Shown in pieces: positions 1 through 39,006 of a DNA stretch of 39,006 bases; position 1 is the stretch's first letter; each line of letters starts with the position of its first letter. The stretch is from Gemmatimonadaceae bacterium. Lineage in GTDB: Bacteria > Gemmatimonadota > Gemmatimonadetes > Gemmatimonadales > Gemmatimonadaceae. A program made the translations under genes and the position numbers. The notes beneath the pieces are model-generated. The model was not told where the DNA came from. It saw only the letters and a list, made by a program, of their open reading frames with translations, and ran no database searches. The stretch spans positions 1-39,006 of the forward strand of contig DATLUQ010000057.1 of NCBI GenBank assembly GCA_035533015.1, read 5' to 3'.

Positions 1-105
1 GAGTTCCTGGCGCGGCCCGACTCGTACGAATGCGAAACGGAGCGGCTACAGCGCCGGATGGCGCTTTACGGTCTCGTCGTGCGTCTGGAATTGGTTGGCG
101 ACTGA
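1..105 (+). CDS. Possible 3' end of a gene entering from the left
   Basis: Frame 1 is open from the first base to a TGA at 103-105, giving 34 codons with strongly G/C third positions, as in real genes here. The encoded tail (EFLARPDSYECETERL...) matches nothing I recognise. It would overlap the convergent amidase gene by about 60 bases, more than is usual, so it may be chance. The sequence left of the window would decide. Confidence 0.22.
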   Translation, partial: EFLARPDSYECETERLQRRMALYGLVVRLELVGD

Positions 106-1851
106 CAGGATCAAGTCGTCGTTGTAGAGATTGCCGATGATCTGCGCGCAGATCGGCTGCGGCTTGAGTTCCGGCGCCGGCTCTGGGGGCGCCGCGCCGC
201 GCCGGCCGCCGCCGAATACCTGCGGCACGTCGAACTTGTACGGTAGGACGGCGCTGGGATGCCCGGTCTGCGCGTTGTACCCGACGTCGGCGAACGGGGC
301 GCCGATGTACATGTCGAGATCCTTCAAGAACTCGGCCCACTTCGAAATCAGGATGTAACGCCGCCGCTCGGTCTGTAGGAACTCGAATCCCGGGATGCGG
401 CGCCCGTTCACGAATCGCGGGTTCCAGTCGGCCGGCGCCATCGGATTGGCTGGTGCCGCCCCGCGGCCGCCGCCCTCACGGCCATTGCCAGCTCCCCGCG
501 CCGGCAATGGCGGCAGGTTGTTGAGATCGAGCCCGATCTCCTTGGCCTTGATCTGCACGTACGAATCGAACGCGGCAGCGTCCTCCACGTCGAGGCCGCC
601 TGACCCGCGGCTGATTCCCGCCACCGTCGGTCGCGCCCCGATGGTCACCGGCTTCATGCCGAGCTCGCGCAGCTTGTCCACCAGTTCCTTGGGCGCCTGG
701 TCATCTACTCCGATGCGCATCGACGCCACGTCAACATGGCGATTGAACTGGAAGGGCATAGTCACCGTGGACGGATCCTTCTCGTCCACCCCATGAATGA
801 CGTTGAACACCATCGCCGCGTCCTCGCTCGTGCGCACGATGGGACCCACGCGATCCTGCGACCAGGCGAGCACCATCCCGCCATAGCGGCTCACACTGCC
901 GAAGGTCGGTCGGAGCGCGCTCAAGCCGCAGCGAATGGTCGGCGACACGATCGACCCCGAGGTCTCCGTGCCGATACCGAAGGCGACGCACCCGGCGGCG
1001 GTTGCCGACGCGGGGCCGGCCGATGAACCGCTCGATCCCTGCGACAGATTCCACGGATTGTTGGTACGTCCACGGAACCACTGATCGTTCTGCGCGAAGA
1101 GCCCGGTGGCCAGCTTGGCGATCAACACCGCACCGGCATCCCGGAGGCGTACGACCACCTCGGCGTCCTCGTCGATGATGCGGTTCTCGAAGTCCTTGGC
1201 GCCCCACGTGGTGGGGACGCCCTTGGTGGCGAACAGGTCCTTGATGCCGTAGGGCAGACCGTGGAGGGGGCCGCGATACTTTCCCGCCGCGATCTCGGCG
1301 TCGGCGCGTGCCGCTTCAGCGCGGGCCTGGTCTTCCATGATCGTCACGGCGCAGAGCAGGATCGGATTGAGCCGTTTGATGCGTGTGAGATAGATGTCGG
1401 TGAGGCGAGCCGACGTGATGCGCCGCGCCTTGAGCATCGCCGAGAGGCGGTGTGCGGGAAGAAAGGCGATGTCGTCGTCCGACGCCGGTACGGCACCGGC
1501 CCACGGTTCGGGTTCGTAGGTGCCGCGGTCGAAGGCGCGAGCGCCACGCTCGCGGACGAGCTTCTCCATGAGTGCGCCTGTCCCGCCGGGGTACGGCTGG
1601 AACTGCAGCGCCGGCGATTCGCCGTTGCCGAGTGGAACCGGTGGCTCCTCCTGTTGCCGCTGTTGTCCGCCGGCGGTGGCAGCGCCGCGCGCCTGGGCGT
1701 GCGCCGGTTCGACGCCGAGCGTCGTGGCCGCGGCGGCGACCAGGGAGAGGAAGACGAAGTGGCGGCGGTCGATGCCGAGCGCTTCCTCGTCGAAGTCGGT
1801 GGCTTCCAGTTGGGCCTGGGTCTGCTCAAGCAGTTCTTCGGGGTTGGTCAC
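46..1851 (-). CDS. Tat-exported amidase (amidase-signature family)
   Basis: Hydrolase of the amidase-signature family (GatA/FAAH relatives), predicted to cleave an amide bond outside the cytoplasm; the substrate is unknown. The 601-residue product starts at a GTG preceded by GAGG. Residues 29-52 look like a Tat signal (RRHFVFLSLVAAAA, then AHA). The Ser-cisSer-Lys triad is visible: Lys204 in YGIKD, Ser276 in GSSGSSAGP and Ser300 in TETSGSIVSP. The core aligns with exported amidases rather than true GatA, and no gatB or gatC is nearby, so a tRNA role is unlikely. Odd features are a Gln/Pro-rich linker after the signal and two Gly/Arg/Pro-rich insertions near residues 450-475 and 550-570. It is divergent from the PaiB-like gene. 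Confidence 0.88.
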   Translation of the reverse strand: MTNPEELLEQTQAQLEATDFDEEALGIDRRHFVFLSLVAAAATTLGVEPAHAQARGAATAGGQQRQQEEPPVPLGNGESPALQFQPYPGGTGALMEKLVRERGARAFDRGTYEPEPWAGAVPASDDDIAFLPAHRLSAMLKARRITSARLTDIYLTRIKRLNPILLCAVTIMEDQARAEAARADAEIAAGKYRGPLHGLPYGIKDLFATKGVPTTWGAKDFENRIIDEDAEVVVRLRDAGAVLIAKLATGLFAQNDQWFRGRTNNPWNLSQGSSGSSAGPASATAAGCVAFGIGTETSGSIVSPTIRCGLSALRPTFGSVSRYGGMVLAWSQDRVGPIVRTSEDAAMVFNVIHGVDEKDPSTVTMPFQFNRHVDVASMRIGVDDQAPKELVDKLRELGMKPVTIGARPTVAGISRGSGGLDVEDAAAFDSYVQIKAKEIGLDLNNLPPLPARGAGNGREGGGRGAAPANPMAPADWNPRFVNGRRIPGFEFLQTERRRYILISKWAEFLKDLDMYIGAPFADVGYNAQTGHPSAVLPYKFDVPQVFGGGRRGAAPPEPAPELKPQPICAQIIGNLYNDDLILSVANQFQTHDETVKRHPAL

Positions 1852-2014
1852 GGCTGGCCTCGGGTGGCGGTTGAGCGAACAGCGGACGCGACCAGAGAAT
1901 TGCGCACGGAAGACAAAATTGCCAGACCCCCGAGCCCTGCGCCGCCCTTCCCCTCTCCACCGGTGGGTAGCATCGTTGACCCACCGTCACCACCAGCTCC
2001 CGCCCCGCCACGCG

Positions 2015-2653
2015 ATGTACACCCCCGGCCAGTTCGCGGAAACCCGCATCGATGTTCTGCACGAGCTCATTCGGGCCCATCCCTTGGGCGCGCTCGTCAC
2101 GCTCACGCCCGACGGACTCGATGCCAATCACACGCCGTTCGAGATCGATCCCGATCCGGCGCCGTTCGGGACGCTGCGCGGGCACGTCGCGCGCGCGAAC
2201 TCGCAGTGGCGCGACGCGGCAGGTGAACTGGACGCGTTGGTGATCTTCCAGGGTCCCGACCGGTACATCTCGCCTTCCTGGTATGAGGCCAAGCGGGAGT
2301 CGGGCGAGGTGGTGCCGACGTGGAACTACGCGGTGGTCCATGCCCGCGGTCCCTTGCGGGTGATTGAAGACGAGACGTGGTTACGCGCATTCGTCGACAA
2401 GCTCACGAACCGCTACGAAGCCGGGCGTGCCGAGTCATGGAAGGTGGAAGACGCCCCCGCCGACTTCGTCCGCAAGCTCCTCGGTGCGATCGTCGGAATA
2501 GAAATTCCGATCTCACAACTGGCGGGCAAGTGGAAGGTCAGCCAGAACCGTCCAGCCCGGGACCGGGATGGGGTCGTTGGCGGCCTGATGGCTGAAGGCG
2601 GGGCGCCGGCGGAAGCGATGGCCGAGTTGGTCCGCCGCTTCGGGCACGGGTAG
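2015..2653 (+). CDS. PaiB-family FMN-binding protein (putative negative regulator)
   Basis: The 212-residue protein matches the PaiB family along its whole length, which is the normal family size. It begins MYTPGQF like Bacillus PaiB. It carries FQGPDRYISPSWY (residues 78-90), VPTWNYAVVH (100-109) and the C-terminal KWKVSQNR (172-179), the blocks that form the flavin-binding split barrel. Family members are annotated as FMN-binding negative transcriptional regulators, after genetic work in Bacillus on sporulation and protease genes. There is no helix-turn-helix, so DNA binding is not evident; an FMN-dependent oxidoreductase or sensor role is equally possible. The ATG at 2015 is chosen because homology begins exactly there, although the frame stays open upstream. 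No paiA acetyltransferase is adjacent. Confidence 0.88.
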   Translation: MYTPGQFAETRIDVLHELIRAHPLGALVTLTPDGLDANHTPFEIDPDPAPFGTLRGHVARANSQWRDAAGELDALVIFQGPDRYISPSWYEAKRESGEVVPTWNYAVVHARGPLRVIEDETWLRAFVDKLTNRYEAGRAESWKVEDAPADFVRKLLGAIVGIEIPISQLAGKWKVSQNRPARDRDGVVGGLMAEGGAPAEAMAELVRRFGHG

Positions 2654-2686
2654 GCGGCGGGGCCCCGTCAGGTTCTGCCCGCCGCC
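2653..2686. terminator. GC-rich hairpin between convergent genes
   Basis: A perfect 9-bp inverted repeat (GGCGGCGGG at 2653-2661, CCCGCCGCC at 2678-2686) with a 16-base loop begins at the stop codon of the PaiB-like gene and lies before the end of the convergent metallopeptidase gene. It is placed to stop transcription from both sides. There is no T-run, so it is a hairpin-type, possibly Rho-assisted, terminator. Confidence 0.55.
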
Positions 2687-2713
2687 GCCCGATCGCCCGT
2701 CCTGTAAGCCGGC

Positions 2714-4630
2714 CTACTTCGCCTTCCAGTTGTTGTTCGACGTGTCGGCGTCCATCCAGATGCCGCCGTCGAGAGTAAGCGCTCTGACCGTCTTCCCCGT
2801 TGGTACGGTCACCGTCGTCCGTTGTTGATTGGTCTTCCAGATGGCCGACGTCTCGTGGACGACGTCGCTGGTGCCGTCGGCGTACTGGAGGTGGAGGTCG
2901 ACTGGCGCGTCCATCCCGCCGATGTTGTCGATGACGACGGCATAGCCGCCGCGTGCTCTGGTGACGCTCCGGACCGCGAGATCGATGTAGGCATTGCTGA
3001 AGAACCAGTCGTTCCAGAACCAGTTGAGATTCTGGCCGGCCACGTTGCTGAACGTGTTGAAGAAGTCCCACGGGGTCGGATGTTTGCCGTGCCAACGATC
3101 CATGTATGCGTGGAGGCACTTCTTGAACGTCGCGTCGCCCAACATGTCCTTCATGGCGAGGTAGCCGAGGGCGGGCTTGCCATAGGCGTTGATGCCATAG
3201 GCACCGCCGGTCAGCGCATCGGCCGGTGTAACAATGGGCAGATCTTCGAGCGGGGATGGGTCGTGCGCCCATCGATTCACGCGGAACTGTTCGAAGAGCG
3301 TCGTGGCCTTGTCCACCCCCATATCCACACGGTTGATGAGATATTCGAAGGTCGTGGCCCACCCTTCATCCATGAATGCATATCGAGTCTCGTTCGTGCC
3401 CATGTAGAAAGGCATGTAGGTGTGCGCGATCTCGTGCGCGGCCACGAACTGGGCGAACGGCGGGTCGGCGTACGACTCGTCGTTTGCCATCATCGGGTAC
3501 TCCATGCCCGCGCCGCCCTGGAATTCGGTGGTCTTCTCATACGGGTAAGCGACCCCGGGCCACTGGCGCGATAGGAAGTCCAGGGCGTGGCGGCCGAACT
3601 GGACCATCTGATGGAAGTCCGCCGCGGTATCGTTGTACGCGGCCTGGACGCTCGCGCGGCGGTGCGTGGCATCGTCCACGACCACGCTCGCCGCGTCCCA
3701 GTCGTAGTGGTCGCTCAAGCCGAATGCCATGTCCGGAATGTCGGCAGCCGTGAAGCGCCAGCTGTTCATCGGCTGCTGCATCGTGACGGCCCCGCCATGG
3801 ATCTCCACCCCGGTGGCCACGTGGACCGTCGAATCGGAGGTGAATGAAGCGCGGTACCGCGCGAGCGGCCCGGGCTGGAGTAGCTGCGCCGCGTCGGTCA
3901 GCGTCCCGGTGCCCCACACCACGAAGTTCGCTGGCACGTCGAAGGTCACATCGTAGTCGTTGAAGTCGCTGTAGAACTCGTGGCCGGCGTGGTCCATCGT
4001 GTCCCAGCCGTTGTAATCGTCGTAGACCGCGACGCGCGGATAGAAGTACGCAACGTAGAACGTGGTGGAGTCGATCACGCCCTGGCGGCTGGGCCGCTGG
4101 GGCAGGTCGTAGTACCACCGGAAGGCCAGGTGCACGGAGTCGTGCGGTGCCAGCATGGCGGGCAGCTTCACCGGCTGCCAGGTGAAGTAGCGCGGGCTGT
4201 TGTCCCACGCTTCGGCCTTGCCGTTCACCGCGAACGACCGGATATGGACGCCCGAGGTGAGCCCTTCCTCCGAGGTGCCGCCGTCGCGCGGCGCGCCGGG
4301 CCTGTGGGAGTTCGGGAACAGCTTGATGACCAGCGCCCTGAGCGTGTCGGGGCTGTTGTTGAAATACGTGATCTCCTCGGTGCCCGCGATCCGGCGGTCG
4401 GGGGGCAGGGCCGTGACCGTGATCGTATAGCGCCCGCGGTTCTGCCAGTACCGGGGGCCCGGCAGTCCGTCGAGGGTTCGCGTGCCGTTCGCCACGGCCT
4501 GCTTCATGTTGCGCGGCATGTTCAGCGACTGTGCGGACCCCCGCGTGGGAGTCAGCGGCACGAAGAGAAAGGCGAGTACCGACGCTCGGCGCGCGATCCG
4601 CCGAGCACGATTCAGTGAATGGGTCATCAT
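2714..4630 (-). CDS. Secreted M1-family metallopeptidase
   Basis: Zinc aminopeptidase-like protein of the gluzincin M1 family. From the chosen start it has 638 residues. The zinc site is clear: HEIAH at 399-403 and the third ligand Glu422 in FMDEGWA, the HExxH-18x-E spacing of M1 enzymes. A GAGMEYP block (374-380) corresponds to the GxMEN exopeptidase motif and suggests binding of a free amino terminus. The N-terminus has an Arg-rich stretch followed by a hydrophobic segment ending GSAQ, a signal peptide. Two consecutive ATGs (4630 and 4627) follow AAGGGAG by about 12 bases. An upstream ATG at 4678 is less likely because it would add a long charged leader before the signal. Role: peptide degradation in periplasm or outside the cell. 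Confidence 0.88.
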   Translation of the reverse strand: MMTHSLNRARRIARRASVLAFLFVPLTPTRGSAQSLNMPRNMKQAVANGTRTLDGLPGPRYWQNRGRYTITVTALPPDRRIAGTEEITYFNNSPDTLRALVIKLFPNSHRPGAPRDGGTSEEGLTSGVHIRSFAVNGKAEAWDNSPRYFTWQPVKLPAMLAPHDSVHLAFRWYYDLPQRPSRQGVIDSTTFYVAYFYPRVAVYDDYNGWDTMDHAGHEFYSDFNDYDVTFDVPANFVVWGTGTLTDAAQLLQPGPLARYRASFTSDSTVHVATGVEIHGGAVTMQQPMNSWRFTAADIPDMAFGLSDHYDWDAASVVVDDATHRRASVQAAYNDTAADFHQMVQFGRHALDFLSRQWPGVAYPYEKTTEFQGGAGMEYPMMANDESYADPPFAQFVAAHEIAHTYMPFYMGTNETRYAFMDEGWATTFEYLINRVDMGVDKATTLFEQFRVNRWAHDPSPLEDLPIVTPADALTGGAYGINAYGKPALGYLAMKDMLGDATFKKCLHAYMDRWHGKHPTPWDFFNTFSNVAGQNLNWFWNDWFFSNAYIDLAVRSVTRARGGYAVVIDNIGGMDAPVDLHLQYADGTSDVVHETSAIWKTNQQRTTVTVPTGKTVRALTLDGGIWMDADTSNNNWKAK

Positions 4631-4858
4631 TGAGGTTCGGGTCTCCCTTGCGAGAGTGCGTCGAGATGTGTTGGACATCCCCTGAAAAAAAATGGCGTGA
4701 ATCCCAGTCGGGCGATAGTCCGCACGACAGCAGATGGCGACGGCGTCCGCCCCCAATCGGGGGTGCCGCTACCGGGCAGGGGCGTCGGGTGGGCGTGGCG
4801 ACTTGCCAGTGCGGCAATAGCAGGGCATTGTGGATGCTGGGGTCGACCGGAGAATGCG

Positions 4859-5203
4859 ATGACGCCACAATCGGAAGAACTGCTGTTCGTGGGCATCAAG
4901 AATTGCGTCGTTGCGATCGATCGACGCAATGGATTCGAGGCGTGGCGCGTGAAGCTCAAAGGATCGAGCTTCGTCACCGTGCTCTGGGACGGTGACGGCC
5001 TGTTTGCCGCCAGTCAGGGCGAGGTGTTTCGCCTCGATCCGAACACGGGTGCGGTCCTCTGGACCAATCCGATGAAGGGCCTGGGCCTTGGCGTCGTGAG
5101 CCTCGCGGCGATGCGACGGCCGGAGTCGCACACATCGTACGAGACGATTGCCGAGCAGAAGCACCGCGAGGCCGCTGCCGCGACGGCTGCCGCCACCGCT
5201 TAG
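4859..5203 (+). CDS. Small PQQ-repeat-like beta-propeller fragment protein
   Basis: A 114-residue protein beginning MTPQSEELLFVG behind a GGAG ribosome site. Two to three short repeats of the type FVGIKNCVVAIDRRNGFEAWR and LFAASQGEVFRLDPNTGAVLWTN are typical PQQ/WD-like blades, in which a strand is followed by a D-x-x-x-G turn and a Trp. Full PQQ propellers need six to eight blades, so this protein must oligomerise, cap another protein or be a relic. It ends in a charged, Ala-rich tail. No signal peptide is seen. It lies 28 bases before the GH127 gene on the same strand and is probably co-transcribed with it. The region upstream contains a CCCCC-AATC-GGGGG hairpin at 4750-4763. Function unknown. 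Confidence 0.72.
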   Translation: MTPQSEELLFVGIKNCVVAIDRRNGFEAWRVKLKGSSFVTVLWDGDGLFAASQGEVFRLDPNTGAVLWTNPMKGLGLGVVSLAAMRRPESHTSYETIAEQKHREAAAATAAATA

Positions 5204-5231
5204 CCCCATCCCTCACCCGCCCGCCGCCACC

Positions 5232-7724
5232 ATGCCCTCATCCAGACGCGACTTTCTCGCCCTCTCCGCCTCCGCTGCCGCGGCGCTCTCGCTCGGCATT
5301 CGCGGAAGTGCCAGCGCCGCGGAACTCTCCGCCAACGAACGACGCGCCCGAGCCGCCGACCCGATTTCCCAGAAAATGCTGCGCGCCCGACCCGTGCCGT
5401 TGGGCGACGTGCGCGTGCTCGGTGGCCCGCTCAAGCAGGCCCAGGAACTGGACGCCGCGTACCTCCTGTCGCTCGATCCGGATCGGATGCTCGCGTACTA
5501 CAGAATCCGCGCCGGGCTCGTCCCCAAGGCACCGGGTTACACCGGCTGGGACGGCGACGGCCACAATCTCACGGGTCACATCGCGGGCCACCATCTCTCG
5601 GCGGTGAGCCTCATGTATCTCGCCACCGGCGATGCGCGCTTCAAGGCGCGGGCCGACTATCTGGTGGCCGGCTTGAAGGAAGTGCAGGACAAGAATGGCG
5701 ACGGGTACCTGAGCGCGCTGGAGAATGGGCGCAAGGCGTTTGGCGAACTGCACGACGGCGTGATTCGCTCGGCGCCATTCGATCTCAACGGCCTCTGGTC
5801 ACCGTGGTACACGCTGCACAAGACCTTTGCCGGACTGCGCGACGCCTACCGGCACACCGGGAACCCGACGGCGCTCGAGGTGGAAACGAAATTCGCGGCC
5901 TGGGCAGACGGCATTCTCGCTCCGCTGAACGAGGCGCAATTGGCGGCGATGCTCAACACCGAGCAAGGAGGCATGAACGAGGTGCTGGCCGACCTGTGGG
6001 CCGATACCGGCGACGCGCGGTGGCTGGCCCTGTCGTACAAGTTCGAGCACCACGCGTTCACCGACCCGCTCAAGCGCGGGCAGGACAACCTCGACGGTAA
6101 GCACGCCAACTGCCAGGTGCCCAAGCTCGTCGGCTCGGCCGAGCGGTTCGGCTACACGGGTGACGCCGGTGATCTGCTGGCGGCGTCGTTCTTCTGGGAC
6201 ACCGTCGTGCAGCACCACACGTATGCCAGTGGGGGCCACGGGCTGTCCGAGTACTTCGGGCCCGCCGACGCGTGGGGCGTCCGGATCGACGGACGAACGT
6301 GCGAGTCGTGCAATGTTTATAATATGCTAAAGCTGACGCGCCGGCTGTTCTCCGTGCGCCCCGACGCGTTCTACGCCGACTTCCAGGAGCGCGCGCTGTT
6401 CAACCACCAGCTGTCATCCATCGACCCGGCCGATGGCGACATGTCGTACATGGTGCCGGTCGGGCGTGCCGAACAGCAGGAATACCAGGACATGCAGCGG
6501 GACTTCACCTGCTGTGTGGGCACGGGGATGGAAAACCACGCGCTGGTGGGCCACGGCGTGTATTACGAATCGGACGATACACGGTGGGTCACGGTATTCG
6601 TGCCGTCTACGGCACGGTTCAGCGACGGGACGCGGTTCGCGATGGCCACCGATTTCCCCGACGGCGGCTCGGCCACACTCACCATCACGCCGCCGGCGCC
6701 GACGGCGTTCACGCTCGCCATCCGGCGGCCGAGTTGGGCGGGCGACGGGTTCCGTGTTCGAGTCAATGGGCAGGAGGTGCCGCAACCCCCGCTCGGTAGC
6801 CTGCAACCCGGCCGCGCCGGTGGCCGCCTGGTGAGTCAGGACCCGCGCGTCCTGTCGCCCAGCACCTTCGTGGAGTTGAAACGCACGTGGAACGCGGGAG
6901 ACGTCGTGGAGTTGACGCTTCCCAAGACGCTCCGGTTCGAGACGACGCCGGATGACCCGAGCGTGACGGCGATCATGTGGGGCCCGCTAGCGCTCGCCGC
7001 CGATCTGGGCCCGCGGCGCGAAGGACGTGCCGCGTTCACGAAGCCGCCCGTGCCGGTGATGGTCGCGGCGGGACGTCCGCTGGACGACTGGGTGGTGCCC
7101 GCCACGCCGGCCGGCAATTTCACGGTGCGTCAGGTGGCGCGGGTCCCCGAGGCCCCATCGCCGGCAGGGGACGTCGCTCTGGCGCCCTTCTATCGGACGT
7201 ACGAGCGCACGTACAGTCTCTACCTGGACGTGGTCACACCGACCGAGTTCGACCGGCGGGTGGCGGGGATCGCTGCCGAACGGGACCGGCAGCGCGCACT
7301 CGACGCGGCGACGATCGCGTTCGTGCGTCCGGGAACCCGGGAGGATGATGCGCTCTTCCATTACCAGAGCGCCCCCGTCGACCGGCCCGCGGAACGCACG
7401 GAGGGTCGTCCGGGCCGAGGCGGGGCGGGCTGGTTCTCCTACGTACTGCCGGTGGAGCCGGGCGTCCCCGCTGCACTCGTGGTCACGTATTACAACGAGC
7501 CCGGCCTCACACCGACGACCGGTGACTTTAGCATTATCATAAATGGAACGACGATCGGCACGTTCGTGCCGAACGCCGGAGCGAGCGGCTTCTTCGATGC
7601 CCGTTATGCGGTGCCGGAGGCGCTCACTCGCGGCAAGTCGACGGTCACCGTCCGGTTCGATGCGGGCGCTCATGGTCGCATCGCCCCGGTGTTCGGCGTG
7701 CGCACGGTGCGGGCGGGATCGTAA
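5232..7724 (+). CDS. GH127 beta-L-arabinofuranosidase, Tat-exported
   Basis: Glycoside hydrolase of family 127 (formerly DUF1680), 830 residues. Known members release L-arabinofuranose from plant cell-wall glycans and glycoproteins with a zinc-bound cysteine nucleophile. By alignment with the Bifidobacterium enzyme I assign Glu340 (SEYFG, acid/base), Glu358 and Cys360 (CESCN), and Cys427-Cys428 (FTCCVG), the first being the nucleophile. The N-terminus SRRDFLALSASAAAALSLG is a twin-arginine signal. An alpha/alpha barrel fills residues 50-430, beta-rich domains follow, and the last 180 residues form an extra beta-sandwich seen in many members. The ATG at 5232 is chosen because the Tat motif starts just after it. 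Two AT-rich rare-codon clusters (6312-6332, 7527-7547) stand out from the surrounding codon use. Confidence 0.92.
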   Translation: MPSSRRDFLALSASAAAALSLGIRGSASAAELSANERRARAADPISQKMLRARPVPLGDVRVLGGPLKQAQELDAAYLLSLDPDRMLAYYRIRAGLVPKAPGYTGWDGDGHNLTGHIAGHHLSAVSLMYLATGDARFKARADYLVAGLKEVQDKNGDGYLSALENGRKAFGELHDGVIRSAPFDLNGLWSPWYTLHKTFAGLRDAYRHTGNPTALEVETKFAAWADGILAPLNEAQLAAMLNTEQGGMNEVLADLWADTGDARWLALSYKFEHHAFTDPLKRGQDNLDGKHANCQVPKLVGSAERFGYTGDAGDLLAASFFWDTVVQHHTYASGGHGLSEYFGPADAWGVRIDGRTCESCNVYNMLKLTRRLFSVRPDAFYADFQERALFNHQLSSIDPADGDMSYMVPVGRAEQQEYQDMQRDFTCCVGTGMENHALVGHGVYYESDDTRWVTVFVPSTARFSDGTRFAMATDFPDGGSATLTITPPAPTAFTLAIRRPSWAGDGFRVRVNGQEVPQPPLGSLQPGRAGGRLVSQDPRVLSPSTFVELKRTWNAGDVVELTLPKTLRFETTPDDPSVTAIMWGPLALAADLGPRREGRAAFTKPPVPVMVAAGRPLDDWVVPATPAGNFTVRQVARVPEAPSPAGDVALAPFYRTYERTYSLYLDVVTPTEFDRRVAGIAAERDRQRALDAATIAFVRPGTREDDALFHYQSAPVDRPAERTEGRPGRGGAGWFSYVLPVEPGVPAALVVTYYNEPGLTPTTGDFSIIINGTTIGTFVPNAGASGFFDARYAVPEALTRGKSTVTVRFDAGAHGRIAPVFGVRTVRAGS

Positions 7725-7769
7725 GGCGGCCGTCGTCCAGCCGTTGTCTCGGGGCGGGTGTGACATTGA

Positions 7770-7787
7770 AGCAAGTACCCACTTGCT
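7770..7787. promoter_or_regulatory. Perfect inverted repeat, probable TetR operator
   Basis: AGCAAGT-ACCC-ACTTGCT is an 18-base perfect inverted repeat with 7-base arms, 33 bases before the tetR-like ATG. Palindromes of this length directly upstream are typical operators of autoregulated TetR proteins. Binding here would repress both the regulator and the efflux genes that follow. Inferred from position and symmetry only. Confidence 0.6.
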
Positions 7788-7820
7788 ACCGGAATGAGGA
7801 CCCGCTAGCCTCCGGGTCCT

Positions 7821-8426
7821 ATGGAAATCCGCGAACGAATTCTCGAAGCGGCCGCCCGCGTCTATGCCCTCCACGGCTATCGTGGCGCGACCACCAGGCT
7901 CATCGCCAACGAAGCCGGCGTCAATGAAGTCACCCTGTTCCGCACCTTCGGCTCGAAAGACTCCCTGTTCGAGGAACTGGCCCGCGATCAGGCAAATGCC
8001 ACGGTCGTCCCGGAACTTCCAGGCCACCCGGTAGATCCCGAGCGCGAACTCACCGAGTGGTGCCACGTCGTCCTCGACTCTCTGACGCGCGAGCGATCGT
8101 TTCTCCGTAAGTCGATGAGCGAGATGGAGGAACGTCCGCTGGCCGCCGAGGCCGCGTGCCGTGGGCCGCACTGCGCCGCTGAGGTGCTCGGGCGATACGT
8201 GGACGTGCTCACCACGTATGAGTTGGCGCAAACCGGCGGCGATACGGGCGCCGCGATCTCGATGCTGATGTCGTCGCTGTTCGGCGATGCGATGTGTCGC
8301 GAAATGATGCCCGGAGCGTTTCCCGAGCCGGCGGAAGACGCGCCGAACCGCTACGCGAAGTGTTTCCTGCGAGCTGCTGGCATGTCGCTTCGCGCGGCGC
8401 CGAAGTCGAAGGTCACGGCGGCCTGA
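7821..8426 (+). CDS. TetR/AcrR-family transcriptional repressor
   Basis: The 201-residue protein has the TetR N-terminal DNA-binding domain: RERILEAAARVYALHGYRGA followed by the helix-turn-helix TTRLIANEAGVNEVTLFRTF (residues 24-43) and the conserved FGSKDSLF. The C-terminal half, which would bind a ligand and form the dimer, is helical and has no recognisable ligand signature. It ends 35 bases before the tolC-like gene on the same strand and very likely governs the tripartite efflux operon, releasing its operator when a toxic compound binds. The start is the only ATG that gives the full domain. Confidence 0.92.
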   Translation: MEIRERILEAAARVYALHGYRGATTRLIANEAGVNEVTLFRTFGSKDSLFEELARDQANATVVPELPGHPVDPERELTEWCHVVLDSLTRERSFLRKSMSEMEERPLAAEAACRGPHCAAEVLGRYVDVLTTYELAQTGGDTGAAISMLMSSLFGDAMCREMMPGAFPEPAEDAPNRYAKCFLRAAGMSLRAAPKSKVTAA

Positions 8427-8461
8427 CGCCGCGGCCCGATCACCTTTCAACACTCCAAGAC

Positions 8462-9994
8462 ATGCAATCCATCACAGCCAAGAGCGTGCGCGCCGCAGTT
8501 CTGTTTGGCGGCCTCGTGCTCGGTGCGATCCCGGCGCTCGCGCAGCGCGCGGCCGGCGGCGTACGCCCCGTATCGCTGGAAGACGCCATCCAGTTGGCGG
8601 AGCAGCGCAGCACGACGGTCCGCATGGCTCGGGCCGGTGTGACGCGCGCCGAGGGCCAGTTCGACCAGGCACGCAGTCAATTCCTGCCGCAGGTCGGCGC
8701 GTCGCTCGGATACACGCGGACGCTGCGCTCACAGTTTTCGGGGTTCAGCTTCGGGAGCACGTCGTCGGACTCGACCGGGTCGAACGGCACGAGCAGCCCC
8801 GCGTCGAACTTGCAGAGCGTGGGCTTCGGCGCGGAGAACGAATACGTGATCGGGCTGCAGGTATCGCAGAACGTCTTCACGTGGGGCCGCCTCACCGGCC
8901 AGCGCACGGCGGCGGTGGCCGGGCAACGGGTGGCTGATCTCGAACTCGGCTCGCAACGGGCCCAGCTGGCGCTCGACGTGACGCAGGCCTACTACGACGC
9001 CGTGCTCGCGCAGCAGTTGCTGGTGATCTCGGATTCCACGCTGGCCCAGACGGACGAATTGTTGCGGCAGACGACCGTGGCGCGCCGTGTGGGCAACGCG
9101 TCGGACTTCGACCTGCTCAAGGCGCAGGTGACGCGTGACAACCAGCGGCCGCAGGTGCTGCAGGCAGAGACCAACCTCGAGGTGGCGCTGCTCAATCTCA
9201 AACGCCTGCTCGAACTGCCGCTGGATGATTCGGTCGTGCTGACGACGCCGATCGAGAACGCGCCGATGCCGGGCCTTGCCGGTATCGCGACGACGAACGC
9301 GCCGGACACGAGCTCCCTGCAACGCGCCGCCGTGCGGGAAGCGCAACAGAACGTCCGGGCCCAAGAGGGTTTGCTGCAAGTCGCCCGGGCCGAACGGTAT
9401 CCGGCTCTGTCACTCACGTCGGGCTATCAACGGCTGTTCTTCCCGGCGAACACGTTTCCTGCGTGGAGCAACTTCCGCGAGAACTGGACGGTGGGGCTGA
9501 GCGCGCAGGTGTCACTGTTCAACGGTGGGGGCACGCACGGCGACGAGCTGGTGGCGCAGGCCAACGTGCATCAGGCCCAGGCCCAATTGGATCAGACGCG
9601 GCAGTACGCAGCGGTCGATGCGCGGGTAGCGATGCGCCAGTTGGCGCAGGCCGACGCGTCGTGGGAGGCGAGCGCGGGTACGTCGGAACAGGCGCGCCGG
9701 GCCTACGCGATCGACCAGGTCCGGTACCAGCAAGGTCTGTCCACGCAGACCGATCTGGCGCAGTCGCGGCTGCTGCTCCAGCAGGCCGAGGCCAACCGCG
9801 CGCAGGCGGCGCGGGACCTCGCCGTGGCACGTGTGCGCGTGGCGCTGTTGCGCGATCTGCCGCTGTCGGGGGGCCCGGGCGGCGCATCGAGCGGGAGTTC
9901 GACCACGAGCACGGGCGCCAGTGCATCGAGAATGCCGGCCAGCACTCCGGCCGTGACGGGCACGTCGGGCCAAATCGGGGGCAATACTCCATGA
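8462..9994 (+). CDS. TolC-family outer membrane efflux protein
   Basis: Outer membrane channel of a tripartite exporter, 510 residues. A signal peptide (residues 1-27, cleavage after ALA) is followed by two OEP repeats of long coiled helices rich in Gln/Ala/Arg (for example QLAEQRSTTVRMARAGV and the matching helix near residue 290). A Ser/Gly/Thr-rich insertion at about 92-113 lies where the first extracellular loop would be. The last 35 residues are a Gly/Ser/Thr-rich tail, longer than in E. coli TolC. The chosen ATG directly precedes the signal peptide. Its TGA overlaps the ATG of the adaptor gene (ATGA), so the two are translationally coupled. Confidence 0.92.
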   Translation: MQSITAKSVRAAVLFGGLVLGAIPALAQRAAGGVRPVSLEDAIQLAEQRSTTVRMARAGVTRAEGQFDQARSQFLPQVGASLGYTRTLRSQFSGFSFGSTSSDSTGSNGTSSPASNLQSVGFGAENEYVIGLQVSQNVFTWGRLTGQRTAAVAGQRVADLELGSQRAQLALDVTQAYYDAVLAQQLLVISDSTLAQTDELLRQTTVARRVGNASDFDLLKAQVTRDNQRPQVLQAETNLEVALLNLKRLLELPLDDSVVLTTPIENAPMPGLAGIATTNAPDTSSLQRAAVREAQQNVRAQEGLLQVARAERYPALSLTSGYQRLFFPANTFPAWSNFRENWTVGLSAQVSLFNGGGTHGDELVAQANVHQAQAQLDQTRQYAAVDARVAMRQLAQADASWEASAGTSEQARRAYAIDQVRYQQGLSTQTDLAQSRLLLQQAEANRAQAARDLAVARVRVALLRDLPLSGGPGGASSGSSTTSTGASASRMPASTPAVTGTSGQIGGNTP

Positions 9995-11112
9995 ACGTGA
10001 AGGTGCAATCCACGCGGATCGCATTCCTCGCGCTGGCTGCGATGATGCTTGCTGGCGTGGCGGCGTGCCAGCGCGACGCGGGCAACGCGGAGCCGGCCGA
10101 TCCTGGCGTGACGATCGGGCCCGAGAACATCACGGTCGTGGCGGTGCACAGGATCCAGACTGGCCCGGAGATTTCGGGTTCGCTCGAGCCGGATGAGGAG
10201 GCCACGGTGCGCGCGGAGGTGCAGGCCGCGGTACTCGAGACGTATGCGGAGCCTGGGCAGCGCGTGACCAAGGGACAGGTGCTGGCCCGCCTCGACGACT
10301 CGGTGTTGCGCGAGCAGGCGCTGTCCGCCAAGTCAGCGGTGGGAACGGCGCAGAACGCGGCCGACATTGCGCAGCGGAACCTCCAGCGCAGCGAAGCACT
10401 GATCAACGTGGGAGCGATCGCCGATCGCGATCTCGAGGCGGCCCGCAACGCGGCGATGACGGCCCAGACGCAGCTCGACAACGCCACGGCCGTGTACGCC
10501 AACGCGCAGCAGATGCTCGAGAAGACCACGGTGCGCGCGCCGTTCGACGGTGTGGTGGCGGCCCGCGACGTGACCGGCGGCGATTTCGTGTCGCCGGGCG
10601 GTGCGATGTTCTCGGTGGTCAATCCCGCCACCATGCGGCTGGAAGCGTCGGTGCCGGCCAATGCCCTCGGCGACGTGAAGATCGGCATGCCGGTGGACTT
10701 CTCGGTGACCGGCTATCCCGGTCGCACGTTCACGGGGCACATCACGCGAGTGAATCCCACGGCCGATCCCACCACCCGGCAGGTGTCGCTGCTGGCGCGC
10801 ATCCCGAATGTGGGGCGCTCGCTGGTGGGCGGCCTGTTCGCCGACGGGCGCGTGGCGAGCGAGACGCACGACGCGCCAGTGGTGCCCATCTCGGCGGTGG
10901 ACGAACACGGCGTGCGGCCGTCGGTGATGGCGCTGCGACAGGGGAAGGTGACGCCGGTGGCCGTCGAACTCGGCATTCGCGACGACGTCGCCGAGACGGT
11001 GGAGATCCGGAGCGGGCTGGCAGCGGGCGACACGATCCTCGTCGGTGCCGCGCGCGGCATCTCACCGGGCACGCCGGTGCGGGTGAGCGCACCAAACGAC
11101 GCCAAGCCGTAG
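9991..11112 (+). CDS. RND efflux periplasmic adaptor (membrane fusion lipoprotein)
   Basis: HlyD/AcrA-type adaptor of 373 residues that links the RND pump to the TolC-like channel. The N-terminus carries a lipobox, LAGVAAC, with Cys26 as the predicted lipidated residue, so it is anchored to the inner membrane facing the periplasm. Visible in order are a lipoyl half-motif (VLETYAEPGQRVTKGQVLARLD), an Ala/Gln-rich coiled-coil hairpin, the second lipoyl half (TTVRAPFDGVVAARDV), a beta-barrel domain (SVTGYPGRTFTGHI) and a membrane-proximal domain. It overlaps the preceding gene by 4 bases and is followed 10 bases later by the pump gene. Confidence 0.93.
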   Translation: MNVKVQSTRIAFLALAAMMLAGVAACQRDAGNAEPADPGVTIGPENITVVAVHRIQTGPEISGSLEPDEEATVRAEVQAAVLETYAEPGQRVTKGQVLARLDDSVLREQALSAKSAVGTAQNAADIAQRNLQRSEALINVGAIADRDLEAARNAAMTAQTQLDNATAVYANAQQMLEKTTVRAPFDGVVAARDVTGGDFVSPGGAMFSVVNPATMRLEASVPANALGDVKIGMPVDFSVTGYPGRTFTGHITRVNPTADPTTRQVSLLARIPNVGRSLVGGLFADGRVASETHDAPVVPISAVDEHGVRPSVMALRQGKVTPVAVELGIRDDVAETVEIRSGLAAGDTILVGAARGISPGTPVRVSAPNDAKP

Positions 11113-11122
11113 CGAGCGGATC

Positions 11123-14100
11123 ATGGTCATTTCCGATTTTGCGATCAAGCGCCCGTTGATCACCGTGGTCACGATGCTGGCGCTGACCGTCTTCGGGCTG
11201 TTCGCGCTCTACAAGCTGAAGACCGACGAGTACCCCGATGTGGCGCCGCCGTACGTCACGGTGGGCATTCCCTATCCCGGCGCGTCGCCCGACGTGGTGG
11301 AGAAGCAGATCCTCAAGCCGGTGGAGGATCAACTCTCGTCGATCGCCGACGTCAAGCAGATCACGGGGCAGGCGTACGACGGCTATGCGAACGTGCTGAT
11401 CGAGTTCTACTTCGACAAGGACCTCAACGTCGCCACGCAGGAGGCCCGCGACGCGATCTCGTCGATCCGCTCCGATCTACCCGACGAGATGAAGGAACCG
11501 GTGATCAAGAAGTTCAACGACACCGATCGTCCCATCGTGTCGCTGGCGCTGTCGTCGAGCGTATTGTCCCCGGCCGAACTGACCCGACTCGCCGATCCGG
11601 ACATCACGCGGCAACTGCGCGCGATTCCAGGTGTGGCGGACGTGGAAATCTTCGGGAACGTCGATCGGGAGCTGACCGTCGAGGTCCATCCCACGGCCCT
11701 GCAGGCCGCTGGGGTGAGCGTGGCGCAGGTTGTCACGGCGCTCCAGAACCAGAATCTCGCCGCGCCTGTTGGGCGCGTGATCGGCTCGCTGGATGAGCGG
11801 TCGATCCGCCTCAAAGGCCGTCTCGAGACCCCCCACGATTTCACCCAGCTCATCGTCGCCGAACGCAACAACCGGGTGATCCGCCTGGGCGACGTGGCCA
11901 CGGTCAGCGACGGTACGGCCGAGGCGCGCACGATGGCGCTGTACGACGCGCGCGAGGCCGTGGGCATCGACGTCAAGAAGGCCAAGGGCTACAGCACCAC
12001 CGACGTCAGCGATCAGATAAGGGCCCGCGTGGCCCAGATCCAGAAGACGCTTCCGGAGGGCACGACGATGGACGTCGTGAAGGACTCCGGCGTGCGCGTT
12101 ACCGCGGCCGTGCGCAACGTCGAGGAGGCGCTGCTCATCGGGGCGATGCTCACCGTCCTGGTGGTGTTCCTGTTCCTGAATTCATGGCGGTCCACGGTCA
12201 TCACCGGACTCGCCCTGCCGGTGTCGGTGCTGGCCTCGTTCATCGCCGTGTGGGTGATGGGGTTCAAACTCGAGACGATGTCGCTGCTCGGCCTGTCGCT
12301 GGCGATCGGCATCCTGATCGACGACGCCATCGTGGTGCGCGAGAACATCGTGCGCCACGTGGAGATGGGAAAGGATCACTACACGGCGGCCCACGACGGC
12401 ACCGACGAGATCGGCCTGGCCGTGGCGGCGACGACGTTCTCGATCCTCGCCGTGTTCGTACCGATCGGGTTCATGCCGGGGATCGGCGGCCAGTGGTTCA
12501 AACCGTTCGCGCTGACCATTGCCTGCGCGGTGGCAGTGTCGCTGTTCGTCTCGTTCTCTCTCGATCCGATGCTGTCGGCCTACTGGGCCGACCCGCATAA
12601 GCCCGACCATGAACGGGCGTGGATCTCGCGGCAACTGAACCGCTTCAACCGCTGGTTCAACCGCCAGGCCGCGAACTACAAGAACGTGGTGGCGTGGGCG
12701 CTGGACCACCGAGCGGCCATGGTGACGATAGCCGTCGGGACGTTCTTCGCGGCGTTCCTGCTGCCCAGCCGCGGGGTGAGCGGACTGGGCATGGCCGTGA
12801 TCGGGCTGGCCGCGGCCGTGTACGCCATGAGCAGCAAGCGGCTACCCGGGGCGGCGCGGGCCCTGATCGGCGTGGCCGGCGTCGCGGCCTTCGTGATTCT
12901 GCCGCGGTTGGTGCCGCCGATGGGCGCCGTCGGTGTGGGCTTCATGCCCGAGGACGACCGTGCCGAGTTGACCGTGCACATCGAGACGCCACCGGGATCG
13001 AATCTCGAGTACACGCGGCTCAAGGCTGAAGAGACGGCCCGGTTCATCCGCGCGCACAAGGACCTGGTGCTGCACACGTACTCGACGCTCGGTACGCAGG
13101 CTACGGGCGAGGTGGACCAGGGCGACATCTACGTGAAGATGGTGCCGCGCGAGCAACGGTCGGTGAGCGTCAACGAATTCGCGGCGATGTTGCGCGACGA
13201 AACCAGACACGTGGCGGGCATCACGTTGTCGGTGTTCACCGACGACTTCAGCGGCGGTCGCAAACAATTACAGTTGCAGATCCGCGGCGACAACCTGACG
13301 GCGATCAATGCCACGGCCGACACCGTGGAGCGCATCGTGAAGCAGGTGCCGGGCGCGGTGGACGTCGGGCTGTCCACCAAGGGGGAGAAGCCGGAGCTGA
13401 ACATCGAACTCAACCGCGGCATCGCCGGCGCGCTGGGGATCACCGTGGGCCAGATCGCGCAATCGCTGCGGCCCGCGTTCGCCGGGCTCAAGGCGGGCGA
13501 CTGGATCGATCCGAGCGGGGACCCACGCGACGTCGAGGTGCGGCTGGCGCCGGACGCCCGGCGCCGGGCGTCCGACCTCCGCCAACTCCCGTTGGTGGTG
13601 ACCGGTCCCGACGGCATGCCGACCACACTGCCGCTCGGGCAGGTGGCAACGATCAAGGACAGTGTGGGGCCGGCGATCATCGACCATCTCGATCGCGAAC
13701 GCGTGGTGAACGTCGAACTCAACACGTCGGGGCGCGCCTCCGGCGACGTCACCGCGGATATCGAGGCGCGGCTGGCCACGCTGCGGTTGCCGCCCGGGGT
13801 GCGGCTGTCGTACGGCGGCGACGCGCAGAACCAGAGCGAGGTCTTCGGCCAGATCTTCTCGGCGCTCGGCATCGCCGTATTGCTGATGTACCTCATCCTC
13901 GTCGTGCAGTTCGGGTCGTTCCTCGATCCGTTGGCGATCATGATCTCGCTGCCGTTGTCGTTGATCGGCGTGATGTTGGCGCTGGCGTTCACCGGCAACA
14001 CCATCAACATCATGTCGTTGATCGGCGTGATCCTGCTCATGGGCATCGTGGCCAAGAACGCCATCCTCCTCATCGACTTTGCGAAATGGTCGCGTGAGGA

Positions 14101-14434
14101 GCAGGGGACGCCGTTGCGCGACGCGCTCATTGAAGCGGGGGCGATCCGCCTGCGGCCCATCCTGATGACGACGTTCGCCCTGATCGCCGGCATGATTCCG
14201 GTGGCGATGGGGCGAGGCGAAGGCGCGCAATTCCGATCACCGCTGGGCGTCGCCGTGATCGGCGGGGTGATCACGTCCACGCTGCTCACCCTGCTCGTGA
14301 TTCCGACGTTCTATGAGATCATGGACGGGTGGCGCTCCAGGTTGGCCCGGAAGTTCGGGCTCAGGCCGCCCCACACGGCGGAGCACGCCGTACCGGTGGG
14401 CACGCCGGGGAAACCCGCGATGGGCGACGATTAG
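11123..14434 (+). CDS. RND-family multidrug efflux pump (HAE1/AcrB type)
   Basis: Inner-membrane proton-driven pump of 1,103 residues. It begins [15 protein letters not shown], the standard HAE1 N-terminus. Proton-relay residues are present: Asp400-Asp401 in [13 protein letters not shown] and Lys978 in [11 protein letters not shown], matching AcrB Asp407, Asp408 and Lys940. Two large periplasmic loops flank the membrane halves as expected. It is about 55 residues longer than AcrB. The excess sits at TM7 (residues 531-607), where one membrane helix is replaced by three hydrophobic segments before the conserved [11 protein letters not shown]. The cognate adaptor and channel are immediately upstream; the substrate cannot be told from sequence. 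Confidence 0.95.
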
Positions 14435-14443
14435 CGGACGCGA

Positions 14444-14476
14444 GGGCCGCGGCATTCCTGACACCGCCGCGGGCCC
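14444..14476 (+). terminator. Strong hairpin after the efflux operon
   Basis: GGGCCGCGGC (14444-14453) pairs with GCCGCGGgCCC (14466-14476), ten pairs with one bulged G and a 12-base loop, starting 9 bases after the RND stop codon. No T-run follows. Its position fits termination of the efflux operon. Confidence 0.55.
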
Positions 14477-14568
14477 CCAGAGGATAGATTGGAGGTTCGA
14501 CGTCCGGCCAGACCCACCGTTCCCCCTGTACCGGAGGACCGATCATCGTCCCCCTCCTGCTCCAAGCG

Positions 14569-15168
14569 TTGTCGCAGTTGAGCGATTCGTCCACGCATCT
14601 GCAACGGCTGTGGGCCTACATCACGCTCGGAACCACGAGCATCATCACCGAAGAGACCTCGCCGATGATCGGCGGGCTGGCGGTGCACAACCATCACCTA
14701 CGGTTTTCGCTCGTCGTGCTCTGGGTGGCCGCCGGCGTATGGGGCGCCGACATCGTGCTGTACTACCTGGGCCGGTGGCGCGGCCGCTGGTTACGGCAAC
14801 GGTGGCCGGTGTTGCGCGGCGTGATTCTCCGCGCGCTGCGCGTGGTGCGACGGCATCCGTGGCGGTCGTCCCTGGCCGTGCGGTTCGCGTACGGACTTCG
14901 CTTCACCTTGCCGATCGCGTGCGGGGCGGCGCGGCTGCCCGTGGCCCTCTATCTGATCGGCAGCGCGATCAGTGCGTTCCTCTGGGCGCTGGCGTTCACC
15001 TCCATGGGATGGATGGTGGGGCGTACGACCCGCGCCCTCGGCTGGCATCCCCGGGTGCACGAACTGCCCTTCATGGTCGGGCTGGTGGTGGTCGGGATCG
15101 CGGTGTACTTCATCGCCCGTCGTCGGCACCTGGAAGATCGGACCGTTGAAATGCTCGACGCTGAATAG
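14569..15168 (+). CDS. DedA/VTT-family membrane protein
   Basis: Polytopic inner-membrane protein of the DedA (SNARE-associated, VTT) family; some members act in lipid-carrier flipping and membrane homeostasis. Seen: an E-x-x-P-x-x-G entry (EETSPMIGG), a first membrane helix (SLVVLWVAAGVWGADIVLYYLG), the amphipathic Arg-rich stretch, then RFAYGLRFTLPIACGAARLP and two more helices. This RF-x-x-GLR-x-x-x-P-x-x-xG block is the family hallmark. No ATG or GTG opens the gene. The first ordinary alternative codon is TTG at 14569, given here, but it lies 31 bases after the only good ribosome site, GGAGG at 14533-14537. The frame continues upstream through CTG 14557 and ATC 14545, the latter ideally spaced, so the true protein may be 4-8 residues longer. 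Confidence 0.78.
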   Translation: MSQLSDSSTHLQRLWAYITLGTTSIITEETSPMIGGLAVHNHHLRFSLVVLWVAAGVWGADIVLYYLGRWRGRWLRQRWPVLRGVILRALRVVRRHPWRSSLAVRFAYGLRFTLPIACGAARLPVALYLIGSAISAFLWALAFTSMGWMVGRTTRALGWHPRVHELPFMVGLVVVGIAVYFIARRRHLEDRTVEMLDAE

Positions 15169-15192
15169 GAGCGGCTGACAACCGACGCGAAT

Positions 15193-16497
15193 ATGCGCGA
15201 TGACCCCGGGGACCCTCGAGGCACTACGAACGGCGGACGCGATACCGGCCCATCCATCTCACTCGGGCAATTGCGCGAGGCGGTGACGCGGGGCGTGATC
15301 TCGGCGGAGCAGCTGCGGATGATCCGCGAGCTGCCGGAGCCGGGCGATGAGCGGGCGGGCGGGACGGCGCGCGAGGTGCGGCGCGGTCTCAATGCCGTGA
15401 CCATCGCGTACTACATGGGCGCGGCCGCCGTGGTGTTCGCCTTCGGATGGTTCATCATCGACCGGTGGAAGCCGCTCGGGGCAGGCGGCGTGCTGGTCGT
15501 CTCGCTTGTCTACGCGCTCGTGTTCGGCATCACCTCGCGGACCCTCACCCGGTTCGGATTCGCGACCGCAGCGGCACTGGCCGCACTGCTCACCGTGGTC
15601 ATGATGCCGCTGGTCGCCTGGGCACTGCTCAGCCTGGCCGGTTGGTGGTACGAGCCCCGTATCGCGCCCGGCATGGCGCCGTTCGCCGCGTGGACCGACG
15701 TGCTGGAAAGCCTGCGGTGGATTCCGCTGGAGTTGACGGCGGCCCTTGCCGCGCTCATCGCGCTCCGGCGGGTGCAGTTCGCCGTGCTCGCGATCCCGGT
15801 AGCGATGGCGCTTCCGTTGGTGGTAGTGCACGCGATGCCGCTGTTGCTCGACCCCGAAATCGTGTCGGAGATGACGGCGTGGGGGTTGCTCGTCGCCGCC
15901 GCCGCGGTGATCGCTGCCGGCTATGTGGCGGACCGGCGCACGAGCGATGGCGAAGACTATGCGCGGTGGGTGTATCTCACCGGGCTCATCACGCTGGCGG
16001 TCGGTGTACTGTCGGCGTGGGAATACGCCGGGTACCTGCGGCACGCGCTTCCGATGCTCGCGGTCGCGCTGTTCGCGCTCGCGCTCTATCTGCGTCGCTC
16101 GATATTCCTGGTATTCGGCGGGCTGGGGTTCGTCGGGTACCTCGCCTATCTCGCGTTCGACGTCTTCGGCAAGGCGATGAGCTTTCCCGTGCTCCTCGCC
16201 ACCTTCGGCACCGGCATCATCCTGATCACCGTGTTGCTGCAGCGGCGCTACCCGTCATTGGCGCGGCAAGTCGAGGCGCAGCAGCATGGCCGACGGCGGG
16301 TTCCTCATGCACCGCTGGTGTTTGGCGCGGCCATGGTCGTCCTGCTCGGCGTGTTCGCGGGCCGACTCGACGGCGCCCGCGACCGTGCCCGGGCCCAATG
16401 GACGCGGATCAGGGCCACGCAGCTGGAAATGCACAAGCGTCGGAAGATGCTGACGCCCGGTCCCGCCAGTCGACCGGCAGCGAGGGACCGGAACTAG
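15193..16497 (+). CDS. Polytopic membrane protein resembling DUF2157 proteins
   Basis: A 434-residue membrane protein of unknown function. A soluble N-terminal segment (residues 1-65) contains SLGQLREAVTRGVISAEQLRMI, similar to the short helical domain that precedes the membrane part of DUF2157-type proteins. Roughly ten to eleven hydrophobic helices follow, starting at AVTIAYYMGAAAVVFAFGWF, then a basic cytoplasmic tail (HKRRKM...). There are no catalytic motifs and few charged residues inside the membrane. It begins 24 bases after the DedA gene, so the two are probably co-transcribed. The family assignment rests on architecture only. Confidence 0.72.
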   Translation: MRDDPGDPRGTTNGGRDTGPSISLGQLREAVTRGVISAEQLRMIRELPEPGDERAGGTAREVRRGLNAVTIAYYMGAAAVVFAFGWFIIDRWKPLGAGGVLVVSLVYALVFGITSRTLTRFGFATAAALAALLTVVMMPLVAWALLSLAGWWYEPRIAPGMAPFAAWTDVLESLRWIPLELTAALAALIALRRVQFAVLAIPVAMALPLVVVHAMPLLLDPEIVSEMTAWGLLVAAAAVIAAGYVADRRTSDGEDYARWVYLTGLITLAVGVLSAWEYAGYLRHALPMLAVALFALALYLRRSIFLVFGGLGFVGYLAYLAFDVFGKAMSFPVLLATFGTGIILITVLLQRRYPSLARQVEAQQHGRRRVPHAPLVFGAAMVVLLGVFAGRLDGARDRARAQWTRIRATQLEMHKRRKMLTPGPASRPAARDRN

Positions 16498-16534
16498 CGG
16501 CGGGCCGCCCTCCTCCCGTGAAACACGACCGGCG

Positions 16535-16562
16535 GAGGGTCCGTAGGGAGCGACGGATCCTC
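16535..16562 (+). terminator. Hairpin between membrane-protein and Omp85-like genes
   Basis: GAGGGTCCG (16535-16543) pairs with CGGATCCTC (16554-16562) over nine positions, one of them a G-U pair, around a 10-base loop. It ends 12 bases before the next ATG. It could terminate the upstream gene or fold in the leader of the downstream one; there is no T-run. Confidence 0.35.
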
Positions 16563-16574
16563 TAGCCCATTCCG

Positions 16575-18935
16575 ATGTTCGCTCTCGTCGCCGCGGCCGC
16601 ATTGGCATTCCAGGTGCAGGTCCAGACCGCCAAGGACACGGTCGCAAAGAAGGACGTCAACATCAGCATTGGCGTCGGCGCGGAGGCCCACGGCGGCGCG
16701 CCGCGCCGCATTCCACTCACGCCGGAGCTGCTGCGTACGGCGTTCCACGACTCGGCGGCCCGCACGCTGCTGCTGCGGGCTCGCGCGGCGCGACTCCGGC
16801 AGGATTCGGCGCTTGTGGCCTACGACGCGATGTCGTACCAGCGCATCTCGGCGGGGCTCGGCATCGGGGCATTCGGCCGCGACCGGTTGATGTTCCGGCG
16901 CGAGGACGTGGCGCGGGTCCGCTGGCAGCGCGGCGTGGGTGCGTGGGTGGAGCTCAAAGGCGCGCGCACCGCCATTCCCATCGCGCCGGCCGACGCTCAG
17001 GACTCGGCCGGTCGCGACATGAACTTCGACGACGACGCGGCCATCCCGTACTTCCCGGGGTACGAGTCGCTCTGGATCGGCGGCGGCGTGGCCAAGGCGC
17101 AGGTTGATGAGCGCGAGATCGTCCATCCGCTCGCCGAGGGCGCCGAGGCGTACTACACGTACGCAACGGGGGACTCGATGAGTCTCCGCCTGCCCGACGG
17201 CGCGGCGATCCATCTGCGCGAACTCAAGGTGCGCCCCCGCCAGCCGAGGTGGAACGTGGTGGTCGGTTCGCTCTGGTTCGACGTGGCCACGGGCCAGCTG
17301 GTACGTGCCGCGTTCCGGCTCGCCGTGCCCATGGACATCTGGGCAGTGGCCGACGAGGAGGCCAACCAAGCGGGCGATAGCGCTGGCACGGAGCCCGTTC
17401 CCGCCTGGGTTAAAGGGATGCTATCGCCGATGAAGGCCGAGGTGACGGCGGTGGCCATCGAATACGGACTCTACAATGGCCGGTTCTGGCTGCCGCGGCT
17501 GCAGAGCGCCGAGGGCGACGCACAGGTCAGCTTCATGCGCGTACCGTTCAGTGTGGAGCAGAGCTACACCTATTCGTCGGTCAACGGGCGCGACTCATTG
17601 CCGCACATTGCCGTGGCGTCGGCCGCGATTCCGGATTCGCTGCCAGAGGCGGTCAAGGATTCGATCCGCGAGGCGCGGCGCGACGCGCGACGCGCCGCGC
17701 GGGATTCGGTTCGGCGGGGCCTCAAACCGCCGCCCGTGGCGGTGTGTGACACGGGCAAGGTCTACACGCGCACGTCCTACCGCTACAACGACGCGCGGCT
17801 CCCGGTGGCGTACCAGGTGCCGTGTGATCAGGCGCAACTGGCCTCGTCTCCGCTGCTGCCGAAATCCATCTACGATCCGGGCGAGGCGATCTTCGGGTCC
17901 GAGGAACGCGACGCGCTCATCGCCCAGGCCCTCTCTCTCTCGGCGCAGGCGCAGTTCGGCCCCCTGCCGCCCACGTTCCACACCGGCCTCGACATGATGC
18001 GGTTCAACCGGATCGAAGGACTCTCGTTCGGCGGCCGTGTGGACGAGCAGTTCGGGGCCGGCTACGCGGGGTCGCTCCTCGGGCGCATTGGCATCGCCGA
18101 TCGCGAGCCGAACGTGGAACTGAACGTCGCGCGAAGCAATGGTGCGCAAACCATCGGCGTCACCGCGTACAACCGGCTCGTGGCCGCGGGTGATTGGGGG
18201 AACCCCCTGAGTTTTGGCAGCTCGGTTTCGGCGCTGTTGTTCGGACGCGACGAAGGCTTCTACTATCGCGCGTCGGGCGTGGAGCTCACCGGCACGAACA
18301 CCCGCGGGCTCAACTACGACTGGCGGTTGTTCGCCGAGGGCGAACGCAGCGCGGCGGTGGAGAACCAATGGTCGCTTGGCGCTCGGTTCATGCCGAATAT
18401 CGTGGCGCGCCGCGGGACGTACGCCGGCGGCGCGCTGCACGTCCGCGGCAGCTACGGCGAGGACCCGGGGGGCTTCCGCGTGCTATCCGATCTCCGGCTC
18501 GAGGCGGCGGGGGGTGATTCGACCTACGGACGCGGGTCGGCGGAGTTCACCGTCTCCGATGGGTTCGGGCCGCTCGCCGGCGCGGTCACGCTCTCCGGCG
18601 GAAGTTCGGTTGGGGCGCTACCCGCGCAGCGGCTCTGGTACCTGGGCGGTGCGCAGACCGTGCGCGGCCAGCGCCCCGACACGCTGCAGCGTGGCAATGC
18701 CTACTGGCTCACACGCACCGAACTCGGGTTCAACCGCACGGGGGTGCGGCCGACCGTGTTCGGCGACCTGGGGTGGGCCGGCGATCGCACGAGGGTCAGC
18801 GACGTGGGGCGCCCGATGAGCGGCGTGGGCGCGGGCCTGAGTTTTCTGGATGGCCTGTTCCGGTTCGACGTTGCGCGCGGCCTGTACCCGCGCAAGGAGT
18901 GGCGGCTGGACCTGTACGTCGAAGCGCGTTTCTAG
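16575..18935 (+). CDS. Omp85-like outer membrane barrel protein
   Basis: A 786-residue predicted outer membrane protein. A short hydrophobic N-terminus (MFALVAAAALAFQ) is likely a minimal signal. Residues 30-350 form a beta-rich periplasmic part, followed by a charged helical linker of about 360-395 (EARRDARRAARDSVRRG). The C-terminal third looks like the D15/Omp85 barrel: alternating amphipathic strands, the LWYLGGAQTVRGQRPD segment that resembles the VRGY/F lid-loop motif, and a final strand ending in Phe (YVEARF), the usual outer-membrane assembly signal. It is not BamA, since no POTRA series is evident and the neighbours are wrong. It could be a TamA-, FhaC- or patatin-associated-type barrel. 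Function unknown; no clear ribosome site precedes the ATG. Confidence 0.72.
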   Translation: MFALVAAAALAFQVQVQTAKDTVAKKDVNISIGVGAEAHGGAPRRIPLTPELLRTAFHDSAARTLLLRARAARLRQDSALVAYDAMSYQRISAGLGIGAFGRDRLMFRREDVARVRWQRGVGAWVELKGARTAIPIAPADAQDSAGRDMNFDDDAAIPYFPGYESLWIGGGVAKAQVDEREIVHPLAEGAEAYYTYATGDSMSLRLPDGAAIHLRELKVRPRQPRWNVVVGSLWFDVATGQLVRAAFRLAVPMDIWAVADEEANQAGDSAGTEPVPAWVKGMLSPMKAEVTAVAIEYGLYNGRFWLPRLQSAEGDAQVSFMRVPFSVEQSYTYSSVNGRDSLPHIAVASAAIPDSLPEAVKDSIREARRDARRAARDSVRRGLKPPPVAVCDTGKVYTRTSYRYNDARLPVAYQVPCDQAQLASSPLLPKSIYDPGEAIFGSEERDALIAQALSLSAQAQFGPLPPTFHTGLDMMRFNRIEGLSFGGRVDEQFGAGYAGSLLGRIGIADREPNVELNVARSNGAQTIGVTAYNRLVAAGDWGNPLSFGSSVSALLFGRDEGFYYRASGVELTGTNTRGLNYDWRLFAEGERSAAVENQWSLGARFMPNIVARRGTYAGGALHVRGSYGEDPGGFRVLSDLRLEAAGGDSTYGRGSAEFTVSDGFGPLAGAVTLSGGSSVGALPAQRLWYLGGAQTVRGQRPDTLQRGNAYWLTRTELGFNRTGVRPTVFGDLGWAGDRTRVSDVGRPMSGVGAGLSFLDGLFRFDVARGLYPRKEWRLDLYVEARF

Positions 18936-18941
18936 CGGTTT

Positions 18942-18957
18942 CGCGGCCCTTTCCGCG
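18942..18957 (+). terminator. Short stem-loop after the Omp85-like gene
   Basis: CGCGG-CCCTTT-CCGCG, five perfect pairs with a six-base loop, begins 6 bases after the stop codon. It is short and lacks a T-run, so it is only a weak terminator candidate. Confidence 0.3.
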
Positions 18958-19012
18958 CCGTGTGGAGCTCCCGGTTCCTGGTTCCACGGGGGCTGACGAC
19001 GGGGGCGTCCGC

Positions 19013-19130
19013 CTCTTGCGAATCGACGAAATTGGGGCAATCCGCAAGAGCCCGGGGCGAGACGGGTGCCCCCGAGTCCGGTTAACCGATTGATCAGGCA
19101 CCCTTTGTGCACCACTTTGGTGGTGGCACG
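19013..19130 (+). promoter_or_regulatory. Structured 5' leader of the diguanylate cyclase gene
   Basis: This 118-base non-coding stretch holds four consecutive symmetrical elements: CTCTTGCG/CGCAAGAG (19013-19020 with 19043-19050), GGGGC/GCCCC (19054-19058 with 19068-19072), the palindrome CGGTTAACCG (19079-19088), and a nine-pair hairpin with one bulged G (19107-19115 with 19120-19129) whose 3' arm contains the only ribosome-site-like bases (GGTGG) before the ATG at 19131. This is the layout of a translation-controlling leader RNA. It does not match the GEMM c-di-GMP riboswitch or any other class I know. Folding and function are inferred. Confidence 0.38.
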
Positions 19131-20459
19131 ATGATCGCATCGGTAACCCACCGTGAACCCGCGCGCACGAACGCCGCGGGTGTATGGCCGAAGCCGGCCC
19201 TCGCTCCCCCTCGTCACGTGAACCAAGATCCGGAAGTCCGTGCCCGCTTCTTTGCCGAGACCCTGCGATGGCAGAGCCGCATCCGGCTGGGTGTCGCGCT
19301 GGTGGTGGGCGTGGCGGCGTTCCTGCTGTTGCAGACCGGGACCACGGGGCGTTCGGTGGACCCCCTCGTCGGCGCGCTCCTCGCGTACGGGGTGATCGTC
19401 GGCGCGGTCGTGGTCGTGGCGGGGAGGCGCGGGAGCGTGGGCAGCTGGGCGGTGACGGCGACCGTCGTCGCCGACATCGGCTATCTGTTCGCGGTGACGC
19501 TGCTCGTGTCGGCTCCAGCATATTATCAAAGAATATTGATACTCTCGTTCGTCACGCTGCACCTCGCCGATCTCTACTTCGGCCGGGGGCAGGCGGTGGT
19601 GGCCCTGGTCACCGTGGTGCTGGGCTACCTGGTGCTGGTGTCGGTGGCGATTGCCGGTCACGCCCCGCTCGCGTGGTCCGAGGAGCTGTGGTCGGTGGCG
19701 GCATTCACGGTCGTGGCGGCCGCCTTCCTCCTCCAGTATGGCGACTGGAATCGGCGGCTCGGCGCGATCGTGCGACTGCTCGAGCGGGTCGAGGAGGGCG
19801 AGTTTGCGGCTCCGTACGACATCGAAGCCGACCTGCATCCCGATGCGGTCACGATGGTCGGCGCGGCCTACAACCGGGTGCGCGAACAGATATCGAGCAT
19901 GGTGCTCACCGACGTGCTCACCGGCTGTCTGAACCGCCGCGGATTCGAGCAGGAACTGGCCCGCGAGATCGCGCGCGCGACCCGTGCCGGCAGTGAGTTC
20001 TCGCTCCTTGGCCTCGACCTCGACTACTTCAAGACGGTGAACGATACGTGCGGACACCTGGCCGGCGATGCCGTGCTGCGCGAGGTCGGGGCCCTGCTCA
20101 AGCACTCGCGACGAGCCGGCGACGTGGTGGCCCGGACGGGGGGCGAGGAATTCTCGATGATTCTTCCCGACACATCGGCGGTCGGGGCGCACCAGGTGGC
20201 GTCGCGGCTCTGCGAGGCCGTGCGCGCGCACGAGTTCCTGGCCACGCAAAAGCCCCTCCGGCTCTCCGTGAGCATTGGCGTGGTCTCCTCAGGCACCGAC
20301 CTCCACGACGAGGTCGTGGAGGAGGTCAAACGGCGTGCCGACGACGCGCTGTACCACGCCAAACGGAGCGGTCGTAACTGCGTGTGCGCCTGGACGCCGG
20401 CGCTGGCCAGCCGCCCATTGGGACGCAGCACCGAATCCTTGCGCGTGATCGGTTCGTAG
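19131..20459 (+). CDS. Membrane diguanylate cyclase (GGDEF domain)
   Basis: Makes cyclic di-GMP from two GTP. The 442-residue protein has about six membrane helices (residues 50-205), a short HAMP-like linker (LLERVEEGEF...), and a complete GGDEF domain from about 260. The active loop is GGEEF at 337-341. RAGD at 328-331 lies exactly five residues ahead, the RxxD inhibitory site, so product feedback is expected. DLDYFKTVND (metal and substrate binding) is intact. The N-terminal sensor is an unclassified multi-helix membrane domain. A GTG at 19107 would add 8 residues, but it sits inside the leader hairpin. Codons 19521-19541 are a run of very rare codons (TAT TAT CAA AGA ATA TTG ATA). Confidence 0.92.
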   Translation: MIASVTHREPARTNAAGVWPKPALAPPRHVNQDPEVRARFFAETLRWQSRIRLGVALVVGVAAFLLLQTGTTGRSVDPLVGALLAYGVIVGAVVVVAGRRGSVGSWAVTATVVADIGYLFAVTLLVSAPAYYQRILILSFVTLHLADLYFGRGQAVVALVTVVLGYLVLVSVAIAGHAPLAWSEELWSVAAFTVVAAAFLLQYGDWNRRLGAIVRLLERVEEGEFAAPYDIEADLHPDAVTMVGAAYNRVREQISSMVLTDVLTGCLNRRGFEQELAREIARATRAGSEFSLLGLDLDYFKTVNDTCGHLAGDAVLREVGALLKHSRRAGDVVARTGGEEFSMILPDTSAVGAHQVASRLCEAVRAHEFLATQKPLRLSVSIGVVSSGTDLHDEVVEEVKRRADDALYHAKRSGRNCVCAWTPALASRPLGRSTESLRVIGS

Positions 20460-20496
20460 GGCTGGGCACCCTTCTGCGCCCTCCATTCCGGCGGCC

Positions 20497-21738
20497 ATGG
20501 CTTCTCCCTCCCTGACATCCACGCGCGTGGGTTTCGCCGCCCTGCGCGCGAATCCGCTCCGAACGTTCCTGTCGACGCTCGGTGTGATCATGGGCGTGGC
20601 GGCGCTGGTCTCCGTGTTGTCGCTGGGCGACGGTATGGAACACTTCGCGCGTACACAGATCGACCGAACCTCCGACCTGCAATTCATCCAGGTGAATCCG
20701 GTGACCACGCGTGAGGTGGATGGGCAGTCGTTTCCCCGCCCCGACGTGCGCCTGTTCACCGTGGACGACGTCGCCGGTCTCCAGTCGCGGTTAGCAGTGC
20801 CGGCGCAGGTGACGGTGGTCGTGCGGGCAGGGGCGCTCGTGTCGCGCCCACCCGGTCGTCCGCGGGGAGTCGTCGTGTTCGGCGCGACGCCGGCCCTGGC
20901 CGCGATGCGCGGGCTCCATGCGCGGGCCGGCCGGTTCTTCGACGAGGCCGAGACGCGCGCCGGCGCACCGGTCGTGGTGCTGTCGAACGCACTGGCCGCA
21001 GCGCTCGCTGCACCGGCGGCGGGGGTGTCGCTCGTCGATTCCACGGTGCTCGTGCAGGGCCAACCGCGGCGGGTGGTGGGAGTGCTGGCACCGGGCCAGG
21101 ACTCCACCGCGCTGCAGGCATTCGTGCCCATCACGGGAGCGGTCGCGGCGATGCTTCCATCGACGACGGTGCGGGCGCCGATGTTGCTCATCCACGTGGA
21201 TAGTGTAAACCAGGTGGACTCGGCGCGGGCGGTGGTGGAACGGTGGCTGGCTGCCGGCGACCCGGCGTGGAAGGACCGGGTGCGCGTGGTCACCAACGAA
21301 TACCGGCTGGGCCAGGTGCAGCAGGGTCTGCTGCTGTTCAAGCTGCTGATGGGTGCGCTCACCGGGATCTCCCTGCTCGTGGGCGGCATCGGCATCATGA
21401 ACGTGCTGCTGGCGAGCGTGGCCGAGCGGACGCGGGAGATCGGCATCCGGCGCGCGGCCGGCGCGCGCCGGCGGGAGATCATGACCCAGTTCCTCGCCGA
21501 GTCGGTGGCCATCACCAGCACCGGTGCCGTGGTCGGTGCGGTGTTCGGGGTGGCGGCGGCGTACACGGTTACGGCCGTCATGCGCGCGCGCACACGGGCG
21601 ACCGTGTACGCGGGGCTCTCGTGGAGCACGCTGGCCGTGGCCGCGCTCGCCGCGCTCGTCGTAGGCATCGGATTCGGACTGTATCCGGCCCTCAAGGCGG
21701 CCCGGCTGTCACCCATCGACGCCATTCGGCACGAATAG
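20497..21738 (+). CDS. MacB-type ABC transporter permease, orphan
   Basis: A 413-residue inner-membrane permease of the MacB/FtsX family, which uses mechanotransmission to drive lipoprotein, peptide or drug traffic across the periplasm. The architecture is complete: TM1 near residues 20-42 (FLSTLGVIMGVAALVSVLSL), a periplasmic MacB-type core domain of about 45-280, then the FtsX block with three helices. The cytoplasmic coupling motif ERTREIGIRRAAGARRREIMTQF is present. No ATPase or adaptor gene is next to it, so it must borrow a nucleotide-binding subunit from elsewhere. It starts 37 bases after the cyclase gene. The substrate is unknown. Confidence 0.85.
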   Translation: MASPSLTSTRVGFAALRANPLRTFLSTLGVIMGVAALVSVLSLGDGMEHFARTQIDRTSDLQFIQVNPVTTREVDGQSFPRPDVRLFTVDDVAGLQSRLAVPAQVTVVVRAGALVSRPPGRPRGVVVFGATPALAAMRGLHARAGRFFDEAETRAGAPVVVLSNALAAALAAPAAGVSLVDSTVLVQGQPRRVVGVLAPGQDSTALQAFVPITGAVAAMLPSTTVRAPMLLIHVDSVNQVDSARAVVERWLAAGDPAWKDRVRVVTNEYRLGQVQQGLLLFKLLMGALTGISLLVGGIGIMNVLLASVAERTREIGIRRAAGARRREIMTQFLAESVAITSTGAVVGAVFGVAAAYTVTAVMRARTRATVYAGLSWSTLAVAALAALVVGIGFGLYPALKAARLSPIDAIRHE

Positions 21739-21782
21739 CGCGCCGTTTACTTTCTCATGTGGCGGGCACAGGTTGTACGCCG

Positions 21783-22373
21783 ATGCCCTCCGCCCCCTCG
21801 CCCGGTTCGTTGTCATCGCTCACGCGCTGCGCGTGGGCGACCACGCCGCTCGGGATCGCGTACCACGACGCGGAATGGGGAGTGCCCGTGCATGACGACC
21901 GGATCCTGTTCGAATTCCTGGTGCTCGAGGGCGCGCAGGCAGGCCTGAGTTGGGAGACGATCCTGCGCAAGCGCGAAGCATACCGCGCTTCGTTCGCTCA
22001 GTTCGATGCGGCGACGGTTGCCCGATTCACACCCGCCCGAGTGGAACGGCTGCTGGGCAACCCCGGGATCGTGCGCAACCGGCTGAAGATCGAGAGCACC
22101 GTGTCGAACGCCCGGGCGCTGCTCGCCGTGCAACGCGAATTCGGGAGTTTCGATGCCTACGTCTGGCGATTCGTCGAAGGAACACCCATCGTGAACCGGC
22201 GCCGCTCCATACGCGACGTGCCCGCCCGTACCGCTCGGTCGGATGCCCTGAGCCGGGACCTCAAGGCGCGCGGCTTCCGATTCGTGGGCTCCACGATCTG
22301 CTACGCGTTCATGCAGGCCGTCGGCCTCGTGAACGACCACCTCGTCACCTGCTTCCGGTATTCGTCCACGTGA
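21783..22373 (+). CDS. tag: DNA-3-methyladenine glycosylase I
   Basis: Excises 3-methyladenine from alkylated DNA, the first step of base-excision repair. The 196-residue product matches E. coli Tag from end to end. The zinc snap is complete: Cys16 (TRCAW), His28 (AYHDAEWG), His186 and Cys190 (VNDHLVTC). The base-recognition Glu49 lies in LEGAQAGLSW, and the helix-hairpin region and FVGSTICYAFMQAVGLVNDH are conserved. It carries about 12 extra residues before the usual N-terminus. Its stop overlaps the GTG of the next gene by four bases, so the two are translationally coupled although their functions seem unrelated. Confidence 0.95.
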   Translation: MPSAPSPGSLSSLTRCAWATTPLGIAYHDAEWGVPVHDDRILFEFLVLEGAQAGLSWETILRKREAYRASFAQFDAATVARFTPARVERLLGNPGIVRNRLKIESTVSNARALLAVQREFGSFDAYVWRFVEGTPIVNRRRSIRDVPARTARSDALSRDLKARGFRFVGSTICYAFMQAVGLVNDHLVTCFRYSST

Positions 22374-23932
22374 CCGACAGCGACCGGATCGTGATTCCCG
22401 CGGAGACCACGGTGGCGATCATCGCGCTCATCGTCGGGGTGATCACGCTGAACTACCTGCCCGTAGGCGGGTTCTACGACGACGGCCTCTACACGATCCT
22501 CGCCAAATCGCTGGCCACGGGGCAGGGCTACCGGTTCCTCAATCTGCCGGGCATGCCAGCGGCGGTGCACTATCCGCCAGGCTACCCCCTGATGCTCGCG
22601 CTGTTCTGGAAGATCGCCCCGGCGTTTCCGGCCAATCTCGTCTGGTTCAAGCTGCTCAATGTGGTGCTGCTGGGGGTGATCGCGTGGGTGACGTGTCGGT
22701 ACGCCGTCCGCGTGCTCATGCTCTCCCCGGGCACGGCATTTCTGGGCACGCTCCTCGGCACGGTGACGATTCCGATCCTCGTACTCACGAACATGCTGGT
22801 GTCGGAGCCGTTCTTCCTCGCGCTGTTGATCCCGGCGTTGATTCTGGGCGAGGAGATGGCGCGGCACGAGCCGGAGCGGCGTGAAGCCGTGTGGCTGGGA
22901 TTCCTGAGCGGTGCCGTGGTGATGGTCCGCTCGATCGGTGTCATGCTTATCATCGCCGTGGTGGTCGTCTGGCTGGCCAAGCGGGCGCGCCGCGCCGTCG
23001 CCTGGTATCTCGGCGCCGCGTTGTTCGTGATGTCGCCCTGGCTGCTGTACTCCGCGCTGCACGCCCACGATGTGCCGCCGGTGCTCCAGGGTGCCTACGG
23101 CAGCTACACGGGTTGGTTCATGGGGGGGCTCCACGCCGGAGGGCTGCCGTTTCTCGTGGCGACGATACGCGTGAACGTGCATCGGCTGGGCGTAGGCGTG
23201 GCCACGTCGTTCGAGTACGCGCCGTCCGCGGCGATTGCCGCGATCACGATGCTCGCGCTGACCTTCATGTTCGGCTACGGAGCGTGGCGCGCCCGCCGCC
23301 GCGCGCCGGTGACCCTGGTGTTCCTGGCGCTCTACCTGGGACTGGTGATCGCCTGGCCCGACCAGCCGCTGCGGTTCGCGTGGGCGGTCTGGCCGGTGCT
23401 CATGGTGATGCTGCTCGTGCCGCTGGAAGCATTACGGTCGCCGGCCGCGCCGCGGTCGCTGCGCATCGGCATTGGAGTAGCGGCCCTGTGCCTCGTACCC
23501 GGCATGTTGCGCTACAACGTGCGTGGATATGCCGGCAGCTGGTGGGCGAACATTCCCCGGACGATGACCGATCGCGCGCAGCCGGCGATTCGCTGGGTGC
23601 GCGTACACACGCGTCGTGGAGATGTCGTGGCTGCCGAGTCCGAGCCGATGGTCTATCTGTACGCGGAGCGCGAAGCGGTGCCGGTGGCGACGTTCACGGC
23701 CTTGCAGTACCTGCGCAATCGGACGTCGCAGGAAAACGCCGAAGACCTGCGTCAGATCATACAGGCGTCGCAAGCACGCTACGTGCTCGTGCAGTCGCCG
23801 GGCGAACTCGATGCGGCACGGACGCTGGCCGCGCAGCCGGGTGCGAACCCAGAGCTCACACTGACCGACAGCACGGGCGGTCTGTACGTGTTCGCGGTGG
23901 GGGTTCCGCGTGCCGATTCAACGCATCACTGA
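22370..23932 (+). CDS. GT39/ArnT-like membrane glycosyltransferase
   Basis: A 520-residue protein with about ten to twelve membrane helices, like lipid-carrier-dependent glycosyltransferases (GT39, GT83 or PMT fold). After TM1, the first external loop carries GGFYDDGLYTILAKSLATGQ and, further on, VHYPPGYPLML. This is the D-D...Y-PPG-P arrangement seen in ArnT-type enzymes, where the acidic residues are catalytic. The C-terminal 110 residues form a soluble periplasmic domain. It likely transfers a sugar from a polyprenyl phosphate to a glycan, lipid or protein. It starts at a GTG overlapping the tag stop codon. It converges with, and overlaps by 15 bases, the O-antigen-ligase-like gene. Confidence 0.8.
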   Translation: MTDSDRIVIPAETTVAIIALIVGVITLNYLPVGGFYDDGLYTILAKSLATGQGYRFLNLPGMPAAVHYPPGYPLMLALFWKIAPAFPANLVWFKLLNVVLLGVIAWVTCRYAVRVLMLSPGTAFLGTLLGTVTIPILVLTNMLVSEPFFLALLIPALILGEEMARHEPERREAVWLGFLSGAVVMVRSIGVMLIIAVVVVWLAKRARRAVAWYLGAALFVMSPWLLYSALHAHDVPPVLQGAYGSYTGWFMGGLHAGGLPFLVATIRVNVHRLGVGVATSFEYAPSAAIAAITMLALTFMFGYGAWRARRRAPVTLVFLALYLGLVIAWPDQPLRFAWAVWPVLMVMLLVPLEALRSPAAPRSLRIGIGVAALCLVPGMLRYNVRGYAGSWWANIPRTMTDRAQPAIRWVRVHTRRGDVVAAESEPMVYLYAEREAVPVATFTALQYLRNRTSQENAEDLRQIIQASQARYVLVQSPGELDAARTLAAQPGANPELTLTDSTGGLYVFAVGVPRADSTHH

Positions 23933-25552
23933 GCGCCGGCATTCGGCGAGCAGCCGGCGCGGCGCCGGCGCGTACGGAAACAGGGCCAGCGCCGCGGTCG
24001 CGTGGCTGCGCGCGAGGTCGCAGCGTCCGCGGGCCTGCGCCGCCTCGGCCAACCGCATCCAGATCCGGTAGCTGCCAGGATCCTCGTGCGCGGCCGCCGT
24101 CAGCGCGCCGTGCTCATACTGGCGCATCGCGTCGAGCATGCCCGCGCTACGGACCGACGCGGCGACGCCCGCCAGCACGAGGCACGACAGGAGCGCCGCG
24201 CGCATGCGGCCCGATACGGCCAGGGACCGCCGTTCCGGCGGGCTGCGGAGCGCACCGAATGCCGCGAACGCGATCAGCGCCGGCGCGGGCAGCAAGAGCA
24301 CGGCATCGAACATACCCACGATGCCGGTAGCGATCACGGCGCCGGCCAACGCGAGCCCCCGGAGATACCCTTCGAGGTCGCGTGCACGGAACATCTGTCG
24401 GCCGGCGTCGGCGAGCAACCCTAGCAGGGCGAGCGCCAGCAGCGCCACCGCCGGGATCCCGCGCTCCGAGATGAACGCCATCCAGTCGCTGCTCGGCCAC
24501 GGATTCGCAGTCATCCCCGTTTCGTCGTCGAGCGACGGATCGCTGCGCTTCACGATCGCCGGATACTCCACCGCCCAATTGCCCGGACCCACACCCAGCA
24601 AGGGGTGATGCAGCGCCAGTTTGAGCGTGTTCGTGTACTGCACCAGGCGGCCCCGGCCACTTCCCTGGGAGAAGTCGGCCATGTTCTTCACGGAATCGAG
24701 ATAGGGCGACTTGCTCCGCCACGACAGCGAATTGGGCAGGAACACCGCGGCGGTTACACTGCCCGCAACAACGATTGCGATCAGCGCCAGGCGGCGCCGC
24801 ATGCCGGTCACCTGCCACCGCGCGCGGGCGCGCCACACGCCGGGCAGGAGCACGATCACGCACGCCGCCAAGGCGATCCACGCCGCGCGCGTACGCGACA
24901 ATACCAGCACCCCGGACACGAGGGCCAGCGCGAGCGTGGCCATCACGCTGGAGAACCGCCGCCGCGCCCCGACCGCCGCCACGACCAGCAGTGGCGCGGC
25001 GATCGCGGCGAGATGGGCCACGAAGTTCCGGTTGCCGAGTGTCCCGCCGGGCGCGCGGTTGGCGCTGAAAAACGTCGAATCCACGCCGTATGCCTGGAGC
25101 AGCGACGTCGCCGCCACCATGAGCACCGTCAGCACGAGCGCGCCCACCACAGCCCGTTCGCGCGCCGGCTGCCCGGCAGCGATCGCGGTGGCACTCCAGA
25201 ACACCACGAGGCTCGACCAGGTAACGGCCAACGACCGTTCGGCGAGCCAATGATTGGTCGTGAAGACCGCCGACACCGCGCTCAGGGCCAGAAAGAGCGC
25301 GAGCAACAGGTCCACGCCGGAATACCCCAGGCGCCGGCGTCGCCAGAGGGCCAGCGGCCCCAGGCAGAGCGCCGCGAGATGCAGCGCCAGTTCCTTGGGC
25401 ACGAAGAACCGGTCGAGGTCGAACGACTTGTACGGGGACGCGACCAGCCCCACTGCGAGCGCGCCCAGTCCGATCAGGACGATGGCAGCCCGAGCGGCAG
25501 ACGGCGCACCGGAGTCCGGGGACGAAGGGAGGGTGGAGGTCGTGGATGCCAT
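23918..25552 (-). CDS. O-antigen ligase (Wzy/WaaL)-like membrane protein
   Basis: Polytopic membrane protein of about 544 residues with roughly eleven to twelve helices. It has the large external loop and LGVGPGNWAVEYP motif typical of the Wzy_C/O-antigen-ligase superfamily, whose members polymerise or ligate glycans onto lipid carriers at the periplasmic face. LVLSRTRAAWIALAAC is the other conserved stretch. The last 70 residues resemble a TPR pair (YRIWMRLAEAAQARGRCDLARSHATAALALFP), common in this family. The start is uncertain: ATG 25552 is used because the first membrane helix follows soon, while ATG 25588 would add 12 residues. Paired convergently with the GT39-like gene, it may belong to the same surface-glycan pathway. 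Confidence 0.8.
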   Translation of the reverse strand: MASTTSTLPSSPDSGAPSAARAAIVLIGLGALAVGLVASPYKSFDLDRFFVPKELALHLAALCLGPLALWRRRRLGYSGVDLLLALFLALSAVSAVFTTNHWLAERSLAVTWSSLVVFWSATAIAAGQPARERAVVGALVLTVLMVAATSLLQAYGVDSTFFSANRAPGGTLGNRNFVAHLAAIAAPLLVVAAVGARRRFSSVMATLALALVSGVLVLSRTRAAWIALAACVIVLLPGVWRARARWQVTGMRRRLALIAIVVAGSVTAAVFLPNSLSWRSKSPYLDSVKNMADFSQGSGRGRLVQYTNTLKLALHHPLLGVGPGNWAVEYPAIVKRSDPSLDDETGMTANPWPSSDWMAFISERGIPAVALLALALLGLLADAGRQMFRARDLEGYLRGLALAGAVIATGIVGMFDAVLLLPAPALIAFAAFGALRSPPERRSLAVSGRMRAALLSCLVLAGVAASVRSAGMLDAMRQYEHGALTAAAHEDPGSYRIWMRLAEAAQARGRCDLARSHATAALALFPYAPAPRRLLAECRRSVMR

Positions 25553-25644
25553 GGCATGGCCGCGCCGGCGTTCTGCGGCGGACTTCATCAAAGTACATTG
25601 GACCGGGGCGGGCCGCACGGCCGCGCCACACTCGGAGGGACTTC

Positions 25645-26790
25645 ATGGCCATTGTGCGATCGGTGTCCATCGTTGCCGCGCTGCTGCCGCTGGCCGCGGC
25701 CGCCCTCGGGGCGCAGACCCAGACCCCACGGCGGGCGCGCCAGCTCGGGATCGCGCCTGGCATCTTCCGGCCGGGCGCGAACAATGCCATCACCGACGTG
25801 GGCGGCGTGCTCGTGGGGCAGGCCACGGTGGACGACGGCGACTCGATCCACACCGGCGTCACGGCCATCCTGCCGCACGCCGGCAACGTGTTCACTGCCC
25901 GCGTGCCCGCGGCGATCGTGGTCGGCAACGGGTTCGGCAAGCTGCTCGGCGTGACCCAGGTGGATGAACTGGGGGAACTCGAGACGCCCATCCTGCTCAC
26001 CTGCACGCTGTGCGTCTGGCGCGCCGCGGATGCGATGGTGGCCTGGCTGCTCGCACAACCCGGCATGGAGAGCGTACGCTCCATCAACCCCGTGGTGGGG
26101 GAAACGAACGACGGCACGCTCAACGCGATCCGGTCGCGGCCCATCGCACCGGCCGACGTGGTGAAAGCGCTGGAGTCGGCGCGGAGCGGACCGGTGGACG
26201 AGGGGAGCGTCGGCGCCGGACGTGGGACAATCGCTTTTGGGTGGAAGGGCGGTATCGGCACCGCGTCGCGCGTATTACCCCATTCGCTGGGCGGCTGGAC
26301 CGTGGGCGTCCTCGTGCAGACCAACTACGGCGGCATTCTCCAAGTGGACGGTGCGCCGGTGGGGCGCGAACTCGGCCAGTACTCGTTCAAGCACGACGTG
26401 GACGACCAGAGCGCCAACGGGTCGTGCATGATCGTCGTGGCCACCGATGCGCCGGTCCTCGACCGGAATCTGCGCCGGCTGGCCAGCCGGGCCATCATGG
26501 GTTTGGCGCGCACCGGGTCGTTCGCCTCGAACGGTTCGGGCGACTACGTGATCGCCTTTTCCGCGGACTCCGTGCTCCGCCGCGGCGCCGACCAACGGCG
26601 GCCCGACGTGACGGAGTTGACCAACGAGGAGATGTCGCCGCTGTTCGAAGCCGTCGTCGAAGCCACGGAGGAGGCGGTCTACAATTCGCTGTTCATGGCC
26701 ACGCCGGTCACGAATTCCCAGGGCCGGACGATCGAGCCGGTACCCATTGACCGCGTGCAGGCAATCCTCAAGAAGTACGGACACCAATAG
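25645..26790 (+). CDS. P1/DmpA-family self-processing aminopeptidase
   Basis: N-terminal-nucleophile-type hydrolase of peptidase family S58/P1 (DmpA, BapA), 381 residues; relatives remove N-terminal D- or beta-amino acids from peptides. A signal peptide (residues 1-23, ending LGAQ) implies export. The GITDVGGV-like opening (NAITDVGGVLVGQATV), LTCTLCVWRAADA, VVGETNDG and NGSCMIVVATDAP are all family blocks. Autocleavage is predicted between Gly259 and Ser260, making Ser260 the nucleophile of the beta chain. The ATG is certain: GGAGGG lies 5-6 bases upstream, and 92 bases separate it from the divergent ligase-like gene. Confidence 0.92.
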   Translation: MAIVRSVSIVAALLPLAAAALGAQTQTPRRARQLGIAPGIFRPGANNAITDVGGVLVGQATVDDGDSIHTGVTAILPHAGNVFTARVPAAIVVGNGFGKLLGVTQVDELGELETPILLTCTLCVWRAADAMVAWLLAQPGMESVRSINPVVGETNDGTLNAIRSRPIAPADVVKALESARSGPVDEGSVGAGRGTIAFGWKGGIGTASRVLPHSLGGWTVGVLVQTNYGGILQVDGAPVGRELGQYSFKHDVDDQSANGSCMIVVATDAPVLDRNLRRLASRAIMGLARTGSFASNGSGDYVIAFSADSVLRRGADQRRPDVTELTNEEMSPLFEAVVEATEEAVYNSLFMATPVTNSQGRTIEPVPIDRVQAILKKYGHQ

Positions 26791-26826
26791 CTGACAGGTC
26801 GGACCTCGAGGCCGCGGGCCGCCGGT

Positions 26827-27246
26827 TCAGAGACACTTGAAGACGTTCGGGTTTGCGCCGAATTGCAGAGTGAACGTCTGAGGCGGCACCGAGTCGCCTG
26901 TCACGGTCATCGTGAAGGACAACGTGCGTCCATCGGTGTGGCCGGTGTAGCGGGCCGCAAATTTTGGCAGGAGCGAGTCGTTGGCCGGGACCGGTCCGGC
27001 TTCCCGGATATATAGGCCCGGGAGATCGAAGTCTCCGCGCGAGTCCAGCACCATCGGCACACTGATGCGGCCGGCGCCGCAGTCGTACTCGATCTCGGCA
27101 CCACTGTCCGATACGACCATGCCGGCGTGTGGGCCACCCCAGTTCCCCAGGGGCACCCGGCTGGGAAATCCGGTTGCGCAGGCAGCGGTCACGGCCGAGC
27201 CCGCGAGCACGGCGATCCAAGCGATACGAGCACGCAGCGGGAACAT
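26827..27246 (-). CDS. Small predicted lipoprotein, unknown function
   Basis: A 139-residue protein beginning MFPLRARIAWIAVLAGSAV with a lipobox-like TAAC (Cys23). The mature part is beta-rich with a repeating polar pattern and two widely spaced cysteines (Cys in YDCGAG and in the final FKCL), which could form a disulphide. I recognise no family. A TATTAT hexamer lies only 5 bases before the ATG (27250-27255 on the plus strand), so the mRNA may be leaderless. It is divergent from the histone-like gene. The frame is open far upstream, but the lipoprotein signal fixes this start. Confidence 0.72.
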   Translation of the reverse strand: MFPLRARIAWIAVLAGSAVTAACATGFPSRVPLGNWGGPHAGMVVSDSGAEIEYDCGAGRISVPMVLDSRGDFDLPGLYIREAGPVPANDSLLPKFAARYTGHTDGRTLSFTMTVTGDSVPPQTFTLQFGANPNVFKCL

Positions 27247-27332
27247 GCCAGATAATACGCCGGAGCGGCGGCCGAAGTTCAGTAACGGCCGCTTCGTCAC
27301 GCCGTCTCCTGGCGGAGCGCCGCACTTGCCCA

Positions 27333-27361
27333 TAGGCACGGGGCGGGTTCCGTGACATATT
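27333..27361 (+). promoter_or_regulatory. Possible sigma-70-type promoter of the histone-like gene
   Basis: TAGGCA (27333-27338) and an extended -10, TGA-CATATT (27353-27361), are 17 bases apart. Transcription would start near 27368, giving a 60-base leader that contains the hairpin CCCCGG-TGCATT-CCGGGG at 27373-27390. Both hexamers match the consensus only partly. Confidence 0.35.
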
Positions 27362-27427
27362 CGAAGCGGCGCCCCCGGTGCATTCCGGGGCCGACCACCG
27401 CGGTTCCCCACAGCTCGAGCCACACTC

Positions 27428-27829
27428 ATGACGTCGCATTCACCGGAAGATCTCTTTCGCGCGGAAAAGGAGCGCTCGCAGAGCGAGCGCGGGTCGACGC
27501 ACGCACAATTGCTGGCCGAGGCAAAGGCGGCATTCGACAAGCTGATGGCCGAGGGGCAGGCGGCGCGCAAGAGCGGCCGCCCGCGCAAGAACCCGCCTCC
27601 TCCACTCCTGGCGGCCGTGCCCGCAGTCGCCGTTGGAAAGAAGCCGGTGGCCGCCAACGCACTCAAGAAGCGCGCGGCGAAGGCACCGGCCAAGAAGCCC
27701 GCAAGACCGGCCAAGAAATCGGCACCCAAGAAGGCAGCCAAGAAGTCCGCGGCCCGGAAGCCAGCCAAGAAGCACGCGGCCAAGAAGGCCGCGCCGAGGA
27801 AGCCGGGGAACCACGGCAAGCGGCGCTGA
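27428..27829 (+). CDS. Histone-H1-like Lys/Ala-rich DNA-binding protein
   Basis: A 133-residue, very basic protein. Residues 1-50 are a mixed-charge helical head (SPEDLFRAEKERSQSERGS...AKAAFDKLMAEG). Then comes KSGRPRKNPPPP, whose GRPRK core matches an AT-hook that binds the minor groove. The last 60 residues are repeats of KKxAAKK and PAKK type, as in eukaryotic H1 tails, Bordetella BpH1 and the AlgP C-terminus. It is probably a nucleoid-associated protein that compacts DNA. The tail is built from short direct repeats, so its length may vary between strains. It ends 19 bases before the decarboxylase gene. Confidence 0.78.
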   Translation: MTSHSPEDLFRAEKERSQSERGSTHAQLLAEAKAAFDKLMAEGQAARKSGRPRKNPPPPLLAAVPAVAVGKKPVAANALKKRAAKAPAKKPARPAKKSAPKKAAKKSAARKPAKKHAAKKAAPRKPGNHGKRR

Positions 27830-27848
27830 TGCGCCGGAACGTCTCGCG

Positions 27849-29282
27849 GTGAGGTCGTCTCCTCTCGATCTGGACGAGGAGACGATGCGCCGGCTGGGCC
27901 GTCAGGTGACCGACCTGGTGGCCGGCCATCTGGCAGCGGTGCGCGCCGAGCCGGTTCAGCACCCGCTCGGTCGTGCCCAGGCCCGCCCGCTCGTCGCGCT
28001 TGCGGCTCGCGCGCCCGAGCTGGCAACGCCGTTCGAGGACATTCTCGCCGTGCTCCGGGACCGGGTGTTCCCCTACCACGCGCGCGAGCCGCATCCGCGG
28101 TTCATGGGGTACGTGCCGAGTAGTCCGACCTTTCCGGCGGTGCTCGGCGACTGGATCGCCACCGGCTACAACTTCTTCGCCGGCGTGTGGTCGGTGGCGG
28201 CCGGGCCCAACGAGGTCGAACTCACGGTACTCGAGTGGTTCCGGCAGTGGCTCGGCATGCCGGCGGGGGCGAGCGGGCTGCTGACGTCGGGCGGCTCCAA
28301 CGCCACGCTCACCGCCGTGGTAGCGGCCCGGCACGCCGCGCTCGGCGAGCGCACGGAAGGGCTTCCCCGCCTCGTCATGTACTGCTCCGACCAGGCGCAC
28401 TCATCGGTGGCGCGGGCGGCATGGATCGCCGGCATTCCGCGTGGCAACGTGCGAGCCGTGGAGAGCGATGCCCGATTCCGGTTGCGCGTCGACGTGTTGA
28501 ACGCGGCCATCGCGCGAGACCGGGCGGCGGGACTGCAACCGTTCCTCGTTGTCGGAAACGGCGGCGCGACGAACACGGGTGCCGTGGACCCGCTTCGCGA
28601 GATCGCGGACGTGGCCGCACGCGAGAAGCTCTGGTACCACATCGACGCCGCCTATGCGGGATTCGCCGTGCTCACCGAGCGCGGCCGCGCGCTCCTGGGC
28701 GGAATCGAGACGGCCGACAGCGTCACGCTCGATCCACATAAATGGTTGTACGTGCCGTTCGAGTGCGGATGCCTGATGGTGCGCGAGCCGCGCAAGCTCG
28801 CGGCGGCGTTTCACGTGCTGCCCGAATACCTGAAGGACGTCGAGGCGCGCAATGAGGACGTGAACTTCGCCGACTATGGCGAGCAACTCACGCGGTATTC
28901 GCGCGCGTTCAAGGTCTGGGTGTCCGTGAACTATTTCGGACTGGGGGCGATCCGCGGGGCGATCGAGCGGTGCATGCAACTTGCCGATCTCGCCGAACGA
29001 CTGGTGCGCGACGCGCCGGACCTCGAGGTGCTCTCGCCGGCGCAGTTCGGGGTCGTGTGCTTCCGGGTGCACCCACCGGGGGTGAATGATCCGGTGGCCC
29101 TGGACGCGCTCAACGAGCGGGTGAATGCGGCGGTGAACGGCAGCGGCGAGGTGCTGATGTCGTCCACGAGGCTGCGCGGCGTCTATTCGCTCCGGCTGTG
29201 CATCCTGAACTTTCGGACGACGGAAGACGATGTGGCGGCGGTGATCGGAATGGTGCGGTCGGAAACGCTGAAGACCACCTGA
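27849..29282 (+). CDS. PLP-dependent group II amino-acid decarboxylase
   Basis: Pyridoxal-phosphate enzyme of the aromatic-amino-acid/glutamate decarboxylase family, 477 residues, a normal length. The cofactor lysine is Lys298 in SVTLDPHKWLYVPFECG. His184 (DQAHSSV) stacks on the PLP ring and Asp266 (YHIDAAYAG) contacts its nitrogen. PHPRFMGYVPSSPTFPAVLGDW and TSGGSNATLTA are the usual substrate and phosphate blocks. The substrate cannot be fixed; the Trp/Phe-rich entry favours aromatic amino acids such as tryptophan, tyrosine or phenylalanine. GTG 27849 is chosen because upstream codons give a low-complexity Arg/Pro sequence antisense-like to the histone tail. Confidence 0.92.
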   Translation: MRSSPLDLDEETMRRLGRQVTDLVAGHLAAVRAEPVQHPLGRAQARPLVALAARAPELATPFEDILAVLRDRVFPYHAREPHPRFMGYVPSSPTFPAVLGDWIATGYNFFAGVWSVAAGPNEVELTVLEWFRQWLGMPAGASGLLTSGGSNATLTAVVAARHAALGERTEGLPRLVMYCSDQAHSSVARAAWIAGIPRGNVRAVESDARFRLRVDVLNAAIARDRAAGLQPFLVVGNGGATNTGAVDPLREIADVAAREKLWYHIDAAYAGFAVLTERGRALLGGIETADSVTLDPHKWLYVPFECGCLMVREPRKLAAAFHVLPEYLKDVEARNEDVNFADYGEQLTRYSRAFKVWVSVNYFGLGAIRGAIERCMQLADLAERLVRDAPDLEVLSPAQFGVVCFRVHPPGVNDPVALDALNERVNAAVNGSGEVLMSSTRLRGVYSLRLCILNFRTTEDDVAAVIGMVRSETLKTT

Positions 29283-29340
29283 CCTCAGGCCCGGCGCGGT
29301 GCGCGGACAGCGAAGCGCCGACCGCAACCGCTCCACCGCC

Positions 29341-30648
29341 TCAACACGGGAGTATCAGCCGTGCCTCGCACCCGTGCCCATCCGTCCGGTCGACGAGCGT
29401 CAACGATCCACCGTGCGCCTCGGCGATCTGCTGTGACAGCACCAGCCCGATCCCGGTTCCGCCGGGCTTCGTGGTGAAGAACGGCACGAACAGATTGGTC
29501 GTATGCGGCAGTCCCGGACCGTCGTCCTGCACCACGACTTCGAAGTGGGCGCGCTCGCGGGACCAGGTGACCCGCACGCCCCCGCTGGTCTCGAGGGCGG
29601 CGTCCACCGCGTTGCGCACGAGATTGATGAGCAGTTGATCGAGCTGATCGCCGTCGGCGAGCAGCGTGACCGGCGGACCCGGGATGATCTCCACAGACAG
29701 TCGCGTCTCGAGCTGCACGATGCGATTGACCCAGGCGCCCACGCTGATCGGGGCCAGCCGTGGGGCCGGGAGTTTGGCCAGCTTGGTGTACGAGGCGAGG
29801 AAACGGGTGAGCGCCTCCGACCGGTTGGCGATCACCCCCATCCCGCGCTGCATGTCCTCCCGCGCCGCGGCGTCTGGCGCTCGCCGTCGCAGCATCTCCT
29901 GGAATTGCTCGGCGAGGGACTTGATGGGGGTGATCGAGTTGTTGATCTCGTGGCCCAGTACGCGCACCAGCCGCTGCCAGGCCTTGCGCTCTTCCTCGCG
30001 CAGCGCGCGGCTCACGTCAGCGAGCACCACGAATTGGTGGGGGCGGCCGCCCTGGCGGAAGGCGCCGCGCCGTACCTCCCACCGGCCGCGTTGAGCGCCG
30101 AGCGCCAGTTCCACGACACGCGGTGCGTCGCCGCGCAGACACTCGCCCAGTCCGAGTTCCTCGGCCCGCCGCCCGAGCAACCGTTCTGGGGGTTGGCCGA
30201 GCAGCCGTTCGCCGCTCGCGTTCACCACGCGGAGGGCGCCGGCATCGTCGAACGCGAACACGGCTACGTCGATCTCGGCCATCACGCGTTGGAGCAGGGC
30301 GGTGGCTTCGAGCGCTCCCAGGCGGCGCTCGCGCAGCTCATCCATCAGCGAATTCAACTCGAGCATGGCGAGACCCAGGGCGTCGCCCGTGCTGGCCCGC
30401 CGGCCACGCAGGGAGTAGTCCTGCTCGCGAATGGCGGCCAGCATGTTGGACAGCGTCTGGAGGGGACGCACGACGCGTTCGCGGAGCGTGAACGCGAGCG
30501 AGAGCCAGAGCGCTACGAGCAGGACGGTGAGCGACCACTGGGTGCGCGGCTCGAACCCGCCCGTCCAGAGCAGCGTGAGCGCGATGGCCAGCGCCGGGAG
30601 CGGCGAGGCCAGCGCGAGGATCGTGACCTGGCGTTCGTGCGACGCCAT
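29341..30648 (-). CDS. NtrY-like sensor histidine kinase with PAS domain
   Basis: Membrane histidine kinase of 435 residues that should phosphorylate the regulator encoded just upstream. Two helices (about 8-29 and 37-54) are separated by only a few residues, so there is almost no periplasmic sensor. A HAMP-like linker follows (RERVVRPLQTLSNMLAAIREQDY), then a PAS domain (118-215). The phospho-acceptor is His233 in RVLGHEINNSITPIKS, the E-[IL]-N-N-pattern of NtrB/NtrY kinases. The ATP site is complete: NLVRNAVDAA, DDGPGLP, FFTTKPGGTGIGL. It begins 9 bases after the regulator stop codon. The signal is probably sensed in or near the membrane or in the cytoplasm by PAS. Confidence 0.93.
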   Translation of the reverse strand: MASHERQVTILALASPLPALAIALTLLWTGGFEPRTQWSLTVLLVALWLSLAFTLRERVVRPLQTLSNMLAAIREQDYSLRGRRASTGDALGLAMLELNSLMDELRERRLGALEATALLQRVMAEIDVAVFAFDDAGALRVVNASGERLLGQPPERLLGRRAEELGLGECLRGDAPRVVELALGAQRGRWEVRRGAFRQGGRPHQFVVLADVSRALREEERKAWQRLVRVLGHEINNSITPIKSLAEQFQEMLRRRAPDAAAREDMQRGMGVIANRSEALTRFLASYTKLAKLPAPRLAPISVGAWVNRIVQLETRLSVEIIPGPPVTLLADGDQLDQLLINLVRNAVDAALETSGGVRVTWSRERAHFEVVVQDDGPGLPHTTNLFVPFFTTKPGGTGIGLVLSQQIAEAHGGSLTLVDRTDGHGCEARLILPC

Positions 30649-30657
30649 TAGTAAATA

Positions 30658-32022
30658 CTAGAGATTGTGGCGCTGCAGACGCCGGTAGAGCGCGCTGCGC
30701 GAGAGGCCGAGTGCCTTGGCGGCGAGGCTGACGTTGCCTTCGTACCGCGCCATCGCCTTGCCGATCAGCACCCGCTCCACGTCCTCGAGGCTCATCTCTT
30801 CGAGAGCGGGGGCCGCGGTGCCGACCGCCTGCAGCGCGAGGTCGCCCTCCCGCAGCGCATCGTGCTGAGCGAGCAGCGTGGCCCGCTCCACGGCGTGCGC
30901 CAGTTCCCGCACGTTGCCCGGCCAGCCGTAGCGGAGCAGCGCCTGCATGGCCTCGGGACTGAACGCCGATACCGGACGCCGGTAATGGGCCGAGAATTGG
31001 CGCAGGAAATGCGTCGCGAGGAGCGGGATGTCGTCCCGGCGCTCGCGCAGCGGCGGAAGGTGAAGCTCCACCGTATTGAGTCGGAAGAACAGATCCTCGC
31101 GGAACCGGCCCGCCGCCACCTCGGTGCGGAGGTCGGCGTTCGTGGCGGCGAGAATGCGCACGTCCACGCGGCGCGTCTTGGACGAGCCGACGCGCTCCAT
31201 CTGTCCCGTCTGCAGCACGCGCAGCAGCTTGGCCTGTTGGGCGAGCGAGAGATTGGCGATCTCGTCCAGGAACAGCGTGCCGCCGTCGGCCAATTCGAAC
31301 CGCCCCATGCGGTCGGCCTTGGCGTCGGTGAACGAGCCCTTCACGTGCCCGAACATCTCGCTCTCGAACACGCCTTCGGAGAGGCCGCCCAAATTGACCG
31401 TGACCATGGCCCGCACGCGGCGTGGCGATGCGGCGTGCAGCCAGGCGGCCACCACCTCCTTGCCCGTGCCGTGTTCGCCGGTGATCAGGGCGCCGGCGTC
31501 GGAAGGGCCGATGCGCTCCATGAGCCGCAGCACCGGCTGCATGGCCGCCGATTGGGCGATGAGTTCTGGCGCACCGTCGGGGCGGAGCGCGCGATTCTCG
31601 CTCTCCAGCCGCTGGCTTGTGCGGATGGCGCGGCTCAATTCCACCTGGGTGGCGAGTACGTGGAGTAGCCGTGCGTTGTTCCACGGCTTCTCGATGTAGT
31701 CGCGGGCTCCTCGGCGCAGTGCCTCCACCGCGCCCTCAATGCTTCCCCAAGCCGTCATCACGATCACCGGCAGCGTGGCGTCCAGCGCCTGAAGGCGTGT
31801 GAGCAGGTCGAGCCCTTCCACACCCCCGGTCGTATCGCGCGTGTAGTTCATGTCCATGAGCACGGCGTCGAAGTCCTGCGTGGTCACGCCGGCGATCAGG
31901 GCCCCCGGAGACACAGCGGTGTCGACCTCATACTCTTCGCCGCGCAGCAGCAGCCGCAGGGCTTCGAGGACGTCGCGGTCATCGTCGGCGACGAGGATTC
32001 TGGCGGCAGCGGGCGCAGTCAT
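30658..32022 (-). CDS. Sigma-54-dependent NtrC-type response regulator
   Basis: Response regulator of 454 residues with receiver, AAA+ and Fis-type DNA-binding domains. The receiver has the acidic cluster at 13-15, phospho-acceptor Asp57 (VLMDMNY), Thr90 and Lys112. An insertion after Asp57 (TRDTTGG) is characteristic of one NtrX-like subgroup. The AAA+ domain has Walker A GEHGTGKE (182-189) and Walker B GGTLFLDE (247-254). The sigma-54 contact loop is GSFTDA (229-234) instead of the usual GAFTGA. The C-terminus (NVSLAAKALGLSRSALYRRLQ) is a Fis helix-turn-helix. It is expected to remodel sigma-54 polymerase, and the good -24/-12 promoter at 37355-37371 is the obvious target. Confidence 0.94.
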   Translation of the reverse strand: MTAPAAARILVADDDRDVLEALRLLLRGEEYEVDTAVSPGALIAGVTTQDFDAVLMDMNYTRDTTGGVEGLDLLTRLQALDATLPVIVMTAWGSIEGAVEALRRGARDYIEKPWNNARLLHVLATQVELSRAIRTSQRLESENRALRPDGAPELIAQSAAMQPVLRLMERIGPSDAGALITGEHGTGKEVVAAWLHAASPRRVRAMVTVNLGGLSEGVFESEMFGHVKGSFTDAKADRMGRFELADGGTLFLDEIANLSLAQQAKLLRVLQTGQMERVGSSKTRRVDVRILAATNADLRTEVAAGRFREDLFFRLNTVELHLPPLRERRDDIPLLATHFLRQFSAHYRRPVSAFSPEAMQALLRYGWPGNVRELAHAVERATLLAQHDALREGDLALQAVGTAAPALEEMSLEDVERVLIGKAMARYEGNVSLAAKALGLSRSALYRRLQRHNL

Positions 32023-32125
32023 GGGGGAAACGTTACGCGAAAGGCGCCGCGCGGGCCACGTCGGCTCCTGCGACCGTGGCGGCAGCTCGGATGGGCGGGG
32101 CTTCAACGACTTTGACGCGGATTCG

Positions 32126-32175
32126 AACGGAGAGAACTGAGGCGGAACGGACTGATTTGAGGGGGGAACAACGGA
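32126..32175. repeat. Three AACGGA repeats upstream of the response regulator
   Basis: AACGGA occurs at 32126-32131, 32146-32151 and 32170-32175, in the same orientation, 20 and 24 bases apart, within the 164-base gap between the permease gene and the regulator gene. About two-turn spacing suggests stacked protein-binding sites. No -24/-12 promoter is visible in this gap. Confidence 0.35.
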
Positions 32176-32186
32176 AACCGCGCGTT

Positions 32187-34568
32187 TCACTCGTACCGCA
32201 GGGCGACCATCGGATCCACGCGCGTCGCCCGGCGGGCGGGGAGATAGCACGCGGCGAGCGCCACGGCGATGAGCGTGGCTGACACGCCGGCGAACGTGGG
32301 CAGATCGTGCGGCGTCACGCCGAACAGCATCCCCGCCAGGAATCGCGACAGCGCGAGCGAGAGCGCGATGCCGCAGACCGTGCCCAGCAGTGCGAGCCCC
32401 ATCCCCTCGCGCAACACGAACCCCAACACCCGGCGCCGGTCGGCGCCGAGTGCCATGCGAATGCCCAGCTCCTGTGTGCGCTGCGCGACCTGATAGGCCA
32501 TCACGCCGTACAGCCCCACCGCCGCGAGCACCAGCGCGAGGGCAGCGAACGCGTCGATCACGACCGAGTTGAAACGCCGCGGGGCGACGAACTGATCGAG
32601 CTGGTCCTGCATCGGTGCGACGGAAGCGCCGAGCTGGAGCGGATCGTATCCGGCGATCATGTGCCGGATCGCGGCCAGCAGGGGAGCGGCGTTGCCCGAG
32701 TACCGCACGGCGACCACGTAGGGCGACGTCGATGCCTGCGTGATCGGTGCGTAGATCTGTGGGAGGCGGGGCTGGGTGGAGCCGGGCAGTTGCAGATTCT
32801 CGGCGATCCCGACGATCGTCGCATTACCCCGCCGGTCGCCGATGAACACTGTCTTCCCGATCGCTGGCTTCCCCGAATAGAGCGCCTCGGCGGCGGCCTC
32901 GCTCACCACCGCCACGCGCTCGCTCCCCGCCTGATCGCGTGCATCAATGAGCCGGCCGGCCACGAGCTTCGACCCGAACGCCTTCATGAAACCGGCGCTC
33001 ACGTGCTCGAGCGCGATGGGCGGGCCAGTGGTCTGCGTGCCCGGACGAAAGCTGCGGATCGTCGCGTGGTACCCGTCGATCCCGGCAGCGTCGGCGTACC
33101 CGACAGACGTGACGCCGGGCAGTGCCGCGATCTCCTCAGCCGTGCGGTCGAAGAACCGCGTCGCCAGCGACTCCGTCGGAAACGCCTTGCTGGTCAGGTA
33201 CAACTCGAGTTCGAGCGCATGCGCCGGCTGGAACCCAACATCCACCGACACCGCCCGCTCGAAGCTGCGCGTGAGCAGGCCGGCGCCCGTGAGCACGACC
33301 AGAGCGATGGTCAGCTCCGTGACCACCAGCGCCCGGCGGATACGCCGCTGCGTCGTGGTTCCGGTGCTCCGCACGCCGCCCTCCTTGAGCGCACGGTACG
33401 TATTCCTTCCCGTTGTCGCAACGGCCGGAATCAAACCGAACGCCACTCCCGTCAGAATCGACAGCGCGGCGGTGAATGCCAGCACCGTGCCGTTCACGTG
33501 AATGTCGCCCACGCGCGACATGCTGGCTGGGCCGATCCGCAGGAAGAAGTCCAGGGTCCACAGCGGAACGAGCAAGCCGAGCGCGCCGCCTGCGACGCTC
33601 ACGACGACGCTCTCCCAGAGGAGCTGGCGGGCCAGCCGCCAGCGCGAGGCGCCGAGCGCCACCCGCACCGCGAACTCGCGCTGCCGCGCCGCACCGCGCG
33701 CGAGCAGCAGGTTCGCCACGTTGGCGCAGGCAATGAGCAACAGGAACGCCACCGCGCCGAGCAGCATGAGCAGGGCGGGGCGCATCTCGCCGTACAGGCG
33801 GTCGTGCAGCGTCATCAGCACCGGCGAGCGGGGACTCTCCAGCGGCGCCCCCTTGGCGACTGGCTCGACCGGCATGTGCGCGAGAATGCCTGCGACCTCC
33901 GATCGTGCGGCGGCGATCGAGACGCCCGCCCTGAGCCGGCCCACGATCTGGACGTAGTACGTCGAGCCATTGTCCGGCGTCGAGTCCATCTGGATCGGCA
34001 CCCAGAACCACGCATTCCTCGGCGCCTGGAACCCGCGGGGCATGACGCCGAGCACTGCCACCGGGCGGTCGTCGAGTCGGATCGTGCGGCCGACGATGGA
34101 CGGGTCGGCGCCGAGCCGCCGCCACAGCGAATCCGAAAGCACGACCACATCCGGCCCGCCGTCCACGTCCTCGTCTTGGCGGAATGTGCGGCCCAAAGCC
34201 GGCCGCGCCTCGAACACCGAGAAGAACGACGCCGCAACGCTCTGCCCGCCCATGCGATCGGGCGACTCGCCGAGGCTGACCACGCGGCTCGTCCCGCCGT
34301 ACATCGCCAGCGCAGCGACTGCGGAAGCGTGGCGCCAGGCATAGTAGTCGCGCACCCGGGCCACCTGCTGATCGTGGCCGTCCTGGCGCTCGGAGATCGA
34401 CACGATCCGCCCGGCATCCGGATACGACAGCGGGCGGAGCAGCACCGCGTTCACGATCGTGAACAGCGTGGTCGTCGCGCCGATGCTGAGGGCCAAGGTG
34501 ACGATCGCCACCGCCGCGAACAGCGGACGTTTGCGGAGCGAGCGAAGCGCGAGGCGCAGGTCGTTCAT
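32187..34568 (-). CDS. MacB/FtsX-type ABC permease with duplicated core (ADOP type)
   Basis: Inner-membrane permease of 793 residues made of two tandem MacB-core plus FtsX units, the ADOP arrangement frequent in Acidobacteriota and Gemmatimonadota. TM1 is at about 15-45 (FAAVAIVTLALSIGATTTLF). The first FtsX block is near 260-340 with REFAVRVALGASRWRLARQLL. A central pair of helices follows, then a second periplasmic core domain, and the terminal FtsX block has TQELGIRMALGADRRRVLGFVL and ends VDPMVALRYE. The two REFAVR/ELGIR coupling motifs fit two ATPase contacts. The ribosome site AAGGAG is 8 bases before the ATG. It is encoded 40 bases after the second ATPase gene. Likely substrates are lipids, peptides or toxic small molecules. 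Confidence 0.9.
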   Translation of the reverse strand: MNDLRLALRSLRKRPLFAAVAIVTLALSIGATTTLFTIVNAVLLRPLSYPDAGRIVSISERQDGHDQQVARVRDYYAWRHASAVAALAMYGGTSRVVSLGESPDRMGGQSVAASFFSVFEARPALGRTFRQDEDVDGGPDVVVLSDSLWRRLGADPSIVGRTIRLDDRPVAVLGVMPRGFQAPRNAWFWVPIQMDSTPDNGSTYYVQIVGRLRAGVSIAAARSEVAGILAHMPVEPVAKGAPLESPRSPVLMTLHDRLYGEMRPALLMLLGAVAFLLLIACANVANLLLARGAARQREFAVRVALGASRWRLARQLLWESVVVSVAGGALGLLVPLWTLDFFLRIGPASMSRVGDIHVNGTVLAFTAALSILTGVAFGLIPAVATTGRNTYRALKEGGVRSTGTTTQRRIRRALVVTELTIALVVLTGAGLLTRSFERAVSVDVGFQPAHALELELYLTSKAFPTESLATRFFDRTAEEIAALPGVTSVGYADAAGIDGYHATIRSFRPGTQTTGPPIALEHVSAGFMKAFGSKLVAGRLIDARDQAGSERVAVVSEAAAEALYSGKPAIGKTVFIGDRRGNATIVGIAENLQLPGSTQPRLPQIYAPITQASTSPYVVAVRYSGNAAPLLAAIRHMIAGYDPLQLGASVAPMQDQLDQFVAPRRFNSVVIDAFAALALVLAAVGLYGVMAYQVAQRTQELGIRMALGADRRRVLGFVLREGMGLALLGTVCGIALSLALSRFLAGMLFGVTPHDLPTFAGVSATLIAVALAACYLPARRATRVDPMVALRYE

Positions 34569-34608
34569 CCAATCGCTCCTTCCGGCGGGCGTCCCGCCGG
34601 GATGCCGC

Positions 34609-35268
34609 TCACACGATCCACCCGTCCTTCAGATTGATGATCCGGTTGCCGTACCCCGCGTTCACCTCTGAATGCGTCACCTGGATGATGGTCGTGCCGC
34701 CCTTGTTGAGCCGGGCAAACAGTTCCATGATCTCGGCACCCTGGGCCGAGTGGAGATTGCCCGTGGGCTCGTCGGCGAGCAGGATGGACGGCTTGTGGAT
34801 CACCGACCGCGCCACCGCCACGAGCTGCTGCTGGCCGCCCGAGAGCTGTCGCGGATAGAGGTCCTTCTTGGCCACCATCCCGAACCGGTCGAGCGTATCG
34901 GCCACGATCGCCTGCCGCTCCGACTTCTTGATGTCGCGGTACGACAGCGGAATGTCGAGATTCTCGGCCACCGTGAGATCGTCCAGCAGGTGGTACTGCT
35001 GGAACACGAATCCCACGTACTGTTTGTGCAGCGCCACCCGCTTCCTGGTGTCCAGCTTGTGCACGGCGTGGTCGAACAGGTAGTACTCGCCGCTCCACGC
35101 ACCGTCGAGCATGCCGAGAATGGCGAGCAGGGTGGACTTCCCGGCGCCCGACGGCCCCATGATGGTCACGAACTCGCCGGCGTTGATCTCGGCCGTGATC
35201 TGGCGCAGCACGAACGACTGCCCGCCGGCGATGGGATAGCTCTTCTCGACGTTACGCAGGGAGATCAT
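34609..35268 (-). CDS. ABC ATPase of MacB/LolD type with altered D- and H-loops
   Basis: Nucleotide-binding subunit, 219 residues. Walker A GPSGAGKST (38-46), Q-loop Gln90, signature LSGGQ (142-146), Walker B ILLADEP (Glu167) and switch His199 are all present. Some positions normally fixed in MacB/LolD ATPases differ. The D-loop reads GNLHSAQG, with His173 where Asp is expected. The signature is followed by QQLVAVARS instead of QQRVAVARA. The residue after the switch His is Ser instead of Asp. It starts 13 bases after the paralogous ATPase gene. I infer that it is the degenerate half of a heterodimeric pair serving the two-unit permease. Confidence 0.9.
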   Translation of the reverse strand: MISLRNVEKSYPIAGGQSFVLRQITAEINAGEFVTIMGPSGAGKSTLLAILGMLDGAWSGEYYLFDHAVHKLDTRKRVALHKQYVGFVFQQYHLLDDLTVAENLDIPLSYRDIKKSERQAIVADTLDRFGMVAKKDLYPRQLSGGQQQLVAVARSVIHKPSILLADEPTGNLHSAQGAEIMELFARLNKGGTTIIQVTHSEVNAGYGNRIINLKDGWIV

Positions 35269-35281
35269 GAACCGGACCGCA

Positions 35282-35992
35282 TCAGGCGTGCGCCGGCGCG
35301 GTCGGCTGCTCGTCCACCACGCGGCCGTCGAACAGATTGACGGAGCGATCGGCGTGCGCCGCGTAGCGGGGATCGTGCGTCACCATGCAGATCGTGGCGC
35401 CGTTGCGGTGCAGCTCGCGGAGCAGATCCATGACCTGCTCGCCGTTGGCCGAGTCGAGGTTCCCGGTCGGCTCGTCGGCGAGGAGGATGGCCGGGTCGCC
35501 GGCCACGGCCCGCGCTACGGCCACGCGTTGCTGCTGGCCGCCGGAGAGCTGGGCCGGAAAGTGCTTCACGCGGTGCGACATGCCCACGCGATCGAGCGCC
35601 CCGTGCACGCGCTCCTTGCGCTCGGCGGCGCTCATGCCGCGGTAGGTGAGCGGGAGCTCCACATTCTCATATACCGTGAGGTCGCCGATCAGGTTGAATG
35701 CCTGGAAGATGAACCCGATCTGGCGGTTGCGCACCCGGGCCCGGTCGCCGGCGTCGAGGCCCGCCACGGGGCGGCCGTCCAGCAGGTACTCGCCGTCGGA
35801 GGGCGTGTCGAGCAACCCGAGGATCGAGAGCAACGTGGTCTTTCCGCATCCCGAGGGCCCGGAGATGGCGATGTACTCGCCTTGCTTGATCTCGAGGTGC
35901 ACGTCGGCCAGCGCGTGTGTCTCCACCTCGTCGGTGTAGAACACTTTCTTGATACCCTGGAGCTGGATGAGCGCCTGCCCATTCGTTGCCAT
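35282..35992 (-). CDS. ABC ATPase of MacB/LolD type, canonical
   Basis: Nucleotide-binding subunit, 236 residues, with every motif in consensus form: Walker A GPSGCGKTT (45-53), Q-loop Gln97 (FQAFNLIGDLTVYENVELPL is the MacB/LolD-type coupling segment), signature LSGGQQQRVAVARAV (149-163), Walker B ILLADEP (Glu174), D-loop GNLDSANG (Asp180) and switch His206 in VTHDPR. A GGAGAGG ribosome site precedes the ATG. It lies 48 bases after the adaptor gene and should power the permease together with the divergent paralogue next to it. Confidence 0.94.
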   Translation of the reverse strand: MATNGQALIQLQGIKKVFYTDEVETHALADVHLEIKQGEYIAISGPSGCGKTTLLSILGLLDTPSDGEYLLDGRPVAGLDAGDRARVRNRQIGFIFQAFNLIGDLTVYENVELPLTYRGMSAAERKERVHGALDRVGMSHRVKHFPAQLSGGQQQRVAVARAVAGDPAILLADEPTGNLDSANGEQVMDLLRELHRNGATICMVTHDPRYAAHADRSVNLFDGRVVDEQPTAPAHA

Positions 35993-36040
35993 GATCCTCT
36001 CCGATTGATGGACGTCGTGCCGTGCCGCGCGGCCGCGCGG

Positions 36041-37309
36041 TTACTGCCCCACGCGGCATCGCGGGCTGCATTTCACCCGGTCCACCGCATCCCACTGCGA
36101 CATGTCCGACAGGATCACCGTATCGCCCACGGCGAGCCCGCGCTTGATCTCCACCGTGCTCACCGAACTCCGGCCCAGTTCCACCTGAACCCGCGAGGCG
36201 TAGCTGCCGCCGTCGGTCACCTTGAACAGCCCCACCGTGCCCGAGCCCGCGCCATACCCCGGCCGGCCCGTAAACAACACATTGGTCAACTTCTCGATCG
36301 TAATGGTTCCGTCCACGCTCAGATCGGGCACGGCACCCGCCGGCAGCGCGCCGTCCAGCGCGACGTCCACCGTCACGGTACCATTCTGCGACGTCGGATC
36401 CTTTCGCGCTACGTGCCCGGGAATCACCCCGTTATGGGTATCGACCTGCGCCTTCTGTCCTACGGCCACATCCTTGGCCTGGGTTTCGGGAATCCGCAAC
36501 ACCGCCTTGAGCTTGCCAGGCTGTACCACCTTGGCCACCAGTTGCCCCTCGGTCACCCACTGGCCGAGCTCCAGTGTCTGGTCCTCCTGGAGCACGCCGG
36601 TGTCGCCGGCCCGCAGCATGAGCCCCTTGCGCTTGTTCTCCTGCGCCTCGGCCATCGTCCGGAGGAACTGCACCTGCGAACGCTGGGCGGCAATCTGCGA
36701 GTCGGCCTGCTGCCGCATGATCTGCAGCCGCTGCTGCTCGATCTTCATCCGACTCGCAAGCTCGTCCACCGACTGGCGGTTCTGCGCGACATCGTTGGCG
36801 GCGGCCAGGTGCCGCACGGCCAGCGAGTCCGTGGATCGCGCCGTGTTCGCCGCGGTGAGGTACTGCGTCTTGAGGCTGGCGATGGTGTTCTCTTCCGTGA
36901 GTTGGGCGCCGATCAGATCGCTCTGCATCTGGATCAGTTGCGACCGCGCCTGCGCCCACGCCTGCTGCGCCGAGAGTGCGGCGATCTCCACGTCGGGATT
37001 CGACATTTCGATAAGGACGGTGTTCGAATCCACCCGCTCACCAGGCTCGACGACGAGTCGGTCGATGCGCCCCGTAGCCGCCGCCGTGACCTGCCGGATG
37101 TGCTCGGGCACGAGATTGCCGGGGCCGCGCACCTCGAGCACCATGTCGCCCCGGCGCACGGTATCGGTCCACAAGGTGCCGCCGTCCACCGTCGGCGCCG
37201 CGGGCTTGAGACGCGAGAGCGCCACGGTGATCACGATGACCGCCACGACGCCGGCTCCATACGCCACGTACTTCTTCGTGTTCTTCTGCTTCGGGCGGGC
37301 AATGTCCAC
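36041..37309 (-). CDS. HlyD/MacA-like periplasmic adaptor of the ABC exporter
   Basis: Membrane-anchored adaptor of 422 residues. An N-terminal helix (about 15-32, YVAYGAGVVAVIVITVAL) anchors it. Then come a lipoyl half (GRIDRLVVEPGERVDSNTVLIEM), a long Gln/Ala/Arg-rich coiled coil (about 108-230), the second lipoyl half, a beta barrel and a membrane-proximal domain. The coiled coil is longer than in the RND adaptor, as expected for MacA-type proteins contacting a TolC-like channel. The start is GTG with GAGGA 5-6 bases upstream; the sigma-54 promoter puts the mRNA start about 36 bases before it. The extreme C-terminus has two cysteines (KCSPRCRVGQ). No TolC partner is encoded in this block, so it may share the one at 8462. 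Confidence 0.9.
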   Translation of the reverse strand: MDIARPKQKNTKKYVAYGAGVVAVIVITVALSRLKPAAPTVDGGTLWTDTVRRGDMVLEVRGPGNLVPEHIRQVTAAATGRIDRLVVEPGERVDSNTVLIEMSNPDVEIAALSAQQAWAQARSQLIQMQSDLIGAQLTEENTIASLKTQYLTAANTARSTDSLAVRHLAAANDVAQNRQSVDELASRMKIEQQRLQIMRQQADSQIAAQRSQVQFLRTMAEAQENKRKGLMLRAGDTGVLQEDQTLELGQWVTEGQLVAKVVQPGKLKAVLRIPETQAKDVAVGQKAQVDTHNGVIPGHVARKDPTSQNGTVTVDVALDGALPAGAVPDLSVDGTITIEKLTNVLFTGRPGYGAGSGTVGLFKVTDGGSYASRVQVELGRSSVSTVEIKRGLAVGDTVILSDMSQWDAVDRVKCSPRCRVGQ

Positions 37310-37354
37310 GCGATTCCTCGTCGGGGGAAGTCAACACCGTTCCCTCCCTCGTGT

Positions 37355-37371
37355 TGGCAAGGCCCATGCCA
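37355..37371 (-). promoter_or_regulatory. Sigma-54 (-24/-12) promoter of the ABC export block
   Basis: Read on the minus strand, CTGGCATGGGCCTTGCC matches the sigma-54 consensus YTGGCACGrNNNTTGCW at all but two fixed positions. GG and GC are separated by exactly ten bases. Transcription would start near 37345, 36 bases before the adaptor GTG at 37309. A sigma-54 activator is encoded at the far end of the same block, which makes a chance match much less likely. Confidence 0.78.
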
Positions 37372-37401
37372 GATCGCATACGAGCCAAGTGCTTTGGTGC
37401 T

Positions 37402-37437
37402 GGATGGTTAGACCCGCGGCGGGGCCGGATGGTTTGA
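37402..37437 (-). repeat. Tandem pair GGATGGTTWGA upstream of the sigma-54 promoter
   Basis: GGATGGTTAGA (37402-37412) and GGATGGTTTGA (37427-37437) on the plus strand are 10 of 11 identical with a 25-base period, at about -57 to -92 from the inferred start. They could be sites for a second activator or for a DNA-bending protein between enhancer and promoter. Confidence 0.45.
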
Positions 37438-37452
37438 ACGGCTTGTGCGGAT

Positions 37453-37471
37453 GTGGGACTGTGCGTCCCAC
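37453..37471. promoter_or_regulatory. Perfect inverted repeat, probable enhancer (UAS) for the NtrC-type regulator
   Basis: GTGGGAC-TGTGC-GTCCCAC is a 19-base perfect inverted repeat with 7-base arms at about -108 to -126 from the inferred sigma-54 start. This is the distance at which NtrC-family dimers normally bind. Function inferred from symmetry and location. Confidence 0.58.
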
Positions 37472-37513
37472 TTCCGGACACCGGTGAGCACCGCCTCTGC
37501 GTGGACTACGAGT

Positions 37514-37547
37514 GGGCCGGCGAGGGAGTGTCAGCCGGTCCCGGCCC
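37514..37547 (-). terminator. Hairpin after the Gly/Pro-rich lipoprotein gene
   Basis: GGGCCGG (37514-37520) and CCGGCCC (37541-37547) pair perfectly around a 20-base loop that can itself partly refold. It begins about 10 bases beyond the stop codon of the lipoprotein gene and would separate its transcript from the export block. Confidence 0.42.
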
Positions 37548-37556
37548 GCGACGGCC

Positions 37557-38189
37557 TCAGTGGAAGATCACGCCGCCGGGACGGACTACCGGAAACCGCG
37601 ATCCACCCATGCCGCCGGGCATCGGGATGTACACACCGGGAAACCGGCCGCGGCCGCCATGCGGTTCGCAGTTGTCGCCGCCCACTTCTCCACCGCGAAT
37701 CACGGCGCCCAGGATCGGGCCGAAGCCTCCCCATCCCGATCCAGCTCGCCCTTGGTTCCCGGCGCCAGCGCCGAATCCGGGTTCGGTGGGCGCCGAACCT
37801 GGGCGCGGCGCGGTGGCCACGGGATCCTGATTCGGAATCGGCGCCGGCGCCGCGGCCACGGTCTGCACCTGCGGAACGGTCTGGTTGGCCGCAACCTGCG
37901 GAATGCGAGAGGCCTTGAGATCCGGCGCGTTCGACGCCAGCGCCTTGGGGCCGCGTGCCTTCACGAGATGCGCGGATTGCCGCGGCGCGCTCTCGGGTTG
38001 CGTTTCGAGCGCGTCGAAGTTGGCCGGGTTGACCTGCGGCGTAGCCAGGTTCATGGTCGTCGTGGACGCGAGCTTCAAATCACGCTGCAGGTCCACGTCG
38101 TTGGCCGAGACGGCGCGGCTGTTGTGTCCACACGCCGCAGCGGCGATGGCGATGGGGACCGCAACGACGATCAATGAACGGTTTCGCAC
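37557..38189 (-). CDS. Gly/Pro-rich predicted lipoprotein, unknown function
   Basis: A 210-residue protein with a clear lipoprotein signal, RNRSLIVVAVPIAIAAAACG (Cys20). The mature N-terminal half is polar and rich in Asn, Gln, Ala and Pro. The C-terminal half is Gly/Pro-rich and ends in VVRPGGVIFH after a short segment with one cysteine (GDNCEPHGG). No known family is apparent; low complexity suggests an extended, surface-facing tether. GTG 38189 is chosen because GGGAGG lies four bases before it; ATG 38204 would add five residues but has no ribosome site. It is the first of the same-strand series leading into the sigma-54-controlled export genes, 247 bases from the adaptor start. Confidence 0.68.
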   Translation of the reverse strand: MRNRSLIVVAVPIAIAAAACGHNSRAVSANDVDLQRDLKLASTTTMNLATPQVNPANFDALETQPESAPRQSAHLVKARGPKALASNAPDLKASRIPQVAANQTVPQVQTVAAAPAPIPNQDPVATAPRPGSAPTEPGFGAGAGNQGRAGSGWGGFGPILGAVIRGGEVGGDNCEPHGGRGRFPGVYIPMPGGMGGSRFPVVRPGGVIFH

Positions 38190-38205
38190 AGCGCCTCCCG
38201 GCATC

Positions 38206-38221
38206 CGGCCCGGCCGGGCCG
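38206..38221. repeat. 16-base perfect palindrome between divergent lipoprotein genes
   Basis: CGGCCCGGCCGGGCCG is fully self-complementary and sits 16 bases before the GTG start of the Gly/Pro-rich lipoprotein gene. It could be a protein-binding site or a leader hairpin. Such palindromes also arise by chance at this G+C content. Confidence 0.3.
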
Positions 38222-38329
38222 CAATGGTGTATACAATGATGCCCGCCGAAAGTTCTTGCAAGCGCGGCGCCGAATGTAAAGCTTCGATCGGTACGGTTAA
38301 GCACAAAATCTGCGAACTGATCATCTCCC

Positions 38330-38863
38330 ATGGCCCACTCTCTTGCTCTGCGAGCACTCCTCGTTGCCTGCGCACTCACCGCTGCCTGTACGAGTCCGCC
38401 TCCGGAGCGTTCGGGGCTGACCCATGCGCAGGCCGAGGCGATCCGGGAGCAGATCCGCGACGAGGTCACGAAAGCGTACGATCTCTCGCAGCCCGACGTT
38501 GCCGATCGCATGCTCAGTCTCTATCCCGATTCGGGACGTATCATATCCGCGTCGGGCGGGGAGATCCTGACCACGCGCGATTCGCTCGCCGCCGGCATCC
38601 ACTTCTTCTGGGACAACGTCGGCCGGTACATGCAGCATCCCACGTGGGTCTGGAAGCAGATGATCATCGACGTGCTCTCTCCGAACGCCGCGGTGATGAC
38701 GGCGACGTACCACATTCCTCATCACACACCGGCGGGGAAACCGCATGACATCGGGGGCGCGTGGACCGCGGTCTTCGTACGTGAAGGACCGAAGTGGGTG
38801 ATCATCCAGGAGCATCTGTCCGATCTTCCGGCGGCGGATACGACGAGGAATCAGCGGGAGTGA
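38330..38863 (+). CDS. SnoaL/NTF2-like lipoprotein
   Basis: A 177-residue protein with a lipobox, LTAAC (Cys20), and a mature domain that looks like the SnoaL/DUF4440 cone fold: a helical start (AEAIREQIRDEVTKAYDLSQPDVADRM), a strand with YPDSGRIISASG, a helix-loop (RDSLAAGIHFFWDNVGRY) and four antiparallel strands ending KWVIIQEHLSD. DUF4440-type domains bind small ligands or act in enzymes of varied kinds; there is no catalytic signature here. No good ribosome site precedes the ATG. It is divergent from the Gly/Pro-rich lipoprotein gene. Confidence 0.82.
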   Translation: MAHSLALRALLVACALTAACTSPPPERSGLTHAQAEAIREQIRDEVTKAYDLSQPDVADRMLSLYPDSGRIISASGGEILTTRDSLAAGIHFFWDNVGRYMQHPTWVWKQMIIDVLSPNAAVMTATYHIPHHTPAGKPHDIGGAWTAVFVREGPKWVIIQEHLSDLPAADTTRNQRE

Positions 38864-38922
38864 ACACTGCAGGGTCGGAGTGAGCAGCACACGGAGATGG
38901 GCCGGGTGTCGGAGTTCCCCCT

Positions 38923-38951
38923 TTGCCCCGGTTCCAGCATGTGTGGTAAGA
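38923..38951 (+). promoter_or_regulatory. Candidate promoter for a gene beyond the right edge
   Basis: TTGCCC (38923-38928) and TAAGAT (38946-38951) are 17 bases apart, and TGG before the second hexamer makes an extended -10. Transcription would start near 38958. ATG triplets at 38960 and 39003 are possible starts of the next gene, which the window cuts off. Confidence 0.38.
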
Positions 38952-39006
38952 TCTCCGTGGATGGCCTTTCGTCCGCTGCCGTTCCCCCCAACATCCTCCC
39001 CCATGC

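Follow-up and report, generated by a model that had tools for sequence, protein, structure and literature searches.

Sigma-54 control through activators of the NtrC family, as in systems of the ZraSR, NtrBC, AtoSC and PrsKR type, combines a receiver-AAA+-Fis regulator and a linked kinase with a -24/-12 promoter and a dyad about 100 bp upstream of it. Among exporters, the closest described systems are MacAB-TolC, in which the ATPase is fused to a single MacB permease, and the acidobacterial duplicated orphan permeases (ADOP, TIGR03434), whose "orphan" describes a typical gene context that lies outside the curated TIGR03434 model. An older survey linked sigma-54, in general terms, to the exterior of the bacterial cell (PMC3162934). 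More recently, sigma-54 promoters were predicted for FtsX-like ABC permeases (COG0577) of gamma-Proteobacteria, Opitutia and Bacteroidia (PMC12316311, 2025); the text of that article mentions neither "Gemmatimonad-" nor "Acidobacteriota", and we saw in it no description of an activator, of an enhancer motif or of a link to tolC. We found nothing directly on point in the open-access literature on ADOP regulation or Gemmatimonas RpoN regulons, and no description there of an enhancer motif, an activator, a tolC link or such control in Gemmatimonadota or Acidobacteriota.

The locus described here lies in a 39,006-nt stretch of a Gemmatimonadaceae genome (hereafter, the window). It shares with NtrC-family systems the regulator architecture, the linked kinase, the -24/-12 promoter and the distant dyad, but differs from them in the sequence of the dyad, in its targets (ADOP exporters and tolC) and in a regulator that falls well under the cut-offs of the named equivalogs listed. 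With the permeases of PMC12316311 it has in common a sigma-54 promoter before an FtsX-type ABC permease. The mechanism of control is a standard one; the regulon and the enhancer motif appear undescribed.

As originally predicted, the export block opens with the adaptor gene, followed by two ATPase genes, the permease, the NtrC-type regulator and finally the kinase, with intergenic gaps of 48, 13, 40, 164 and 9 nt (Table 1). It resembles MacAB-TolC in its HlyD/MacA-like adaptor, in the MacB/FtsX fold of its permease and in having a TolC-family channel in its predicted regulon. In contrast to MacAB-TolC, its ATPase is separate and present in two different copies, its ADOP permease is internally duplicated, and its putative channel is encoded elsewhere: no outer-membrane factor gene is present in the block. 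Because the ATPases are separate and the permease is duplicated, we do not file the pump as MacAB, although it may work in a similar way. The permease passes the curated TIGR03434 cut-off (837.9 versus 622.3 bits); unlike the typical ADOP, it is linked to an adaptor and to two adjoining ATPase genes, and is under predicted sigma-54 control. The genome encodes 14 ADOP permeases above the cut-off, and only the block in the window has such dyad/sigma-54 control, so the regulon in this genome is narrow. Elsewhere in the window are a second, single MacB-type permease frame outside the block (20497-21738) and, on the plus strand, a complete RND efflux set of outer-membrane protein, adaptor and AcrB-type pump (8294-14434).

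Table 1. Positions of the genes and control elements of the export block within the window.
Feature	Position	Strand	Description or support
Periplasmic adaptor	36041..37309	-	HlyD/MacA-like; GTG start; one N-terminal membrane helix
ABC ATPase 1	35282..35992	-	MacB/LolD/DarD-like
ABC ATPase 2	34609..35268	-	about 45% identity to ATPase 1
Permease	32187..34568	-	ADOP-family duplicated MacB/FtsX permease; TIGR03434
Response regulator	30658..32022	-	NtrC family; 454 aa from ATG 32022
Histidine kinase	29341..30648	-	two close N-terminal helices, PAS, LGHEINN H-box, HATPase
Putative enhancer (UAS) dyad, TGTCCGGAAGTGGGACGCACAGTCCCACATCCGCACA	37444..37480	-	37 bp; conserved in 31/31 adaptor orthologs of regulator-bearing genomes
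Middle element, AA + TT about 20 nt apart	37385..37412	-	75 aligned sites
Sigma-54 -24/-12 element, TGGCATGGGCCTTGCC (GG-N10-GC)	37356..37371	-	motif, ortholog conservation and profile
Predicted transcript start	37345	-	inferred from the -12 position (12 nt past the -12 GC)

As expected of the NtrC family, the regulator joins a receiver to an AAA+ domain for sigma-54 interaction and an HTH domain of the Fis type. Its scores are well short of the cut-offs of all the named equivalogs listed, with ZraR coming closest (370 of 760). Its start is most likely the ATG at 32022 rather than the GTG at 32250, since orthologs align from there; this placement leaves the 164-nt gap after the permease stop. 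The sigma-54 contact loop, at the GAFTGA position, reads GSFTDA; of 63 loops from relatives, 61 have GAFTDA. Both GAFTDA and GSFTGA are among the loop variants expected to stay active, a list in which GSFTDA does not figure (PMC4641369). The helices of the kinase lie close together and it almost lacks a periplasmic loop, suggesting that its signal is perceived within the membrane or close to it.

The original prediction placed a sigma-54 promoter ahead of the adaptor. We found that the GG-N10-GC spacing (GG at 37370-37369, GC at 37358-37357, exactly 10 bases between) and the 46 bases from the element to the GTG hold, whereas the coordinates given for it, 37371-37355, are off by one base: the 17-mer CTGGCATGGGCCTTGCC, the 16-bp element plus a leading C, occupies 37372-37356 of the minus strand. 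The element has two mismatches to TGGCACGN4TTGCW. By itself, such a motif is weak evidence, uninformative in this high-GC genome: at up to 3 mismatches it is not enriched in the window (55 matches versus a shuffle mean of 64), nor is TGGCACGN4TTGC at up to 1 mismatch enriched genome-wide (59 matches versus 104 in the reversed control). Comparison with relatives gave a different picture. All three same-genus orthologs carry, in the same place, a better match to the consensus than the window copy does (TGGCACGGGCCTTGCC, TGGCACGCGCCTTGCC and TGGCACGGGCCTTGCT), of the form TGGCACG-N4-TTGCC or TTGCT and 58-63 nt upstream of the adaptor; the window copy, which reads CATG in place of their CACG, is the poorest match among the genus members. 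In addition, a profile trained on other genera only ranks the window site 2nd of 77,974 positions. This conservation and this rank place the site above chance, and illustrate how a weak promoter match from raw sequence can gain confirmation through comparison. In other genera, TTCC frequently takes the place of TTGC at the -12 element. Loss of the GG and GC in close relatives, or absence of rpoN from the genome, had been named as observations that would speak against the promoter; both dinucleotides are kept in the three relatives, and rpoN is present in one copy (PF04552, E 1.5e-63).

Upstream of this element we identified a dyad that had no counterpart in the original prediction. Read from 37480 to 37444, its layout is TGTCCGGAAG-TGGGA-CGCACAG-TCCCA-CATCCGCACA, with 14 of 16 arm positions paired, and in degenerate form the motif is TGTYCG-N4-TGGGA-N7-TCCCA-N4-CGNACA. 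Throughout the genus, precisely 109 nt separate the start of the dyad from the T of the -24 element; the centre of the dyad falls at about -117 from the predicted start, and it lies about 150 nt upstream of the adaptor. It is therefore positioned like an enhancer, about 100 bp upstream and with helical phasing, as is characteristic of sigma-54 promoters. Together with the conserved -24/-12 element and the presence of rpoN, the conservation of the dyad in relatives supports the prediction that a sigma-54 promoter heads the export block. Between dyad and promoter, a middle element has its AA at about -64 and its TT at about -43 from the predicted start. It could be a contact for the alpha subunit or for an architectural protein, and is fixed relative to the -24 element, with a displacement of one base in the window genus. 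Upstream of the enhancer, a same-strand gene (37557-38375) encodes a glycine-rich protein that is partially conserved in the genus (55-58%) and has no Pfam match.

Does the dyad belong with the regulator of the block? We defined regulator-bearing genomes as those with the regulator at 60% identity or more, and sampled 43 adaptor orthologs in 60 relatives, 31 in regulator-bearing genomes and 12 in others. A dyad with a promoter-like site precedes 31 of the 31 adaptors with the regulator in the genome, but only 2 of the 12 without it (Fisher p = 3.4e-8, kinship ignored). The two exceptions are a same-genus draft and another draft, both cut at contig ends. The dyads of the 31 orthologs have 1-6 mismatches of 22, whereas shuffled sequences have 6-10, mostly 8-9. 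At the other 10 adaptors without the regulator the dyad is absent; in the dyad-less cases inspected, a permease frame directly precedes the adaptor. From this co-occurrence, the block's own NtrC-type regulator is most likely what controls the block promoter. Gene linkage is no proof of a regulator's target, and the genome encodes seven strong sigma-54 activators, the linked regulator plus six others; one of the six might conceivably bind the dyad while the linked regulator acts elsewhere. We regard such binding by another activator as improbable: the dyad tracks the linked regulator in the counts above, and the pairing of the two is kept across phyla and gene orders, as described below.

We then searched 395 genomes of the phylum with the dyad pattern alone, using no gene information and a reversed-pattern control. 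This search returned about 96 strand matches in 61 genomes, versus 1 in the reversed control. In the non-redundant set of 84 sites, which includes sites from the relatives, 79 precede genes of the system: 52 adaptors, 18 ADOP permeases, 5 second ATPases, 3 TolC genes and 1 regulator, leaving 5 of 84 with no recognised system gene. A sigma-54-like site (up to 3 mismatches) lies on the gene side of 83 of the 84, versus 18 of 84, scattered, on the opposite side. The distance from dyad to sigma-54-like site is mainly 98-102 nt (18 sites) or 109-114 nt (58 sites), two classes that differ by about one helical turn, and the position of the middle element relative to -24 is constant in both. Alignment of the promoters gives YGGCACG-N3-CTTSC-N-TT, in which positions outside the query are conserved as well (C at +10 and T at both +16 and +17). 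These data bear on the opposite view of the promoter, in which the GG-N10-GC arose by chance, a housekeeping promoter drives the block and the dyad is the operator of a repressor. Near symmetry, which the dyad shows, can also be a property of operators, and the -24/-12 motif alone is not over-represented; however, spacing in two helical-turn classes across the phylum is unexpected for chance, and we found no sigma-70-like promoter on either strand between 29200 and 37600. We consider this reading very improbable.

The association also extends beyond the phylum. A composite profile applied to the surroundings of regulator orthologs (80 loci) detected 18 sites, and none in reversed controls; they include sites in Acidobacteriota (L242, L266, L274 and L277) and Omnitrophota (L262). 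In the Omnitrophota locus the gene order differs, with regulator and kinase followed by dyad, promoter and adaptor, and the association of dyad and regulator is therefore independent of one gene order. Judged by these comparisons, the window block is one piece of a putative export regulon that is widely conserved across the phylum.

In the genome of the window itself, a search for the dyad at up to 3 mismatches gave three matches: the window site, a second one on contig 1, and a third that is weak and looks like chance (reversed control, 0). The contig 1 site (13116-13240) pairs the dyad with the sigma-54 element CGGCATGGGCCTTGCT, again 109 nt apart, and is the only other dyad and promoter of this kind in the genome. 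It precedes, from about 13287, a tolC gene encoding an outer-membrane efflux protein (PF02321, OEP family, E 8e-42). Dyad and promoter precede tolC in 4 of 4 genus members: the combined fixed-spacing pattern gave 8 exact matches in 60 genomes, and each of the four accounts for two of them, one at its adaptor promoter and one at its tolC promoter. Outside the genus, 0 of 26 TolC relatives scanned have the dyad-promoter architecture, so the tolC link is a genus-level one; elsewhere in the phylum, one TolC-like gene (L344) does carry dyad and promoter. To the original prediction the cluster had appeared self-sufficient. This claim is not supported: the block lacks an outer-membrane factor, and the only other site in the genome heads the unlinked tolC. 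Rather, the block's regulator appears to bring in the outer-membrane channel in trans, and TolC may assemble with the pump of the block. Directly upstream of the tolC promoter, in this genome and in genus relatives (L109 and L118), lies a hybrid PAS-kinase-receiver gene (L096 1-1497).

On the strength of the conserved dyad, promoter and spacing, of the way in which these track the regulator, and of the tolC site, we think it very likely that the kinase, through the regulator and the dyad, directs sigma-54 activation of both the exporter block and the unlinked tolC. The membrane kinase would sense an envelope signal, probably an envelope-damaging or amphiphilic compound, and its signalling would yield the phosphorylated form of the regulator, its presumed partner. 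The regulator would then oligomerise on the dyad and, by DNA looping, open the sigma-54 polymerase at the -24/-12 element, switching on the adaptor, the two ATPases and the ADOP permease of a pump for some putative substrate. The same regulator would act on the identically spaced dyad and sigma-54 site upstream of tolC, so that exporter and outer-membrane channel would be induced together.

The original prediction went further and proposed a closed circuit, in which sigma-54 read-through also transcribes regulator and kinase, giving positive feedback in a complete cluster. All six genes are on the same strand with the gaps given above, and we found no convincing terminator in the 164 nt between permease and regulator. 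That gap could, however, house a separate promoter: a short TAACGT/TAAGCT motif, recurrent in the genus, lies a few bases upstream of the regulator ATG (32022-32045) and might be the -10 element of a leaderless basal promoter. Moreover, any sigma-54 circuit needs a basal supply of regulator to start, and completeness fails because the channel outside the cluster shares its enhancer and promoter. We therefore judge the closed circuit unlikely. A conserved sigma-54/enhancer site directly upstream of the regulator gene, sought in three genus members, was not found, so the regulator gene may be transcribed either by read-through or from a basal promoter of its own.

The exporters of this large family, from soil phyla that are hard to grow, are poorly understood; for them, the dyad provides a concrete, searchable motif for putative enhancers, together with a predicted activator. 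It predicts genes that act jointly, the distant tolC included, and hints at which ATPases may drive "orphan" permeases. Lone ADOP permeases with dyad and promoter, and with no ATPase in the fetched flanks, occur for example at L337, L338, L339, L340, L366 and L369, and some genomes, G195 and G321 among them, combine a dyad-bearing core locus with a lone permease that carries a dyad of its own. We tentatively suggest, as a possibility rather than an expectation, that lone ADOP permeases borrow the core ATPases, interchangeable permeases plugging into a common energising and periplasmic core, and, with the same reserve, that one activator and one enhancer motif unite the adaptor/ATPase core, unlinked ADOP permeases and TolC. 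In a genus of the same class (g74; G261, G282, G295 and G367), about 4 distinct dyad sites per genome (L331, L332, L333, L334 and L362-L370) lie before adaptor and ATPase genes and before several ADOP permease genes, which amounts to an enlarged form of the regulon. Finally, one site (L375; G018 C4, about 506444) has a dyad and a close sigma-54-like site at 98 nt before a gene unmatched by the system queries; a frame at this site (L119 1-1713, minus strand) matches DUF5916/CBM9.
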